Assembly: GCF_040712075.1 (NCBI RefSeq)
Contig: NZ_JBFCVL010000001.1
Location: 379,501 to 443,500 of the forward strand
From: Fodinicurvata sp. EGI_FJ10296
GTDB taxonomy: Bacteria; Pseudomonadota; Alphaproteobacteria; DSM-16000; Inquilinaceae
DNA: 64,000 bases
Direction of reading: 5' to 3'
The first letter of the stretch is position 1. Each line of letters starts with the position of its first letter. Below the pieces are notes generated by a model. The model had not been told where the DNA came from. It ran no database searches and was given only the letters and a program-made list of their open reading frames with translations. Shown here piece by piece: positions 1-64,000 of this stretch. Made by a program: the position numbers and the translations under genes.

Positions 1-3000
1 CACCAGACTGAGCGCCTGGGTCTGGAGATAGTTGTCGCGGAGTACGAGTTGCGCCACATCGTCGGTCATCGACCCGAGCAGCGCGTTGCGCTGTTTCAGA
101 GTCATGTCGCCCTCGGAGACGACATCGTTCAGCAGAACCTTGATATTGACCTCGTGGTCGGAGCAATCGACGCCCGCCGAATTATCGATGAAGTCGGTAT
201 TGACACGCCCACCGGCGCGGGCGAATTCGATGCGCCCGCGCTGCGTTACGCCCAGATTGGCGCCTTCTCCAACCACGCGCGCGCGGATGTCGCGGCCATC
301 GATACGCAAGGCATCGTTCGCCTTGTCGCCAACATCGGCATGGGACTCCGAGGAGGCCTTGATATAGGTGCCGATCCCGCCGAACCAGAGCAGATCCACC
401 GGCGCCCTGAGCAACGCCGAGATCAATGTGTTCGGCGTGACGCTGGCCTGGGTCAGCCCGGTCAGCGTCTTGATCTGAGGCGTGAGCGTAATCGATTTCG
501 CCTTGCGATCGAAAACGCCGCCCCCTTTCGAAATCAGCGCCTTGTCGTACTGGTCCCACGACCCGCGACCCAGTTCGAAAAGCCGTTTACGCTCCTTGAA
601 CGTCACAGCCGGATCGGGGTCCGGATCGATGAAAATATGCAAATGATTGAAGGCGGCCTGAAGGCGGATTCCCTCCGACAGCAGCATGCCGTTGCCGAAA
701 ACATCGCCGGACATGTCGCCCACGCCGATGGCGGTGAAAGTCTGGGACTGGGTATCGAGACCGAGTTCCCGGAAATGCCGCTTTACGGACTCCCACGCGC
801 CCCGCGCGGTGATGCCCATCTTCTTGTGATCGTAACCCGCCGATCCGCCCGATGCGAAGGCATCGTCGAGCCAGAACCCGTAGGACTGGCTGACGCCGTT
901 GGCGATGTCGGAGAAGGTGGCCGTGCCCTTGTCGGCGGCCACGACGAGGTAGGGATCGTCCTCGTCGTGGCGGACCGTCCGTTCGGGATGCACGACACTG
1001 TCGCGAACGATGTTGTCGGTGATGTCGAGCATGCCGCGCATCAGCGTCTTGTAACACTCGATTCCTTCGGCCTGCATGGCTTCGCGCCCGCCCTCGCGCG
1101 GGGGTCTCTTGACGACGAACCCGCCTTTCGATCCCACCGGCACGATGACGGCATTCTTGACCACCTGCGCCTTCATCAGCCCCAGAATCTCGGTTCTGAA
1201 ATCCTCGCGCCGGTCCGACCAGCGGATGCCGCCGCGGGCAACCTTGCCGCCGCGCAGATGAACCCCTTCGACGCGCGGTGAGTAGACGAAGATTTCCCGC
1301 CACGGACGGGGCTTGGGAAGGTCGTCCAGCATCGCGCTGTCGAGCTTCAGCGACAGATACGGCTTTGGCTCGCCGTTGTCGTCCGTCTGGTGGAAATTCG
1401 TCCGCAGTGTCGCCCGGACGCAGTTGATGAACCGCCGGAGGATCAGGTCCTCGTCGAGATTGGACACTTCGTTCAGCTGCGTATTCAGCACGTCCAGCAC
1501 ACTTTCTTCCACCGCCTCGCGGTCCGCACCGTCGGGCCCATCGACATCGAAGCGGACCCGGAAAAGATCGACGATCTTGCGCGAGATATCCGGATGGGCA
1601 GCGAGTGTGTTTTCAAGGCTGTCCTGGCTGAAGGTAATCCGCGCCTGCCTGAGGAACCGGCCATAGGCCCGCAACACGACGACCTCGCGCCATCCCATGC
1701 CTGCCAGCAGAACGAGGCGATTGAACCCGTCATCCTCCATGCCGCCTTCCCAGATGCGGGCGAAAGCCGACTGGAATTTTTCCTTCAGTGTCTTGACGTC
1801 GATGGCGGACCCGTCCTGGGTCTCGGTCGCGAAATCGTGAATCCAGACAAGGACGCGGCTGGTTTCGTGGTCATGGCCGCGCACGCGTACGTCATAGGGA
1901 TTCTCCGCGATCACCTTCAGGCCCATATGCTCCAGCATGGGAAGGACATCGCTGAGCGGCACGGGCTGGCCGGCATGGTACAGCTTGAAACGGACCTGGT
2001 GGTCGTCGGATTCGATCTCGCGATAGAGATTGAGACCGATCCGGCCGGTGCGGATGACCTCCTCGATACGGTCGATATCGTTGATCGCCGCCTGCGGAGG
2101 AACGGCTTCCCGATAGCTTGTCGGGAACGCCTCGCCATATTGCCGCAGCAGAAGGAGACCACGCTCCTCGCCCCGTGCCTCGATCAGGGAGTCGCGCAGA
2201 TGATCGGCCCAATACCGGGTCGCCTGGACGAGCCGATCCTCGATCTCCTTGACATCGACGGCCGGAATCTTGCCCGGCTGGGTGCTGATGACAAAGTGTA
2301 CGCGCGCATGCGCCGCCTCGCCGAATTGCGGAACGAACGACTGGATTTTCCCATCGAATGCGGATTCCAGTATGGCCTCGAACCGCCGTCGCAAATCGGT
2401 GTTGTACCGGTCGCGCGGCGCGAACACGAGGCATGACACGAACCGCTCGTACGGGTCGCGACGTACGAAAAGGGCGGTGCGCTGGCGTTCCTGAAGATGG
2501 AGAATGCCCAGCGCCATATCCAGAAGATCATCGTCGCCGATCTGGAACAGTTCATCGCGCGGGAACGTGTCCAGGATATGAGTTAGCGCCTTGCCGTCGT
2601 GGCTCTGCGGATCGAAGCCGGCTGTCGCAAGACAGCGTTCCACCTTGCGGCGCAGGAACGGAATGTCGCTGGCGGAGCGGCTATAGGCCACCGACGTGAA
2701 AAGCCCGACGAAAATGTGCTCGCCGGCAACGTTGCCGTTCTTGTCGAAGGCCTTGACGATGATGGTGTCCATCGCGGTCGCCCGATGAACGAAGGATTGC
2801 CGATTTGCTTTCGTGACCATCAGAAGGTGCGGCTGGCGCATGAAGGACTGGACGTCCGGCGGCAGTGCGGAGAATTTGCGCATGCCATCAAAGATCGAAA
2901 CGTCCGGATCGGACAGCACGCCCAAGCCGGAATCCGCCACCGGACTCAGTTCCGTCCGGCCGCGCTTGTCGGCGTTGAACGCATAGTGCCGATACCCCAG

Positions 3001-3744
3001 AAACGTAAAATGGTGGTTGTCGAGCCATTTCAGGAAATCGCTGATCTCGCCGCGGTCCTGGCTGCCGCCGGGAACCGTGGCCGATCCGAGATCGGCAATG
3101 ACCTCCTGTATCTTGTCGCGCATGGACTGCCAGTCGTCGACGGCCGACCGCACTTCCTTCAGGGTCCGCGCGACCTCTTGCTCAATCCGTTCCAACGTCT
3201 CGGGCGAGGTCTGCTCGTCCACCTCGACATGCATGAAGCTTTCGAGGCCAAGGCCCTCATCGCCGGCATCGGCCTTTGCCCGGTCCACCATGCCGCCTTT
3301 CGACGCCCGGGTGACGTCGCGGACGGCGGTAAGCCGTCCCTTGTCGTCGCGCTGTACCGCGAGGATCGGATGCACGACGATGTGCACGGTGAGAGCGAGA
3401 GCGTTTAGAGCCGACGTGACGCTGTCGACCAGGAAGGGCATGTCGTCGTTGATCACTTCAACGACGGTGTGGCTGGTGTGCCAGCCTGAGGCGTCGTAGG
3501 TGGGATTGAAGACCCTGATGCTCGGTTCCGGGCCGCGTCTGGCTCCGAACTGCATCAGCCCCAGGGCGGCGCCATACAGGTCGTCGGCCCGTTCGACCAG
3601 AATGTCGTCGGGCGGAACGTGGCGGTAATAGGCACGAATGAACGCCTCCGCCAGTTCGGTCTTGTCGGGCCCCAGCCGGGTATGGGCGATTGCCACGACC
3701 TCGTCGATCAGTTCCGCCTTCTTCTTGTCACCCGTGGTCGGCAT
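1..3744 (-). CDS. gdhB: NAD-specific glutamate dehydrogenase, large 180-kDa class (3' end outside window)
   Basis: Oxidative deamination of glutamate to 2-oxoglutarate with NAD, in the cytoplasm. The minus-strand frame is open from 3744 to the left edge, giving 1248 codons of a protein that is normally about 1600 residues. The N-terminal domain carries the family hallmark VVEVINDDMPFLVDSV. Near residue 873 the dehydrogenase core shows KNAVIVPVGSKGGFVVKRPP, followed by VVAADKGTATFSDIAN, both typical of the Bac_GDH family. The ATG at 3744 is preceded by GTGAGGAAGCG, a reasonable ribosome-binding site. No co-oriented gene lies close upstream, so it is probably transcribed alone. The identification is firm. 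What cannot be seen is the C-terminal part of the catalytic domain, which lies beyond the window. Confidence 0.95.
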   Translation of the reverse strand, partial: MPTTGDKKKAELIDEVVAIAHTRLGPDKTELAEAFIRAYYRHVPPDDILVERADDLYGAALGLMQFGARRGPEPSIRVFNPTYDASGWHTSHTVVEVINDDMPFLVDSVTSALNALALTVHIVVHPILAVQRDDKGRLTAVRDVTRASKGGMVDRAKADAGDEGLGLESFMHVEVDEQTSPETLERIEQEVARTLKEVRSAVDDWQSMRDKIQEVIADLGSATVPGGSQDRGEISDFLKWLDNHHFTFLGYRHYAFNADKRGRTELSPVADSGLGVLSDPDVSIFDGMRKFSALPPDVQSFMRQPHLLMVTKANRQSFVHRATAMDTIIVKAFDKNGNVAGEHIFVGLFTSVAYSRSASDIPFLRRKVERCLATAGFDPQSHDGKALTHILDTFPRDELFQIGDDDLLDMALGILHLQERQRTALFVRRDPYERFVSCLVFAPRDRYNTDLRRRFEAILESAFDGKIQSFVPQFGEAAHARVHFVISTQPGKIPAVDVKEIEDRLVQATRYWADHLRDSLIEARGEERGLLLLRQYGEAFPTSYREAVPPQAAINDIDRIEEVIRTGRIGLNLYREIESDDHQVRFKLYHAGQPVPLSDVLPMLEHMGLKVIAENPYDVRVRGHDHETSRVLVWIHDFATETQDGSAIDVKTLKEKFQSAFARIWEGGMEDDGFNRLVLLAGMGWREVVVLRAYGRFLRQARITFSQDSLENTLAAHPDISRKIVDLFRVRFDVDGPDGADREAVEESVLDVLNTQLNEVSNLDEDLILRRFINCVRATLRTNFHQTDDNGEPKPYLSLKLDSAMLDDLPKPRPWREIFVYSPRVEGVHLRGGKVARGGIRWSDRREDFRTEILGLMKAQVVKNAVIVPVGSKGGFVVKRPPREGGREAMQAEGIECYKTLMRGMLDITDNIVRDSVVHPERTVRHDEDDPYLVVAADKGTATFSDIANGVSQSYGFWLDDAFASGGSAGYDHKKMGITARGAWESVKRHFRELGLDTQSQTFTAIGVGDMSGDVFGNGMLLSEGIRLQAAFNHLHIFIDPDPDPAVTFKERKRLFELGRGSWDQYDKALISKGGGVFDRKAKSITLTPQIKTLTGLTQASVTPNTLISALLRAPVDLLWFGGIGTYIKASSESHADVGDKANDALRIDGRDIRARVVGEGANLGVTQRGRIEFARAGGRVNTDFIDNSAGVDCSDHEVNIKVLLNDVVSEGDMTLKQRNALLGSMTDDVAQLVLRDNYLQTQALSLV

Positions 3745-4096
3745 CGCTTCCTCACTCCCCTGAATTTTTCTCGTGCCTGGCCCGGCAGCACGGCGCCGGT
3801 CGCGAGCATCCGCCGCCGTCAATCACGCCCGCGACTCACCGTCAGGCTAACCAATCCGCGGACGGAACCCAACCTTCACACGCGCCGGGTGACGACATAT
3901 TCGGCGCCGACGGCGACCGGCGCGTTCGGGCTGCGCGGCCCATTCGACGCGTCGAAATCCGCTTTCGGATTCCACGGATACTCCCGCGGATCAAATTAGG
4001 TCAGGATCTTCCAAAATCGGAAGAAACGGATATGAAATTTCCAACAGTAATCGGGGATCCACGATCCTCGACAAATCACGATGGAGGAAGTGCGAG
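3745..4096. other. Intergenic region between gdhB and a divergent small secreted-protein gene
   Basis: About 350 bases with no credible gene. It must hold the promoters of both divergent genes. A short perfect hairpin, CTTCC-AAAATC-GGAAG, sits at 4009-4024. A reading frame beginning at 4032 (MKFPTVIGD...) has no ribosome-binding site and runs into the next gene in another frame, so it is not called. Confidence 0.5.
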
Positions 4097-4612
4097 ATGT
4101 CAGCTATACGGAATCCGATGGCACGCAGCCTGATACTTGCGGCAGCCGTCACACTATTTGCGCTGCCGGCCAACGCCGAAGATATGCCGAGTTCGGCGCT
4201 GCAAGCGGCCGACATGAGCGGCGTTCCCGAGGGGTTCGATTCAGAAACCTGGATGGCGGCCGGCGGGACAGCATCCGTGATCGATCACCAGAACGGTTCC
4301 CATATCATCGAAATAACCGCCGACGACCTCGTGCCGGACGGCATCTATACCATCTGGTGGGTCAACGAGGCGACTTTCGGCATGGATATGGGCCCTGGTG
4401 GCGGCCTTCCCGCGAATACCTTCACCGCCGACCACGAGGGTAACGCCGCAACGCAGATTGCCGTCGACAGCGACAATGACTATCAGATGATGGTGATCGC
4501 CTATCACGCCGATCATCGAACTCACGGCGATATGCCGGGCGAAATGGGCGAGGTTACCTTCGAACATCTCATGGGACCGTGGCCGGGCCCGGGCGGCGAA
4601 ATGCCGATGTAA
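4097..4612 (+). CDS. Hypothetical periplasmic protein with Sec signal peptide
   Basis: 171 residues. A clear signal peptide (MSAIRNPMARSLILAAAV..., cleavage expected after ALPANA, near residue 27) precedes a small acidic, methionine- and glycine-rich domain. The central stretch IIEITADDLVPDGIYTIWWV looks like the edge strands of a beta-sandwich, and histidines and methionines are frequent towards the C terminus (HADHRTHGDMPGEMGE). GGAGGAAGTGCGAG immediately upstream of the ATG supports the start. I do not recognise a named family. The His/Met content could suit metal binding, but that is only a guess. It is monocistronic and faces a convergent gene, with a terminator between them. Confidence 0.8.
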   Translation: MSAIRNPMARSLILAAAVTLFALPANAEDMPSSALQAADMSGVPEGFDSETWMAAGGTASVIDHQNGSHIIEITADDLVPDGIYTIWWVNEATFGMDMGPGGGLPANTFTADHEGNAATQIAVDSDNDYQMMVIAYHADHRTHGDMPGEMGEVTFEHLMGPWPGPGGEMPM

Positions 4613-4653
4613 CGGCGCCGGTTCCCACGAAGAATAATGACCGGGTTGCGGAC

Positions 4654-4682
4654 AAAAAAGGGGGGTGGATTTTTCCACCCCC
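4654..4682 (-). terminator. Intrinsic terminator of the convergent gene at 4732-5055
   Basis: An 8-bp GC-only-rich stem (GGGGGTGG/CCACCCCC at 4661-4668 and 4675-4682) with a 6-nt loop. Read on the minus strand it is followed by TTTTTT (complement of 4654-4659), the classical Rho-independent layout. On the plus strand the stem is not followed by a T-run, so it mainly serves the minus-strand gene. Confidence 0.85.
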
Positions 4683-4731
4683 GAACATTCCGGTCGTCAG
4701 AAATCTTTACAGCTTTGGCGGAATACCGGTA

Positions 4732-5055
4732 TCAGTAAATCGTGTAGCTGCCGAGTTCGCAAAGATCGACAGTATCTTCAAGAACATCGCCGTCGCCGAA
4801 TTCCATTCGCAGGTCGTAGTCGCACTGGCTGCGGCCGTCGGCGATCGTGACCTGAGCACTTTCGCCGCTGTAGAGGATGTCGTCACCCAGGATATCATCT
4901 TCCCAGTTCGCGACATCCGTTGGCGAGGCATAGAAATAATATAGATCTGCTGCACTGTCATTGGACAGGGTAAAAACAAGATCTTGAGCAAAAGCCGGCG
5001 TAGCGGCGAAACCTAACGAAAGCGCAACCAGTGCTGAACGAAGCACGCTTTTCAT
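4732..5055 (-). CDS. Small secreted hypothetical protein with one cysteine pair
   Basis: 107 residues with a textbook signal peptide (MKSVLRSALVALSLGFAATPAFA, cleavage near residue 23). The mature part is very acidic and aromatic. It has two cysteines (SQCDYDLRMEFGDGDV and DLCELGSYTIY) that could form a periplasmic disulfide. The beginning FTLSNDSAADLYYFYASP suggests a beta-rich domain. AGGA lies about 10 nt before the ATG. It ends just before a strong intrinsic terminator, so it is an independent unit. The region is less GC-rich than its neighbours. No function can be assigned. Confidence 0.8.
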   Translation of the reverse strand: MKSVLRSALVALSLGFAATPAFAQDLVFTLSNDSAADLYYFYASPTDVANWEDDILGDDILYSGESAQVTIADGRSQCDYDLRMEFGDGDVLEDTVDLCELGSYTIY

Positions 5056-5174
5056 TTCTGTTTTTCCTAAAAGGGGTAAAAGTGATCAGGCATCAGATAG
5101 CACGCTGTCACAGTACCTAATAGCTCTATTTTATGGTTAATTATTTTTTCTTCGGGCTGGCACGACGCCTGCCG

Positions 5175-5789
5175 TCAGGCGAAAATGACGATGCCGGTAC
5201 CATCGGCAACGCTGGCCCAGATTTCCTCGACCTCGCGGCTGGTGACAGCGATGCATCCGTCGGTCCAGTCCCGCCGGGGATGACCGACAGCGGCGGCGTC
5301 ACGATCATTCGGCAAACCATGGATCATGATCGCCCCGCCCGGATCCACCCCGCGTGAAGCGGCCAGTTGACGATCGACGTCATTGGGATACGAGACATGC
5401 AGCGAAAGGTGGAAATCACTGTTCGGGTTGCGCCAGTCGAGAATATAGGCACCCTCAGGTGTGCGCTGATCGCCCTGCCGGCCCTTGTGCCCGGTAGGAT
5501 TTCCGCCGAGAGCCACGGTATAGCGGCGCAATCGTTCGCCATCGCGCATCAGGTGCAGTTCGCGGCGTGATTTGTAGACGACGACCAGATCGGCCAACCG
5601 GAGATCGGCGCCATTGCGCATGGCTGCAGTCGCCCGCGCCGCCAGTGCCGGCGTCGCCGATCCGGCGGTCACCAGGCCGATGGCAGCCAGGCTTGCACCG
5701 ATGCCGGCCCCCGACAGAAAGTTGCGCCGGGTCGTGGTGGCATCGGTTAGAAGATCGCGTCGATACTTCATTGGCAGTTCGCCCCACAT
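5175..5789 (-). CDS. L,D-transpeptidase family protein with Tat-like signal (YkuD domain)
   Basis: 204 residues. The N terminus contains TTTRRNFLSGAGIGASLAA, a twin-arginine-type export signal ending around ALAARA (residue 50). The YkuD catalytic domain follows, with the conserved histidine in IMIHGLPND (H157) and the nucleophile in DWTDGCIAVTSREVEEIW (C179). The family crosslinks peptidoglycan through 3-3 bonds or anchors proteins to it in the periplasm; in this short single-domain group the physiological role is often unknown. Start at the ATG at 5789 or the in-frame ATG at 5771 (MKYRRDLL); both keep the Tat motif. No obvious operon partner. Confidence 0.9.
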   Translation of the reverse strand: MWGELPMKYRRDLLTDATTTRRNFLSGAGIGASLAAIGLVTAGSATPALAARATAAMRNGADLRLADLVVVYKSRRELHLMRDGERLRRYTVALGGNPTGHKGRQGDQRTPEGAYILDWRNPNSDFHLSLHVSYPNDVDRQLAASRGVDPGGAIMIHGLPNDRDAAAVGHPRRDWTDGCIAVTSREVEEIWASVADGTGIVIFA

Positions 5790-5872
5790 TCAATCACTTA
5801 CAGGAATTTCTTTACCGAATCTGATCGCCCGGTCAATCAGTTTTGTGGCAACCGGATCAATGGCGCCCCCCT

Positions 5873-6427
5873 TTACAGAAGATCCGCTGTCTCCAGGTTG
5901 TACTCCCGCAATGGCGTATGGATGGCCCGCTCGCCGCCCAGATAGCTGGCATAGAGCGTAAACGTGGTCATCGAAAGCGGCGGCGACCGGAAGAGGCCGT
6001 TATTCTCAAGCCAGCGGCCCACACGGTTGAGCGGCGTCGACTGAGGCAGCCGCGCCAGTGTCACATGCGGCCTGAATTTGCCGCCGTCGGCCGGAATGCC
6101 GGCCTGGCGGACAGCACCGTCGACTTTTTCCTTCAGCAGGCAGAGCGCATCGGAACGTTCAACGCCGACCCAAAGGACGGTCGGCTTCCGGCTGCTGCCG
6201 AAATGACCGACCCCGGTCAGCCGGAGATCGAATCCCGGCGCGTCGATGCGGTCGAGCGCCGCGGCGACCTCGTGAGCGACATGGTCTTCGACCTCGCCCA
6301 CGAATCGCAGCGACAGATGCAGATTGTCCCGGTCCATCCAGCGGGCGTTGGGAACGCCCGTCTGGATCATGGCGAGGCGATCACGGATCGCCACCGGGAG
6401 CGGAAGGGCAACGAAAAGCCTGAGCAT
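5873..6427 (-). CDS. thpR: RNA 2',3'-cyclic phosphodiesterase (2H phosphoesterase, ThpR/LigT family)
   Basis: 184 residues from the ATG at 6427, which has AAGGGAG eight bases upstream. The frame stays open further upstream (to 6487), but that extension lacks family similarity. Starts MLRLFVALPLPVAIRDRL, the usual opening of the family. The two catalytic HxTx-type motifs are HLSLRFVG and HVTLARLP, as expected for 2H enzymes that open 2',3'-cyclic phosphates. Full length for the family. It lies downstream of the aldo/keto reductase on the same strand with a 117-bp gap. Confidence 0.92.
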   Translation of the reverse strand: MLRLFVALPLPVAIRDRLAMIQTGVPNARWMDRDNLHLSLRFVGEVEDHVAHEVAAALDRIDAPGFDLRLTGVGHFGSSRKPTVLWVGVERSDALCLLKEKVDGAVRQAGIPADGGKFRPHVTLARLPQSTPLNRVGRWLENNGLFRSPPLSMTTFTLYASYLGGERAIHTPLREYNLETADLL

Positions 6428-6544
6428 GACGGCGGCTCCCTTTCCGGTTGCCGGGGAAGCCTCTTGAGCATCCTTCCGACGATGCATCTATCGGATCACG
6501 ATCTCCGCCGCCCGGGCAAGTGGTTTGGTGCCCCGGGACACGAA

Positions 6545-7588
6545 TCAGGGACAGGGATTGGAGATTTCGGCGTGTACCGCCTCGATCTCGGTCAGCACCG
6601 CTTCGCTCAAGGTAACGTCCAGACTGTCGATCGCGGTGCGCAGCTGCTCGGGCTTGCTGGCGCCGACGATATTGGCGGTCAGGAACGGACGGCTGTTCAC
6701 GAAAGCGTGGGCCATCTGCACCGGGTCGAGACCATGCCGCTCGGCGATTTCCACATAACGCCGGGTTGCTTCATGGCCGCCCGGCTTGTCGTAGCGCGAC
6801 TTCTGCTTGAAGACGTCGGCGCGGCTGCCCGGTGGCACCTTGCCGCCGAGATACTTGCCGGAAAGAAAACCGGCCGCGATCGGCGCATAGGCGAGAAGGC
6901 CGACATGCTCGCGCATGGCAATCTCCGCCAGGCCGACCTCGAAACTGCGGTTCAGCAGATTGTACGGATTCTGGATGGAGACGATGCGCGGCAATCCCGC
7001 CGTCTCGGCCAGATGCACCATCTTCATGACGCCCCATGGCGTGTCGTTGGAAACGCCGATGTGACGGATCTTGCCGGCTGTGACCATCTCGTTCAGGGCG
7101 CCGAGCGTCTCTTCCAGCGGCAGTTCGTCTGCATCGGGATCGTGGCGCCATCCCAGCGTCCCGAAATTGTTGGCCGTCCGGTCGGGCCAATGGGTCTGGT
7201 ACAGGTCAATATAATCTGTCTGCAGGCGCTTGAGGCTGTCGTCGACCGCCTGGTGGATGTTCTTGCGGTCCAGCCGCGGCTTGCCGTCGCGGACATAGTC
7301 GAACCGCGACTCGCTTGGCCCGACCAGCTTGCTGGCCAGAATGACACGGTCACGGTTGCCGGTCTTCCTGAACCAGGTGCCGATGATTTCCTCGGTCCGG
7401 CCATGCGTTTCGCGGCTGGTTGGCACGGCATACATCTCTGCCGTGTCGAAAAAATTGACGCCGCGGTCCAGCGCATAATCCATCTGCGCATGACCCTCGG
7501 CTTCGGTATTCTGGAAGCCCCAGGTCATGGTACCGAGACAGATTCTGCTGACCTTGAGACCGGTTCGGCCAAGTTCGCCGTATTCCAT
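6545..7588 (-). CDS. Aldo/keto reductase (Tas-like)
   Basis: 347 residues. NADP(H)-dependent carbonyl reductase with a TIM-barrel fold. The start MEYGELGRTGLKVSRICLGT is typical. The catalytic tetrad region NFFDTAEMYAVP supplies the conserved Asp and Tyr, IDLYQTHWPDR the His, and HIGVSNDTPWG follows as in E. coli Tas. Length matches that subfamily (346 aa). It follows the FIST-domain gene with a 42-bp gap on the same strand and may share its transcript. The substrate is unknown. Confidence 0.93.
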   Translation of the reverse strand: MEYGELGRTGLKVSRICLGTMTWGFQNTEAEGHAQMDYALDRGVNFFDTAEMYAVPTSRETHGRTEEIIGTWFRKTGNRDRVILASKLVGPSESRFDYVRDGKPRLDRKNIHQAVDDSLKRLQTDYIDLYQTHWPDRTANNFGTLGWRHDPDADELPLEETLGALNEMVTAGKIRHIGVSNDTPWGVMKMVHLAETAGLPRIVSIQNPYNLLNRSFEVGLAEIAMREHVGLLAYAPIAAGFLSGKYLGGKVPPGSRADVFKQKSRYDKPGGHEATRRYVEIAERHGLDPVQMAHAFVNSRPFLTANIVGASKPEQLRTAIDSLDVTLSEAVLTEIEAVHAEISNPCP

Positions 7589-7630
7589 TGGATAGTGTTC
7601 CTTGGATTGGAAAGAAATTGGGAAAAGGAA

Positions 7631-8920
7631 TCAGGAATTGTCGGTCCATAGGGTAAGCACCGCGGCCCGGCTGTAAAGGGTTTCGCCCATGATCGGTGTA
7701 TCGGCCTGAAAACCGATCATCGGCACCGGCCCAAGTCGATCGGCGATCCGCATGAAGTCGATTCCCGGGTTGCCGAAGATGGATGTAGCGCGATCGCCGC
7801 AGGTGATCAGGTGCGCCGCCCTGATATGCGCGCGACCGGCGCGGCGGATCAGGCGGTCGACCATGCGGTCCAGCGCGGCGATCGCCGATGCCTGGTCCCG
7901 GCGCACGAAGACGATACCGTCACCCGGCGCCGGGTCCGTCGTCAGCCTGATCGCGTCCTGACAGCCACCGGGCCAGCCACCGGGATCAACGATCGAGGCG
8001 ACGGCATAGTCGCCGGGCTCGATGACCTGGCCATTGCAGGCCCGGCCTGCCGGGGACCCGTTGCGCCCGCGTATCAGCCCGGCGAACACGAAACCCTGCG
8101 TTCGCTGCGGATCGCGGGCCAGAAGATCGCCGATATCCTGATGAAAGGCTGCGCGGGCAGAGTGACCGTCAAGACCGGATACCACGCCGCCGTCGGCGTC
8201 GCTGACCCACCGGACCGGGCCGATGGGCGCACACCCCTGTGCCAGACCGGATATCCCACGGGCCGCGCCGGCGAACAGAACCCCCGTCGCCCCGCCTTCG
8301 GCCACCACACCGCAGATCTGCGGACGCGCGGCCCCCGGCCCGGCACCATCGCCCACCGTTGCCCCGACCAGCGCCAACGGTTCAGCCGAACCGGGGATGT
8401 CGCCGCAGACCGCCCGCAGGGACCCGGCCGCCTGGACGGCCGCGCGGCTCGGCTGGTCGGCATGAAACATGGCGGATGGTTTGCCTGCGGACTGCATCCA
8501 GTCAAATAGTCCGGGTTCGGGCGTTCCCCCGGGGCTTTCGGGTGACAGCCTTATCAGCCGATGAGAGTCGGCAGGCAGGGCCAGAATCATCATCGCCACC
8601 CCCGGCCCGCTACCGGCGCCGTCCACTGAAACCTCTGGACCAAGCACTTCCGGACCTCGGGGACCGACCGCCATGACGGCGTCACTGCCGGCACCGACCC
8701 AATCGTCGATGCCCGTCAGCCGCCGCGCGAGGGTGGCAATGCTGCCGGCGTGGGGGGCGAATGCCGTGCTGAAATACAGAAAGCCGAGACCCGAACTCGG
8801 TATCGGGCCGAGTTGGTCGAGACAGGATTTCACCGCGATAGCCCAATCCGCCGCGCCGCCTGCGCCCGTCCGCCCGACAGCCGCACATGTCCTCAACGGG
8901 CGGTAAGGGCTGCTGTCCAC
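7631..8920 (-). CDS. FIST N- and C-domain sensory protein
   Basis: 429 residues, start GTG at 8920, only 9 bp after the stop of the esterase gene, implying co-transcription. The N-terminal half (SSGLGFLYFSTAFAPHAG..., then DDWVGAGSDAVM) matches the FIST domain, a predicted small-ligand-binding module, possibly for amino acids. The C-terminal half contains GRNGSPAGRACNG and ends in the pattern IDFMRIADRLGPVPMIGFQA ... GETLYSRAAVLTLW, typical of FIST_C. No attached output domain (kinase, GGDEF, methyl-accepting) is visible, so it is a stand-alone sensor. The ligand and partner are unknown. Confidence 0.82.
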   Translation of the reverse strand: MDSSPYRPLRTCAAVGRTGAGGAADWAIAVKSCLDQLGPIPSSGLGFLYFSTAFAPHAGSIATLARRLTGIDDWVGAGSDAVMAVGPRGPEVLGPEVSVDGAGSGPGVAMMILALPADSHRLIRLSPESPGGTPEPGLFDWMQSAGKPSAMFHADQPSRAAVQAAGSLRAVCGDIPGSAEPLALVGATVGDGAGPGAARPQICGVVAEGGATGVLFAGAARGISGLAQGCAPIGPVRWVSDADGGVVSGLDGHSARAAFHQDIGDLLARDPQRTQGFVFAGLIRGRNGSPAGRACNGQVIEPGDYAVASIVDPGGWPGGCQDAIRLTTDPAPGDGIVFVRRDQASAIAALDRMVDRLIRRAGRAHIRAAHLITCGDRATSIFGNPGIDFMRIADRLGPVPMIGFQADTPIMGETLYSRAAVLTLWTDNS

Positions 8921-8929
8921 CGGCGGGGC

Positions 8930-9691
8930 TTACCCATCGCCGCTCGTATTGCCATGGGCCTGCTCAAGCAGGTCGGTGACATGGGGCAGCAGGTTTTCCA
9001 CCATCACCGCGACGCCTTCGGCATTGGGGTGGATGCCGTCGCCTTGATTCAGGGCCTCGACCATCGCCACGTCCTTTAGAAAAAAGGGAAAGAACCCGAC
9101 GTCATGAGTGGCGGCGAGATCCGGATAAAGACCGTTGAAGGCCTGTTCGTACTCCCGGCCCAGATTGGGCGGCGCGTACATCCCGGCAAAAAGTGTCGGC
9201 AAGTCTTCGTCCCCGGCCAATCGGGCCAGGATGGCATCGAGATTGGCCCGGGTTTCGTCCGGGTCGATACCGCGCAGCCCGTCATTGGCGCCGAGTGCGA
9301 CAAGAACGGCATCCGGCTCGTCCGCCAGAACCCAGTCCAGCCGCGCCCGGCCGCCGGCCGACGTATCGCCGGAAACACCGCCGTCCAGCACCGTCACCGG
9401 CCAGCCCTCGGCCCGGAGTGCGGATTCCAGTTGCGCAGTGAACCCTTGTTCCGGAGGCAGGCCATAGCCGGCGATCAAACTGTCGCCCAGCGCCAGCAGG
9501 CGCAGGTCGTCATCGGCCGCATCATCGGCCATTGCCGGAACCGAACCGGCCAGAACCACCATCGATGCTGCCCCCAGAGCCGAAACGAGCCCCAGCGCGG
9601 CAAGCCGTTTCAGTGCGGGAAAGCCCGTGTTGAAATACCGTCCTGCAAGGCCATTTGACGTTGGAACCGCAGAGACATCTGGATCATTCAT
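8930..9691 (-). CDS. tesA: Arylesterase / lysophospholipase L1-like SGNH hydrolase (TesA family)
   Basis: 253 residues. Periplasmic ester hydrolase of the SGNH type. Block I is LLALGDSLIAGYGLP with the Ser nucleophile, block III is LVALGANDGLRG, and block V supplies Asp and His in GDGIHPNAEG. A hydrophobic export segment (GLVSALGAASMVVLAGSVPAMA) precedes it. The only usable start is the ATG at 9691, which overlaps the ATG of the divergent ATPase gene at 9690, so neither gene has private promoter space. The tesA / ybbA / ybbP arrangement is the same as in E. coli. A longer frame to 9988 exists but is antisense to the ATPase and is rejected. Confidence 0.92.
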   Translation of the reverse strand: MNDPDVSAVPTSNGLAGRYFNTGFPALKRLAALGLVSALGAASMVVLAGSVPAMADDAADDDLRLLALGDSLIAGYGLPPEQGFTAQLESALRAEGWPVTVLDGGVSGDTSAGGRARLDWVLADEPDAVLVALGANDGLRGIDPDETRANLDAILARLAGDEDLPTLFAGMYAPPNLGREYEQAFNGLYPDLAATHDVGFFPFFLKDVAMVEALNQGDGIHPNAEGVAVMVENLLPHVTDLLEQAHGNTSGDG

Positions 9692-10436
9692 GAAAACCAC
9701 GCTGACAGAACGGAAATCGGGCGATCCGGCGATCGCGCTCGACAGGGTCCATCTAGAATTGGAAAGCGGGGCCGGCCCCGTCAACATCCTTCGTGGTATC
9801 GATCTGTCGATTGCGGCCGGAGACGTGGTCAGCGTCGTCGGGCCGTCGGGTTCCGGCAAGTCGAGCATGATGATGATCATAGCGGGGCTGGAACGGCCGA
9901 CATCCGGCCGTGTGGTTGTCAGCGGCGCCGATCTGAACACCATGTCGGAAGACGCGCTCGCGCTTTTTCGCCGCGACACCATCGGCATCGTATTCCAGAA
10001 CTTTCACCTGATTCCGACGATGACCGCGCTGGAGAATGTCGCGATTCCCCTGGAGTTCGCCGGGCGCAGCGACGCTTTCGACCGGGCGTCGGATGCCTTG
10101 ACCGCCGTCGGGCTTGGTCACCGCCTTACCCATTACCCCGGTCAGCTGTCCGGTGGCGAGCAGCAGCGTACGGCGCTGGCACGCGCCTTTGCCGCCGACC
10201 CGCCGATTATCCTGGCCGACGAACCAACCGGCAACCTTGACGGCGATACCGGCCGTCAGGTCATCGATCTCATGTTCGAGCTTTCCCGCAAGCGCGGCGC
10301 AACCCTGATCCTGATCACCCATGACGCAGCACTCGCGGCCCGTTGCGACCGGACGGTCCGGCTCGAAGACGGGCTCATCCGCGATCCGTCATCGACACCG
10401 GCCCAAACCCCGGCCCGATCCCCGGTGACGGCATGA
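9690..10436 (+). CDS. ybbA: ABC transporter ATP-binding protein (YbbA/LolD-like)
   Basis: 248 residues. ATPase subunit of a MacB/FtsX-type exporter. Walker A is [10 protein letters not shown], the Q-loop [10 protein letters not shown], the signature [19 protein letters not shown], Walker [12 protein letters not shown] and the H-loop LITHD. All are intact. The ATG at 9690 has a poor ribosome-binding site; a GTG at 9627 with GGGA upstream would add 21 residues and cannot be excluded. It overlaps the permease gene by ATGA (10433-10436), so the two are translationally coupled. The family moves lipophilic or signal-like substrates; the true substrate is unknown. Confidence 0.93.
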
Positions 10437-13024
10437 CGGCCATCGCCGGCGAAGAATCGGCCCGTTCATTATCCCGGCGGGAGCGCCATGCGCGGGCCGA
10501 GCCCGGACTGCTTCAGGCTGTCAAGCTGGCACGTCGCGAGCTACGCGGCGGCCTTGCCGGATTTCGGATATTCTTCGCCTGTCTCATTCTGGGCGTTGCC
10601 GCCATCGCCACCGTGCAATCCGTCTCGTCGGGCATTCTCGACACGCTGCAGGACGACGGCCGGGCCATTCTCGGCGGCGATATCGCCGCCCGGACCCAGT
10701 TCACCGACATTACGCCCGATCAGCTTTCGGCCCTGAACGACATCGCCGAAACGGTGTCGTCCACGACCCAGATGCGGGCGATGGCGCGCGACCCCGAAAG
10801 TGGCGACGCGATTCTGGTCGATCTCAAGGCCGTGGACGAACCCTATCCGCTCTATGGTGCGATGGAATTGCGTGGCGGCGGCAGTCTGGACGACGCGCTG
10901 GCCGAACGCGGCGGGACGAGAGGCGCCGTGATCGAATTGCCGGTCGCAGCAAGGCTGGGGGTCGAGGTCGGCGACACGATCACGCTCGGCGAAGCCGGTT
11001 TCGAAATCCGCGACATCATCGTCGCCGAACCGGATCGCGCCGGCGGCGCCGGATTCGCCTTCGGTCCCCGCGTCATGATCGCCGACGCCGGATTGGCCGC
11101 CACCGATCTGATCCGCGAAGGATCGATGATCGACTATTACCATCGGCTGCGGCTGCCTGAAGGTCTGTCGGCAAGCGCCGCCGAGGAGGCGCTGCGCGCA
11201 GCCGCGCCGGACGCTGACTGGCGTCTGCGGACCTTCGACCGGGCGTCACCGTCACTGGAACAGATCGTCCAACAGATCACGCTGTTCCTGACCCTTGTCG
11301 GCCTGACCGCCCTGCTGGTCGGCGGTGTTGGCGTCAGCAATGCGGTCCGTGCCTTCGTCGAAGGCCGCACCCCGACGATCGCAACATTGAAATGCCTTGG
11401 CGCCACGTCGCGGCTGATATTTCAGACCTATCTCATTCAGGTTCTGGTCCTTGCCACCGGGGCCATCGTGATCGGGTTGGCCATTGGGGCCGCGACGCCG
11501 CCTCTGGTCTCGACGCTGCTCGCGGACCTCCTGCCGTTTTCGCTGCGCACCGGGGTGTACCCCGGAGCCCTGGCGATCGCGGCCCTGTTCGGTCTGCTGA
11601 CGGCCCTCACCTTCTCGCTTTGGCCGCTGGCGCGAGTGCGCGATGTTTCCGCCGCCGCCCTGTTCCGCGAGGCCGGAGGGACCCTTCGGGGTTGGAGCCG
11701 CGGGGCGGTCGCGGCCGTCGCCGTTTCCGGTCTCGCCCTTGCGGGGCTGGCGATCGGCACCGCCCGCGATCCCGAATTCGCCGCATGGTTCGTCGTCGGG
11801 TCCCTGGCAACGCTGGTCGTCTTCCGCCTGATCGCCGGTGTGGTCGTTGCTTCGACGCGCCGTCTGGGCACGATCCACCGGCCGCTGGTACGACTGGCGA
11901 TGGCCAATCTCAATCGCCCGGGCGCGCCGACGGTGAACGTGGTCCTATCCCTTGGCCTCGGGGTCACCGTGCTGGTGGCCATCGTCCTGATCGAAGGCAA
12001 TCTGAAACGGCAGATCGAGGGCGATTTGCCCGACCGGGCGCCCAGCTTTTTCTTCGTAGACATCCAGGCCGACCAGCGTGACGCCTTCGTCGACACGGTC
12101 TCCGCTTTCGAGGGCGTCTCGGACCTTCGCGACGTTCCGTCGCTGCGCGGCCGGATCGCCGAGGTCAACGGCGTCCCCGCAGAGGATGCGCTGGTGGATG
12201 GCGCGTCGGGATGGGTGGTGCGCGGCGATCGGGGCGTTACCTATGCGGCCGAGCCGGAGAACCGGGACATCGTAGCTGGCGACTGGTGGGCACCGGATTA
12301 CGCCGGGCCGCCGCTGGTCTCGATATACAGCGATATCGCGGAGGCCTTCGCGATCGGTGTCGGCGATACCATGACGGTCCGCATCCTCGGACGCGACATC
12401 GAGGCTGAAGTCGCCAATGTCCGCGACATCGACTGGGGCACGCTTGGAATCAATTTCACCATGGTCTTCTCGCCAACACCGCTGAACGCGGCGCCGCATA
12501 CCTATATCGCCACGCTTCACGCTGCCGACGCGGCGACCGAGACTGCCCTGCAACGCGCCGTCGCAGCCGAATTCGGCAATGTGACCACGGTCAATATCCG
12601 GCAGGCGCTCGACACCTTCGGCAGTATCCTGGAGCGGCTGATCGTCGCCGTACGCGCCATTGCGGCGGTGACGATCGTTGCCGGAACGCTCGTGCTCGCC
12701 GGCGCGGTCGCCGCCGGTCACCGCCGGCGGGTCTACGAGGCCGTCGTCCTCAAGGTTCTCGGCGCGACCCGAGGAAAGATCCTGCGGGGGTACGCTCTCG
12801 AATACGGACTGATGGGGCTGCTAACCGGAATCGTTGCCGCGGTCCTGGGGACGCTGGCGGCGTGGATCGTGGTGACCCAGGTCATGGACCTCGACTGGGT
12901 CTTTCTGCCGCTGACCATTGTCGCGACCACCATTCTGTGCATCGTCATAACCGTGGCGCTCGGATTCGTCGGGACATGGCGGGCGTTGAGCCGCAAGGCC
13001 GCGCCCCTGCTGCGCAACGAATGA
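10433..13024 (+). CDS. ybbP: ABC transporter permease, FtsX/MacB type (YbbP-like)
   Basis: 863 residues starting at the ATG of the ATGA overlap with ybbA. After a basic cytoplasmic stretch there is one transmembrane helix (IFFACLILGVAAIATVQSV), a large periplasmic domain (about residues 60-270), then helices including LFLTLVGLTALLVGGVGVSN and VLVLATGAIVIGLAIGAA. A second periplasmic domain and three final helices follow. This duplicated FtsX layout with about ten helices is characteristic of the YbbP group. The tesA neighbour suggests a role with lipids or acyl compounds at the inner membrane, but this is inference. Confidence 0.92.
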   Translation: MTAIAGEESARSLSRRERHARAEPGLLQAVKLARRELRGGLAGFRIFFACLILGVAAIATVQSVSSGILDTLQDDGRAILGGDIAARTQFTDITPDQLSALNDIAETVSSTTQMRAMARDPESGDAILVDLKAVDEPYPLYGAMELRGGGSLDDALAERGGTRGAVIELPVAARLGVEVGDTITLGEAGFEIRDIIVAEPDRAGGAGFAFGPRVMIADAGLAATDLIREGSMIDYYHRLRLPEGLSASAAEEALRAAAPDADWRLRTFDRASPSLEQIVQQITLFLTLVGLTALLVGGVGVSNAVRAFVEGRTPTIATLKCLGATSRLIFQTYLIQVLVLATGAIVIGLAIGAATPPLVSTLLADLLPFSLRTGVYPGALAIAALFGLLTALTFSLWPLARVRDVSAAALFREAGGTLRGWSRGAVAAVAVSGLALAGLAIGTARDPEFAAWFVVGSLATLVVFRLIAGVVVASTRRLGTIHRPLVRLAMANLNRPGAPTVNVVLSLGLGVTVLVAIVLIEGNLKRQIEGDLPDRAPSFFFVDIQADQRDAFVDTVSAFEGVSDLRDVPSLRGRIAEVNGVPAEDALVDGASGWVVRGDRGVTYAAEPENRDIVAGDWWAPDYAGPPLVSIYSDIAEAFAIGVGDTMTVRILGRDIEAEVANVRDIDWGTLGINFTMVFSPTPLNAAPHTYIATLHAADAATETALQRAVAAEFGNVTTVNIRQALDTFGSILERLIVAVRAIAAVTIVAGTLVLAGAVAAGHRRRVYEAVVLKVLGATRGKILRGYALEYGLMGLLTGIVAAVLGTLAAWIVVTQVMDLDWVFLPLTIVATTILCIVITVALGFVGTWRALSRKAAPLLRNE

Positions 13025-13162
13025 CGGCGTCCGGAAAATCGCCACGCTTTCGGCGCATGGTGCGGGCTGATCGGCGCCATTGGTTCGATTTTGGTTGAAA
13101 AACAAGCCACTATCGCCAATATGAAGCTCGCTGAGAGTTTTTTGAGACGGGTGAGGACTAGG

Positions 13163-13915
13163 ATGGCAACGCAAGGACAGGATCGCTTTACGACGGTCAA
13201 CCGCAGCCGGACGGTTGATCAGGCCGAGATGGATCTCGGACTGCGGGACTATATGCTCCGGGTCTATAACTACATGGCAACCGGTCTGGCCGTCAGTGGT
13301 CTGGTCGCGTGGCTGGTGGCGAATACGGCCCTGCAGGGCGTGTTCTTCTCGGTCAACCCGGAGACGGGGATGGCCGGGCCGAATCTGCTGGGTCTGATCG
13401 GCATGTTCGGGCCGCTTGGCCTTTTGTTCGCGATGATGTACGCGGCACACAAATCGTCCGCGTCGACGCTTCAGGCTATGTATTGGGCGTTCGTGGCGCT
13501 TCAGGGCATTTCGCTGTCGCTGATCCTGATGATGTACACGGGCGAAAGCGTCATGCGCGTGTTCTTCATCACCGCCGCTTCGTTCGCTGGTCTCAGCCTG
13601 TTCGGCTATACGACGAAGCGTGATCTGTCAGGCTTCGGCTCGTTTCTGGTCATGGGCCTGATCGGCCTCCTGATCGCGATGGTCGTGAATATCTTCGTCG
13701 CAAGTTCAATGCTGATGTTCGTGATCTCTGCCGCTGGTGTCCTGATCTTCGCCGGGTTGACGGCCTATTACACGCAGGAAATCAAGCTGCAGTATTCCGC
13801 CGACGCTGACAGCGAAACCCAGACCAAGGGCGCGATCATGGGTGCGATTACCCTGTATCTGGCTTTTATCAACCTCTTCCAGTTCCTGATGATGTTCCTG
13901 GGGCAGCGCGAGTAA
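13163..13915 (+). CDS. Bax inhibitor-1 / YccA family membrane protein
   Basis: 250 residues from the ATG at 13163, preceded by GAGGACTAGG; an in-frame start at 13091 lacks a ribosome-binding site. Seven hydrophobic segments are visible after the cytoplasmic start MATQGQDRFTTVNRSRTVDQ. The segment LRDYMLRVYNYMATGLAVSG is the conserved opening of the UPF0005 family, and the last segment is TLYLAFINLFQFLMMFLG. Bacterial members are implicated in pH-sensitive calcium leak and in interaction with FtsH. Monocistronic, followed by a strong terminator. Confidence 0.93.
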   Translation: MATQGQDRFTTVNRSRTVDQAEMDLGLRDYMLRVYNYMATGLAVSGLVAWLVANTALQGVFFSVNPETGMAGPNLLGLIGMFGPLGLLFAMMYAAHKSSASTLQAMYWAFVALQGISLSLILMMYTGESVMRVFFITAASFAGLSLFGYTTKRDLSGFGSFLVMGLIGLLIAMVVNIFVASSMLMFVISAAGVLIFAGLTAYYTQEIKLQYSADADSETQTKGAIMGAITLYLAFINLFQFLMMFLGQRE

Positions 13916-13956
13916 CACCGTCCGCCTCCGGTCCGGCTTTTATCCGGAAAAGACCA

Positions 13957-13989
13957 GGCCCGGTGCTGCATTGCGGCACCGGGCCTTTT
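13957..13989 (+). terminator. Intrinsic terminator after the Bax inhibitor-1 gene
   Basis: Perfect 10-bp stem GGCCCGGTGC/GCACCGGGCC (13957-13966 and 13976-13985) with a 9-nt loop, followed by TTTT. On the minus strand it is followed by TGGTCTTTT, so it may also stop transcription coming from the convergent DinB-fold gene. Confidence 0.9.
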
Positions 13990-14012
13990 CATGCGTCAGC
14001 CTTTTGATACGC

Positions 14013-14540
14013 TCAGTCGGTATTGGCGGCTTCACGCTGATATGCGATGAGGTCGAGCGACGGCGCGTCGCCGGTCAACCGCGTCATGAGGGCATGAACC
14101 TGCCCGCGATGATGGGTCTGATGGTTGAAGAAATGCATGAGCGCCGGCGCCAGCGGCTGCTCGATCTCCTGGGGATGAACGATCGTCCGATATGTGATGG
14201 TGCCGGCCAGCGCATCTCCGTCCAGGCTGTCGGTATAGCGCACGATCGCTTCGTCTTCCGCATCGCGCGCGGCCCGCAAGGCGGCGAAATCCTCATACAG
14301 GATGGTGTCCAATCGGTCGGCAGGTGACGGTGCGCCGGTGAACCGGCTCATCCAGATCCGATCGGCCAGCAACAAATGATTCAGCGTGCCGTGAACGGAC
14401 CGGAAATAGGCTTCGAGATCCTCGCGGTACTGACTGTCCGGCAAACCGGCGGCCGCGGCGAAGATGCGCTCGTTGGCCCATCGGTTGTAGCGCGCCATCA
14501 TCGTGAACAGATCGGGCATCGTGAACAGATCAGGCAACAT
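14013..14540 (-). CDS. DinB-fold family protein
   Basis: 175 residues from the ATG at 14540 (MLPDLFTMPDLFTMM...). The four-helix DinB/YfiT fold is indicated by ARYNRWANERIFAAA near the start, LNHLLLADRIWMSRFTG in the second helix, and the C-terminal HFFNHQTHHRGQVHALMTRL. The three histidines expected to bind a divalent metal are H in LNHLLLAD and the two spaced ones in FNHQTHHRG. These proteins are metal-dependent, often thiol-dependent transferases or hydrolases of unknown substrate. The N terminus carries a small in-frame duplication, described separately. It is not known whether the ATG at 14540 or a later one is used. Confidence 0.88.
   Translation of the reverse strand: MLPDLFTMPDLFTMMARYNRWANERIFAAAAGLPDSQYREDLEAYFRSVHGTLNHLLLADRIWMSRFTGAPSPADRLDTILYEDFAALRAARDAEDEAIVRYTDSLDGDALAGTITYRTIVHPQEIEQPLAPALMHFFNHQTHHRGQVHALMTRLTGDAPSLDLIAYQREAANTD
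14499..14534 (-). repeat. 18-bp direct tandem duplication within the DinB-fold gene
   Basis: Copies at 14499-14516 and 14517-14534 differ at one base and encode PDLFTM twice in a row (MLPDLFTMPDLFTMMARY). The unit is six codons, so the frame is kept. It duplicates the probable start region and yields several candidate ATG codons. Confidence 0.85.
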
Positions 14541-14635
14541 ATCGGCACACCCTGACATCAGTTGTGGGAAGCGTCGATGATGCCTCAAACCGCCGACCGA
14601 CGGCAATAATCCGTCAGCGACCGGCTTTCGCTGAC

Positions 14636-16255
14636 TTAGTGGCGGAAATGCCGAATACCTGTGAACACCATCGCCAGACCCGCATCGTCCGCGGCCTTGA
14701 TGACCTCGTCGTCACGGATCGACCCGCCGGGCTGGATCACGGCCGTCGCGCCGGCCTCGATCGCCGCGTCGAGCCCGTCGGCAAAGGGGAAGAACGCATC
14801 CGATGCCACGACCGAGCCCTTTGTTGCCGGCGTTGCCTCACCGGCCGCGTCGGCGGCATCGGCGGCTTTACGCGCCGCGATCCGCGAGCTGTCCACACGG
14901 CTCATCTGTCCGGCACCGATGCCAACCGTCGCCCTGTTCCTGACATAGACGATGGCGTTGGACTTCACATGCTTGGCCACGCAGAACGCAAACAGCATGT
15001 CGGCCAGCTCGATGTCGGTCGGCGCACGCTTTGTCACCACCCGGATGTCGTCGGCCGTCACGCGCCGGGTATCCGCATCCTGAATCAGAAACCCGCCGGA
15101 GACGGTGCGGATCGTCGGTCGCAACGCCGATCCATCGGCCGCCCGGTCCGGCATGTGACCGGTTTCCAGCAGCCGCAGCGAGGTCTTTCCGGCCAGACGC
15201 TCGACCGCGGCTTTGTCGAAGGACGGTGCGATGACCACTTCGAGGAACAGGGACGCGAGACGCTCGGCCAGTGACTCGTTGACCGGCCGATTGCATGCCA
15301 CGATCCCGCCGAAGGCACTGACCGGATCGCAGGCCAGTGCCCGGTCGTACGCATCGACCAGGGTTGAGCCGGTCGCCGCACCGCAGGGATTGGCGTGTTT
15401 GATGATGGCGATGCCGGGATCGTCGAATTCAGCCGCCAGTTCGAAGGCCGCGTCGGTATCATTGATGTTGTTGTACGACAGTTCCTTGCCCTGAAGCTGT
15501 CTGGCCGTCGCCACCCCGGGACGCTCCGGCGAGGTCGCGTAAAAAGCGGCGGACTGGTGTGGGTTCTCGCCATAGCGCAGAAACTGCCGACGCTGCCCGC
15601 CGAAAGCAAAACGGCGCGGATACCGCTCACCGCTTTCCGCATTCAGCCACGACGCGATCGCTGCGTCATAGCCGGCGGTTTTGGAAAAGGCTGCCGCCGC
15701 CAGACGCTTTCTCAGTTCGGGCTGCGTCGCACCGCCGCTCGCATGCATATCGTCCAGCACCGCCGCGTAATCATCCGGATCCGTGACGACAGTGACATAG
15801 GCGTGATTCTTCGCCGCGGCGCGGATCATCGCCGGCCCGCCAACGTCGATGTTCTCGATGCAGGTGTCGAAATCCGCACCGCCAGCCAATGTCGACTCGA
15901 ACGGGTAAAGGTTCACAACCAACAGATCGATACGTCCGATGCCATAGTCGGTCATCGCCTCGACGTGGTCGGTGTCGTCGCGGCGGGCAAGCAGTCCGCC
16001 GTGGATACGCGGGTGCAGGGTTTTCACCCTGCCGTCCATGATTTCTGGAAAGCCCGTATAGTCCGATACGTCGCGCACCGGGATCCCGGCCTCGCGCAAG
16101 GCCCGGGCCGATCCGCCCGTCGACAGCAGTTCGACCTTCTGGTCCGCGAGCGCGCGCGCGAAATCGATAATCCCTGACTTGTCCGAAACCGAGATCAAGG
16201 CCCGTTCGATACGCTGGGAAGTAGTGACCATTGGATCCGCCTGCCGCATTGTCAT
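14636..16255 (-). CDS. purH: Bifunctional AICAR transformylase / IMP cyclohydrolase
   Basis: 539 residues, full length. It performs the last two steps of purine synthesis: formylation of AICAR with 10-formyl-THF, then ring closure to IMP. The N-terminal cyclohydrolase (MGS-like) domain begins [19 protein letters not shown] and contains [13 protein letters not shown]. The transformylase domain contains [13 protein letters not shown], the catalytic [11 protein letters not shown] and [10 protein letters not shown], and ends [12 protein letters not shown]...[11 protein letters not shown], all diagnostic. An internal ATG at 16231 ([12 protein letters not shown]) is an alternative start. Confidence 0.97.
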
Positions 16256-16365
16256 GAAACCCCGGTGAAGCGTCGTTCATACCCCCACCGGTCGACGCAT
16301 GCAAACATCACGGCACCCGACGGCCGGGATCCAGGCCCGGGTACGGCGCCAGGGCACGGCTCGGC

Positions 16366-17373
16366 TTAACCGGCGGGACTGCCTTTTACGGCCTCGTCGG
16401 CGGTTTCAGGTTCGCGTTTCTCCATGCGGAGATACTGGACCAGTTCGTCCTGCAGATCGTCGCGAATGCGATCGGGATGGGTGATCTGCAGATAGAACAG
16501 GGTGAAATAGTTCACCTTCACCCAGGTGACCCCTCGCGCGACGATGATGCTGCCCGCCTTGCCCAGGAAGGCCGCAACGAACAACGGGACGACCGAGATC
16601 ACAAGAGCGCCGTCGGTCAGCAGGAAGTCCGGCAGTTCACCGCCGCCGACCGGAAAGGCGCCCGACGGCAGGACCGACGCGAGGTACCACGACAGGAAGA
16701 TCGCCAGCGGCACCATGACCCCATAAATCGGAGCAGCGAGGGCGGCGGCGACGCGGCCGAACAGGTCGATGCCGAAGACGCCGGCCAGCGTCGCCGGCAC
16801 CCGGTCGCGCAGTTCCTTGATGCGGCCGATGGACTCCCGGATCGACAGGCCGTCGATCGCGATGGCCGGCAGCACATAGTGACTGACCAGATCCCATACC
16901 TCGAGAAATCCGGACAGGATCAGATTAATCAGCCCGCCCGACTTCCGGTTCCGCGCATATTTCGCGTACGCCATGGCGATATCGAGCAGCGCCAGGCGCC
17001 AGACCGCACCACCGTGGCTGGTGTCGGCGGCCGCAGCCGATGCGTCCCCGGCCACAATCCGCCGATGAACGATCGCACTCTGGCGAAGCTCCGATCCGAT
17101 GAAGTAGAAGAATTTTCCGAACCAGAGGACCGCGGCGGCCAGCAGCACCAGCCAGGACGTTCCCCAAAGCGCGTTGTCCTGCACGAGCACCGCATGCATC
17201 GCCATCCCCAGACCGGCAAGGAATACCGCGGCCTGAACGATGCCAAGGATCGAGGTCGTCACCATGGGCTTCAGGATCGACCAATCCGCACCGACGATCG
17301 TTACCGAATTCTTTATCAGGTATCCGATGTTCTGGATGCGATCGGTAAGGGGAATGCGTCGAAGATTGTCCAT
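16366..17373 (-). CDS. Uncharacterised polytopic membrane protein
   Basis: 335 residues. Soluble N terminus (MDNLRRIPLTDRIQNIGYLI), then hydrophobic segments near residues 38-60 (VTTSILGIVQAAVFLAGLGM), 73-95 (WLVLLAAAVLWFGKFFYFIG), 150-165, 205-235 (GRVAAALAAPIYGVMVPLAI) and 255-285. The C-terminal tail is hydrophilic and acidic (LQDELVQYLRMEKREPETAD). Between the second and third segments lies a loop with SELRQSAIVHRRIVAGDA. The overall layout resembles bacterial membrane proteins of unknown function that accompany no fixed partner. No catalytic motif was found. It follows purH on the same strand but in its own unit. Confidence 0.75.
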   Translation of the reverse strand: MDNLRRIPLTDRIQNIGYLIKNSVTIVGADWSILKPMVTTSILGIVQAAVFLAGLGMAMHAVLVQDNALWGTSWLVLLAAAVLWFGKFFYFIGSELRQSAIVHRRIVAGDASAAAADTSHGGAVWRLALLDIAMAYAKYARNRKSGGLINLILSGFLEVWDLVSHYVLPAIAIDGLSIRESIGRIKELRDRVPATLAGVFGIDLFGRVAAALAAPIYGVMVPLAIFLSWYLASVLPSGAFPVGGGELPDFLLTDGALVISVVPLFVAAFLGKAGSIIVARGVTWVKVNYFTLFYLQITHPDRIRDDLQDELVQYLRMEKREPETADEAVKGSPAG

Positions 17374-17449
17374 GTATTACCCCACTGACGGTACCGTTTA
17401 CCGGCCTCTTTCGGCTTAATTGCTGAATACGTATTGGTTAGCCTGTCGG

Positions 17450-17481
17450 GGTATACTTTCCTACGTCCGGGTTGGTGTCAA
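17450..17481 (-). promoter_or_regulatory. Possible sigma-70-type promoter upstream of the membrane protein gene
   Basis: A perfect TTGACA (minus strand, 17481-17476) is followed 20 nt later by TATACC (17455-17450), about 75 bp before the ATG at 17373. The hexamers are good but the spacing is longer than optimal. Confidence 0.25.
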
Positions 17482-17573
17482 CCGTATCGCACCCACTGCT
17501 GGGACTCGGCGGCCGTCCGGCCGTTTCGCGTTCCGTAGGTATTCAGGACAACATCGTCGGTCCGGGTTCCAGC

Positions 17574-19703
17574 TTACTCGGCCGCCGCTGCCTGCCCTTC
17601 CTCGACCGCCGTCATGCGTATCACCCTGTCGGCGGTATCAATGGTTTCCTTGCGGTGAGCAATGGCGACGCGGGTGATCCCCATCGACTTGATCACCTCG
17701 CTGATCCGGTGCTCGTTGTCGACGTCGAGATGGCTGGTCGCCTCGTCCATGAACAGGATCTTCGGCTTGTGATAGAGGGCGCGCGCAATCAGAATGCGCT
17801 GTTTCTGTCCGCCGGAAAGACTGCTGCCCAGATCGCCGACCAGCGTCTGGAAGCCCATGGGCATCTTCATCACCTCTTCGGCTATCGATGCCGCCGCGGC
17901 GCATTGGACGGCCAGTTCCATGTCCGGCGTGTCGTCGAACATTGTAACATTGTCCAGAATACTGCCGGCAAACAGTTGGTCGCCCTGCGATACAATGGCG
18001 ATGTCGTCGCGAAAATTGCGCACTCCATAGTCATAGATATTGACACCATCGACCAGCACCAAACCGGATGTCGGGCGCATCAATCCTGTCATTATTTTCA
18101 TCAGGGTTGTTTTCCCGCAACCGGACGGTCCGGTTACGGCAACATATTCACCCTTCTCTATTTCGAACGACAGCTCTTTTATGACTGGCGCCTCTTCTTC
18201 GTGATATCGGAAGGTAAGATTGTTTACGGATATATTACCTTCAATCCTGCTCATCTTTCCGCGTTCTTCATCGTTACTTCTTTCCGGCGGTTCGATCACG
18301 ATATCCGAAACACGATGCAAGTGCAGCTTCAGCATCCGGAATTCGATCGCTTTGTCGATGAAGGCCAGCGCCGCATCCGAGAACTGCTGCCGGTACGAAA
18401 GGAAGGCATAGAGCATCCCGACGGTCAGATCGTTCTCGATCACCAGCAAGACGCCGATCCAGACCAGGGTGACATGTTCGGCGCCCGTGACGAACATGCT
18501 GAGCGATCGATAGAAGATCCGGATCCGCTCGACCTTGACGCCGGAACTGATTTCGTCGGCAAATTTGTTCTTCCAGCCAGAGGTCCGGATCGGCTCGTGA
18601 TTGAAGCTGCGGATCGTCTCCATCGCCCGCGCGGATTCAAGGAAATGGCTGTCTTCCTTGGCGCCGTTGATGATTTCCTCTTCCATGAGGCGCCGAAGCG
18701 GACGGATCAACACGGCCCTGACCGTGCCATAAAACATCACGACGCCAACCGCGACGGCCGTCAACGTCCACGAGTAATAGGCCATGACGACGACAACGGT
18801 CAGCACCACGATACCGTCTACGACTGCTTCGACGAAGCCGTTGGTCAGAACGCGGTTGATCTCCCGCAGCGAGCCGAATCGCGAGACGATATCCCCGACA
18901 TGCCGCTTGGCGAAGAACGTCAACGGCAGCCGCATCAGGTGGTTGAACAGATTGTTGGCCAGCTGGAAGTTTAGCTGAGCACCGACAAAGGCGACGACCC
19001 ACCCTCTGAGGGCAAAGGTTAAAGCTCGGAAAAAGTGAATCGCCAGGAAACCCAGACCGAGCACGAGCAGCAGATCTCGGTCCTGGCTCAGCGCAACCTC
19101 GTCGATGGCCAGCTGAACGAAATAGGGTATGACCAGCGCGAAAGCCTGAATGAACAGCGACAGCAGCAGGACCTTGCCCAAAGTCGCGATCAAGCCCTGG
19201 GAATGCTGCCAGAGCGAGCGAATGGTTACGTCGTTGCTGGCCTTGACCTGCTCGAAATCGGCGTTGGGCGAGAACTCGACGGCAACACCGGTGTAGCCGT
19301 CGGAGAGCTCGTCGAGCGTAAGATGACGTTCGCCCTGCGCCGGGTCATGAATGATGGCCTTGTTGCGCGTAATCTTGCGCAAGACGACGAAGTGATCGAA
19401 GCCCCAATGCAGGATGGCCGGCAACTGGATTCGCGGGAGGGCATGCAGGCCGACCTTCATCGGCCGGCCACTCATCTTCAGGCGCTGACCAATGGCCAGC
19501 AGGCTCTTCAGATTGGTCCCCCGCAGCGATGCCGGAAACTTCTGCCGTAGCGTCTCGACCGTCGTCTCATAGCCATGATACGACGCGACCATGGCCAGGC
19601 AGGTGATCCCGCATTCCGAACTTTCGGTCTGGTGATAGATCGGCAGCCTTGGGTAGAACCGGAAGTGCAACCGGTCGAAGACTCTCTTTTCAGCAACCAT
19701 CAC
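17574..19703 (-). CDS. Peptidase C39-containing ABC exporter for double-glycine peptides
   Basis: 709 residues: a bacteriocin-processing exporter of the CvaB/LagD kind. It cleaves precursor leaders after Gly-Gly and pumps the product across the inner membrane. Residues 1-140 are the C39 protease with Q25 (oxyanion) and C31 in YHQTESSECGITCLAMV, H104 in FDHFVVLR and D120 in IIHDPAQ, so the triad is intact. Transmembrane helices span about 165-440. The NBD has Walker A VTGPSGCGKTT, signature SLSGGQKQRI and Walker B ILFMDEATSHLD. The gene overlaps the HlyD adaptor gene by ATGA and is last in the cassette, which also holds four GG-leader precursors. Confidence 0.96.
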   Translation of the reverse strand: MMVAEKRVFDRLHFRFYPRLPIYHQTESSECGITCLAMVASYHGYETTVETLRQKFPASLRGTNLKSLLAIGQRLKMSGRPMKVGLHALPRIQLPAILHWGFDHFVVLRKITRNKAIIHDPAQGERHLTLDELSDGYTGVAVEFSPNADFEQVKASNDVTIRSLWQHSQGLIATLGKVLLLSLFIQAFALVIPYFVQLAIDEVALSQDRDLLLVLGLGFLAIHFFRALTFALRGWVVAFVGAQLNFQLANNLFNHLMRLPLTFFAKRHVGDIVSRFGSLREINRVLTNGFVEAVVDGIVVLTVVVVMAYYSWTLTAVAVGVVMFYGTVRAVLIRPLRRLMEEEIINGAKEDSHFLESARAMETIRSFNHEPIRTSGWKNKFADEISSGVKVERIRIFYRSLSMFVTGAEHVTLVWIGVLLVIENDLTVGMLYAFLSYRQQFSDAALAFIDKAIEFRMLKLHLHRVSDIVIEPPERSNDEERGKMSRIEGNISVNNLTFRYHEEEAPVIKELSFEIEKGEYVAVTGPSGCGKTTLMKIMTGLMRPTSGLVLVDGVNIYDYGVRNFRDDIAIVSQGDQLFAGSILDNVTMFDDTPDMELAVQCAAAASIAEEVMKMPMGFQTLVGDLGSSLSGGQKQRILIARALYHKPKILFMDEATSHLDVDNEHRISEVIKSMGITRVAIAHRKETIDTADRVIRMTAVEEGQAAAAE

Positions 19704-20950
19704 TCGAACCTTCCGGTGACGTCCTGGATCGGCTTCATCACCCAGTCGAATACCGACAGCGGCTGGCTTACGAGATCGACCTCGACGCCCATGCCGGGCA
19801 GCATCGGGAACACGCCGTCCCGCGTGATGACGTTCTGTTCGTCGATATCAATTCGCAGTCGGTATACGGCCGTCTGGAATTCGGCGGTTGCCGGATGGTC
19901 GCCCGGGCGCAATGTCGTATCGGAAATGTAGGTGACCTCGCCGTCGAACGTTCCATAACGCTGATAGGGAAAGGACGGAAACTTGATATCCACATCCTGG
20001 CCCAGGGAAACGCCGCCGATAGCCGCCGCCGGAACGAAGACTTCGGCTTCCAGCAATGACCAAAGCGGCAGCAAGGTCATGACGGGTGCGGCTGCGGAAA
20101 CCGGGCTGCCGACGCTGGCAAGCATCGTTGTCACCCGCCCGTCGATTGGCGCCGCCAGTGTCTGGGTCAACTGTGATCGTCGTTCGATGGAAAGCTGCCG
20201 TGTCGTCAGTATTTCGCGATCGATCTGGACTTGAGCCCGGGCCAGTTCCTGCTGCGTTTGGGAAAGCTGATGCTCCAACGTCGCCTGTTCCGCCCCGTTC
20301 CTGGCGATCTCGATCTCTTTAACCCGGACGGCACTTTGAAGCGCGCTCAGTTCATCTTCTTCGGTTCGCAGCGCCGATTGGCTCAGGATACCCTGGCGGG
20401 CCAGACGTTCACGGCCAGCGAACCGCTCGCGCGCGTTGACCAGTTGCTCCTGCAGGGATTCCAGTTCCGTAGCGAGAAGGTCATGCCCCAGTTCCAGAGC
20501 ATTCATGCGTTGTTCGGCAATATTGATTTCGGCCTCCAGGGACCGCTCGATCATTGCCCTCTCGCGCTCAAGGGAAGCGATCAGATTCTCCGCTTCGCTC
20601 AGCCACGCTTCACCCCAGCGGCGCCCACCATCCAATGAATTCTGATAGGAGACGACCATCAACGGATCGCCGGCTTCGACGACACTGCCATCCTCGACGA
20701 ATGTCTCGATGACGACACCATTGCCTTCCGGGAATACCTTGGCCGTGCCATCCTGGGTAACGAGTTGGCCGGCGGCACCGGATCGGGGCCGATAATCCGC
20801 AAACGCAAAAAAGGTTCCGAGTGCGGTGACTAGCATAAGGACGATAGCAGCCAGCCACCAATTACTTGCGTTCGACGCAATTAAAACATTTCCATTGAGT
20901 CGATTTAAATATGCCTTGCGTGCTTTTTCTCTGAATAGATTTTCATTCAT
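19700..20950 (-). CDS. HlyD-family periplasmic adaptor of the peptide exporter
   Basis: 416 residues from the ATG at 20950; a TTG at 20965 would add five residues. The N-terminal cytoplasmic part (about 34 residues) is followed by one membrane helix (WWLAAIVLMLVTALGTFFAF). A split biotinyl-lipoyl-like domain (GNGVVIETFVEDGSVVEAGD) comes next, then a long coiled coil (about 120-260, rich in LESLQEQLVNARERF-type heptads). The beta-barrel part includes APIDGRVTTMLASVGSPV and PGMGVEVDLVSQPLSVFDWV. It would link the C39 ABC exporter to an outer-membrane channel; no TolC homologue is encoded in the window. Overlap of 4 nt with the exporter gene implies coupled translation. Confidence 0.94.
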   Translation of the reverse strand: MNENLFREKARKAYLNRLNGNVLIASNASNWWLAAIVLMLVTALGTFFAFADYRPRSGAAGQLVTQDGTAKVFPEGNGVVIETFVEDGSVVEAGDPLMVVSYQNSLDGGRRWGEAWLSEAENLIASLERERAMIERSLEAEINIAEQRMNALELGHDLLATELESLQEQLVNARERFAGRERLARQGILSQSALRTEEDELSALQSAVRVKEIEIARNGAEQATLEHQLSQTQQELARAQVQIDREILTTRQLSIERRSQLTQTLAAPIDGRVTTMLASVGSPVSAAAPVMTLLPLWSLLEAEVFVPAAAIGGVSLGQDVDIKFPSFPYQRYGTFDGEVTYISDTTLRPGDHPATAEFQTAVYRLRIDIDEQNVITRDGVFPMLPGMGVEVDLVSQPLSVFDWVMKPIQDVTGRFE

Positions 20951-21011
20951 TGAGCGACCTGTCAATTAAAGCATTTTCTAACTCTATTATTATTATAAAG
21001 CGACGTTGTAT

Positions 21012-21042
21012 AGGGGCTACCGTACACGCAACGATAGCCCCT
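21012..21042 (-). promoter_or_regulatory. Stem-loop between the last precursor gene and the hlyD-like gene
   Basis: Inverted repeat AGGGGCTA/TAGCCCCT (21012-21019 and 21035-21042) with a 15-nt loop, in the 106-bp gap. No T-run follows on the minus strand, so it looks like an attenuating or transcript-stabilising hairpin, not a full terminator. A TATAAT-like element (minus strand 20997-20992) lies just beyond it and could give the export genes some transcription of their own. Confidence 0.5.
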
Positions 21043-21056
21043 TCGATCGGTACCGA

Positions 21057-21218
21057 TTACATGATCACCGGCCCAGGGATCGGCCCCGGAACCGGGTAAG
21101 GCCCCGGAATCGGATACGGGCCCGGAATCGGATACGGGTATACCGGCAGCAGTTCGGCGGCTCCGCCGCTGACGACTTCGATCTCTTGATCGGTCATCAC
21201 GTCAATCTGGTTTTCCAT
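21057..21218 (-). CDS. Double-glycine precursor peptide 1, alternating X-Pro core
   Basis: 53 residues from the ATG at 21218, with AAGGATGTCACC upstream. Leader MENQIDVMTDQEIEVVSGG fits the classical double-glycine consensus (hydrophobic-x-x-x-E-I-x-x-V-x-G-G). The predicted mature peptide is 34 residues, begins AAELLPVYPYP, and from its residue 9 to 31 every second residue is proline (13 prolines in all) in YPIPGP-type hexapeptides. It has no cysteine, no Arg and no Lys. This is unlike cationic proline-rich antimicrobial peptides. It should be processed and exported by the C39 exporter encoded 1.4 kb downstream. Its activity is unknown. A longer frame back to 21359 is open but has no family features before this ATG. 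Confidence 0.85.
   Translation of the reverse strand: MENQIDVMTDQEIEVVSGGAAELLPVYPYPIPGPYPIPGPYPVPGPIPGPVIM
21066..21140 (-). repeat. Short tandem repeat coding the Pro-rich core
   Basis: Imperfect direct repeats of an 18-bp unit (of the form GGCCCGGAATCGGATAC on the plus strand) encode the successive YPIPGP, YPIPGP and YPVPGP blocks of precursor peptide 1, ending in a shortened IPGP block. Unit-number changes would lengthen or shorten the peptide in frame. Confidence 0.7.
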
Positions 21219-21346
21219 GGTGACATCCTTGGCTTGGACGTGACGGACCGGGATCCTGCGGTGTCGCCGCGATGGACGCGACGGAACAGCGTCACACTGG
21301 GGCCACACCGTGGTGGTGTTCATCCCGGCCTGAGGCGTACCATCGA

Positions 21347-21388
21347 CGGAAGACGGCATTCAGCAATCTGCCGGTTGCGCGTCTTCCG
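21347..21388 (-). promoter_or_regulatory. Stem-loop in the 263-bp gap between precursors 2 and 1
   Basis: A 9-bp stem (CGGAAGACG/CGTCTTCCG, 21347-21355 and 21380-21388) with a 24-nt loop. The gap around it (21219-21481) has no supported gene. Its presence at an intergenic position of the precursor series suggests a transcript processing or stability role. Confidence 0.35.
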
Positions 21389-21481
21389 CCGATCGTATAG
21401 TCTGTTTGAAGATTGGGTTCGGAACCGCGTCATGTCCCTGATGGCACCGTACCAAATCTCCAGTGGTGATCTATTGGGTCG

Positions 21482-21628
21482 TTAGCCCCAGATCAGATCA
21501 CCGATGTCGTTGCCGACTTCCTTGCCGAACTGGTACCATTCGCGGGGATTCAGGATGTCCCAGGCGCTTCCGCCGTCGACCATGTCGATCTCGGCAACCG
21601 TCATGGCAACGATGTCGTTTTCCATCAT
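21482..21628 (-). CDS. Double-glycine precursor peptide 2
   Basis: 48 residues from the ATG at 21628, with AAGGAGATCGAAC immediately upstream, a very good ribosome-binding site; a second ATG is the next codon. Leader MMENDIVAMTVAEIDMVDGG resembles that of peptide 1. The predicted mature peptide of 28 residues begins SAWDILNPREWYQFGKEVG and ends in IGDLIWG. It has three Trp, no Cys, and an acidic to neutral amphipathic character. Position between precursors 3 and 1 supports a real gene. Its function as microcin, partner peptide or signal is unknown. Confidence 0.83.
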   Translation of the reverse strand: MMENDIVAMTVAEIDMVDGGSAWDILNPREWYQFGKEVGNDIGDLIWG

Positions 21629-21677
21629 GTTCGATCTCCTTGGAAAAGGTTGTTGATCTGTTGGTCGCTACAACTGA

Positions 21678-21845
21678 TTAGTTGTTCTCTTTGTAGCTTT
21701 GGGCCAGGCCCACAGCGACGCCGCCCAGGAAGATGCCGCCGGCGATGATGCCGCCAACGCACACGCCGCCACAGACGACACCGCCGTCGACTTCGGCGAT
21801 TTCGTCGCTGTTCAGGTCGGAGATCTGGTTTTCAACATGGCTCAT
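21678..21845 (-). CDS. Double-glycine precursor peptide 3, CxxxC and glycine-zipper core
   Basis: 55 residues from the ATG at 21845, preceded by ATGGAGACCACC. Leader MSHVENQISDLNSDEIAEVDGG (22 residues). The 33-residue core begins VVCGGVCVGGIIAGGIFLGG and ends AQSYKENN: a hydrophobic helix with repeated GxxxG spacing and two cysteines (C25 and C29). The GxxxG content is typical of membrane-inserting class IIb bacteriocins. The cysteine pair is the only one among the four precursors, so it is the best candidate client of the DsbA/DsbB pair encoded upstream in the same cassette. Confidence 0.87.
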   Translation of the reverse strand: MSHVENQISDLNSDEIAEVDGGVVCGGVCVGGIIAGGIFLGGVAVGLAQSYKENN

Positions 21846-21904
21846 GGTGGTCTCCATTACTTGGTGGTTCTGACAACCGACAGATGCACCTCACATTTGC
21901 CGGT

Positions 21905-21949
21905 GCGGGCTTGGAACTCGCCCGCTAAGTACCGGCGCGAATGCGCCGG
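21905..21949 (-). promoter_or_regulatory. Two adjacent stem-loops between precursors 4 and 3
   Basis: CCGGCGC-GAAT-GCGCCGG (21932-21949) is a perfect 7-bp hairpin with a tetraloop, and GCGGGC/GCCCGC (21905-21910 and 21920-21925) is a second one. Neither is followed by a T-run. They separate precursor 4 from precursor 3 in the transcript, as often seen where peptide genes need higher message levels than flanking genes. Confidence 0.45.
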
Positions 21950-21968
21950 ATCCCATATGACGCCGATT

Positions 21969-22139
21969 CTACAGCTGGGGCTGACCCGCAGTGCGCAGGA
22001 GCCGGATCAGTTCTTTTGCGGCATCGATAATGCCACCGCCTTCAATCTCGGAAACTTCCTGGGCGGTCAGAGGCCGCACGGCCGTCTCGGCGTCGTCGTT
22101 CTTGATGGTTGAAGTGTTTTTTGTTTCATTGGTATTCAT
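21969..22139 (-). CDS. Double-glycine precursor peptide 4, long leader
   Basis: 56 residues from the ATG at 22139, with TTGGAG 8 nt upstream. The leader is long (35 residues, MNTNETKNTSTIKNDDAETA... then VRPLTAQEVSEIEGG), and its last 12 residues match the double-glycine pattern. The predicted mature part is only 21 residues, GIIDAAKELIRLLRTAGQPQ plus Leu, an amphipathic cationic helix with no Cys. A second GG-like bond occurs within EGGG, so cleavage could shift by one residue. Found between the small membrane peptide gene and precursor 3. Confidence 0.8.
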   Translation of the reverse strand: MNTNETKNTSTIKNDDAETAVRPLTAQEVSEIEGGGIIDAAKELIRLLRTAGQPQL

Positions 22140-22188
22140 GAGAATACTCCAAATCTTTATTGATGATATTTCTTAAATAACTTTCACG

Positions 22189-22305
22189 TTACTTAAAAAA
22201 TATCGTATACATGGCGTTGCCAATGGTGATTCCCGAAGCAAAAAGGACGATCCCACCAAATATTGACAACAGGACTATGACCGACGTTGGGAGATTGATA
22301 TCCAT
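22189..22305 (-). CDS. 38-residue hydrophobic membrane peptide, candidate immunity protein
   Basis: The ATG at 22305 is preceded by AAGGAGGTAGAAA, the strongest Shine-Dalgarno sequence in the cassette, which itself overlaps the dsbA stop codon. The peptide starts MDINLPTSVIVLLSIFGG, continues IVLFASGITIGNAMYTIFFK, and is one almost continuous transmembrane helix with a final lysine. It has no leader of the double-glycine type and no Cys. Small membrane peptides next to microcin precursors commonly give immunity, so that is the leading guess. It could instead be an accessory subunit of the exporter or of DsbB. Confidence 0.72.
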   Translation of the reverse strand: MDINLPTSVIVLLSIFGGIVLFASGITIGNAMYTIFFK

Positions 22306-22316
22306 TTTCTACCTCC

Positions 22317-22922
22317 TTACTGAATGGTTGTTAGATGATCAAGCAATAATAATAGGTTATCATTGCCCCTTGCACGTGCCGGATCGGAGAAAAATTTGTC
22401 ATTTACGACAACAGCCGGAATTGCTCGTATTCTGTTTTCCAGTAGCCAAGCTCGTATTTCGTCTTCGCGATCACTAACAGCCCCACTTGAGTACGTTTCT
22501 TCAATCAAAACAGTCTGTTCGTCGCTAATCGGTAGTGAATCTATTAAAGCGTCTACGTCATCTGCTTCCACATCATTTTCGTGTATAGCTGTAAACAACG
22601 CAGTTATATTATCTTCTTGGTCATTGTTGGTTTCTTGCATCGTAATAATAAGGCGCCCAAGTTCAGCCCATTGATCTTCGTGGAAGAAGGGCACTCTCAC
22701 GATATACAAGTCGTTCTCGTCTGCCCAGGCTTTGAGACCGTCTTCCAATCGATAACAATGCGGGCATGCAGGCGAGAAAATATTGACGACACTATCCTCG
22801 GAAGCACCGAAGGGTTCACTCAATTCTTCATAATGGACCCCTTCAACGGGTTGCTGAGCTTCAGCAACATTAGCCAGGAGTGCTAACACGAACGCTGAGT
22901 AAGAGAATTTTCCAATTTTCAT
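22317..22922 (-). CDS. dsbA: DsbA-family thiol:disulfide oxidoreductase of the peptide cassette
   Basis: 201 residues from the ATG at 22922. Signal peptide MKIGKFSYSAFVLALLANVAEA (cleavage near residue 22). The thioredoxin-fold active site is VVNIFSPACPHCYRLEDGLK with the CPHC motif of E. coli DsbA. The helical insertion and the cis-proline loop RIRAIPAVVVND follow. It donates disulfides to periplasmic proteins. Its start overlaps the dsbB stop by ATGA, so the two are coupled. The gene is AT-rich and rich in ATA and AAT codons compared with the housekeeping genes nearby, consistent with transfer. Confidence 0.93.
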   Translation of the reverse strand: MKIGKFSYSAFVLALLANVAEAQQPVEGVHYEELSEPFGASEDSVVNIFSPACPHCYRLEDGLKAWADENDLYIVRVPFFHEDQWAELGRLIITMQETNNDQEDNITALFTAIHENDVEADDVDALIDSLPISDEQTVLIEETYSSGAVSDREDEIRAWLLENRIRAIPAVVVNDKFFSDPARARGNDNLLLLLDHLTTIQ

Positions 22923-23428
22923 TTCGCAACTCTCCGATGAAAACCTGAGGCGACGCCAACTATCGCAAAGCCTGTACACGCAATTCCAAGACCCAAAGCA
23001 CCATAGTCGAAAGCGATTGAGATCGGTCGGTCGCCGCATAGCGCACGGACTTCGAATAACCACGGCGCCAATGTTTCGAGAGGCAACCAGTGCGGGAACG
23101 GTGAGCCAAAGCCGCAGGCAAAAACTTCACCGAATGCATTATTGAAACTCTGCCAAAGTAACACTAGGGACGAAATAAATACAAATGTTGTGACAATTCT
23201 ATTATTATAAACAATACCAAACAGAGAGAAGAAGAATGCTGCGGCTACACATAGTCTGATTATGACACATTTTTGGCACGGCTGTATATCGAATGCATGC
23301 TGTGATACGAGCGCAATTACAAGAGCGGCGCCAGATAAGATTGATATTATAAAGTATACACTTCCGGTTTGGAATGTAGTCACTTTAGTTTTGATCTCTT
23401 CAATACTAAAGAAGCTTGAGATTAACAT
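22919..23428 (-). CDS. dsbB: DsbB-family quinone-dependent disulfide oxidoreductase
   Basis: 169 residues from the ATG at 23428 (MLISSFFSIEEIKTK), which has GGAAG nine bases upstream. A GTG at 23476 would add 16 residues but lies within the likely promoter. Four transmembrane helices are visible. The first cysteine pair is FDIQPCQKCVIIR (compare KPCVLCIYER in E. coli). The second is in FACGFGSPFPHWLPLETLAP and VRALCGDRP, matching the E. coli loop in spacing and in FPxWLPL. It would reoxidise the neighbouring DsbA using ubiquinone. The gene is markedly AT-rich. Confidence 0.93.
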   Translation of the reverse strand: MLISSFFSIEEIKTKVTTFQTGSVYFIISILSGAALVIALVSQHAFDIQPCQKCVIIRLCVAAAFFFSLFGIVYNNRIVTTFVFISSLVLLWQSFNNAFGEVFACGFGSPFPHWLPLETLAPWLFEVRALCGDRPISIAFDYGALGLGIACTGFAIVGVASGFHRRVAK

Positions 23429-23461
23429 CTCGTTAACTTCCCGATAATCTGTCTTGATATG

Positions 23462-23491
23462 AAGATTGTCACGCACAGATAGTTATGTCAA
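23462..23491 (-). promoter_or_regulatory. Candidate promoter of the dsbBA-precursor-exporter cassette
   Basis: Perfect TTGACA at minus-strand 23491-23486, 18-nt spacer, AATCTT at 23467-23462. Transcription from it would start near 23455 and leave a leader of about 27 nt before the ATG at 23428, agreeing with the chosen dsbB start. The -10 matches the consensus at only three positions. Confidence 0.35.
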
Positions 23492-23802
23492 TGCCGACAT
23501 CGCCATTAGGTTGTATTTTTCTCGCCGAAACCACCCGCTTTCCCCTCATAAACGGGCTGTGCAGGGATTGACCGGGCTGAAATTCGGCTTTTTCAACCGA
23601 CTGGAGCACAGCTTTAAGATGTAGCGAATACATGAGGTTTTTGATCTATATTGCACCGCACAAATGCCGCCTTGGCCTGCTCTTGCTGGTATGCACGCCG
23701 CACCACGCATAGCATCCTCGGCCCGCCCCTTTCCCATCATCGTGAACCGCCTATTTTGAGCGTATCGGCCCAGCCCGAGGCCAGCGTGATCAGGAGACCA
23801 TT
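23492..23802. other. Intergenic region upstream of the peptide cassette
   Basis: About 310 bases between the divergent dsbB and sulfatase-family genes, where composition shifts from AT-rich (left) to GC-rich (right). The plus strand contains a stop-terminated fragment ending in LTGLKFGFFNRLEHSFKM near 23620 that might be the tail of a broken gene, but no start or family was recognised. A minus-strand frame of 64 codons (23546-23740) has no ribosome-binding site. No gene is called. Confidence 0.4.
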
Positions 23803-25560
23803 ATGATAGACCGGCATGCCCGTCGAGCGGTGCGGCCCTTCATTGATATCGCCGTTCTGGCGTTAGCATGGAGCGTGCTCAGCCTCGCCGTTGGCATCCC
23901 GGCCCGTCCCGACGCCCTGTTTACGGATTGGCATATCGGACTTTCCCTTGAAGTGGCCATCGGTCTCGGTCTGTTGGCGGCATGGCGCGCGCTGGGTCTG
24001 CCGCGCAACCGCGTCTGGATCGCACTATTCACAGCTGCCGTGGTTCTCACCGCTACGATCCAGCTTGCCGACATGACGGCCCGGGCCGTGGTCGCCAGAC
24101 CGTTGAACATCGTGCTCGACATCACCCTCATCCCGGCATTGTTCGATGTCATGCAGACGACTCTGGGTGGCTGGCGGGCCACCGGGGCTATCATCGCCAT
24201 CATTGCCCTGATCGTCCTCAGCGCGTTCCTGGTCTATAAATTGCTGCACCTGACCGACCGGCGCATGGGAAACCCTGCCGCCCGTGTTGGCGCAGGGGTG
24301 ATCGTTCTCGTGGCCGCCGGGTTGACGGCTGGCCAGCACAGCGCCGGCGCTCTTATCGCGGGTTATCACCCGATGAACACCGGCGGCATGCGGGCCTGGG
24401 AAATACAAATCGACAAATTCGCCGAGAATCAGCGACGGAGGGCGGCATTCTTGCAGGCGGCCACGGAAGACCCCCTCAATGGATGGCGGCCGGGCAATGG
24501 CTCAACGCCGCCCGAAGCGTCGTTGTTCGACAGATTGAACGGCGCGGATGTCCTGCTCATCTATATCGAAAGCTATGGCCGCAGCGCCGTGGAAGATCCC
24601 CTTTATGCCGATACGGTCCGCCCGGTTCTTGAAAGGTTGGACGCGCGCTTCACAGACGCGGGCCTTAGCAGCCGCAGCGGATGGATGACCGCGCCAATGG
24701 TCGGCGGCCAGTCCTGGCTTGCCCATGCCACAATGCTGAGCGGTCTCTGGATCAACGATCAGGCGTTTTTTCATCTTTTCGTTGCCGAGCCCCGCTTGAC
24801 CCTCGTGGACATGTTCAACCGCGCAGGCTATCGAACAGCCGCCTATATGCCGGCGATCACATTGCCGTGGCCGGAGGGACGGCGCTACGATTTCGACCGG
24901 ATCTATGAAGTTCGGGACATGGATTATGCCGGCCCCAAATGGTATTGGGGGACCATTCCGGACCAATGGGTTCTGGATTTCCTGGAGCGCGGAGAGCGCC
25001 AGCGCCCCGCCGAAGGCGATCGCGCGCCGCTTTTCGTCAAGGCCGCACTGATTTCAAGCCATGCGCCCTGGCTGCCGACGCCGGAGGTCGTGCCGTGGGA
25101 GACCCTTGGCGATGGCGAAATCTATGACCAATGGGCCGGTCAGGGCGACCCTCCCCATGTCGTATGGCGCGACCAGGATCGGATTCAGCAAAAATACCGG
25201 GAGTCGGTTGCCTATTCGATCGAGGCGGTCGGCGACTATGTCGCCAACTTCGCCGATGACGAAACCCTGGTGATCTTTTTGGGCGACCATCAACCAGCAA
25301 CGCTGATCACGGGTCTGGATGCCGGCTTCGATGTCCCGGTTCATGTGGTCAGCGGCGATCGAAACCTTGTCGATGCCTTCGCCGATCTGGATTTCCGGCC
25401 CGGCCTGATCCCCGCTGCCGACGCCACACCTCACCGGATGGATATCTTCCGCAACTGGATGGTCCAGGCCTATTCATCGCTGCCCGAATCGGTTGAAGAC
25501 GGTCTGGTGTCCGAAACCGAAGCCGAATCGACGGCGCCGGCCATCAGCCCCGACTCCTGA
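23803..25560 (+). CDS. Membrane sulfatase / alkaline phosphatase-superfamily protein
   Basis: 585 residues, ATG at 23803 with AGGAG nearby. About five transmembrane helices occupy residues 12-190, followed by a periplasmic catalytic domain of the sulfatase fold, the layout of lipoteichoic acid synthases and phosphoethanolamine transferases. The first metal-binding motif region is DVLLIYIESYGRSAVEDP. MVGGQSWLAHATMLSGLW carries the position normally used by the Thr/Ser nucleophile, and VIFLGDHQPATLITG provides the C-terminal Asp and His metal ligands. The tail is acidic and disordered (VSETEAESTAPAISPDS). It probably transfers or hydrolyses a phospho-alcohol or sulfate group on an envelope glycan. 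The substrate is unknown. Confidence 0.85.
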   Translation: MIDRHARRAVRPFIDIAVLALAWSVLSLAVGIPARPDALFTDWHIGLSLEVAIGLGLLAAWRALGLPRNRVWIALFTAAVVLTATIQLADMTARAVVARPLNIVLDITLIPALFDVMQTTLGGWRATGAIIAIIALIVLSAFLVYKLLHLTDRRMGNPAARVGAGVIVLVAAGLTAGQHSAGALIAGYHPMNTGGMRAWEIQIDKFAENQRRRAAFLQAATEDPLNGWRPGNGSTPPEASLFDRLNGADVLLIYIESYGRSAVEDPLYADTVRPVLERLDARFTDAGLSSRSGWMTAPMVGGQSWLAHATMLSGLWINDQAFFHLFVAEPRLTLVDMFNRAGYRTAAYMPAITLPWPEGRRYDFDRIYEVRDMDYAGPKWYWGTIPDQWVLDFLERGERQRPAEGDRAPLFVKAALISSHAPWLPTPEVVPWETLGDGEIYDQWAGQGDPPHVVWRDQDRIQQKYRESVAYSIEAVGDYVANFADDETLVIFLGDHQPATLITGLDAGFDVPVHVVSGDRNLVDAFADLDFRPGLIPAADATPHRMDIFRNWMVQAYSSLPESVEDGLVSETEAESTAPAISPDS

Positions 25561-25598
25561 CCAGCTCCGGTTCCTGGACGGCCCCGGTTCCTGAACGA

Positions 25599-27578
25599 CT
25601 ATGCCTCCAACTCCGGCAGATCGCGGTACAGCTCCAGAGCTTCCGGATTGGCCAGCGCCTCGATATTCCTGACGGGACGGCCATGGACGACGTGGCGGAC
25701 GGCCAGTTCCGTAATCTTGCCGTTCTTGGTGCGGGGGATGTCCGACACCTGTATGATCTTTGCCGGCACATGACGGGGGCTGGCCTCGGCCCGGATGCGG
25801 CGCTTGATCCGGTCGATGAGGTCGTCGCTCAGTGACAGGCCGTCGCGCAGCCGAACGAACAGAATCACCCGTACGTCGTTCTGCCAGTCCTGACCAATCA
25901 CCAGGCTTTCCAGCACTTCGTCGATCGCCTCGACCTGGCGATAGATTTCAGCCGTGCCAATGCGCACGCCGCCAGGATTCAAGGTCGCATCCGACCGGCC
26001 ATAGATGATCATCCCGCCGCGCGGCGTCAGTTCGACGAAGTCACCATGGCACCAGATGTTCGGGAATCGGTCAAAATAGGCATCGAAGTATTTGCGGCCG
26101 TCGGGGTCGTTCCAGAAGCCGATCGGCATCGACGGAAACGGCCGGGTACAGACCAGTTCGCCCTTTTCGCCGCGCACCGGCTTGCCGTCGTCATCGAAAA
26201 CATCGACCGCCATGCCCAGCCCCCGGCATTGCAGCTCACCGCGATAGACCGGGGTGATCGGGTTTCCCAGCGCGAAGCATGACAGGATGTCGGTGCCGCC
26301 GGAAATCGAGGCCAATTGCACATCCGATTTGATGTGCTCGTATACGAAGTCGAAGCTCTCCGGCGCCAGCGGGCTGCCCGTCGACGCGATCGTGCGCAGA
26401 TAGCCGAGGTCGTGCGTTGCCCCCGGCTTGACGTCACCTTTCGCCAGGGCGTCGATATATTTTGCCGAAGTTCCGAAGAACGTCATGCCATGGGCCTCGG
26501 CATATTCCCAAAGCACGGCCCCGGAGGGATAGAACGGGTTGCCATCATAGAGCAGCAGCGTCGCACCCGATGCCAGCCCCGTGATCAGCCAGTTCCACAT
26601 CATCCACCCACAGGTCGTAAAGAAGAAGATGTGGTCGCCGGGCCGGATATCCGAATGCAGCCCGTGTTCCTTGACATGCTGAAGCAGGGTTCCGCCGACG
26701 CCGTGCACGATGCATTTCGGGACGCCCGTTGTGCCGCTGGAGAACATGATGAACAGCGGATCGTTGAACCCGACCCTGACATAGGGAATTTCGTCAGCGC
26801 GGTAAGGCTCGACGAATGCGGGGAACGGCACACCGCCCCGCACCGTCGACGCCTTGTCCGCATCAGGCGTCACATAGGGAACGACGACCGTGCAGAGCAC
26901 CGTCGGCAGATGTTCCAGGATCGCCGGCAGTTTGTCGAACGCGTCATGGACCTTGCCGCCGTAATAGTATCCATCGGCGGTAAACAGGACCTTCGGCTCG
27001 ATCTGCCCGAAACGGTCGACGACGCCCTGCACGCCGAAATCGGGCGACGCCGAAGCCCAGACCGCGCCAAGCGAGGCCGTTGCCAGGGCGGCAACGACGG
27101 TTTCGGGCATGTTGGGCATGAAGCCGGCGACACGATCGCCCTTCCCGACGCCCAGTGCCTCCAGGCCCTTTGCCGTTTTGGCGACCAGGTCGTGCAGTTC
27201 GCGAAAGGTCAGGCAGCGCTCGACCTTGTCTTCGCCGCGAAACACGATTGCGGTGTCATTCGTCCGCCGCTGAAGCAAATTCTCGGCATAGTTGAGGCGG
27301 GCATCGGGGAAGAAGCGGGCACCCGGCATGCGGCCCGGATCGACAATCGTCCTGGCACCCTTTTCGCCGGCAATGCCGAAGAAGTCCCAGACTTCGGACC
27401 AGAAGGTCTCGCTGTCGTCCACGCTCCACTGATAAAGGGCGTCATAGTCGGGCAGTGACAGCTCGTGGCGTTCCTGCACCCTGGCCATGAACCTGGCCAA
27501 CCGGCTTTCCTGCCGCCGCGCCTCCGACGGGGTCCAGAGCGGTGTTACTTCGGTGCTCGCTGTGTCTTCCCTGGCCAT
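25599..27578 (-). CDS. aacS: Acetoacetate-CoA ligase
   Basis: 659 residues, full length. Activates acetoacetate with ATP and CoA to acetoacetyl-CoA, feeding ketone bodies or PHB breakdown products back into central metabolism. N-terminal ACS-type segment ([20 protein letters not shown]), adenylation P-loop [16 protein letters not shown]5 motif [12 protein letters not shown]7 [21 protein letters not shown] and the C-terminal lysine motif [14 protein letters not shown]. The acetoacetate-specific subfamily is indicated by [12 protein letters not shown] and by the overall length. Its stop is separated by 38 bp from the convergent sulfatase-fold gene. Confidence 0.95.
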
Positions 27579-27756
27579 CAGCCCCTATCCCTCCCGTTGA
27601 CGCATAGTCCAACGATAAATCGCTTTTGTACCCCTGCCTTAAGGGATAGCTTTGCAGGCCTCATTCGACAACCGATTCCGCTTTGCGTCGCAATCCGACA
27701 GCAGATTCACCCTAAAGCCGGCCCCGATCCGACACCGACGACAGGAATGTCCCGAC

Positions 27757-28476
27757 ATGCTGACGACCATCGCGTTCGACGGCGACGATACTCTCTGGCA
27801 CAACGAACGGATCTTCGCCGCGACCCAGGCGCGATTCGAGGACCTGCTTCGCCCGTACGCCGCCGATGTGGATATCCACGATCGGCTGTTCCGAACAGAA
27901 AAGAAGAATCTGGCGCTCTTCGGTTATGGCGTAAAGGGCTTCACGCTCTCGATGATCGAGACGGCCCTGGAGATCACCGACCATCGCATCCACGGCGAAT
28001 CGATAGCCCGGATATTGCAATGGGGGCGCGAGATGCTGGCCGAGCCGGTGGAACCTCTGACCGACGTCAGGGAAACACTTCAAGCGCTCCACGGCAGTTA
28101 TCACCTCATCGTCATCACAAAGGGCGATCTGTTCGACCAGGAGAACAAGGTCGCGCGGTCGGGTCTGGCAGACCTGTTCAACCGCGTGGAAATCGTGTCG
28201 GAAAAGGACGAAGCGACCTATAGGGACATCCTCGCGCGGTCCGGCACGAAACCGGAGGCCTTCGTCATGGTGGGCAACTCCTTGCGGTCGGACATCCTGC
28301 CCGTCCTGTCTCTCGGCGCCCGGGCCGTCCATATCGAATACGAGATCACCTGGGCCCACGAGGACGCCGAGAAGCCGGCCGACTCAAGCGGACGGTTCTG
28401 GCGGCTCGACCATATCGGGGCTTTGCCGTCCCTGATCCGTCGGATCGACGCAATGGATCCCATGCTGCGAAGCTGA
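27757..28476 (+). CDS. HAD-family hydrolase
   Basis: 239 residues from the ATG at 27757 (MLTTIAFDGDDTLWHNERIF); AGGA lies about 10 nt before it. The upstream open stretch from 27652 is not family-like. HAD motif I is AFDGDDTLW with the nucleophile Asp and the second Asp, motif II is LIVITKGD, and the motif III/IV region is EAFVMVGNSLRSDILPVLSL. An alpha-helical cap sits between motifs I and II (C1 type). The subgroup resembles phosphoglycolate phosphatase-like or YjjG-like nucleotidases. The substrate cannot be read from the sequence. It may share a transcript with the BMP-family gene 54 bp downstream. Confidence 0.88.
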   Translation: MLTTIAFDGDDTLWHNERIFAATQARFEDLLRPYAADVDIHDRLFRTEKKNLALFGYGVKGFTLSMIETALEITDHRIHGESIARILQWGREMLAEPVEPLTDVRETLQALHGSYHLIVITKGDLFDQENKVARSGLADLFNRVEIVSEKDEATYRDILARSGTKPEAFVMVGNSLRSDILPVLSLGARAVHIEYEITWAHEDAEKPADSSGRFWRLDHIGALPSLIRRIDAMDPMLRS

Positions 28477-28530
28477 GCACGACCTTCAACGCCGCCCCTG
28501 ACTCCAGCCGAATCGATCGGAGACCCAACC

Positions 28531-29538
28531 ATGCTGCGACGAACCCTGATCCGGATTTCCGCTGCCCTGACAGCCGCCATTCTTGTGCTGCCCGCCGGTC
28601 CCGTGCTGTCCGGGGATGCGGGATCGATCACCCCGGGTGTGATCTATGCCGTGGGCGAGAAGTTCGACGGCAGCTTCAACGAGGGCGCCTATAACGCCCT
28701 TACCGCCTTCCGCGAGGAAACGGGCACAGACTTTCTGGAGGTATCGCCTGCCAACCCGACGGAATTTCCCCAGGCGGTCGACCGTCTGACCCGGCGCGGC
28801 GTCGACACCATCATTGTTGTCGGGTTCTATTATGCCGAGCCGCTGTCCGAGGCGGCGGCAACCCATCCCGATGTCGACTTCACGATCATCGACAGCGTCG
28901 CCGACGCGCCCAACGTCCGCTCGATTCTGTTCCGCGAGCATGAAGGCGCCTTTCTGACCGGCATCATGGCGGCCATGCACAGCGAAACCGGCGCCATCGG
29001 TTTTGTCGGCGCTCTGGATATTCCCCTGATCCGCAAATTCATAACCGGGTTTGAGGAAGGGGCGCGCTACATCGACCCCGACATCGAGTATTTCGTCAAT
29101 TTCGTCGGCAACACACCCGCGGCGTTCAACGACCCGTCGACGGGCAGTGAACTGACGCTCAGCCAGATCGACCGCGGCGCCGACGTCGTCTTCGCTGGTG
29201 CCGGGAACTCCAACCGCGGGGTTTTTCAGGCCGCCGCGGACCGGGGTGCCTTCGCCATCGGCGTCGACTCCAATCAGAACCACGAACAGCCCGGCACCAT
29301 ACTGACGTCGATGCTGAAGCGGGTCGATAATGCGGTTCTCGATTCCCTTCATGATTCCCTCGACGGCATCTGGGAACCGGGCGCGCTGTCGCTCGGCATC
29401 GCCGAGGGCGGCGTCGGCGTTGCGCTCGACGACAACAACTGGCCGCTGGTCACACCGGAAATGATGCTGGCCGTTCAGGATGCCATGGTGGCGATAGCAA
29501 CCGGGGCGCTCGACGTTACCGACGCTTCGCTGGAATAG
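28531..29538 (+). CDS. BMP-family ABC transporter substrate-binding protein
   Basis: 335 residues. Periplasmic binding protein of the basic membrane protein (PnrA/Bmp) family, typically binding purine nucleosides. Signal peptide MLRRTLIRISAALTAAILVL... with cleavage near residue 28 and no lipobox cysteine, so it is soluble in the periplasm. The family landmarks are GEKFDGSFNEGAYNAL, GVDTIIVVGFYYAEPL, VRSILFREHEGAFLTGIMAA, GADVVFAGAGNSNRGVFQAA and AIGVDSNQNHEQPGTILTSM. No ABC permease or ATPase gene is adjacent, so its membrane partners must be elsewhere. Confidence 0.92.
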   Translation: MLRRTLIRISAALTAAILVLPAGPVLSGDAGSITPGVIYAVGEKFDGSFNEGAYNALTAFREETGTDFLEVSPANPTEFPQAVDRLTRRGVDTIIVVGFYYAEPLSEAAATHPDVDFTIIDSVADAPNVRSILFREHEGAFLTGIMAAMHSETGAIGFVGALDIPLIRKFITGFEEGARYIDPDIEYFVNFVGNTPAAFNDPSTGSELTLSQIDRGADVVFAGAGNSNRGVFQAAADRGAFAIGVDSNQNHEQPGTILTSMLKRVDNAVLDSLHDSLDGIWEPGALSLGIAEGGVGVALDDNNWPLVTPEMMLAVQDAMVAIATGALDVTDASLE

Positions 29539-29647
29539 CCATGCTTCAACAGCTTGAGCAGCTTCATCGATACTTAACGCTGTATTAACGGGAATTCGGA
29601 GAAGCTTTCCGGCGGAATGTCCCGATGACGCGGAAAGGTCCACCAGC

Positions 29648-29926
29648 ATGTCGGCTGACAAGAACGCCATCCTCAAACAGATCGCCGAAATCAGATCCCG
29701 GCTCGATCCGTCAACTCTCCACCGGGTCGAAGCCATCGTGCAGCCACTGGTCGAACAGGGTGCCCTCGGTCCCGGTGGCTCCGGGACCGGCACGAAGTCC
29801 TCTTCGACCGTCGCCTATGACCGCGAAACCGCAGTTTCGGCGGTCAAGGTATTCCTGGACAGCCGCGCCGACGGCGGCAACTTCAAACGCCGTTTGCGCC
29901 AGGCTCTGAAACGCGAGACCCACTGA
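29648..29926 (+). CDS. Small hypothetical protein
   Basis: 92 residues, ATG at 29648 with AAAGG about ten bases upstream. An N-terminal helix (KNAILKQIAEIRSRLDPSTL) is followed by a glycine-serine linker (GPGGSGTGTKSSS) and a basic C-terminal helix pair (VKVFLDSRADGGNFKRRLRQ). It has no signal peptide and no cysteine. It sits alone between the BMP-family gene and the amidohydrolase gene. I do not recognise the family. The basic tail could bind nucleic acid, but that is conjecture. Confidence 0.65.
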   Translation: MSADKNAILKQIAEIRSRLDPSTLHRVEAIVQPLVEQGALGPGGSGTGTKSSSTVAYDRETAVSAVKVFLDSRADGGNFKRRLRQALKRETH

Positions 29927-30071
29927 TGCCGCCCCGACGGCGCTGACGCCGAAGCAGAACTGCCCGCCGGGCGAGTGACGTACCCGCCCGCTTTCGGCAT
30001 AGAGGAGTAAAATCACCGGTCACCGGCGCGCCGCTTTGCATCTCGGGGTAGGATGGTGCAAAGATTCGGCC

Positions 30072-31562
30072 ATGACCCAAATCGATATCGCCATCACCAA
30101 CGCCACCATCGTCGACGGGTCCGGGCGACCCGGCTTTCGGGGCACCGTATACCTCAGCGGCGACCGCATCGCGTCAGTCGTCGCCGAAGGCGATGGTCCC
30201 GGGGCGGACGGTCCCGGCCCGGCCACGCCCGCTCGCCGCACGATCGACGCCGGAGGCCGGATTCTTGCGCCCGGATTCATCGACGTCCATACCCACGACG
30301 ATGTCGCCCTGATCGTTCGCCCCGAAATGCCGGAAAAGCTGACACAGGGCGTCACATCCGTGATCGCCGGGCATTGCGGTTTCAGCCCGTTTCCACTTCC
30401 GGCGTCGGGGCCCCTGCCCCAGGAATTCGGGATCCTGCTGCCCGACGACCGCTATCGCTTTCCCACGATGTCCTCGTATTTGCGTGCCGTCGCCGATGCC
30501 GGTCCGGCCGTCAACTATATGGCGCTGGCCGGTCATTCCGCGCTGCGTGTCGCCGCCATGAGTGACCTGACGCGCGCTGCCGACCGGCGGGAGATTTCGA
30601 CGATGATCAGCCACCTTGAGGAAGCGCTCGACGCCGGCGCGATCGGGCTCAGTTCCGGTCTTGCTTATGCCATGGCGCGGGGATCGGACACCGCGGAACT
30701 GGTGTCTCTGGCAGCGGCCATGCGCGGCGCGACGGGCGGCTTCTACGTCACCCACCTGCGCGACGAAGGGGATGGCCTGATCGACGCCGTGGAAGAAGCG
30801 CTCACAATCGGGCGCGAGGGCGGCGTTCCGGTGATTTTCTCCCACCACAAGGCCACCGGTGCCGCCAATCACGGCAAGACGGCGCAGTCGCTGGCCCTGA
30901 TCGACGCAGCGCGGGCGCATCAGCGGATCGGCATCGACGCCTATCCCTATACGTTCTCCTCCACCGCCCTGACGATTGATCGCGTCCGGCGCGGCGGTGT
31001 CGTGGTTGTTGCCCGCTCGGGCACGATGCCGGAAATGACTGGCAAGCGGCTCGACGCCGTCGCCGCCGAACTCGGCTGCGATATCGACGCGGCCGTCGAA
31101 CGGCTTCAGCCGGCTGGCGCCCTCTATTTTGCCATGGACGACGACGATGTGGACCGGGTGCTGGCATTCGCCATCACCATGATCGGGTCCGACGGTCTGC
31201 CGTTCGACCCCCGCCCGCACCCGCGACTCTGGGGAACTTTCCCCCGCGTGCTCGGCCGGTATGTCCGTGAGCGGGGGGTGTTGACGCTGGAGGATGCCGT
31301 CTACCGGATGACGGGGTTGGTCGCTGACACCTTTGGCATCGCCAGCCGGGGACGGATCGCCCCGGACTTGCAGGCCGATATCGTGTTGTTCGACGACAGC
31401 ACGATCGCCGACGCGGCGACCGCCGAGGATCCGCTGGCCCCGTCCCTTGGCATCGATACCGTCATCGTCAATGGACGGATCGCCATCGATAACGGCCGGC
31501 TAACCCGGGAGCGGGCGGGCACGCGGATGAGCCTCATTCAGTCCCCCCTCAGCAGCGCCTGA
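30072..31562 (+). CDS. N-acyl-D-amino-acid deacylase family amidohydrolase
   Basis: 496 residues from the ATG at 30072; an upstream in-frame start at 30036 lacks family similarity. Hydrolyses N-acyl D-amino acids, or related dihydropyrimidine or D-glutamate substrates, in the cytoplasm. The metal-binding HxH is in PGFIDVHTHDD, the bridging cysteine characteristic of D-aminoacylases is in VTSVIAGHCGFSPF, and further metal-ligand histidines are in FYVTHLRDEGDG and VIFSHHKATG. The C-terminal composite domain ends ADIVLFDD...GIDTVIVNGRIA. The exact substrate is unknown; the D-aminoacylase/D-glutamate deacylase group is most likely. Confidence 0.9.
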   Translation: MTQIDIAITNATIVDGSGRPGFRGTVYLSGDRIASVVAEGDGPGADGPGPATPARRTIDAGGRILAPGFIDVHTHDDVALIVRPEMPEKLTQGVTSVIAGHCGFSPFPLPASGPLPQEFGILLPDDRYRFPTMSSYLRAVADAGPAVNYMALAGHSALRVAAMSDLTRAADRREISTMISHLEEALDAGAIGLSSGLAYAMARGSDTAELVSLAAAMRGATGGFYVTHLRDEGDGLIDAVEEALTIGREGGVPVIFSHHKATGAANHGKTAQSLALIDAARAHQRIGIDAYPYTFSSTALTIDRVRRGGVVVVARSGTMPEMTGKRLDAVAAELGCDIDAAVERLQPAGALYFAMDDDDVDRVLAFAITMIGSDGLPFDPRPHPRLWGTFPRVLGRYVRERGVLTLEDAVYRMTGLVADTFGIASRGRIAPDLQADIVLFDDSTIADAATAEDPLAPSLGIDTVIVNGRIAIDNGRLTRERAGTRMSLIQSPLSSA

Positions 31563-31833
31563 CCGGCATTGTCCGGATTTAACCTCAATGACTTAACTCA
31601 AAGCGCGATTTCCGGAACTGCAGATGAAGCATTTTTACCGCTATGACACCGCAGATCGAGGATTTCCGGCAATACTGGTGAGACATCCGGGCAAAGTCCC
31701 GCAGCGCGGCTAGCGGGAAATTCGACACGACCGCTGCTTGTATTGTCAGGACGGTGCGCTATAGTGGGAATGCCGTCATACATTTGTCTTCCTTCTTCCC
31801 GGCAACCCCACCGACAACAGACGAGCCGCCGCC

Positions 31834-33081
31834 TTGACAACACACCCCAATTTCGAGTCCCTCCACTCCATCGCTCCTCGTTCGGCCATATCGGCCCTTG
31901 CTTCGCCGGTTCTGTTCGGCGCGGCGGCATTGGCCGCGCCATCCGCCATGGCGCAACCGGCGCCGGGCGACGTCATCGGCCAGATCAACGCTACGATCGA
32001 CGGCGAAGCGATCGTACGCGACATCATCGCACCGCGACCCGACACCGAAGGCGGGGTCATGGTCGACTGGTCCGACAGGGGCGGCTTGACCGAACTTGAT
32101 GTTGCCATTTTCGGGTTGCCTGAAGGGCATCCGGGACGCGACGGCAGCACGATTTTTGGCTCCGGCCTCGTCTTGATTGAACTCGACTTCGAGTCCGGGG
32201 GCGCAGAAAATCCACTCGCAGCCGCAACGCCGGACACGCTGGTGGATGGCGGCATCACCGTTATCGATGACTGGCCTGAAGATGACAGTGTGCCGGTCCG
32301 CGCCTGGTTGGCCGACCTGGACGATATGGACAGCTTCAACCTGGAAGAGGTGCATTTCTCTGAAGGCGATTACACGATCATCGCCGAATTCACCACAAGC
32401 CGCCTTTGTCTGTTCGACGAAGGCGATTTCGATCTCGAACCCGTCCTTCAAGACGGCGTCCACATATGTCGGGACGCGTCGGTCCAGGTCGCAGTCCAGA
32501 CGACTCCCCAGGCATCAATTGGGGCTACGACACAAGCGGCACCCGACGAAACGCCGACCGAGGTCGAGATTCTGGGCCGTATTGAAGGCACCCTCGACGG
32601 ACAAACCCGGGAATGGATCACCATTTTCTCGGCAGACCCTCAACCGTCAGCGACGGCTTATTGGTCAGAGACCCCGGAGGGTGGCCCCGTTGAGATCAGT
32701 ATTCAGGGCCATGATCCGGAAAGTGAAGAGTTCCTGTCGGAGGGCGTTCTTGTCGTCCGTCCCGACTGGCTGTCACAAGAGGGCTGGACCAATCAGATCG
32801 ACAGGGAAGTCCGCGCTGAAATTCTCTACGTCGTAGAGGCCGACGGCCGTGTACCGACGCTACTCTACACCAGCGAGGACAGCCCTCGGGCCTCTGGGTC
32901 TGTGCGGTTCGAAGTCCTGGAATTCGCCTCTCCGTTCGGTGACGCCACTGGCAGGGTGACCGGCACCGTCTGCCGCGTCGAGCGTGCCGGCATCAACTTC
33001 CAGACCGATCCCGAAGACTGTTTGGCGCTGGACGCCAACTTCGAGACCGAGATACGCGATGGCGCGGCCGGTTTGCGCTGA
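31834..33081 (+). CDS. Secreted protein with two copies of an unknown domain
   Basis: 415 residues, apparently started by TTG at 31834 because no ATG or GTG occurs in frame after the preceding stop. A signal-like stretch (ISALASPVLFGAAALAAPSAMA) leads to two similar domains. The first, from about residue 45, reads GDVIGQINATIDGEAIVRDI. The second, from about 245, reads EILGRIEGTLDGQTREWITI. Both continue with SDRGGLTELDVAIFG or SETPEGGPVEISIQG, then a region around SGLVLIELDF or EGVLVVRPDWL, and each ends with a cysteine-containing strand. The mature protein is strongly acidic. It ends 25 bp before a metalloprotease gene, so the two are probably one operon. Function unknown. Confidence 0.78.
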   Translation: MTTHPNFESLHSIAPRSAISALASPVLFGAAALAAPSAMAQPAPGDVIGQINATIDGEAIVRDIIAPRPDTEGGVMVDWSDRGGLTELDVAIFGLPEGHPGRDGSTIFGSGLVLIELDFESGGAENPLAAATPDTLVDGGITVIDDWPEDDSVPVRAWLADLDDMDSFNLEEVHFSEGDYTIIAEFTTSRLCLFDEGDFDLEPVLQDGVHICRDASVQVAVQTTPQASIGATTQAAPDETPTEVEILGRIEGTLDGQTREWITIFSADPQPSATAYWSETPEGGPVEISIQGHDPESEEFLSEGVLVVRPDWLSQEGWTNQIDREVRAEILYVVEADGRVPTLLYTSEDSPRASGSVRFEVLEFASPFGDATGRVTGTVCRVERAGINFQTDPEDCLALDANFETEIRDGAAGLR

Positions 33082-33106
33082 ACTGCATTCTATGGATATG
33101 TGAGAT

Positions 33107-36100
33107 ATGCGGATTTGGCTTCTGTGCGGCAGCATTGCCGCCCTGCTGATCGGCGCGGCCGCCACAATGGGACAGGCCGAAGCCCAGCGCGAGGTATTTC
33201 CCATTCCCAGCCCGTCGCGTCCGTCCGATCGGTCCGGTTCCGGCGATGATGCCTCCCCTGCACCACCACCGACGCCGTTGCAACGCGCGATGACGATGCG
33301 CGGCGCCGACGTCGTCTGGGCCCTGAAAAGCGAAGGGTCATGGACCGTCGACATGGGAGGAACAGCCAGAGCCCGGATCGTGGCAGGTCATGTCGTCGTC
33401 CAATTGCAGGACGAGGAATGGCCGTTCCCGATCACCATCGGTGGGCCGCTTTCGGCTCAGACCGGCGACATTCATCATATTCCGTTCTCGCAGGTACGGG
33501 GGGCGTCTCACCCGCGATCCGGCATCGGTGCCGGGGCGCTGAATTACCTGGACCCGACGACCCGTTTGCCGGATTCCGACTTCAGCGGCGCCATCCTGCA
33601 GACAGACACGGGCTCGCTGCGTGTCGATCTCGATGATGGCGGATTCGCCATGCAATTCCGGGCTCATGTCGTGGAATGCCGTAATTGGCGATCCGGCGAG
33701 ACGGGCCAGGAACCATGCCTCTCGTCGCTGGCAGGGGCCCGCATCCCGACAGGCCGAACTGGCTTCGTGTCAGGATGGGTTTGCGCCGTCGACCAATGGG
33801 AACGAGACCCCGAATCCTGCGATCCGCCGTTGAATGTCGATCTGGTCACGCCGCAGCCGGACCGCGAGAACGTCAATTATGAAGATCCACAGATCGCAGT
33901 CGTTTTCAGCGAACCTGTCGAATTGGCGACGCTTGAGAATAATTTCACCCTCCATTCATTCGGTTCCGACGGCGCAAGACTGGATGTCACCGGCGAATGG
34001 CGGCAGATCGGTCACAGCCGCTATGGCTTTGATCCAACCGGCGGGTTCGAGTTGCGTTCCGGCATTCGCCTGCAAGGTGAAATCGCCGGTGGCGTGGACG
34101 GCGTTCAGGCGCGTGACACTGACAAGATCCTTGAAGACAACGTTACGTGGGACTTTTCGACGCTGCTCAATCTGTCAGAGCAATGGGACAGCAGCGAAGA
34201 CCAACTTCGGCTTCACAATTTCCAGGTGGTGCGCGACAGTCGCCTCACCGCCGAAAAGCCGACGATGACGCGGCTTTATCTCGACTGGGAGCTTCACGAC
34301 GATATCCATGCCGATTGGCAGCCGGAAAGCTATTCGATGCGCACAGACCTGTCGCCCGAGCCGGCCCGGATATCGGCGCAACGCGGTGTCCCCACCGGCC
34401 CCGAGGGTCCGATCCGGATATGGCGCGACGCGACCTTCGACGACGAAGACCGGCGCCACGCCCGGCATACGGTCAACTTCTTCGACTGGCGGCCATCGTC
34501 AGCAAGCGGCGGGACACAGACGCTTCGGATATCGCCCTGGCAGCCCTGGCCAACACCACTGGAAGACGCCCGGCAAACGGCGGATCATGACTTCCGGGTC
34601 TGGCCTCATGATCCCGATACGCTTCACTTGCATTACACATTTGCCGAGGTCGGCGCGTGGTCCGACGGCGTCCCGGCCGAAACTCAGGATCTGGCGTCGG
34701 CCGTGATGCGCGAGACGGCCCGGCAGGTACCCGGTTTCTTTCCCCATCGGCAAGCGCGCTCCGTCGGGATCGTCGCCATTGATCCCATATCCGCCGCGAC
34801 CGCGCCCGGACTGAATTATGACGCAGATGGCAACCGGGTCGAGCCTGCCTTCGACCGGGACGAGGTCTTCGAGCAAATCCAGCCGTCGTCGGACCTGGCC
34901 TGTCAGTTCCTGCGGGGCGTCATGCCGAAACCCGAGGACCTGAAGGACCAGATCGGCGGAACGGCCTATTATTTGCTCAATGCCTTCAGGGGTGAGGCCG
35001 CACGGCTTCGCGCCCATACCCGGCCGGGTGATGTGGTGGTCGTCTTTGTGCCGGAAGATTTCTTTACCGGCGGCACAGCCGGATACGCGGTGGGGATGGC
35101 ATTCTACAGCTCCGGTCACACCAATTTCAGCTTCCCGGACATGCGCTCCTATATCTCGGTCCTGCCATCGGGCGACGAGTTCGACCCGGATTTCGACCAT
35201 TTGGTCCAGATTCATCTGCATGAGCTGGGGCATGAGTTCGGCCTGGAGCATGTTCCCGGCGACGCGCAAACCGCGTGTCCGGAATCCGCCAACACTGTTG
35301 CCGCAAGCGCGCTGCAAGGCCGCCGGGTCGAGCCGATCGAGGGTTGGCGCATGGCGCCCTCCGGATTGGACGGCTGGAACAAGTCTCAAGAGGAAGGCAA
35401 CGCGCAGTCGCCAGACACCCTGGTATCGATGATGTGGCCCTGGGCCATGCCGACCGGGCTTATGGGCATACTGAATTCCAGTTATGACCGCATGCAGCGC
35501 TCCATGGCCACAGGCCCGGCGGCGATCTGGCAGGCTCAGGCCACGCCGCCCGCAATCGGGCCGCTGCGCACGGCCGCAGACATTCAGGCCGACCGGATGC
35601 GCGCACCACATCAAATCGGAAACCACCGCTCTGACAGTCATACCGCCGCTGACCGACCGACACGGACATGGCTGGCATCGGCATCGGGCGACGACGGTCT
35701 TCTTGTGGCCGCCACCGCCGCAAATGATCAATCCGACCGGCTTATCGTCACCGGAACGATCGCCCCGGACCGCAGCGGGCTGAGGCTCGCGCCGCCGGTA
35801 TTCGCATCGGATGCATGGCCGGCGCCCCGTTCCGGTGGTTTGCGCGCCGAATTGATTGACGCGCAAGGTGCTGTCATCGCGACCGCACCGGTCGGCTTTT
35901 TCACTGAAGCAGGGGGAACCGGCTGGCGGCCGTTCCGGGCCAGCCTGCCCACTGATCAGGATGCCGCCGCGCTGGTGATTCGCGAAGGAGCAGAGATCAG
36001 GGCGCGGCTGGAGACGGCCGGCCCAACGCCTCGAATTGTGACCGCGGAGGTATCGCCCGCCACACTTGACGATGCGCAACTCCTCCTTGAATGGACGACC

Positions 36101-36607
36101 GGCGGGGCGGCTGAGTATGCCGATATCGCGTACAGCCCCAGCGGCGCGCCGCCCTGGCAATTCATGGCAACGGGTATCGACGCGGGGTCGCAATCCGCGT
36201 CCCTGCCTCTGGACGGTTTCGTCCCGGGCCGGGCGCCGACACTTCGGCTGACAGTTCATGACGGCCTGAGAGCCGATCAGCACGTGATTCAGGTAACACC
36301 GGCGATGACGCCCCAGCGATTGCACGTCTCGCCGCCGGAGACCGTCCCCTGGATGGCAGGGGGTCCGGTCACGATCCAGGTTGACGGCATCATTCCGCCG
36401 ACCGAGATCACCGACGCTCTTGTCGTGTATGACGCGGCGGATCGACCGATTGAATGGCAGGGCCACCACAACCCGGCGACATCAACCGTCTCGATCCTGC
36501 CGGCCAATCCGGGCGACGGTGAACCGCCCTATCGCCTCGATGTCGATTCGCAAATGGCGGCCGAATGGAACCTGCACCTATCGGGCGATAGGTCCTGGGC
36601 AGAATGA
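33107..36607 (+). CDS. Large secreted metzincin-type zinc metalloprotease
   Basis: 1166 residues. Signal peptide MRIWLLCGSIAALLIGAAAT, cleavage near 26, then a proline/serine-rich linker. An Ig-like segment around residues 243-345 contains VNYEDPQIAVVFSEPVELAT, typical of Big_5 domains. The catalytic motif HELGHEFGLEH (H705, E706, H709, H715) matches the metzincin HExxHxxGxxH signature, and SMM at 774-776 is a plausible Met-turn. Residues 800-1166 hold several beta-rich modules without recognised identity. It is predicted to be extracellular or periplasmic and to process or degrade proteins. The gene follows the duplicated-domain secreted protein with a 25-bp gap; that protein may be its substrate, inhibitor or surface partner. 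Confidence 0.85.
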   Translation: MRIWLLCGSIAALLIGAAATMGQAEAQREVFPIPSPSRPSDRSGSGDDASPAPPPTPLQRAMTMRGADVVWALKSEGSWTVDMGGTARARIVAGHVVVQLQDEEWPFPITIGGPLSAQTGDIHHIPFSQVRGASHPRSGIGAGALNYLDPTTRLPDSDFSGAILQTDTGSLRVDLDDGGFAMQFRAHVVECRNWRSGETGQEPCLSSLAGARIPTGRTGFVSGWVCAVDQWERDPESCDPPLNVDLVTPQPDRENVNYEDPQIAVVFSEPVELATLENNFTLHSFGSDGARLDVTGEWRQIGHSRYGFDPTGGFELRSGIRLQGEIAGGVDGVQARDTDKILEDNVTWDFSTLLNLSEQWDSSEDQLRLHNFQVVRDSRLTAEKPTMTRLYLDWELHDDIHADWQPESYSMRTDLSPEPARISAQRGVPTGPEGPIRIWRDATFDDEDRRHARHTVNFFDWRPSSASGGTQTLRISPWQPWPTPLEDARQTADHDFRVWPHDPDTLHLHYTFAEVGAWSDGVPAETQDLASAVMRETARQVPGFFPHRQARSVGIVAIDPISAATAPGLNYDADGNRVEPAFDRDEVFEQIQPSSDLACQFLRGVMPKPEDLKDQIGGTAYYLLNAFRGEAARLRAHTRPGDVVVVFVPEDFFTGGTAGYAVGMAFYSSGHTNFSFPDMRSYISVLPSGDEFDPDFDHLVQIHLHELGHEFGLEHVPGDAQTACPESANTVAASALQGRRVEPIEGWRMAPSGLDGWNKSQEEGNAQSPDTLVSMMWPWAMPTGLMGILNSSYDRMQRSMATGPAAIWQAQATPPAIGPLRTAADIQADRMRAPHQIGNHRSDSHTAADRPTRTWLASASGDDGLLVAATAANDQSDRLIVTGTIAPDRSGLRLAPPVFASDAWPAPRSGGLRAELIDAQGAVIATAPVGFFTEAGGTGWRPFRASLPTDQDAAALVIREGAEIRARLETAGPTPRIVTAEVSPATLDDAQLLLEWTTGGAAEYADIAYSPSGAPPWQFMATGIDAGSQSASLPLDGFVPGRAPTLRLTVHDGLRADQHVIQVTPAMTPQRLHVSPPETVPWMAGGPVTIQVDGIIPPTEITDALVVYDAADRPIEWQGHHNPATSTVSILPANPGDGEPPYRLDVDSQMAAEWNLHLSGDRSWAE

Positions 36608-36656
36608 ACTTATCGTCCGGGACCCCGTCGATGATGCGGCGAACAACGATAATTCG

Positions 36657-37505
36657 TCACGCAGCAACGTGCCGCTCGACCATCCGGGGCAGTGCGAAGC
36701 TGGCGACATGCAGCGAGGGCGTATAGTAGTCTGATTCGAACCCGCTCTTGGCCGCCCGGCCCGCGATCGTCTCGGCATCCCATTGCCGGTGCGCGGGATT
36801 GTCGCTCGCCCATGCGAAAGTCATCATCCCGCCCTGATAGGTCGGGACTGCGGCGACATAGGCTGTCACATCGCCGAAATGCTGGCGCATCCGCCCATAG
36901 GTCCGCTTCTGCTCGCCGTGATCGAGATAGGGAACGCCGTTCTGGGTGACCAGGATTCCACCGGGCGTCAGCGCCCGCTTGCAGTGGCCGTAGAATTCTT
37001 CGGTGAAAAGCACCTGGTTCGGGCCGGTCGGATCACTGCTGTCAACGATGATGACATCGAAGCGGTCTTCGGTCTCGGCGACGAATCGGGCACCGTCCGC
37101 TATCAGCAGGTTGGCCCGGGGGTCCTCGAACGCGCCGGCTGAAATCATGGGAAGAAATTCGAGCGCCAGGTCGATGACGCTCCGGTCGATTTCGACCATC
37201 GTGACCTGGTCAAGGGGGTGGCAGAGACAGCGGCGGAGCATGCCGCCATCACCGCCGCCGATGATCAGCACCCGACGGGCGGCGCCATGAGCGAGAATGG
37301 GCACATGGGCCATCATCTCGTGATAGATATGTTCGTCGAAGGTCGTCGTCTGAACGATGCCGTCCAGTCCCATTACTCGACCGAGGGTCTTGTTCTCGAA
37401 AATGATCAGATCCTGGTGCTGGGTTCGTTCCTGATGAAGGATCCTGTCGATTCTCAGGATCTGCCCCACGCTTTCGTGAAGTGCTTCAGTATACCATTCG
37501 GTCAT
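36657..37505 (-). CDS. speE: Spermidine synthase (polyamine aminopropyltransferase)
   Basis: 282 residues from the ATG at 37505, with GGAGG nine bases upstream; a longer frame to 37790 is not family-like. Transfers aminopropyl from decarboxylated SAM to putrescine. Starts MTEWYTEALHESVGQILRID. The dcSAM-binding motif is RVLIIGGGDGGMLRRCL, the catalytic region DVIIVDSSDPTGPNQVLF, and the C-terminal domain contains YVAAVPTYQGGMMTFAWAS. It lies 137 bp downstream of speD on the same strand, giving the complete two-step route from SAM to spermidine. Confidence 0.96.
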   Translation of the reverse strand: MTEWYTEALHESVGQILRIDRILHQERTQHQDLIIFENKTLGRVMGLDGIVQTTTFDEHIYHEMMAHVPILAHGAARRVLIIGGGDGGMLRRCLCHPLDQVTMVEIDRSVIDLALEFLPMISAGAFEDPRANLLIADGARFVAETEDRFDVIIVDSSDPTGPNQVLFTEEFYGHCKRALTPGGILVTQNGVPYLDHGEQKRTYGRMRQHFGDVTAYVAAVPTYQGGMMTFAWASDNPAHRQWDAETIAGRAAKSGFESDYYTPSLHVASFALPRMVERHVAA

Positions 37506-37642
37506 TGCCCAATTCCCCTCCGATGACGGCCTCTGTCGGGCTGGCCCGTTTTCTGCCGACGAAACGAACAGCGCCGGCCGGGGTAACCCGACCGGCGCCA
37601 TCGCTTGCTCGATTCCAGTTGAAACTTTCGCAGCGTGGCGAC

Positions 37643-38251
37643 TCAGGCCGCCGTGCCGGTCCGAAGCTTTGCCGTGTCGACGCCGGTTTCGGCAACGCGG
37701 CCGCGGCGCATATCGCTGACATCCACCCGGCCAGGGTCGAAAGCGTCGCGCAGAACCGGAATGGCATCGGCTGGTTCGCTGTCGCCGCACATAAACACAT
37801 CCAGTGCCGCATAACCGATTTCCGGCCAGCTATGAATGGAGATATGGCTTTCCGCCAATACCGCAACGCCGGAAATACCGCCGTTCTCGGTGAAGTGATG
37901 CAGGTGAATGTGCAGCAGCGTCGCCTTGGCGGCAGTAACCGCCTTGATCAGGGTCTGCCGGACGTGGTCGATATCGTCGAGACGCGAGGCCTCCCACAGA
38001 TCGATGATCAGATGGGTGCCGGCAAAATACTCGCCGTCCTTGCTGATGAAGTGATCCATGTTCGTGGACGACGGCACATCAGTCGGCGCGCCGTTCAACG
38101 ACGGTCCCGTACCGCCACTCGCCACGTCCGCAGGCGCTTCACTCGTGATCTTCGCGACGTTCATGGGGGAAACGTTGGACACACTGCTCCCCTGAGCCAA
38201 ACTGGTGTCCAAGTCGAACCCCTCTGAACGCGCGACCATTTGCGTGGTCAT
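37643..38251 (-). CDS. speD: S-adenosylmethionine decarboxylase proenzyme (prokaryotic class 1B)
   Basis: 202 residues from the ATG at 38251, preceded by TTGGAGTACCGGATT. Pyruvoyl-dependent decarboxylase that supplies decarboxylated SAM to SpeE. The self-processing site is AESHISIHSWPEIGYAALDV, with cleavage expected between Glu and Ser and pyruvoyl formation at that Ser. HIHLHHFTENGGIS and GTHLIIDLWEA are also typical. The enzyme core starts at MDHFISKDGEYFAGTH (ATG at 38059), so about 64 residues of low-complexity N-terminal extension are unusual. However, the internal ATG has no ribosome-binding site, while the upstream one does. Confidence 0.92.
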   Translation of the reverse strand: MTTQMVARSEGFDLDTSLAQGSSVSNVSPMNVAKITSEAPADVASGGTGPSLNGAPTDVPSSTNMDHFISKDGEYFAGTHLIIDLWEASRLDDIDHVRQTLIKAVTAAKATLLHIHLHHFTENGGISGVAVLAESHISIHSWPEIGYAALDVFMCGDSEPADAIPVLRDAFDPGRVDVSDMRRGRVAETGVDTAKLRTGTAA

Positions 38252-38305
38252 AATCCGGTACTCCAAAAATCCGGTTGCGCATCAGATGGTGACCCGGCTC
38301 CAGTC

Positions 38306-38369
38306 TGCTCAGCACGTCCGGCGGCTGGCATTGTCCTGACGAGCACGTCATCGTCGGACGTGCTGAACA
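38306..38369 (-). promoter_or_regulatory. Long inverted repeat in the speD 5' leader
   Basis: CAGCACGTCCG at 38310-38320 and its exact complement CGGACGTGCTG at 38355-38365 can pair, and after a 2-nt mismatch (CT against AA) TCTG pairs with CAGA outside, giving 15 paired positions around a 34-nt loop. It lies 55-120 nt upstream of the speD start, within the probable leader. No T-run follows. It does not match a riboswitch class that I know. It could be a polyamine- or SAM-responsive structure or an operator. Confidence 0.5.
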
Positions 38370-38457
38370 GACCCTTGCAGAGTTCCTGAGATATCGGCGG
38401 TCCCAAGCGCTAACGCAAGGCAAAAATACAACCGGACCAACCGGTGGCGACTTCCTG

Positions 38458-39303
38458 TTACCGATCGGCACCATCGGCAGATTCTTCAGCCTTGCCAACG
38501 GCCGCCGCTTTTCCCCCGGCTGCGTCGTCGCGCGGCCGGAAAGGACGCAGGATGAGCCGCCCGATATCCAGTTCCCGTCGGTTCTCGACGCCGATCGGCA
38601 TGCCTGCCCAGCGTCGGGTGCGGCTTCGGGTCGCAAACAGCCGATCCCAGACACTGAGGATTGTGCCGTAATTGCTGTCGGTATCCCGCCTTATTGCGTG
38701 ATGGTGGACCCAATGGATGCCAGGGGTAATCACGACCCATTGCAGGGCAGCTTCGAGCCGCGGCGCCAGGCGAATATTCGAATGGTGGAACACGGCGGCA
38801 ATCAGGATCAGCGTTTCGAATACGATGATCGACGCGATGGGAATGCCGAGAAGAATGACGATCAGCGCCCGCACGGCAGCGCCCATCAGCACCTCGCCAA
38901 AGTGGAATCGGATGGCCGATGTCGTGTCTAGAAATTCATCCAGGTGATGAATCTCATGGAAACGCCACAAAAACTGGCTCTCGTGATTGGCGCGATGCCA
39001 CCAATAGATCCAGCAGTCGAGAATGAGAAGATCGATGATCAGGCCGGGCGCGCCCGACCACCAGGCCGGCCGCCAGTCAAGCGCATGACTTGTGGCCCAG
39101 ACGGACACAGGGATGACGACGAGCGGGCTGAGACCACTGTTGAACACCCACAGCATGGCGTTTCGGGTCACGCGGCGCCACGGCGGCAAGTCCGGCGGCG
39201 CCGGCGTCCGCGGCGCGAGCCGTTCGAGCATGAACAGCGCCGCCAGCCATGCGACCACCGCAATGCCCTTATAGTTTACCAGAGCTTGAACTGACTGATC
39301 CAT
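38458..39303 (-). CDS. Fatty acid hydroxylase / sterol desaturase superfamily membrane protein
   Basis: 281 residues. Di-iron membrane oxygenase. Hydrophobic segments cover about residues 10-30, 48-70, 85-100 and 135-180. The histidine clusters are IYWWHRANH, FLWRFHEIHHLDEF and IHWVHHHAIRRDTDSNYGTI, the expected HxxxH / HxxHH pattern. The C-terminal tail is basic, then alanine-rich (RDDAAGGKAAAVGKAEESAD). Members hydroxylate or desaturate lipids; the substrate here is unknown. It shares orientation with speD and speE but is about 200 bp upstream of speD with the inverted repeat in between, so it is probably a separate unit. Confidence 0.88.
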   Translation of the reverse strand: MDQSVQALVNYKGIAVVAWLAALFMLERLAPRTPAPPDLPPWRRVTRNAMLWVFNSGLSPLVVIPVSVWATSHALDWRPAWWSGAPGLIIDLLILDCWIYWWHRANHESQFLWRFHEIHHLDEFLDTTSAIRFHFGEVLMGAAVRALIVILLGIPIASIIVFETLILIAAVFHHSNIRLAPRLEAALQWVVITPGIHWVHHHAIRRDTDSNYGTILSVWDRLFATRSRTRRWAGMPIGVENRRELDIGRLILRPFRPRDDAAGGKAAAVGKAEESADGADR

Positions 39304-39430
39304 AAGGCGACGATATAGACTGATGGGTCGGCAGGTCCATCAGACATCGCGTCGCTAATGGTAAACCCTTAGTATCGGGAAACTGCATCGGACCCGCATC
39401 GCATTTACCGAACCTGGAGTGACCTCGCCC

Positions 39431-40246
39431 ATGCCAAACCATGATGCCGACCCCGACGGCGCCGGTTCCCGGCTGAAAAAGGGGACGAGCAAGGGGCGGC
39501 CCGTCGTCGGCATTCCCTGCTGCATGAAGCAGATCGGGCTGCACCCGTTCCATATCGCCGGCGACAAGTATATCCGGGCCGTGGCTGACGGCGCTGGCGC
39601 ATTACCGTTTCTGATTCCGGCGCTGGGCGATGACTATGACTGGGACGAGGTGCTGGATCGCCTGGACGGCATCCTGCTCACCGGCAGCCCTTCGAATGTC
39701 GAACCTGCGCACTATCAGGGGCCGGAAAGCGACGCCGGCACGCTGCACGATCCGGCTCGCGACGCAACGACGCTGCCGTTGATACGGGCTGCAATCGATC
39801 GCGGTCTTCCGCTACTGGGCATCTGCCGCGGCTTTCAGGAGATCAACGTCGCTCTTGGCGGCACACTCCACCAGAAGGTTCACGAAATCCCATCGCGCCT
39901 TGATCACCGTGCCGACGATACGCAGACAGCCGATATACAATATGGTCTCGCTCACCGGGTTTCCGTGGCGGCCAATGGTCTTCTGGAAAAGCTGTTCACC
40001 GAGCCGCAACCGCTCGTGAACTCTGTCCACAGTCAGGGCGTCGACCGGCTGGCGCCCGGTCTGTCAATCGAAGCGACCGCGCCCGACGGCCAGATCGAAG
40101 CCTTTCGGTCCGTGACCACACCCGGATTCGTGCTGGCCGTCCAATGGCACCCTGAATGGCGGTATTGGGAGTCGCCGGAAAGCACAGCCCTTTTCCGCCA
40201 TTTTGGAGAGGTCGTGCGGACCGCGCGCGACCGGCGACCGCTCTAG
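39431..40246 (+). CDS. Gamma-glutamyl-gamma-aminobutyrate hydrolase family protein (PuuD-like)
   Basis: 271 residues from the ATG at 39431 (GGAG about 11 nt upstream; a GTG at 39419 would add four residues). Class I glutamine amidotransferase-like hydrolase of peptidase family C26. The nucleophile elbow is LPLLGICRGFQEINVALGG, and the catalytic His/Glu are in FVLAVQWHPEWRY. The oxyanion region GILLTGSPSNVEPAHY also fits. PuuD releases GABA from gamma-glutamyl-GABA in putrescine catabolism, and the speD/speE neighbours support a polyamine link. The other puu genes are not in the window, so the substrate is inferred. Confidence 0.88.
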   Translation: MPNHDADPDGAGSRLKKGTSKGRPVVGIPCCMKQIGLHPFHIAGDKYIRAVADGAGALPFLIPALGDDYDWDEVLDRLDGILLTGSPSNVEPAHYQGPESDAGTLHDPARDATTLPLIRAAIDRGLPLLGICRGFQEINVALGGTLHQKVHEIPSRLDHRADDTQTADIQYGLAHRVSVAANGLLEKLFTEPQPLVNSVHSQGVDRLAPGLSIEATAPDGQIEAFRSVTTPGFVLAVQWHPEWRYWESPESTALFRHFGEVVRTARDRRPL

Positions 40247-40294
40247 CGGCCGCCGACGCCATGGACCCAATCGGCCGCCGGTCGGCGGATTGGA

Positions 40295-40783
40295 TCACGA
40301 TCCGCTGATCGCGATCTTTCGGCTTTCCGCCTCGGCGGGCTTCTGTACTGTCACCTTCAGCACGCCGTTCGACATGGTCGCCTTCACCGAATCGGCTTCG
40401 ACTCCGGGGGGAAGGTCGACGGACCGATAGAACGCGCCATAACTCCGTTCAGTCACGTGATAGGCCTTGCCCTTTTCCTCCGTCCGCTCGGACTTCTTTT
40501 CGCCGCGGATGGTCAGCACGTCGCCCGCAAGCGATATATCGATGTCATTCTGCTCCATTCCAGGCAGTTCAGCGGTGATCTCGATCTCTTTGTCAGTCTC
40601 TGCAATATCAATGCGCGGCACCGCCCGACCGGAGGTCAGCGCGCCGAAACCGCGGCCGAAATTGTTGCTGAACTCATCGAACAGCCGGTCGACTTCCTTC
40701 TGAAGTGCATCGAATCCACTGGCTTCTGGTCTGCTCAGGCCCGTCCGGCCGCGTCCAAACGGAACCATTGATCGGATATCCAT
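40295..40783 (-). CDS. Hsp20/alpha-crystallin family small heat shock protein
   Basis: 162 residues from the ATG at 40783, with TTTGGAGGTTTTCG upstream. N-terminal arm with FDALQKEVDRLFDEFSNNFG, then the alpha-crystallin domain from VPRIDIAETDKEIEITAELP to VKATMSNGVLKVTVQKPAEA. The conserved A-x-x-x-N-G-V-L-x-x-x-x-P element is intact. A C-terminal IAISGS tail contains the I-x-I anchoring motif. An ATP-independent holdase that forms oligomers in the cytoplasm. An RpoH-type promoter precedes it. A longer frame to 41035 covers the promoter and is not coding. Confidence 0.95.
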   Translation of the reverse strand: MDIRSMVPFGRGRTGLSRPEASGFDALQKEVDRLFDEFSNNFGRGFGALTSGRAVPRIDIAETDKEIEITAELPGMEQNDIDISLAGDVLTIRGEKKSERTEEKGKAYHVTERSYGAFYRSVDLPPGVEADSVKATMSNGVLKVTVQKPAEAESRKIAISGS

Positions 40784-40846
40784 CGAAAACCTCCAAATTT
40801 GAACTCGGGGCCAGATCTGAATTCCGGTATTGCCTATCCGCCTTTC

Positions 40847-40874
40847 AGATAAGTATCGCATCGCCCATTCCAAG
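40847..40874 (-). promoter_or_regulatory. RpoH (sigma-32) heat-shock promoter of the hsp20 gene
   Basis: On the minus strand CTTG (40874-40871), a 17-nt spacer and CTTATCT (40853-40847). This agrees exactly with the alphaproteobacterial RpoH consensus CTTG-N17/18-CYTATNT. It lies about 65 bp upstream of the ATG at 40783, leaving a leader of roughly 55 nt. Confidence 0.75.
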
Positions 40875-41056
40875 AGGTTTTCCAAAGGGTTAGTACGTTT
40901 TTTCCGGCGTTCGCAACGCTCTGGTTCATGGACTGTGGCTCCGCTTGACGGCCACGCAGCGCAGCAGGGAGTGACGCGGGTCATCTCCCCTTGTGAATTT
41001 GTGTTACATCCTCGGCCCGGAACCGATCGCCTCACTCAACAAAAGGCAACATTCCC

Positions 41057-41860
41057 GTGCGTATAGCGACCTGGAACATCAATTCCGTTCGGCTCAGGAT
41101 CGACCTGGTGCTACGTTTCCTTGAATCGCATCGGCCCGATGTCCTCTGTCTTCAGGAGACGAAAGTGGTCAGGGATCTCTTTCCGGCCAATGCTTTTCGC
41201 GACCTTGGCTATGGCCATATCGCGATCGCCGGCATGAAAGGATACAATGGTGTCGCCATCCTCTCGCGCTTGCCGATCGACCACAGCGAAAGCCTCACAT
41301 GGTGCGACCGCGATGACGCGCGCCACATCGCCGTGCGTCTGGTTGACGGGCCTGAGATCCACAATCTCTATATTCCTTCCGGCGGCGACGTTCCGGACCC
41401 CGCAAACAACCCGAAATTCGCGCACAAACTGGCATTTGTCGAGGAACTGACAGCCTGGTTGCCCGGCACGGTGACCCGCGCACGGGGCCAGGGCCGCGAC
41501 GTTGTCGTGGTTGGCGACCTGAATATCGCGCCGATGGAAAATGATGTCTGGTCTCACAAACAGATGCTTGGCGTTATCAGCCACACCCCTGCGGAAGTCG
41601 AGGCGCTCAATCGATTGCAGCAAGCCAGCGGTATGATCGACGCCAGCCGGCATTTTGTTCCGGCTGAGGAAAAGCTTTTCAGTTGGTGGTCCTACAGGTC
41701 CCGCGACTGGTCGACGTCGGACCGTGGCCGCCGCCTCGACCATGTGTGGGTGACGCCGGGACTCGGCGGCCGGTTGCGAGACCACGGGATTTTGCGTGAC
41801 GCCCGCGGCTGGATGCCGAAGCCGTCCGATCACGTGCCGGTGTGGGTCGATATCGACTGA
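41057..41860 (+). CDS. xth: Exodeoxyribonuclease III
   Basis: 267 residues, start GTG at 41057. AP endonuclease and 3'-5' exonuclease for base-excision repair. The Mg-dependent EEP fold shows MRIATWNINSVRLRIDL, the metal-ligand Glu in PDVLCLQETKV, the YNGVAILSR element, the catalytic Asp/Asn in VVVVGDLNIAP, WSYRSRDW and the final RLDHVWVTPGL ... KPSDHVPVWVDID. Full length. The gene is divergent from hsp20. Confidence 0.96.
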   Translation: MRIATWNINSVRLRIDLVLRFLESHRPDVLCLQETKVVRDLFPANAFRDLGYGHIAIAGMKGYNGVAILSRLPIDHSESLTWCDRDDARHIAVRLVDGPEIHNLYIPSGGDVPDPANNPKFAHKLAFVEELTAWLPGTVTRARGQGRDVVVVGDLNIAPMENDVWSHKQMLGVISHTPAEVEALNRLQQASGMIDASRHFVPAEEKLFSWWSYRSRDWSTSDRGRRLDHVWVTPGLGGRLRDHGILRDARGWMPKPSDHVPVWVDID

Positions 41861-42348
41861 CGCTCATGTTTTTGGATTGGCACGAAAGGCCAGTCCGATT
41901 GCCGCAGTTCAGAATTTCTAGGCATGTCAATAGCCACGCTTTTCTGCCTGTTCAGTTGGGCAAACTGGGAATGCAGTTCCACTTTTTGCGCCAGGCAGGG
42001 GCCTGCATTCACGAACCGAGAGAAAATTATTGTGCAAATTCAGGATGTTGTGCTCACAGCATTCGGCTCCGTCGACCCAGCCCGGACATCCGCCGGACAT
42101 GTCCTGGCACAAAGCCGCCAAACTCTCTGGGTTCCGGGTCAAAACCCGATCCTTCGGGCAGACCAGACTTGCATTTGCCGAACCGGAGTTCCGGCGTCGG
42201 CGCGGAGCAACCATTACTAGACATGGTCCTCGGGGCACGAAAGGCGTCTCGGCTAGGTCACCATCGTCTTGCCGCCCGCCTTGTCAGCGGGCGCGCTTCG
42301 ACTCTCTGCAGCCTTTCCTTCGGCAACGGCGGCTGGTATCTGTCGACT
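41861..42348. other. 488-bp region without a recognised gene
   Basis: Between xth and a membrane-protein gene. An in-frame open stretch is contiguous with the downstream gene from 41842, but its translation is low in hydrophobic patterning, rich in Cys, Arg and Pro, and has no family features, so it is treated as non-coding. I looked for tRNA arms, a signal-recognition-particle RNA motif and tmRNA ends and saw none. Several small GC-rich inverted repeats occur (for example CGGGTC...GACCCG-like pairs near 42140), so an unannotated small RNA is possible. Confidence 0.4.
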
Positions 42349-42981
42349 ATGCCTGAAAACCTGCGTCAACATTCACCGCCCTCTGGTGCCGATACCGCCA
42401 CGGTGCTGCGCTATCGCAGATCACCATTGGTCGGAGACTATCTTCGCGGCGGGGCCGGCGCCGTTATGGCCGGTCTTCCAATGGTTCTGGTCGACGTCCA
42501 CTGGATTCCCGGCATCGTGCTGGGGTCGATACTGACCGTGTTTGCTGCGTTCCTGATCAGAACGGCCATGCGCCATGCCACCGCCGTAACGGTCGACAAT
42601 GTGGGCCTTCGAGTATCGGGCCCGCTCGGGCGGTCTCTTCGGTGGCAGGAACTGACCGATATGTCGGTCAAGTATTTCTCGACAAAGCGCGACCGTTCCG
42701 AAGGCTGGATGACCGTCCGTCTCGATTCGTCGAACTCAAGCGTCAAGCTGGAAAGCACGCTGGACGAATTCGACATGGTTCTGAGCCGGGCAGCCGCCGC
42801 GGCGCGGCGCAATGACCTCGTCCTCGACGATGTCACCCGTGCCAACCTGTCCGCTCTGGGCATCGACACCGGTGATGATGGCGATACTGGCGGCTCGGGC
42901 CTCGTAACGGGGGGGTGGGACTGGCGCGCCGTCTCCGGGACGTCGGTTGCCGGTGACACTGGACCTCACGCCCGAGACTGA
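42349..42981 (+). CDS. Small membrane-anchored hypothetical protein
   Basis: 210 residues from the ATG at 42349 (MPENLRQHSPPSGADTATVL). Two adjacent membrane segments (about residues 34-75: GAGAVMAGLPMVLVDVHWIP, then GIVLGSILTVFAAFLIRTAM) are followed by a cytoplasmic beta-rich domain resembling bacterial PH-like modules (VTVDNVGLRVSGPLGRSLRW, then WQELTDMSVKYFSTKRDRSE). The C-terminal third is Gly/Asp-rich and probably disordered. No enzyme motif. Family not recognised with certainty. It is convergent with the winged-helix regulator gene (61 bp apart). Confidence 0.72.
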   Translation: MPENLRQHSPPSGADTATVLRYRRSPLVGDYLRGGAGAVMAGLPMVLVDVHWIPGIVLGSILTVFAAFLIRTAMRHATAVTVDNVGLRVSGPLGRSLRWQELTDMSVKYFSTKRDRSEGWMTVRLDSSNSSVKLESTLDEFDMVLSRAAAAARRNDLVLDDVTRANLSALGIDTGDDGDTGGSGLVTGGWDWRAVSGTSVAGDTGPHARD

Positions 42982-43042
42982 CGCCCCCGATTGAAGTCGG
43001 AGCCCCCACCGAAGCCCACGACAGCGGCGAGCGTCAGAGCCG

Positions 43043-43765
43043 TTAGGCCAGCGTGGCCGCGCCATTCACGTTCAAGCGATAGCCACCGGGCTCGGTATGC
43101 ACCAGTCCCGGTCCTTCGGGTCCGAGCGCCTCCAGTTTGCGGCGCAGACGATAGATATGGGTTTCCAGTGTGTGTGTCGTCACGCGATCATTATAGCCCC
43201 ACACCTCGCCAAGGAGTGTATCGCGCGTAACCGGTCCATGAATCCGACTGCTGAGAAAGACCAGAATCGCGGTCTCCTTTTCCGTCAGCCGAACGCTGGT
43301 CCCTTTTTCGCCGTCCTCGATCACCTTTGCGCCCGGATCCAGATGGAAGGGTCCGAGGACCACGGATCGGGCGCCCGGACCCTCACGCACCAGACTGGCC
43401 CGCAGCACCGCCATCAATGTCGCAAGTCTGACCGGACAGACGACGGCATCCCAGGCGTCCTCCGCTTCGTCGCCGGGCGGCCGGAGGGCTTCGGGATCCG
43501 TCGTCATCACGACGATCGGCACCGATGGCGAGATGGCGCGGATATCGTGCCACAATGCCGAAATGGCGCTTTGTGGATCGGGGGCCGCTGCCGGAGCGCA
43601 GAGGAGGACGACGTCGACGGGGTCCTCCTCCAGATATTTCAGTGCGGCATCCGCCGCCGCAGCGTGGCGCAGCTGCAGAATATCGTCTCCCTGCAGCGCG
43701 TCGCCCAGAACGTCGATCAGGATCGTTTCTTCGGCCACGACGAGGATTGTCTGACGCTTTTCCAT
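43043..43765 (-). CDS. Winged-helix response-regulator-like protein with degenerate receiver
   Basis: 240 residues. The N-terminal half has the size and strand pattern of a receiver domain (TILVVAEETILIDVLGDALQ), but the phosphorylatable Asp after the third strand is replaced: VDVVLLCAPAAAP has Cys56 there. The acidic pair is reduced to A-E at 11-12, and the conserved Lys is lost in AVVCPVRLATL. The C-terminal OmpR-type winged helix is intact (VRLTEKETAILVFLSSRIHG, then THTLETHIYRLRRKLEALG, ending GLVHTEPGGYRLNVNG). It therefore probably binds DNA without phosphorylation control. It is divergent from the GTP cyclohydrolase II gene, a possible target. Confidence 0.88.
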   Translation of the reverse strand: MEKRQTILVVAEETILIDVLGDALQGDDILQLRHAAAADAALKYLEEDPVDVVLLCAPAAAPDPQSAISALWHDIRAISPSVPIVVMTTDPEALRPPGDEAEDAWDAVVCPVRLATLMAVLRASLVREGPGARSVVLGPFHLDPGAKVIEDGEKGTSVRLTEKETAILVFLSSRIHGPVTRDTLLGEVWGYNDRVTTHTLETHIYRLRRKLEALGPEGPGLVHTEPGGYRLNVNGAATLA

Positions 43766-44082
43766 GTTGCCCGGTCCATTCCTTCCGGTACACGATCCTG
43801 GTTGCGGCCAGGGCCGGCGACACTGCAGGTATCGGTACCGAAGGCCGCTGTTGTTGCTCTCAATGTGCGAATCCTATCTTGTTAACGGGTCAGGTGACAG
43901 ACCCGGATCGCCTGTCGGTGCGATTGAAGGTACGCGGGCCAACGCCCATATCTGCCGCAACAGGACATCAGGTTGCTCGCGTGCCACGCTTGACAGGTGG
44001 CAAGGCGCGGGCGAAACCGCTACCGGCCCAGCAGCTGCACGGCCTGGGGCACGACCAGCCACACGACGGGATATCGCGGCGT
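43766..44082. other. 317-bp divergent intergenic region upstream of ribA
   Basis: Contains the promoters of the divergent regulator and ribA genes. No FMN-riboswitch core was found by eye. A hairpin GGGTC-AGGTGACA-GACCC lies at about 43888-43905. The ribA frame stays open upstream through most of this region, so a longer RibA cannot be fully excluded, but the upstream translation is not family-like. Confidence 0.4.
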
Positions 44083-45369
44083 ATGAACAGATCAGACGGT
44101 TCCCCACCGTCCGCAAAGCAGGCTCCTCCGGCAACGCAGCCGGAGTCGCCTCGGGATCAGAACGCCGGGACTGTATCGCGGCCGATCGGCATGCTGAGCG
44201 ATCGGCAAGCCTCATTGCGCGCGGTCGATCGCGCGATGGGGGACCTTCGCCGGGGAGATTTCGTCCTCGTGCGGCCGGATCGCGGACCTGCCCTGCTGGC
44301 CGTTGCATGCGAGAACGCTTCGGATGCGGTCCTGACACGCCTGGCGGAGCTGAGCGGCGGTCCGCTTTCGATTGCGATCACACTGCAGCGTGCCATTGCC
44401 CTCGGTCTGGCCGAAGCCCGAACAGCGGATCCGGTCGGTGGTGATGCCGCCGAGGTCGCGGCCGCAGGCGTCATGACATTGACTCCCGGCACCGATGCTC
44501 CGTCGGCCGGGTTGGTCCGGGCTCTCGCCGACCCGCTTGAGCGTGTCGCGCCCAGTGCGCTCGACGGACTGCAGCAACGGATCATTCGACCGGATCCGGT
44601 TACCACCTCTCAGGATGGTGCGCTGGCGACGGTCCGGCTGGCAAAACTGGCACGGCTGCTGCCGGCGGTCGTGGTCGCGCCGATCGATCGTCCCCTGGGG
44701 GTAGAGCGGCTTCTGTCAAAAACAGACTGCCTTTCCGTCACGGCCTTCGACATCGACCAGTACGAGGATTACGGCGCCCGCAGCCTCTACCCCGTGGCGC
44801 GCGCCCGGGTCCCGCTTGATCTTGCACATGCCACGGAAGTCGTCGCCTTTCGGCCGACCGACGGCGGACAAGAGCATCTGGCGATCGTGATCGGGTCGCC
44901 GGATACCAGCGCTCCCGTGCTGATTCGCCTTCACTCGGAATGTTTTACCGGCGATTTGCTGGGGTCGATGCGCTGCGACTGCGGCGAACAGCTGCGCGGC
45001 GCGATCGCCGAAATTGCGCGATCCGGCAGCGGGGTGCTGTTGTATCTCGCTCAGGAAGGGCGTGGCATCGGTCTCATCAACAAGCTCCGCGCCTATCGGC
45101 TTCAGGATGATGATTTCGACACCGTCGATGCCAACGAAATGCTCGGCTATGACGCCGACGAACGAATCTATCGCCCCGCAGTCAGGATGCTCGATCTGCT
45201 GGGGGTCGAATCGGTTCGCTTGCTGACGAACAACCCCGACAAGGTGGCTCAACTGCAGAGATTCGGCATCGACGTTGCCGAACGGGTGGCCCATGAATTC
45301 CCGGCCAACGGTCACAACGAATTCTATCTTCGCACCAAACGCGATCGCAGTGGCCACATTCTGCTTTGA
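44083..45369 (+). CDS. ribA: GTP cyclohydrolase II with degenerate N-terminal DHBP synthase-like domain
   Basis: 428 residues from the ATG at 44083; the ATG at 44191 (MLSDRQASLRAVDRAM) is an alternative. Opens GTP for riboflavin synthesis. The C-terminal domain has the zinc site and signature LIRLHSECFTGDLLGSMRCD plus CGEQLRG, the catalytic region LYLAQEGRGIGLINKLRAY and the closing LTNNPDKVAQLQRFGIDV. The first about 230 residues (RAVDRAMGDLRRGDFVLVRP ... SIAITLQRAIALGLAEA) resemble RibB but lack its DDENRENEGD-type acidic motif, so DHBP synthase activity is unlikely. The gene is divergent from the degenerate-receiver regulator. Confidence 0.92.
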   Translation: MNRSDGSPPSAKQAPPATQPESPRDQNAGTVSRPIGMLSDRQASLRAVDRAMGDLRRGDFVLVRPDRGPALLAVACENASDAVLTRLAELSGGPLSIAITLQRAIALGLAEARTADPVGGDAAEVAAAGVMTLTPGTDAPSAGLVRALADPLERVAPSALDGLQQRIIRPDPVTTSQDGALATVRLAKLARLLPAVVVAPIDRPLGVERLLSKTDCLSVTAFDIDQYEDYGARSLYPVARARVPLDLAHATEVVAFRPTDGGQEHLAIVIGSPDTSAPVLIRLHSECFTGDLLGSMRCDCGEQLRGAIAEIARSGSGVLLYLAQEGRGIGLINKLRAYRLQDDDFDTVDANEMLGYDADERIYRPAVRMLDLLGVESVRLLTNNPDKVAQLQRFGIDVAERVAHEFPANGHNEFYLRTKRDRSGHILL

Positions 45370-45393
45370 ACGGGCTCCGGTACTATCCTCCCA

Positions 45394-45455
45394 CCCGGCA
45401 GTTTATGCCGGGAAGACGGCGCCCCTAGTGGGCGTCCGATGGGCAATCATTGCCC
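45394..45455. repeat. Three consecutive hairpins downstream of ribA
   Basis: CCCGGCA-GTTTA-TGCCGGG (45394-45412), CGCCC/GGGCG (45420-45434) and GGGCAAT-C-ATTGCCC (45441-45455). They follow the ribA stop by 24 bp without T-runs. They may protect or terminate the ribA message with help from Rho, or belong to a small RNA. Confidence 0.45.
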
Positions 45456-45633
45456 GCCTGCCCCCGCAGTACCCCCGAGTACGGCGCTTCCCGACGTAGA
45501 CCGGTCGCATATTTCGGCGTTCCATCGTTCTCCGGTCGCACTGGCACATCTCTTGCTTTGATTCATGGTCGAGGGCCTGTTCGACCCGAATGTCAGTCGC
45601 TTCGGCCGGCTCGGAGTCACCGGAGATACAATC

Positions 45634-46788
45634 ATGTCGATCGATGTCAGTCAGCATTGGGCCGCCGGGGGCACAACAACGGCGCGTCAGTTTTCGGACC
45701 GCGCCGGGGCCGAGCGACCCCGGTCGGACCGTCCGGGGTCCGAGACGCCGGCGGCGGCCACCCGGGCGGGCGGATCGCCCAACACCCCAGCGGCCAACGC
45801 CCCAGCGGCGGACACATCTTTCGGGTTTGGCGATTTCATGGACATCGTCAACCCACTCCACCATCTGCCCGTTGTCGGCACGATCTATCGCGATATCAGT
45901 GGCGACGAGATCAAACCGGTTTCGCGGGTTCTTGGCGCCGGCGTCTTCGGCGGCCCTCTGGGTTTGGCAGGCGGCGTCGCCTCGGCGATGATCGAGGAAA
46001 CGACCGGCAACGACCCCATGGGGCACATTTACACCGCCGTAACCGGCAGGGGCGCGGACGCAGTGGCGGACCGGAACGACGCACGGGAACCCCGCCATTG
46101 GGCAGCGGCGTCCGGCACGGGTCCGTCGGCTGAAACACCCAGCCCGGCGATGGCCCGGGGAACGGAACAGGGATCAACCGGGCACGCCCGTGCGGGCACA
46201 ACCGACGCTGGGCCGGAACATTGGGCCGGCACCCTTGCCCTGGGCAGCAATAACCCGGGTGCGGCAAACCCGGGATCGGGCGCAACGGAGCAGTTGGCAG
46301 GGGTCCGGGAGCCGACCGGACCGGAGACAGGTGCCCCAGGTAATGCCGGTACCGTCCGCGAAACAGTCACCTTTTTCCCCCTTGGACGCAGCGATACCGG
46401 GCCACGCACGGTTACGATCGACCGACCAGGCCGCCCATCACCGTCCCCGGGCGGCGCATCGCCCGATGACTCGGACGCTGCGGCGAGCCCGGCCGTCGCT
46501 GAAAGCACCGGTCATGGTAGCGATGGCCGCATTGACTACCGTACCGAAGCCGTCATGCGGGCAATGGCACTCGGTTTGAACCCTGCGGGTGCCGGCGCAG
46601 ATGTCCCGACCACGCAGGATCCGACAGTTCAGGGACACAATCCGGGCGGTCCAATGCGGGATGAGGCCGATGAAGCGCCCGAGACACCGGCGTCGGCCGA
46701 CCGGTGGGCCGGAGGGCCGGGCGGCGAGGACATCGCGGCGGCCATGGCGCGCGCCCTTGATCGCTACGAAGCGCAGTCAGGGACCTGA
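45634..46788 (+). CDS. Low-complexity hypothetical protein with a conserved glycine-rich segment
   Basis: 384 residues from the ATG at 45634, with GGAG nine bases upstream. The protein is dominated by Gly, Ala, Pro, Thr and Asp and is probably mostly disordered. The one ordered-looking part is about residues 65-135: FGDFMDIVNPLHHLPVVGTI, then YRDISGDEIKPVSRVLGAGV and FGGPLGLAGGVASAMIEETT, which looks like a glycine-zipper hairpin. A short helix closes the C terminus (GGEDIAAAMARALDRYEAQS). No signal peptide. Function unknown; base composition is as high in GC as the neighbours. Confidence 0.7.
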   Translation: MSIDVSQHWAAGGTTTARQFSDRAGAERPRSDRPGSETPAAATRAGGSPNTPAANAPAADTSFGFGDFMDIVNPLHHLPVVGTIYRDISGDEIKPVSRVLGAGVFGGPLGLAGGVASAMIEETTGNDPMGHIYTAVTGRGADAVADRNDAREPRHWAAASGTGPSAETPSPAMARGTEQGSTGHARAGTTDAGPEHWAGTLALGSNNPGAANPGSGATEQLAGVREPTGPETGAPGNAGTVRETVTFFPLGRSDTGPRTVTIDRPGRPSPSPGGASPDDSDAAASPAVAESTGHGSDGRIDYRTEAVMRAMALGLNPAGAGADVPTTQDPTVQGHNPGGPMRDEADEAPETPASADRWAGGPGGEDIAAAMARALDRYEAQSGT

Positions 46789-46891
46789 ACTCTCGATCGT
46801 CCATTGGGTGGGGCCCCGTTTGTCGGCATTCTCAGCCGGTCGATGTGCTGTCGCTCTTGAACGCAACGGCAATTTCTGATTAATCGTCATC

Positions 46892-47371
46892 ATGACCAGA
46901 CACAGGCACCATTGCCGTCGCGTCCCGGCCGGGGTCGTTCTCGCTTTCGCCGGGCTCTTCGTCGCCGGATGCGGCATGTTCGATACCCCAGCGCCGGAAA
47001 GCGAGGGACCGGTCGTCATCTTCAGCGACCGCGAGGGGCCCGCCCCGTCCAATGTCGGCGTGAACGCGGACATATGGCGCGCCTCTCTCGATACGCTGTC
47101 CTTCATGCCGATCCGTTCCGCCGATCCATTCGGCGGCACGATCCTGACCGACTGGTACGCGCTGCCGGAGTCGCCGGGGGAACGGGTGCGGTTGAATGTC
47201 AGGATCCGCGACCGCGAATTGTCCGCTGCCTCTCTTGACGTAACGGCGTTTCGCCAGATTCAGAACGCGGCCGGTGAGTGGACGGATGTCGAGGCACGTC
47301 CCGGTTCCGCCACCGAGATCGAGGACGCGATTCTGGCCCGGGTCCGGGAACGGCGTTACGAACGGCTGTAA
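46892..47371 (+). CDS. DUF3576 domain-containing lipoprotein
   Basis: 159 residues. Signal with lipobox LFVAGCGMFDTPAPE (lipidation Cys near residue 27). The conserved body reads NADIWRASLDTLSFMPIRSA, then DPFGGTILTDWYALPESPGE and a strand-rich end with VRIRDRELSAASLDVTAFRQ. The DUF3576 family is found in alphaproteobacteria, characteristically next to leuS as here (79 bp upstream). It is probably an outer- or inner-membrane lipoprotein with an envelope role, and the lptE gene downstream of leuS fits that theme. Molecular function is not known. Confidence 0.88.
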   Translation: MTRHRHHCRRVPAGVVLAFAGLFVAGCGMFDTPAPESEGPVVIFSDREGPAPSNVGVNADIWRASLDTLSFMPIRSADPFGGTILTDWYALPESPGERVRLNVRIRDRELSAASLDVTAFRQIQNAAGEWTDVEARPGSATEIEDAILARVRERRYERL

Positions 47372-47450
47372 ATGCCATTGCGTCCACTTTCCCGATCCGA
47401 CGGCCCGCTGCTCGATTCCCGTCCAGCGTCGAATTTCCAACTGGTGAACA

Positions 47451-50150
47451 ATGTCCCGATACAATTTCCGCGAGACCGAAGAAAAATGGCAGCACATCTG
47501 GGCCGACCGTAAGAGTTTCACGGTAACCGAAGACCCGGACAGGCCAAAATACTACGTCCTGGAAATGTTTCCCTATCCGTCGGGACGGCTCCATGTCGGT
47601 CATGTCCGCAATTACGCCATCGGCGACGTTGTGGCCCGCTTTTACCGGGCGCGCGGCTACAATGTACTGCATCCAATGGGGTGGGATGCCTTCGGTTTGC
47701 CGGCGGAGAATGCGGCCATTCAGAACGATGTTCATCCGGCCGACTGGACATACGAGAATATCAGAACGATGGGCGATCAACTCAAGCTGATCGGTCTGTC
47801 CTATGACTGGGACCGCGAGCTGGCCACCTGTTCGCCCGACTACTACCGGCACGAACAGAAGATGTTTCTCGATTTCCTCAAGGCAGGTCTGGCCTATCGC
47901 AAGGAAAGCTGGGTCAACTGGGACCCGGTAGACAACACTGTCCTGGCAAACGAGCAGGTGATCGAGGGGAAGGGCTGGCGTACTGGCGCGCCGGTCGAGC
48001 GGCGCAAGCTGACCCAGTGGTTCCTGAAAATCACACAATACGCCGACGAACTGCTCGACGGCCTCGACAGCCTGGACAAATGGCCAGATCGTGTCCGCCT
48101 GATGCAACGAAACTGGATCGGGCGCTCACAGGGCGCCACGGTGACTTTTCCTGTCGTTCCGGAAAGCGCAGGACACAACAGAGGCTCTGGCGATCTGCCG
48201 GCCGCGCTGGACGTTTACAGCACCCGGCCCGACACGATTTTCGCGGCCTCGTTCTGCGCCGTTTCGCCAGACCACCCGCTGGCCGAGGCGCTGGCTGACA
48301 GGGACCAGGCTCTGGCGGCGTTCGTCGCCGAATGCCGCCGTCAGGGAACGAGCGAAGAGGCGATCGAGAAGGCCGAAAAACAGGGATTTGATACCGGGCT
48401 CAAGGTGCGTCATCCGCTCGATCCCGCGCGCACGCTCCCCGTTTATGTCGCCAATTTCGTTCTGATGGAGTACGGCACCGGCGCGATCTTCGGATGCCCG
48501 GCCCATGATCAGCGCGATCTGGATTTCGCCCGGAAATATGGGCTTGCCGTTCGCCCGGCCCTGTGGCCAGCCGATACTCGGGCCTTATCGGCAGAAGAGG
48601 CCGAAGCGCTGGACGACAGGACGCGCGCTGCTTTCACTGCCAATCCCACCGGCCTGATCGGCAGCGAGAAAGTGTTCCATGTCGAGGCCACGGCCTTCGT
48701 CGATGCCGACGGGCCGGCCTATCGCTACGATCTGGGTGCGCTGCATGGCGACGCCCCGCTCGATGTCGCCGCTGCGAAACGCATTGTCATCGAAGCGCTG
48801 GAGGCACAAGGCAGCGGAACCGGATCCACGCGTTATCGCCTGCGGGATTGGGGCGTCTCGCGCCAGCGATACTGGGGCTGCCCGATCCCGGTCATGTATC
48901 GCGAGGACGGGACAATGGTCCCGGTGCCGGAAGATCAGCTTCCCGTGGAGTTGCCCCGGGATATCGATCTCAGCCAACCCGGCAATCCGCTCGAAAACCA
49001 CCCGACCTGGAAATATACCACCTGTCCGGAGACGGGCCAGCCGGCGGTCCGCGAGACCGATACCTTCGATACTTTCTTCGAAAGCTCGTGGTATTTCGCC
49101 CGGTTCTGCAGCCCGGCCTCTGACCAGCCGCTGGATCGCGCGGCAGTCGATTACTGGATGCCGGTCGATCAATATATCGGTGGTATCGAGCATGCCGTTC
49201 TGCACCTGCTTTACTCGCGGTTCTTCACCCGTGCGCTGCGCGATTGCGGCTACCTGTCGGCGACGGAACCGTTTTCCGGCCTGATGACCCAGGGGATGGT
49301 CTGTCACGAGACCTACCGGGACCGTACCGGCGCCTGGCTGTACCCGGAAGAGGTCGAGACACGGGACGGACAGCTCGTAAAGATAACTGACGGCACACCG
49401 GTCGTCCGGGGACGTCTGGAGAAGATGTCCAAGTCGAAGAAGAATGTCGTCGGCCTGGAAGCGGTGGTCGAGACCTATGGCGCCGACACCGCGCGGCTGC
49501 TGCTGCTGTCCGACAGCCCGCCCGAACGCGATCTGGAGTGGACATCCGGCGGCATCGAGGGGGCGTGGCGCTATGTCAGCCGCCTGTGGCGGCTGGTTAC
49601 CGAACCGCAGTGCCCACTGCCCAAGGCGGGAACGCCTGCGCCTCAGGCCATGTCAGACGGGGGCCGGGCCCTGCGCGGCTTTGTCCACCGCACGATTGCC
49701 GGCGTGACCGAGGACATCGAGGGCTTCCGGCTTAACCGTGCCGTCGCCCGCCTGCGGGAACTGACCAACGCCATCGCGGACCTGCCGGGAACCGGCGAGG
49801 GCGAGGCATGGGCCCTGCGAGAGGCCCTGGAGGCCACTGTTCTGATGCTGGGGCCGATCATGCCCCATCTCGCCGACGAACTGTGGACCCATCTGGATGG
49901 CTCCGCGTTGGTCATCGACACCCCCTGGCCGAAAGCCGATCCGGCCCTTACCGTCGAGGACACGGTCACAATGGGCATTCAGGTCAACGGAAAGCTCCGG
50001 GCGACCCTGGATCTGCCGCGCGATGTCGAGAAGGAGGCCGCGGAAAGCGCCGCGTTGGCCGAGTCCGCCGTCCGAAAAGCCATTGATGGGAAAACCATCC
50101 GAAAGGTCATCGTGGTGCCGAACAGGATCGTCAATGTCGTCGCGTCGTAG
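47451..50150 (+). CDS. leuS: Leucyl-tRNA synthetase
   Basis: 899 residues, full length. The class I signature HIGH appears as [18 protein letters not shown] (HVGH at 48-51), and KMSKS is exact at residues 658-662 ([18 protein letters not shown]). The CP1 editing domain lies between about 225 and 430, with [20 protein letters not shown] and the [19 protein letters not shown] element. The tail carries the anticodon-binding and C-terminal domains. The lptE start overlaps its last codons by 17 nt, so expression is coupled. Confidence 0.97.
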
Positions 50151-50715
50151 CACGGCGGAACGGGCGCCAGCTCAGGCGTCGGTCAGCCGCCGGCAGCTGT
50201 TGCAGGCCGGAATGGCGCTGGCCGGGCTTTCGGCTCTGGCCGGCTGCGGATTCAGGCCGGTTTACGGAACACTCGGCGGTGCGGGCGCCGAAGAAGAGCT
50301 CGCAGCCATTGATGTCTCGGTGATCGCCGAGCGCGAAGGCCAGCAATTGCGGACCTATCTCATCCGCATGCTCAATCCACGCGGCCGCCCTGTCGATCCC
50401 GGATACCGCCTCAATGTCACATTGACCGAATCGCAAGCGAATCTGGCGGTTCAGGACGGGCGCAGCGGAACGCGTAGAAACCTCACGATGGCGGCTCAGT
50501 ATACGCTGTCCTCTCTCGACGGCGGCGAGGGGACAAGCGGCAGTCTGCGCACGATCACCAGCTACAACCGCCAGAACGACGAGTTTGCAACGCTGAGCGC
50601 GGAACGGGACGCGCGCGAACGGGCTCTGGTTCAGACCGCTGAAGATATTCGCATCGCCCTGGCGACGCATTTCAGCGCCGTTCAGGCCAATCGCGCGGCA
50701 GAGCCGACGCCTTAA
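50134..50715 (+). CDS. lptE: LPS-assembly lipoprotein LptE
   Basis: 193 residues from the ATG at 50134, within the end of leuS. Basic N terminus ([20 protein letters not shown]) and lipobox [11 protein letters not shown]; the GFRPVYG segment is the usual LptE start. The rest is an alpha/beta sandwich ([20 protein letters not shown], then [20 protein letters not shown]) ending in a helix. With LptD it inserts lipopolysaccharide into the outer membrane; lptD is not in this window. Order leuS-lptE-holA is common in proteobacteria. Confidence 0.9.
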
Positions 50716-50747
50716 CGGCTCCCCATGCGCCAGAAAGCGAGCGCGCC

Positions 50748-51824
50748 TTGGCTAAGATCCAACCGAACAAGGCCGACGCCTACCTGTCCCGACTGCCGCA
50801 AGAGACCGTTGTCGTCGTCCTCTATGGCCCTGATGCCGGACTCGTCTCGGACCGCGGATCTGCTGCCATCAAAGCTTTTCTAGGCAGCGGCCCGGACAAG
50901 GTGGACACAGGCCTCGCAATCGTCAACCTGCGTGCGGGAGATCTGAAGGGCGATCCTGCCCGCCTGGTCGACGAGGCCCGCAGTCCATCGCTGCTGGGTG
51001 GCAAACGTGTCGTTCGACTGACCGAGGCCCCCGAAGCCGTCGCGGCGGCCCTGGCCGATCTTGCGACATCGGCGCCGGGCGAGGTTCTGGTGGTGATCGA
51101 AGCCGGTGACCTGAAGCCATCCTCCGCGCTGCGGAAAGCAGCAGAGGCCAGCGGCAGCAGCGTAGCTGCCATCGGCTGTTATCCGCTCGACAACGCGGCT
51201 ATGGGTGGCTTCATCACCGAAACCGCTCGGGCGAATGGTCTGATGCTCGACACCGAGGCGCATCAGGTGCTGTTGGATGCCATCGGATCCGACAGGGCCG
51301 TCGCCCGCCGGCAAATCGAGAAAATCGCGCTGTATCTGGACGAGCCCGTGAGCGAAGCCGGCTCGACGGCGGAGAGCCGCCACGCTACAGCGGACGATGT
51401 TCGTCAATGTGTCGGCGATTCCGCTGAACGGTCGCTGGACGATCTGGCATTGGCCGTTGCTGACGGCGCGATTGCCATCGTCGGGCGAACCTTCCACGCA
51501 AGTCTGGAACAGGGCGCCACGACTGTCGGGATCCTGCGGGCCGCACAGCGCCATTTGCTCAAACTGGTTCCGGCCGTCGATGCTCGGGAATCCGGGATGC
51601 CGGCTGCAAAGGCAGTCGCGGAAATCAAGCCGCCCGTTTTCTGGAAGCACAGGGACAGGGTAATCAGCCAGGTTGGCCGCTGGGGCTCAGCCTCGCTCCG
51701 GTCGGCCCTGGACCGCCTGCTGGAAGCAGAAATCCAGTGCAAATCAACCGGGATACCTGACGTCTCGCTGGCCGAACGGACATTGTTCCAGATTGCTCGA
51801 TTGTCCGGCCGTCCGGGACGATAA
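50748..51824 (+). CDS. holA: DNA polymerase III subunit delta
   Basis: 358 residues, start TTG at 50748; a nearby ATG at 50725 is out of frame. Clamp-loader subunit that opens the beta sliding clamp. Characteristic segments are VVVVLYGPDAGLVSDRGSAA at the start, DEARSPSLLGGKRVVRLTEA, LIVIEAGDL-like EVLVVIEAGDLKPSSALRKA, DRAVARRQIEKIALYLDEP and RAAQRHLLKLVPAVDARESG. It ends ALDRLLEAEIQCKSTGIPDV...LFQIARL. It is 32 bp after lptE and converges on parB. Confidence 0.93.
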   Translation: MAKIQPNKADAYLSRLPQETVVVVLYGPDAGLVSDRGSAAIKAFLGSGPDKVDTGLAIVNLRAGDLKGDPARLVDEARSPSLLGGKRVVRLTEAPEAVAAALADLATSAPGEVLVVIEAGDLKPSSALRKAAEASGSSVAAIGCYPLDNAAMGGFITETARANGLMLDTEAHQVLLDAIGSDRAVARRQIEKIALYLDEPVSEAGSTAESRHATADDVRQCVGDSAERSLDDLALAVADGAIAIVGRTFHASLEQGATTVGILRAAQRHLLKLVPAVDARESGMPAAKAVAEIKPPVFWKHRDRVISQVGRWGSASLRSALDRLLEAEIQCKSTGIPDVSLAERTLFQIARLSGRPGR

Positions 51825-51880
51825 ACCGGCCCTGACGTGCAACCCCCACGGCCCCGCTTGTCAGCCGGGCACGAGGACGA

Positions 51881-52900
51881 TCAACCGCCGCCCCTAATCC
51901 GACGGATAACATCGTCGAGCTGGTCGAACGAGGAATAGTGGATCGTCAGCCGGCCCGATTCTCCGGACTTGTCGCCATCAATTGACACCCTGAGTCCGAG
52001 GGCCGAGGTCAAATCATGTTCCAGGGCCAGGGTATCGGCGTCTTTGGATCTTTGGCCATTGTTCCGCAAAGCGGCCCCGGACAATGCCGCGGCGTCCGGG
52101 CTTGAAGCGCCGACATCGTCGCCAGGAACACCCGTTTGCGCGTCATCGCCACCGCTTTCACCCACAGGCGCCAGGGCTTCCTTGACCAGGGCTTCCGTCT
52201 GACGGACCGTCAGGCCTTCATCGATCACGACCCTCGCCGCTGCAACTTGGTCGGGGTGCGACAGCAGCGCACGGGCATGACCGGCCGACAGCGCCCGCTC
52301 CTTCAACAAGGTGAGCACGTCATCGGGCAGATCGAGCAAGCGCAGCGTATTGGCGATATGACTGCGGCTCTTGCCGAGCATTCGGCCAAGTCCGTCCTGG
52401 GTATAGCCGAATTGGTCGATCAGGCAGCGATAGCCCGCGCCTTCCTCGACGGCATCAAGATCCTGGCGCTGGACATTCTCCAGCAACGCAATCTGGGCAA
52501 TATCCGCATCGGTCAGCGACCGGACAATGACCGGTATATCGTGCAGTTGGGCCAGTTGTGCCGCGCGCCAGCGGCGTTCGCCCGCAACAATCTGATAGCG
52601 GCCGGCTTCGTCGGGGTCTTCGCGCACGATCACAGGCGACAGAACGCCTTGCTGGCGGATGGAGTCGGCCAGGCCGTTCAGTTCGTCCTCATCGAAGCGG
52701 GTGCGCGGCTGGTAGGGGTTGGGCACCAGACTTTCGATTGGCAAGGTCGCGCCGCCCCGCCGCTGGGTGACCGGGCTATCCCCGGTGCCGTCGGCGTTGT
52801 CGTCGGACACGGCTACCGGCGCAAGGTCGTCGTCGTCGGCAAAAAGGGCATCGAGACCGCGGCCGAGACTCGGCCGCCGTCTGGAGGGAGGAGTAGACAT
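51881..52900 (-). CDS. parB: Chromosome-partitioning protein ParB
   Basis: 339 residues. Opens RRPSLGRGLDALFADDDDLA. The CTP-binding ParB/Srx domain contains LVPNPYQPRTRFDEDELNGL and IVAGERRWRAAQLA (GERRW CTP-site motif), followed by ALLENVQRQDLDAVEEG. The helix-turn-helix is YTQDGLGRMLGKSRSHIANT. A linker with low complexity (residues 235-285) leads to the dimerisation domain ending in FDQLDDVIRRIRGGG. It loads at parS; three sites are in this window. It shares a TAATG with the parA stop, so translation is coupled. Confidence 0.97.
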   Translation of the reverse strand: MSTPPSRRRPSLGRGLDALFADDDDLAPVAVSDDNADGTGDSPVTQRRGGATLPIESLVPNPYQPRTRFDEDELNGLADSIRQQGVLSPVIVREDPDEAGRYQIVAGERRWRAAQLAQLHDIPVIVRSLTDADIAQIALLENVQRQDLDAVEEGAGYRCLIDQFGYTQDGLGRMLGKSRSHIANTLRLLDLPDDVLTLLKERALSAGHARALLSHPDQVAAARVVIDEGLTVRQTEALVKEALAPVGESGGDDAQTGVPGDDVGASSPDAAALSGAALRNNGQRSKDADTLALEHDLTSALGLRVSIDGDKSGESGRLTIHYSSFDQLDDVIRRIRGGG

Positions 52901-53775
52901 TACGCAGGCACCCGGCTGTCGCGTTTCAGAAGTTCCCCGGCAAGGTGGATATAGGCTTTTGAGCCGGCACAGTTGACGTCATAGAGGAGCACCGGCTTGC
53001 CGTGGCTCGGCGCCTCTGACACCCGGACATTGCGCGGTATGACCGTTGTGAAGACGCGGGCGCCGAAATGCTCCCGGACATCCTGTGCGACTAAATCCGA
53101 CAGATTGTTGCGGCGGTCGAACATGGTCAGAACCATGCCCTGCATTTCCAGCGACGGGTTGTAGGCCTTCTTGACCCGGTCTATCGTCCGCATCAAATGG
53201 CTAAGCCCTTCCAACGCATAAAACTCGCACTGCAACGGTACCAGAACCGCATCGGCCGCGACCAAGGCGTTCAACGTCAGCAAGCCCAGGGCAGGGGGGC
53301 AGTCAATCAGGACGTAATCGACATCAGGCGGTGCTTTTCGGATCGCGCTGCGCAGATAATACTCTCGCCGCGGCGCCGTCACGAGTTCCACCTCCGCACC
53401 GCTCAGATCGACAGCCGACGGCGTCAGCCATAATCCCGGGACCGTAGAGGGCAATGTGACGTCCTGGACGGTCGCTTCGCCATGGATCAGCTGGTAGGAC
53501 CCCTTGCCACGATTAGCCCGAGGAATACCCAAGCCTGTCGACGCATTGCCCTGCGGGTCCAGATCAATGATGAGAACCTGCTTGCCAGCGGCGGCCAGCG
53601 CTGTGCCCAGATTGATCGCCGTGGTCGTCTTGCCGACACCGCCCTTCTGATTGGCGATTGCGAGGATGCGCGCAGTCCGGCCGCCGCGTTCATCGGCGTC
53701 CTTTTCGGCGACGACTGCACCATCGATGTTCGGCATGTCCCGGCTGGGAAGGTCCTGGATAAATTTGGCCGACAC
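52900..53775 (-). CDS. parA: Chromosome-partitioning ATPase ParA
   Basis: 291 residues. Walker-type ATPase that moves ParB-parS complexes. The deviant Walker A is IANQKGGVGKTTTAINLG, Walker A' is VLIIDLDPQGNASTGLG, and Walker B is VDYVLIDCPPALGLLTLNAL. The last third contains TVIPRNVRVSEAPSHGKPVL. About 35 residues precede the conserved core (MSAKFIQDLPSRDMPN...), longer than in many homologues, so a later start (for example M14) is possible. It lies 11 bp downstream of rsmG in the same operon. Confidence 0.97.
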   Translation of the reverse strand: MSAKFIQDLPSRDMPNIDGAVVAEKDADERGGRTARILAIANQKGGVGKTTTAINLGTALAAAGKQVLIIDLDPQGNASTGLGIPRANRGKGSYQLIHGEATVQDVTLPSTVPGLWLTPSAVDLSGAEVELVTAPRREYYLRSAIRKAPPDVDYVLIDCPPALGLLTLNALVAADAVLVPLQCEFYALEGLSHLMRTIDRVKKAYNPSLEMQGMVLTMFDRRNNLSDLVAQDVREHFGARVFTTVIPRNVRVSEAPSHGKPVLLYDVNCAGSKAYIHLAGELLKRDSRVPA

Positions 53776-53786
53776 GTTGCTTTCCT

Positions 53787-54539
53787 TTACCGCTTGCGGG
53801 TTTCGACCGACTCCGGCGTTGGCGCTGCTGGCCGCTTGTCCTGCGTATCAGCATCATCGAACGCCGCGGGCAGGCCGGTCATCAGGATGATTGCAGCGGA
53901 AGCATCGGTCACGCTGGAAACCGTCCGGACATCCGGTGTCCAGCCCTTGCGTGTCCAGGACTCTTTCGCTTCCGCGACTTCCCGCAGACCATTCCGCCCC
54001 TTGGGAAACGCCATTACCGTCCCTTTATGCGTGAACGGCTGACTCATGTCCACCAATACCGAAAGCGCTGCAAGGGCTCGGGCCGTGATGACATCGGCGG
54101 GAAACGGCTCCATGGCCTCGATACGTTGGGTGTGAATGCTGACGTTCACGGCCATGGCCTGCGCCGCCTCGCGAAGGAAAGCCGATTTCCGACTGTCGGC
54201 TTCTACAAGATGCACCTCGGCCACGCCCATCGCGGCGAGGACCAGCCCGGGAAAGCCGGCACCGGCGCCAAGATCGACCAGCACGCGACATTCTGCCGGC
54301 AACAGTGGATAGAGTTGGGCCGAATCGAGCATATGTCGCTGCCAGAGAATGGGCTGGGTCGTCGCGCCGATCAGGTTTAACCGGCGCTGCCACTCGATGA
54401 GCAGGTCGGCGTAGACTTTCAGTCGATCGAGCGTTTCACGTGAAACACCCGTCCATGCCTGGAACTCTGCAGGCCCGATATCGAGGGGGGCGGTTCCGGC
54501 AGCCGCCGTCGATCCGCCGGTTGCTTTCTCGTTGGTCAT
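53787..54539 (-). CDS. rsmG: 16S rRNA (guanine-527-N7)-methyltransferase
   Basis: 250 residues. SAM-dependent methylation of G527 (E. coli numbering) in 16S rRNA. The Rossmann SAM site is [20 protein letters not shown] and the following acid is in [38 protein letters not shown] and FPKGRN complete the family pattern. The N-terminal part includes [20 protein letters not shown]. It overlaps the end of mnmG by ATGA. A parS site is embedded in its coding sequence at 54433-54446, where it encodes part of GVSRETL. Confidence 0.96.
54433..54446. promoter_or_regulatory. parS site 1, inside rsmG
   Basis: GTTTCACGTGAAAC, a perfect 14-bp palindrome and the core of the conserved parS sequence; with the flanking A on the right it reads TTTCACGTGAAACA. 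About 0.7 kb upstream of parA. Confidence 0.93.
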
Positions 54540-56608
54540 GCGCTCAGCCGTGATTTGGGACAGGAATTGGGGGAGGCGGCATCAGGGACTTCAGCTTCGG
54601 TGCCTTCAGACCCGGCTGCCCGAACCCTTCTGACATGCTGCAGCAAAAGAATGAGTGCAGCCGGCGTCACCCCCGGAATTCGTCCTGCAGCGCCGAGCGT
54701 CGCCGGCCGCGTTTTTTCCAGCTTCTCTCGAACTTCATTGGAAAGGCCCCCGATGTGCGCATAGTCCAGCGATGCCGGAAGCTGCAGCGTTTCATCACGC
54801 TGAAAGGCACGAATATCCGCACTCTGCCGCTGAAGGTATCCGGCATACCGACCGTCGATCTCGATCTGCTCTGCCACATCCGCCGGCAAGGCACCGAGTC
54901 CCGGCCAGATTGCGGCCAGTCGGTCGATCGTAATTTCTTCGTAACGCAGCAAATCATACGCAGACCGACGAACACCGTCATGATTCACCGCCAGCCCATG
55001 GCGCCGAGCCTCCTGAGGCGTGAGCGAAAGCGTTTCCACGCGTGAGCGAGCATCGGTCAGCATTGTCATCTTCGTATCGTAGCGTTCGCGCCGCGCGGCT
55101 CCGACACATCCGATCGCCGCGCCCAGGCCGGTAAGCCGCTGGTCGGCATTATCCGCGCGGAGAATCAATCTGTACTCGGCGCGAGAGGTGAACATCCGGT
55201 ACGGTTCCGGCGCCCCGTACCGGATCAGGTCATCGACAAGAACGCCGATATATCCCTGGCTTCGGTCAATGCTGAACGTCGGACCTTCTTCGGCGCCGGT
55301 GCCGCCTGCGGCGCCCGATCGAAGTGCAGCATTGAGGCCGGCGATCAGTCCCTGCGCACCGGCTTCCTCGTATCCTGTCGTCCCGTTGATCTGTCCAGCC
55401 AGGAAAAGGCCGGGAAGGTGGCGCAGCGCCAAAGCCGGTGTCAGCGATCGCGGATCGACATAGTCATATTCGATCGCATATCCATGCTGCAGGATCCGCG
55501 CTCGCTCCAACCCCGGAATGGTCGCAATCAGAGCGTCCTGGACATCCTTGGGCAGGGAGGTCGAAATACCGTTGGGATAGACGGTGTGATCGTCCAGCCC
55601 CTCCGGCTCCAGAAATATCTGGTGACGTTCCTTGTCCGCGAAGCGCACGACCTTGTCTTCGATACTCGGACAATAGCGAGGCCCAGTGCTGTCGATAGCG
55701 CCGCCATAGATCGGCGAGCGGTGAAGGTTCGCCTGGATGAGCGCGTGTGTCTCGCGGGTTGTATGGGTGATATGACACGGGACTTGTCGGGTCGTGATTC
55801 GATCGGTCATATACGAGAAGGGCGTCGGCGGGTCATCGCCCGGCTGCACTTCCAGACGATCCCAGTCGATTGTTCGACCATCGAGTCTTGCAGGCGTGCC
55901 CGTCTTCAATCGGCCAAGAGGCACGCCCGCCTGCGATAAACGGGCTGACAAACCAACCGAAGGGGCCTCACCGACACGTCCCGCCGGAATTTTTTCTTCG
56001 CCAATATGAATCAGACCATTCAGGAACGTGCCGGTTGTCAGGACGACGGCCTCGGACAGCAACCGGCGTCCGTCCCGCAGCAGCACCCCTTTGACCGTCC
56101 CATTCGCCTCGGCCGACGATTCGACGATAAGATCGGCCACTTCACCGGCGATCAGTGACAGTCCGTCCTGTTCGCCCAGCAGAGCCCGGACCGCTTGCTT
56201 GTACAGCTCCCGATCCGCCTGTGCCCGAGGCCCGCGCACCGCAGGACCCTTACGCTGGTTCAACATCCTGAACTGGATACCGGCGCGGTCGATCGCCTTG
56301 CCCATGATGCCGTCCAGGGCGTCGATTTCCCGGACCAGATGTCCCTTACCGAGCCCGCCGATCGCCGGATTGCACGACATCGCCCCGATCGTGTCGAGAC
56401 GGTGGGTTATCAGTGCCGTCCGCGCGCCCAATCGTGCCGCAGCGGCGGCCGCCTCGGTGCCTGCGTGCCCGCCGCCAACCACGAGGACATCATAGCGTTC
56501 GGCTTCGCCGTCCTGCGCTCTGCCGGCATCGGATCGGGAAGACATGCACGTCAATGCATGCGAAGGTCCGGTCATGGTGGTCATCCTGGTAAAGCTTCTG
56601 TCGGTCAT
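54536..56608 (-). CDS. mnmG: tRNA uridine-5-carboxymethylaminomethyl modification enzyme MnmG
   Basis: Up to 690 residues. FAD-dependent subunit of the MnmE-MnmG complex that modifies U34 of several tRNAs. The FAD motif is [20 protein letters not shown], followed by [58 protein letters not shown] and the C-terminal LERAEYR-like [20 protein letters not shown]. The first ATG (56608) lies inside a parS palindrome and leaves about 35 extra residues before the FAD motif, so starts at 56584, 56575 or 56545 should be considered. Overlaps rsmG by 4 nt. Confidence 0.95.
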
Positions 56609-56630
56609 CGTTTCACGTGAAACGATGACC
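56603..56630. promoter_or_regulatory. parS site 2, between mnmE and mnmG
   Basis: The core GTTTCACGTGAAAC (56610-56623) is embedded in a perfect 28-bp palindrome extended by GGTCATC on the left and GATGACC on the right. It spans the first candidate mnmG start codon and ends two bases before the mnmE stop codon. Confidence 0.93.
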
Positions 56631-56631
56631 C

Positions 56632-57990
56632 CTATTTTCCAATGCAGAAATCGCGGAACACGATGTCGAGGATATCCTCGACATCGACGCGACCGGTAAC
56701 GCGCCCCAGCGCACGAACCGCCAGACGCACATCCTCTGCTGCCAGTTCTGGTAACGGGGCCGCCATGGCCCGGTCAAGGGCATCGGCACACTCGGCCAAC
56801 GCATCGCGGTGTCTGGCCCGTGTCAGCGGCGGGCCGCCGTCACCGCTCAGGCGGTCGCGAACCATCGACACCAACATCTCCACCAAATCCGAAATGCCCG
56901 CTCCGCTGACAGCGGACACGCCGATTGCGGGGCCTTCAATCGCCGACAGTGTGACGGGTCCCACCAGCCGATCGATCTTGTTGACCGCTACCACAGTGTC
57001 TCTTGAACACAGTTCCGCCAGATCGTCGGGGAGGCCGCCAGCGGCGTCGAGATCGGCGGCATCGACCACCAGGACCCGCAGATCGGCGCTATCGGCGCGC
57101 AAGCGTGCCCGGCGGACCCCTTCCAATTCGACTTCGTCACCGATCTCTCGCATTCCTGCGGTATCGGCAACGACAACGGCGTATCCGCCAAGATCCAGAT
57201 GGACCTCGACCACGTCCCGGGTCGTCCCGGCGACCGCCGAGACAATCGCCGCATCCCGTTGCGCCAGCAGATTGACGAGACTGGACTTCCCGGCGTTCGG
57301 GCGCCCCAGGACGGCAATCTCCAGCCCCGACCGAACGCGTTCTCCGCGCCTTGCATCCGCAAGATGGGCACGGATACTCGATCCGATTCCGGCCAGAGTT
57401 GGTGCGATCGTATCGGTGATCCCTTCGGGCAAATCCTCGTCCGGGAAATCCAGATCGGCCTCGGCATAGGCCAACGCACGCGACAGAGTTTGCCGCCAAC
57501 CGTCGTAGAGCCGACCCAGCGCACCGTCCATCTGCCGCAGGGCCTGACGGTGCTGGGCCGCGGTTTCCGCGTCGATCAGATCGGCCAGACCCTCGACCTC
57601 CGTCAGATCGAGCTTACCATTGTCGAACGCCCGCCGCGTGAATTCACCGGGCTCGGCCGGGCGCAATCCCGGCATCCGGCTTAATACAGACAACAGCCGA
57701 TCGACCACGGCCCGTCCTCCATGGCAATGGATCTCGACCATATCCTCGCCGGAAAAACTCCGTGGCCCCGCAAACCCCAGCACCAGAGCCTGGTCGATGA
57801 CGTCACCGAATCCGGGGCCGAATTCAGGATCCTTCAATTGTCGAAGTCTGGCCCGCCGATCGGCCGGTACCGGATCGCCCGGGGTCAGCGCTGCCAGGGC
57901 GCCACGTGCCTCAGGACCCGAAATGCGGATGACCGCCACACCGGATCTTCCCGGCACCGTGGAGAGGGCGAAAATTGTGTCTCGTGACAT
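56632..57990 (-). CDS. mnmE: tRNA modification GTPase MnmE
   Basis: 452 residues from the ATG at 57990 ([20 protein letters not shown]); an in-frame ATG at 58068 would overlap the upstream gene and is not family-like. The N-terminal folate-binding domain contains [20 protein letters not shown] and [20 protein letters not shown]. The G domain has G1 [16 protein letters not shown]2/G3 GTTRDVVEV and VADTAGMRE, and G4 VAVNKIDR. The C-terminal DFCIGK holds the catalytic cysteine motif CxGK. Partner of MnmG encoded next. Confidence 0.96.
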
Positions 57991-58006
57991 CAGCTGTGTT
58001 CGGTCC

Positions 58007-58330
58007 CTATCGTCGGCCCGACTTCTTGCCGCCGGCCGTCGTTCCGTCGCTTTCAGGCTTCTCGTCATCGCTGGTTTGCCGTGACCCGCTGCCGGAACGC
58101 GCGCTCTGGTTCATGGCATCCCATACGGCCCGATTCATCTGTTCCAGACCCTGAAGGGACATCGGCATCCAGGTCTTCATCAGCGTCTCGGGATCCATGG
58201 CGGTCATGGAAGCGGGGATCTGCTGGCGCATCTGTTCGATCATCGCATCCTGCAATGGCTTGATTTCGGGCAGCCCGAGAAAAGTGCGGGCTTCCTCGGG
58301 TGTGCATTCTATGTCGATGCGGATATTCAT
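58007..58330 (-). CDS. DUF6489 family protein
   Basis: 107 residues. Starts [20 protein letters not shown], then [20 protein letters not shown] and a helix [20 protein letters not shown], ending in a basic low-complexity tail ([13 protein letters not shown]). This small alphaproteobacterial family regularly sits directly upstream of mnmE, as here with 16 bp between. The first strand-turn (EEAR..FLGLP) suggests a small folded unit plus helix. Function unknown. Confidence 0.85.
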
Positions 58331-58439
58331 TGACTGCTCCCGTCAAAGGAATCACCTAAAGTTCACGCGACAGGATAAAGGAAATCGTCCGCGATTTCGC
58401 CACCATCCCGAATCCGAAGCACCAGCCATTGGGGTACCG

Positions 58440-60467
58440 ATGACGCAGAATCGTCTGGCGGACAGCGCAAGCCCGTATTTGCTCCAGCATGCCGACAATC
58501 CGGTACACTGGTATCCGTGGGGCAGTGAGGCGCTGGCAACGGCGAAAGCGGAGAACAAGCCGATCCTGCTGTCGATCGGCTATGCCGCCTGTCACTGGTG
58601 CCACGTCATGGCCCATGAGAGCTTCGAGGATCCCGCCATTGCAGAGGTCATGAACCAGCTTTTCGTCAACATCAAGGTCGATCGGGAAGAGCGGCCGGAC
58701 ATCGATCAGATCTACATGAACGCCCTCGTCATGACCGGTCAGCCCGGCGGATGGCCGCTGACCATGTTCCTGACGCCGGACGGCCACCCGTTCTGGGGCG
58801 GAACCTATTTCCCGTCCGTGCCAAAATTCGGCCGTCCCGGATTTGCCGAAGTCCTGAAACTGGTGTCGCAGGTGTACCACCAGGACCCGGACAAGGTTGC
58901 CGGCAACGTGGACGCGCTGCGTACGGCTCTAGCGCGGCTCAGCGAGAGCGAGTCCGTCGAGGCCGTCGATCCGGCCATCATCGACCAGGCAGCCGAACAA
59001 TTGGCCGCGGAAATGGACCCGGTCCATGGCGGCATAAAGGGCGCACCGAAGTTCCCGCAGGTCAGTGTGCTCACGCTGATCTGGCACGCCGCCCGGCGGA
59101 CAGGTTCACCGGCGCTTGCCGCCACCGTCGAACTGGCGGTGCGGCGAATGTGCCAGGGCGGCATTTACGACCATCTGGGCGGCGGCTTCTCCCGATATTC
59201 CGTCGATGACCAGTGGCTCGTGCCACATTTCGAGAAGATGCTCTACGACAACGCCCAGCTTCTCGACCTTCTGCTGATGCAATGGCTGGCGACCGACGAT
59301 CCGCTGTTCTCGCACCGTATCCACGAAACCGTCGCGTGGCTCGACCGCGAGATGACTCTGTCCAACGGTGCGTTCGCCGCCAGCCTGGACGCGGACAGCG
59401 AAGGGGAGGAGGGGCGGTTCTACATCTGGACGCAGAAGCAGATCCGCGAGGCCCTGGATGACGCGGTCGAGCCCGAGACCATGGCCTTGCTGGAGAAAAC
59501 TTATGACATCACGCCGGAGGGGAATTGGGAGGGTGTGACCATCCTTAATCGCCGCCACGCCGACGGTCTGCCCGAACCTTCGGTCGAGCAGGCACTTACC
59601 CAGCCGATGACACTGATGTTCCAGGCCCGATCGAAGCGCGTCCGACCCGCTTTGGATGACAAGGTTCTGGCCGACTGGAACGGACTGACCATCGCGGCGC
59701 TGGCGCGTTGCGGCGCCACCATGAACCAGCCGGACTGGACCGCCAGGGCCGCCAGAGCATTTAATGCGGTTGTCGACGCACTTGGCGACGGCGATCGGCT
59801 TTTCCACGCCTGGCGTGATGGCCGGCGTCATCAAATCGGAATGCTGACCGACTATGCGGCGATGATCCAGGCTGCGCTGGCTCTGTTCATGGCGACAGGG
59901 CAGTCGAAGTACCTTCAGCTCGCTGTCGGTTGGGCCGACACGACCGAAGAGCGGTTCGCCGATCGCGATGCCGGCGGCTATTTTCTGACGGCCGACGATG
60001 CCGAAGCCCTGATCGTGCGAACGAAGAGTATTCACGACAATGCGGAGCCGTCCGGCAATGGCAGCCTTCTCATTGGCCTGGCCCGCTTGTACCACTTGAC
60101 CGGCGAGCAACGCTTTGCCGACCGGGCCGAAGGCATCATCCGGGCCTTCGGTGGTGCGCTTCAACGAAATATTTTCCCGCTTGCCAGCTACCTCGCCGGG
60201 ATCGATCACCTTTACAATGCTGAAACCGTGATCATCGTTGGAGAGAATGGAGATCCGGCGACGGAAGCTCTTGGAGAGGCCGCACGCAACGTCGCGGATC
60301 CAAGACGCATGGTGGTAACCGTCTCCGACACCTCCAATCTGCCGGAATCCCACCCGGCAGCGGGAAAGACACGGGTTCAGGGCCAAGCAACGGCGTATCG
60401 ATGTCAGGGAATGATGTGCTATCCACCAGTGACGAATCCCGCGGACCTGAAACCTGACGGCCCATGA
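58440..60467 (+). CDS. Thioredoxin-domain protein of the YyaL / DUF255 family
   Basis: 675 residues from the ATG at 58440 ([20 protein letters not shown]), typical length; earlier in-frame starts run antisense through DUF6489. The N-terminal thioredoxin-like domain has CxxC in [20 protein letters not shown]. Then a glycosidase-like alpha/alpha toroid with [20 protein letters not shown] and [15 protein letters not shown]. The family is widespread, related to mammalian spermatogenesis-associated 20, and may act on nucleoside-sugar or isomerase-type substrates, but its reaction is unproven. It overlaps ogt by ATGA. Confidence 0.93.
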
Positions 60468-60985
60468 TCGTGGAAGTCAGCATGGAATTGATGTGCCCAT
60501 CTCCAATCGGGATCCTGCGTATTAACGCAGCTAGGGAGGGCGAAGCGTGGGTGCTTTCCGGCATAACGATCGGCGAAACTGACGGTTCAGCCGATGCGGA
60601 CAATAATCCCGGGGACAAACAGCTGATGTCGCCGGATCGTCTGCCGCCGGTCCTGGCAGATGTTCAGGCACAGTTGAAGGCCTACTTCGATGGTCAGCTT
60701 CGCCGATTCGCCATACCACTCGCGAACCCCCGAACGGTATTCCAGGCGCGGCTGCGTGCCGCCATGCTAAATATCCCGTATGGCGAAACCGCCAGTTATG
60801 CCGGGCTCGCCCGTGAGATATCCAGCAGCCCACGGGCCGTTGGTACGGGCTGCGGCCGCAATCGGATTCCGATCATCGTGCCATGTCACCGGGTTGTCGC
60901 CACAACAGGCCTTGGCGGCTACAGCGGCGGGGAGGGACTGAGGACAAAAAAAGACCTCCTCGCCCACGAGCGAAGAGGCCTCTGA
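60464..60985 (+). CDS. ogt: Methylated-DNA-[protein]-cysteine S-methyltransferase
   Basis: 173 residues. Suicide repair of O6-methylguanine. The acceptor cysteine is in [20 protein letters not shown], the DNA-binding helix region in [20 protein letters not shown] and [13 protein letters not shown]. The N-terminal ribonuclease-like part is present but weakly conserved. Start ATG overlaps the yyaL-type gene, so the two are an operon. The last codons ([14 protein letters not shown]) also form the intrinsic terminator of the convergent rho gene on the opposite strand. Confidence 0.94.
60946..60979 (-). terminator. Intrinsic terminator of rho, inside the 3' end of ogt
   Basis: Minus strand: GCCTCTTCGC (60979-60970), loop 60969-60964, GCGAGGAGGT (60963-60954). 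This gives a 10-bp stem with two G-U pairs, followed two bases later by TTTTTTT (complement of 60946-60952). It lies about 75 bp after the rho stop codon and overlaps the coding sequence of the convergent ogt gene. Confidence 0.85.
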
Positions 60986-61013
60986 TCGATAAACCGTCGA
61001 GCCGATTGCCGGC

Positions 61014-61037
61014 GCGCCGTTTCACGTGAAACGGCGC
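61014..61037. promoter_or_regulatory. parS site 3, between ogt and rho
   Basis: Core GTTTCACGTGAAAC at 61019-61032, extended to a perfect 24-bp palindrome by GCGCC on the left and GGCGC on the right. It occupies the short convergent gap between ogt and rho. Confidence 0.93.
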
Positions 61038-61052
61038 CGGCCAACATAGACG

Positions 61053-62309
61053 CTACTGGTTCATACTCTCGAAGAAGTCGGCGTTGTTCTTGGTATGTCG
61101 GAGCTTGTCGAGAAGGAACTCCATCGCATCGTTCGGCCCCATTGGCTGAAGGATGCGGCGCAGGACCCACATCTTCGACAGTTCGCCTTTGGATACCAAC
61201 AGCTCTTCCTTTCGCGTTCCCGACCGCGTTATATCGATCGCCGGGAATATCCTCCGGTCGGCGATCTTCCGATCGAGGATGAGTTCGGAGTTGCCGGTGC
61301 CCTTGAACTCTTCGAAAATCACTTCATCCATGCGGCTGCCGGTCTCGACAAGCGCCGTCGCAATGATCGACAGACTGCCGCCTTCCTCGATATTGCGAGC
61401 AGCACCGAAGAACCGTTTCGGCCGCTGAAGTGCGTTCGCATCGACGCCGCCCGTGAGAACCTTGCCGGACGACGGGACGACCGTGTTATAGGCACGAGCG
61501 AGCCGGGTGATCGAATCAAGAAGAATCACGACATCCTTCTTGTGTTCGACCAGCCGCTTCGCCTTTTCGATGACCATCTCGGCGACCTGGACATGGCGCG
61601 CCGCTGGCTCGTCGAAGGTCGAAGAAATCACCTCACCCTTCACCGACCGGTCCATATCCGTCACTTCCTCGGGCCGCTCATCGATCAGAAGTACGATGAG
61701 ATACGCTTCGGGATGATTGGCCGCGATGGAATTCGCCACCGTCTGCAGCATCATCGTCTTGCCGGTCCGGGGTGGCGCGACGATCAGGGCCCGCTGTCCC
61801 TTGCCGATCGGTGCCACCAACTCCATGATCCTCGCGGTCAGATCCTTGGATGTCGGATTTTCGACCTCCATCCGAAGTCGGGTTTCCGGATACAGGGGCG
61901 TAAGATTATCGAAGTTGATCCGATGCCGGACCCGGTCCGGATCCTCGAAGTTGATCTGGTTGACCTTGACCAGCGCGAAATACCGTTCGCCATCCTTGGG
62001 CGACCGGATCTGCCCTTCGACGGTATCGCCGGTTCGCAGAGCGAAACGCCGTACCTGATTGGGCGAAACATAGATATCGTCGGGACCCGGAAGATAGTTG
62101 GCTTCCGGCGACCGTAGAAATCCAAAGCCGTCCGGGAGGACTTCCAGAACGCCCGAGCCGAAGATCGCAATATCGTTCTCGGCCAACTGTTTCAGGATCG
62201 CAAACATCATGTCCTGCTTGCGCAGGTTGCTCGCGTTCTCGATCTCCAACTCTTCGGCATATGCCAGAAGATCCGCCGGAGATTTATCCTTGAGGTCTTG
62301 TAGATGCAT
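61053..62309 (-). CDS. rho: Transcription termination factor Rho
   Basis: 418 residues, full length. Hexameric RNA-dependent ATPase and translocase. The N-terminal domain starts [20 protein letters not shown]. The primary RNA-binding cold-shock fold contains [20 protein letters not shown] and [19 protein letters not shown]. The P-loop is [20 protein letters not shown], and Walker B and the Q/R-loops include [20 protein letters not shown] and [20 protein letters not shown]. It ends [20 protein letters not shown]. Transcribed alone, towards ogt. Confidence 0.98.
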
Positions 62310-62539
62310 TGATGAGCCCGTAACGGGAGTGACGGCAATCGCACGACGACTGTGTGCGGACGTCAGGTGAAGTGGAAGATGCCTGAAAAGACAGCCGAAG
62401 GCGGAGGAGGGAACGTCCCGTAAGGACGATTACAGACCCGGACCGATATCGGAGGTGGAGATGAACGAGAGTCAGTCCGTATCGTCGGACTTCGACTCCC
62501 GCCTTTCAGATGGGTAACCGAACCTGCGTTGCAAGTCAA
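62310..62539 (-). promoter_or_regulatory. rho leader with candidate promoter and pyrimidine-rich segment
   Basis: A TTGACT (62539-62534) with a 17-nt spacer to TACCCA (62516-62511) is a possible promoter. It would give a leader of nearly 200 nt. The leader is C-rich and G-poor in stretches on the transcribed strand (CTCTCGTTCATCTCCACCTC and CATCTTCCACTTCACC), as expected for Rho-utilisation sites. Autoregulation by Rho-dependent attenuation is known for rho leaders in other bacteria. The rest of the gap up to 62695 shows no gene. Confidence 0.35.
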
Positions 62540-62695
62540 ATGATCACCATGACCTCCTGAAACTTTTTCGATCCTGGCAGAGATTTTTTCCCTATCAGGC
62601 GACAGGAATGGGCAAGAAAGGCATCTCTGTCGTTCCGGGGCCGATACTGTATCATCCCGCCGAAACGTCCAAAGACAGTGAATCAGAAGGACCGC

Positions 62696-63385
62696 ATGAA
62701 ATCCTACATCGTTACCTGCAGCGCCGGTTTCCGCGACGCCGTCCTAGCTTTGGCGGTGCGCAAGGCCGTCACTGCAAGTGATCTCGTAACTGCGGTCCTC
62801 GTTCTGCATGAACATCTCGATCCGGATTCGGTTCCCGATCCCGGAGACGCCGGACCCGATGACCGCGATGTCATCCTGCTCAAATCGGGGCCGCGCGCCG
62901 GACGGGTTCTCCGCCGCAAGCCGCGGCTTCAACTTCGGCTCAAGGACGGATTATCAGACGTCTACATTCGCCGAGCTCTCGCATTGCTGCTGGCGCTGGA
63001 TGCCGGTGAACGGGCGTTGTCAGAATCCGACAGCACCGGATCGGCGGATAACGACGATACAACCGATCCCGTCCGGGATCGTGCACGGGGCCGTAGCGAA
63101 ATTGACGATGCACGTGAGCATGCCGAGGAAATGCGCGCGCTTGTATCGTTGATGACCTTCGATCCGCTACCCGACGGCGTCAGAACCGTCTCCGATGCCC
63201 GGTATGTTCTGGGTCTGCCGCCGGGCATGCGGCTCAACCGGAGGATCGTTAAAGCCCGTTTCCGGATGCTGAGCCAGATTTATCATCCCGACAAGGAAAC
63301 CGGCGATACCTTGCGGATGACTCAGCTGATCGATGCCTCACGACTCATGGAAGGCGATCTTCGCCGCCGCGAAGCGGCCGAATGA
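62696..63385 (+). CDS. Protein with C-terminal J-domain
   Basis: 229 residues from the ATG at 62696 (CAGAAGGACCGC upstream; a GTG at 62678 would add six residues). The first 100 residues (MKSYIVTCSAGFRDAVLALA, then RKAVTASDLVTAVLVLHEHL) are unrecognised and followed by a short acidic linker (SDSTGSADNDDTTDP). The C terminus is a compact J-domain: ARYVLGLPPGMRLNRRIVKA, then KARFRMLSQIYHPDKETGDT with the HPD tripeptide. It should recruit and stimulate a DnaK-type chaperone. Divergent from rho, convergent with hemJ. Confidence 0.85.
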   Translation: MKSYIVTCSAGFRDAVLALAVRKAVTASDLVTAVLVLHEHLDPDSVPDPGDAGPDDRDVILLKSGPRAGRVLRRKPRLQLRLKDGLSDVYIRRALALLLALDAGERALSESDSTGSADNDDTTDPVRDRARGRSEIDDAREHAEEMRALVSLMTFDPLPDGVRTVSDARYVLGLPPGMRLNRRIVKARFRMLSQIYHPDKETGDTLRMTQLIDASRLMEGDLRRREAAE

Positions 63386-63429
63386 GGATGCGGCCGGGAA
63401 TTAGCAACAGCGATAATCAGGGAAACCGG

Positions 63430-63864
63430 TCAGAACGGCTTCACGATCACCGATATGACGATGATAATCAGCAGGACGGTCGGAACTTCGTTGGCAATCC
63501 GATAGAACCGGGCCGGCCGGGCATTTCGGTCGCCCTCGAAATCCTTGCGCCACCGAGCAAAGAATACATGCATCACCGTCAACGCGACGACGGCAGCCAG
63601 CTTCAGGTGCAGCCAGCCTTGCTCCAGCCATCCCGGCTGCAACGCCAACAACCAAAGACCGAATAGCCAGGTCGCGATCATCGCCGGATTGATAATACCG
63701 CGAAGCAATCGGCGTTCCATGATCTTGAACGTCTCGGAAAGTTCCGACCCCTGCTTGGCATCGGCATGATAAACGTAGAGCCGCGGCAGATAGAACATGC
63801 CGGCCATCCACGCAATGAGCGATAGCACATGCAGGACTAACACCCAGGAATAGTAATCTGTCAT
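63430..63864 (-). CDS. hemJ: Protoporphyrinogen IX oxidase HemJ
   Basis: 144 residues. Integral membrane enzyme that oxidises protoporphyrinogen IX in haem synthesis. Four helices: YYSWVLVLHVLSLIAWMAGM with the conserved haem-ligand His, a second with IINPAMIATWLFGLWLLAL, a third with LKLAAVVALTVMHVFFARW, and the last EVPTVLLIIIVISVIVKPF. The LPRLYVYHADA segment after helix 1 is diagnostic. It follows hemE by 48 bp on the same strand, consistent with a haem operon. Confidence 0.95.
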   Translation of the reverse strand: MTDYYSWVLVLHVLSLIAWMAGMFYLPRLYVYHADAKQGSELSETFKIMERRLLRGIINPAMIATWLFGLWLLALQPGWLEQGWLHLKLAAVVALTVMHVFFARWRKDFEGDRNARPARFYRIANEVPTVLLIIIVISVIVKPF

Positions 63865-63912
63865 GGATCCGCTTTCGGTATGGCAATGTCCGACAGGTCT
63901 CCGGTCGACCTT

Positions 63913-64000
63913 CTAGCGTGATGGCCATTCCCGGATCAATGCACTTAAGGCTTCAACCGCATCGGGCGACGCGGCCGGGGTGATTCCGTGCCCGAGATTG
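63913..64000 (-). CDS. hemE: Uroporphyrinogen decarboxylase, C-terminal end
   Basis: Only the last 28 codons are inside the window; the gene enters from the right edge. The translation NLGHGITPAASPDAVEALSA followed by LIREWPSR and a TAG stop matches the conserved HemE C terminus (NLGHGI-x-P...). Decarboxylates uroporphyrinogen III to coproporphyrinogen III. Upstream of hemJ on the same strand. Confidence 0.88.
   Translation of the reverse strand, partial: NLGHGITPAASPDAVEALSALIREWPSR

Follow-up and report, generated by a model that had tools for sequence, protein, structure and literature searches.

The window, by which we mean the whole analysed stretch of 64,000 nucleotides of the alphaproteobacterium Fodinicurvata sp. 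EGI_FJ10296, holds on its minus strand (17574-23476) a cassette of nine genes that encode, in order, DsbB, DsbA, a 38-aa membrane peptide, four precursors with a double-glycine (GG) leader, an HlyD-type adaptor and a C39 peptidase exporter. Both the gene content and the same-strand order are those proposed earlier from the letters alone (hereafter the sequence-only reading). The features are as follows:

22919-23476, minus: dsbB, 185 aa, GTG start (Pfam DsbB and alignment with 3e9j; GC3 0.41)
22317-22922, minus: dsbA, 201 aa, CPHC active site (Pfam near the cut-off, profile match to structures, 48% to Saccharospirillum; GC3 0.39)
22189-22305, minus: tm38, 38-aa peptide with a single transmembrane (TM) segment and no GG leader (AAGGAGG upstream; resembles tm39 and the pepB core)
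21969-22139, minus: pepA precursor, 56 aa, leader ending in LTAQEVSEIEGG, 21-residue amphipathic core
21678-21845, minus: pepB precursor, 55 aa from the second ATG, leader ending in LNSDEIAEVDGG, core of VVCGGVC plus a glycine-zipper hydrophobic segment
21482-21628, minus: pepC precursor, 48 aa, leader ending in MTVAEIDMVDGG, 28-residue acidic amphipathic core
21338-21397, minus: long RNA hairpin between pepC and pepD, in a gap of 263 nt (inverted repeat I18)
21057-21218, minus: pepD precursor, 53 aa, leader ending in MTDQEIEVVSGG, Pro-rich core with PGPYP repeats
19700-20950, minus: HlyD-type periplasmic adaptor, 416 aa (Pfam HlyD_3, 65.4 bits)
17574-19703, minus: C39 peptidase-ABC exporter, 709 aa (Pfam C39, 117.4 bits)

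The good ribosome-binding sites that had been claimed for the small genes were recovered by eye as Shine-Dalgarno-like stretches before all five of them; similar stretches precede dsbA and the exporter gene, that of hlyD is weak and that of dsbB poor. The ATGA overlaps described for both ends are present between dsbB and dsbA, but the junction of hlyD and the exporter gene reads GTGA (or TGATG, should translation begin at the second codon). The pepB precursor had been read as 59 aa (from 21857), which needs correction: since a GGAG lies between both ATGs, the second ATG, and with it a length of 55 aa, is most likely. The GC3 of dsbB, dsbA and tm38 (0.39-0.54) lies below that of the peptides and the exporter (0.65-0.80) and thus points to a mixed history of the module. 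The neighbouring gene (16366-17373), with which we sought to locate the insertion site, was found in one of 17 family genomes, namely the own one. An Rfam scan of the window at gathering scores gave no match, and the promoter and terminator scans returned no more than chance. The whole pepC-pepD gap of 263 nt folds with a z-score of -4.57 and none of 200 shuffles was as stable; the hairpin arm occurs once in the window.

Leaders, exporter and peptide cores

All four precursors carry the double-glycine leader beside the exporter that had been ascribed to them. More specifically, the strict motif [LM][TNSD]xxE[IVL]xx[VI]xGG, which is fitted to the four leaders because it was written after seeing them, occurs four times in the six frames of the window, each time in one of the four precursors, against a mean of 0.01 in 100 composition shuffles. 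A looser motif occurs five times, once outside the cassette, where 0.78 were expected.

The exporter scores above the Pfam cut-offs for the C39 peptidase, ABC membrane and ATPase domains. Alignment with 25 relatives showed that Q25, C31, H104 and D120 are all present, as are the Walker and signature residues, and we presume that these residues have their customary roles; the claim of an intact Cys/His/Asp triad is therefore upheld. Within the alignment Q, C and H are found in 26/26 sequences and D in 23, with N in the other three. No other C39 domain was found in the own genome. Among the 30 plasmid matches listed, the exporters are 40.6-44.0% identical to that of the cassette; a plasmid of Moraxella catarrhalis (43.9%) is among their sources, and an exporter with the annotation MchF (41.0%) is also listed. 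Assignment to the NHLP export system was rejected, as the exporter reaches 484.8 bits versus a TIGR03796 cut-off of 853.3. The HlyD gene adjoins that of the exporter, and OEP-family proteins are encoded at three unlinked genomic sites beyond the window.

The precursor pepB reaches 27.2 bits with Pfam Bacteriocin_IIc (PF10439), just over the cut-off of 27.1, its three Saccharospirillum relatives stay below (23.6, 20.0 and no match), and pepA, pepC and pepD have no match to this family. The best 14-residue helical moments of pepA and pepC were reached by 17 and 14 of 5000 shuffles, respectively, and the cores of pepC and pepD are both acidic (charge -3.5 and -1.2). The monoisotopic masses predicted for the mature peptides are 2275.34 Da (pepA), 3118.59 Da (pepB, oxidised) or 3120.61 Da (pepB, reduced), 3277.58 Da (pepC) and 3537.90 Da (pepD). 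Relatives were found for pepB (in Saccharospirillum) and for pepD, of which a relative with a GA-type leader (53% over 43 residues) lies upstream of HlyD-C39 in a genome of the same class (G160, locus L053); pepA and pepC were without a relative among the 87 stretches compared, the window itself apart. The plasmids searched yielded no relative of pepB or pepD.

The Saccharospirillum cassette and the disulfide enzymes

A colinear arrangement of dsbA, a TM peptide (tm39), three GG precursors, hlyD and a C39 exporter gene is present in the gammaproteobacterium Saccharospirillum salsuginis (locus L013). The two cassettes are related throughout: DsbA is 48% identical over 174 residues, HlyD 45% and C39 69%, the products of dsbA, the TM peptide gene and the CGGxC precursor genes together span 44-52%, and both exporters and adaptors are sisters with a support of 100/100 in either tree. 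The Saccharospirillum cassette is without dsbB, pepA, pepC and pepD. Since it gave no match to DsbB and the only DsbB of Saccharospirillum is encoded on another contig, dsbB falls outside the conserved core. The renewed adjacency of dsbA, TM peptide and CGGxC precursors suggests selection for their linkage, and the presence of a matching operon in so remote a bacterium points to the looped peptide as the partner of the enzyme.

DsbB scores 54.1 bits with its Pfam family (cut-off 22.1) and contains both CQKC and the later C...C pair; in a weak match to the solved DsbB 3e9j (E 7.5e-4) both cysteine pairs are, by eye, in register. DsbA stays just under the Pfam DSBA cut-off (25.4 versus 25.6 bits), matches solved DsbA structures when used as a two-member profile (best E 3.2e-17), and has a likely signal peptide, as judged by eye.

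A DsbA encoded next to a C39 exporter was found in two of the 57 neighbourhoods scanned, namely in the window and in the Saccharospirillum cassette. The 57 comprise 13 of 40 exporter loci, 41 other exporter places, two others and the window, with some stretches as short as 3.9 kb; the other 27 loci matched part of the exporter only and were left out, and a short ORF in locus L024 (E 0.014) was likewise left out of the count. Within 10 kb of the exporter no DsbB was found in any of the 40 other exporter-bearing genomes, the nearest lying at 10.2 kb in G482 (distances by eye). Beyond the two cassette-bearing genomes, no further instance of the cassette DsbA emerged from 385 genomes of the same class, 398 of the phylum and 244 of the Saccharospirillum order (Saccharospirillum itself counted), and the coupling of DsbA and peptide therefore rests on two cases. 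The plasmids returned three distant DsbAs only (28% identity), and a scan of viral contigs with the DsbA and pepB alignments confirmed no relative. The three next-best DsbA loci of the Saccharospirillum order (L109-L111) were discarded, as the stretches of 14-15 kb around them are without a C39 exporter.

The likely substrate can be recognised from the cysteines. The window pepB and the three Saccharospirillum precursors have VDGG-[FV]VCGGxC in common (the dash marks the predicted cut), third-position codon differences dominate between them, and in the GG precursors of both cassettes cysteines are confined to this pepB type, two per core. Across 149 loci, a pair of cysteines at a distance of 2-8 residues, both among the first 16 of the core, was seen in eight distinct peptides with a leader, and CGGxC only in the four just named. 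At least two GxxxG motifs (simple count) occur only in the window pepB and in two of the three Saccharospirillum cores; pepB, with a core of 33 residues, is the sole glycine-zipper peptide of the window. Given this confinement of the cysteines, and given that DsbA accompanies just two of 57 C39 exporters, the most likely task of DsbA is to join the two cysteines of CGGxC in the glycine-zipper peptide. The earlier proposal that DsbA and DsbB aid at least one peptide gains support for DsbA, from the presence of dsbA beside CGGxC precursors in Saccharospirillum; dsbB lies outside the conserved core.

Hydrophobic, Gly-rich helices can resemble one another by chance. The peptide tm38 shares 44% of 36 aligned residues with tm39, which has the same place in the Saccharospirillum cassette. 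In a comparison with 684 TM-like segments, the score of tm39 with the Saccharospirillum pepB3 core (56) was reached by none and that of tm38 (39) by three; out of eight such pairs of TM peptide and core three stand out, whereas the scores of the other five were reached by 12 to 69 segments. With the window core and the first two Saccharospirillum cores tm39 shows nothing unusual (9, 33 and 18% of shuffles reach the scores), and a single profile comparison, of 2 TM peptides with 4 pepB cores, gave 79.6% (E 1.5e-5). By position and by likeness to the pepB core tm38 is the only immunity candidate of the cassette, in which no classical multi-TM immunity gene was seen, and it may be an immunity or escort factor of the pepB-type peptide.

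Function of the cassette and comparison with known systems

Taken together, we judge the odds to be slightly in favour of the cassette being a type I secretion operon of the colicin V type, which exports several GG-leader peptides and has a disulfide step of its own; this judgement includes the action on a target membrane and the role of tm38 outlined here. The precursors would bind the C39 domain of the exporter and be cut after GG, as the observed motifs and catalytic residues suggest, and the cores would leave by way of the exporter and HlyD and then through a TolC-type channel encoded elsewhere, for which the OEP proteins are candidates. In the periplasm DsbA would close the CGGxC pair two residues past the cut; because the cysteines of the pepB type are invariant, we expect a glycine-zipper membrane helix that bears an N-terminal loop of five residues. 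DsbA would be recharged by its own DsbB here and by the housekeeping DsbB in Saccharospirillum. By analogy with glycine-zipper bacteriocins and TMcin, the finished helix could insert and oligomerise in the inner membrane of the target cell, and the leaderless tm38 might perhaps stay in the producer membrane and block oligomerisation, as immunity or escort factor. The products of pepA, pepC and pepD would be co-exported partners or separate weapons. The exported tiny proteins are probably weapons against other bacteria, although we infer the toxicity, the immunity and the disulfide alike.

A different function, with the same exporter and disulfide step, would be that of signals or surface and biofilm peptides that do not kill. 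We hold this to be rather unlikely, considering that pepB, if barely, reaches the Bacteriocin_IIc cut-off and has a glycine-zipper hydrophobic core, and that the core module is common to two genomes of different classes; the sharing of modules across classes is common for bacteriocins. That no classical multi-TM immunity gene was seen and that the cores of pepC and pepD are acidic would nevertheless fit such a role, as would the report that the gonococcal nap peptides with GG motifs do not kill competitors (PMC11798529). Less probable still is that DsbB and DsbA are passengers, i.e. general oxidoreductases that serve other periplasmic proteins. Their GC3 is far under that of the rest of the cassette and the genome has five other DSBA-family matches, but neither the adjacency of dsbA to the same neighbours in Saccharospirillum nor its rarity beside C39 exporters is expected of a passenger.

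There is a small chance that, instead of conferring immunity, tm38 belongs to the products, either as a toxin without a leader or as a partner of pepB in the membrane, in line with the GxxxG helix that it has in common with the pepB cores despite having no GG leader. Yet each cassette has a single copy of it, beside dsbA, while the number of precursors differs, and to our knowledge all exported products of the C39 pathway need a leader. It is similarly unlikely that the peptides aggregate on the producer surface, without diffusion, in a contact-dependent system like Cdz. In Caulobacter, itself an alphaproteobacterium, a type I exporter does release glycine-zipper peptides, CdzC and CdzD (PMC5380434); however, the window has a single glycine-zipper precursor (55-59 aa) against two of about 85 aa that act together, and no CdzI-like three-TM protein was seen in the cassette, only, by eye, the 38-aa peptide with its one hydrophobic segment.

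Returning to the secretion operon with its disulfide step, it is conceivable, and we propose it tentatively, that the two cassettes represent a distinct Gram-negative family of ribosomal peptides: microcins with an N-terminally disulfide-clasped (CGGxC) glycine zipper, matured by a cluster DsbA, neutralised by a leaderless mimic of the toxin helix, and moving between alpha- and gammaproteobacteria as a unit of dsbA, TM peptide, precursors, hlyD and C39. Characterised class II microcins are few (ten in the counts of PMC9746304 and PMC11494933), and a cassette with its own oxidoreductase allows a direct test of peptide oxidation before release by a Gram-negative producer. Moreover, if the membrane peptide mimics the toxin helix, this would be an unusually small immunity principle, testable with one gene.

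The sequence-only reading knew of no described Gram-negative system with this combination of genes. A limited literature search indeed found no Gram-negative GG-peptide cassette with a dedicated oxidoreductase, and nothing relevant on C39 with a glycine zipper, but the close analogues (glycocin, TMcin and Cdz) had been left unnamed. The cassette shares the C39 peptidase exporter and the short double-glycine precursors with colicin V-type class II microcin cassettes (MccV, MccH47, Neisseria nap), most of which also have an HlyD-type adaptor, and differs from these in the dedicated dsbA and dsbB, the four unrelated cores and the CGGxC loop, and in that no classical immunity gene was seen. The gonococcal nap island was weighed and dismissed as a counterpart: it combines GG peptides with a C39 peptidase, and its main text makes no mention of dsb, disulfide or HlyD (PMC11798529). 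The likeness to Cdz of Caulobacter crescentus lies in the alphaproteobacterial host, the type I exporter, the glycine-zipper peptides and a small membrane immunity protein; as described there, CdzC and CdzD (86 and 84 aa) function together, CdzI is a protein with three TM segments, and no oxidoreductase is among the five genes named (PMC5380434). Microcin PDI is a GG-leader microcin of which the first two cysteines are needed for activity, but knockouts of the producer's dsb genes (those of E. coli itself) left activity, making the Dsb enzymes dispensable (PMC5311971).

The clusters of the glycocins sublancin and pallidocin come close in content, with a precursor, a SunT-like peptidase/ABC transporter, the thioredoxin-like BdbA and the DsbB-like BdbB; they differ in being Gram-positive and in having a glycosyltransferase, a glycosylated Cys and at least two disulfides (PMC6405829), and no S- or O-glycosyltransferase is among the nine genes of the cassette. 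The Gram-positive TMcins are pore-forming peptides with one TM helix and one disulfide, accompanied by a small membrane escort protein that is thought to prevent self-oligomerisation (PMC13252029, PMC12328743), and in the staphylococcal system a cluster-encoded CPHC DsbA forms the disulfide needed for killing (PMC13252029). Their leader, however, is cut by an intramembrane zinc protease, export is by TmcBC without C39, and the disulfide loop is C-terminal (PMC13252029, PMC12328743). The cassette has a C39 exporter instead of TmcBC, and no DUF3267 among the families listed for its nine genes (25 of 28 for the exporter). With these differences, assignment to Cdz, the glycocins or TMcin was rejected. 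Exporters paired with GG peptides are already known from colicin V and Cdz, and dedicated oxidoreductases from the glycocin and TMcin clusters of Gram-positive bacteria.

Gene content and translation signals of the cassette

The features considered here are the following.

17574-23476, minus strand: nine-gene cassette of dsbB, dsbA, tm38, four precursors, a HlyD-type adaptor and a C39 peptidase-ABC exporter
Precursors within it: pepA, 56 aa; pepB, 55-59 aa; pepC, 48 aa; pepD, 53 aa
21338-21397: very stable hairpin between pepC and pepD (z -4.57 for the whole gap), single copy in the window

The proposal of nine genes running in one direction was confirmed by the gene positions together with Pfam and structure matches. 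Exporter, adaptor and DsbB scored above the Pfam cut-offs and DsbA slightly below; a two-member DsbA profile matched solved DsbAs at E 3.2e-17, and the match of DsbB to the solved structure 3e9j (E 7.5e-4) brings the two cysteine pairs into line. The C39 domain of the exporter was the only one found in its own genome. The host is probably an alphaproteobacterium, given that in plasmid records the 12 best matches listed for a neighbouring acetoacetyl-CoA synthetase-like protein belong to Azospirillum and Sinorhizobium (60.7-62.2%). The exporter retains Q25, C31, H104 and D120 as well as the inspected ATPase residues, which presumably have their usual functional roles; an alignment of 26 exporters shows Q, C and H without exception and N in place of D in three members.

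A six-frame search of the 64 kb with a strict leader motif, composed after the leaders were known and thus fitted to them, gave four occurrences, all in the four precursors (0.01 expected on average from 100 composition shuffles). A looser motif gave five occurrences, one of them outside the cassette, versus 0.78 expected. Reading by eye located a Shine-Dalgarno-like sequence 5' of each of the five small genes.

The amphipathic stretches of pepA and pepC were equalled by 17 and 14 of 5000 shuffles, respectively, and a comparison with 86 other stretches yielded no relatives of either. The pepD core is a proline-rich repeat and has a relative (53% over 43 residues) upstream of HlyD-C39 in a genome of the same class, G160, where its neighbours are glycine-zipper and two-cysteine GG peptides. 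At least two genomes thus combine glycine-zipper and proline-rich peptides within one set of GG peptides. The G160 locus (L053:8811-11705) encodes at least five GG/GA-leader peptides 5' of HlyD-C39, including proline-rich, glycine-zipper and two-cysteine (CPWWDIWC) members, near genes that by eye resemble a histidine kinase and a LuxR-type regulator. The hairpin between pepC and pepD might, we infer, set the levels of precursor versus exporter; it is possibly an attenuator, a processing site or the relic of a mobile element.

A related cassette and the proposed coupling of DsbA to the pepB-type peptide

One exporter scan of named genomes yielded 40 loci; in 13 of these the match also takes in the C39 part. 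The closest of the 40 is in the gammaproteobacterium Saccharospirillum salsuginis (exporter 69% identical), where a colinear cassette encodes DsbA (48% identity, active site CHYC), a 39-aa TM peptide (44%), three GG precursors, HlyD (45%) and C39. The exporter tree (26 rows) and the adaptor tree (25 rows) both unite the two cassettes with support 100/100. pepB and the three Saccharospirillum precursors have in common the sequence VDGG-x-VCGGxC, followed by a hydrophobic core rich in glycine. Over 19 codons, the pepB-type sequences of the two cassettes differ at 3-5, 3-4 and 6-11 first, second and third positions; as third positions differ most, this agrees with what is expected of a translated and selected sequence. 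No counterparts of dsbB, pepA, pepC and pepD were found in the Saccharospirillum cassette, and the single DsbB match in that genome is on another contig.

In both cassettes only precursors of the pepB type bear cysteines, two per core. Across 149 loci, closely spaced cysteine pairs early in the core were seen in eight distinct leader-bearing peptides; of these, only pepB and the three Saccharospirillum precursors show CGGxC. DsbA was likewise found in the same two places among 57 C39-exporter neighbourhoods of 3.9 to 22 kb (the window, 13 named loci, 41 other exporter places and places in the genomes G314 and G001). Since these three features coincide in both cassettes, the CGGxC peptide is most likely the disulfide substrate of DsbA.

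In 40 other exporter-bearing genomes the 10 kb around the exporter are free of DsbB matches, and the closest one lies at 10.2 kb. The cassette DsbA had no further occurrence in 385 genomes of the same class at E 1e-15. At phylum level (398 genomes), a model that contained the DsbA itself matched 104 at E 1e-10, its own genome among them, the best score after its own being 74.5 bits versus 406; within the order of Saccharospirillum (244 genomes) the runner-up reached 88.5 bits (the class, phylum and order samples overlap in part). Considering these scans, the combination of DsbA with a C39 exporter is rare in the samples covered, and the two known cases agree.

Several other loci were observed. 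The next exporter in the tree, of Pleionea sediminis (L014:7263-9965), follows a precursor, a radical SAM protein and HlyD; the GG-type precursor ends DAFLRFLRFRRVIIIIAQDM. This locus is a RiPP cluster with a C39 exporter, which we take to be perhaps of the cyclophane kind. In G314, a C39 exporter is surrounded by GG-leader peptides that carry extended glycine repeats of the GGNGGN type (L056:7092-7280 and 12055-12327), and G172 encodes a GG-leader peptide with a His/Asn-rich, possibly metal-binding core (L055:12276-12545). The C39 exporter at G296:C1:1482884-1484989 has one in-frame TGA, possibly because the gene is disrupted, the codon is recoded or the sequence contains an error.

The TM peptide and the history of the cassette

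The TM peptides were compared with the pepB-type cores against 684 TM-like segments of the fetched loci. The Saccharospirillum TM peptide scored 56 with the third core of its own cassette, matched by none of the segments; tm38 with that same core (39) and the Saccharospirillum peptide with the window core (36) were each equalled by three, and the remaining five pairs by 12 to 69. In shuffle tests, 0.3-2.1% of shuffles equalled the scores of tm38 with the four cores, versus 0, 9, 18 and 33% for the Saccharospirillum peptide. A profile comparison of TM peptides and cores gave 79.6% (E 1.5e-5) on very few sequences, and one GxxxG is kept in a joint alignment of five. These likenesses hint that tm38 may mimic the toxin helix or be related to it while lacking a leader, and a role as candidate immunity or escort factor would fit.

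GC3 is 0.41 in dsbB, 0.39 in dsbA and 0.54 in tm38, whereas it is 0.65-0.80 in the precursors, 0.66 in HlyD and 0.75 in the exporter; the composition of the cassette is thus mixed. In four neighbouring genes GC3 is 0.72-0.79, and in the corresponding Saccharospirillum genes it is 0.62-0.72 throughout. Given this mixture, the low-GC end may have arrived later or from another donor. At 16366-17373 lies a gene for a membrane protein without Pfam family, present in one of 17 family genomes (its own); therefore this flank is possibly recent too.

Comparison with known systems

Export of GG peptides by C39/HlyD systems has long been known, e.g. for colicin V. The exporter matches 871 plasmid records at E 1e-100 or better, all below 60% identity. 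Three reports describe Caulobacter bacteriocins of the glycine-zipper type that have a type I exporter (PMC5380434), Gram-positive glycocin clusters with a SunT-like exporter, a thioredoxin-like protein and DsbB (PMC6405829), and TMcin, where a cluster-encoded CPHC DsbA oxidises a pore-forming TM peptide whose disulfide is needed for activity (PMC13252029). No cluster-encoded Dsb pair for a GG-leader/C39 system of Gram-negatives was found among the papers listed by text searches of the open-licence literature, which is weak evidence of absence.

The sequence-only reading, a class II microcin cassette with its own disulfide system, was partly supported: in its microcin-type features and in a link of DsbA to one of the peptides, whereas dsbB lacks a counterpart in the Saccharospirillum cassette. 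The cassette has the testable sequence features of a class II microcin operon and is predicted to work like one, with a dedicated disulfide step and with toxin and immunity roles that are likewise predicted. What we consider new at the heart of the cassette is the glycine-zipper peptide with CGGxC, together with its DsbA.
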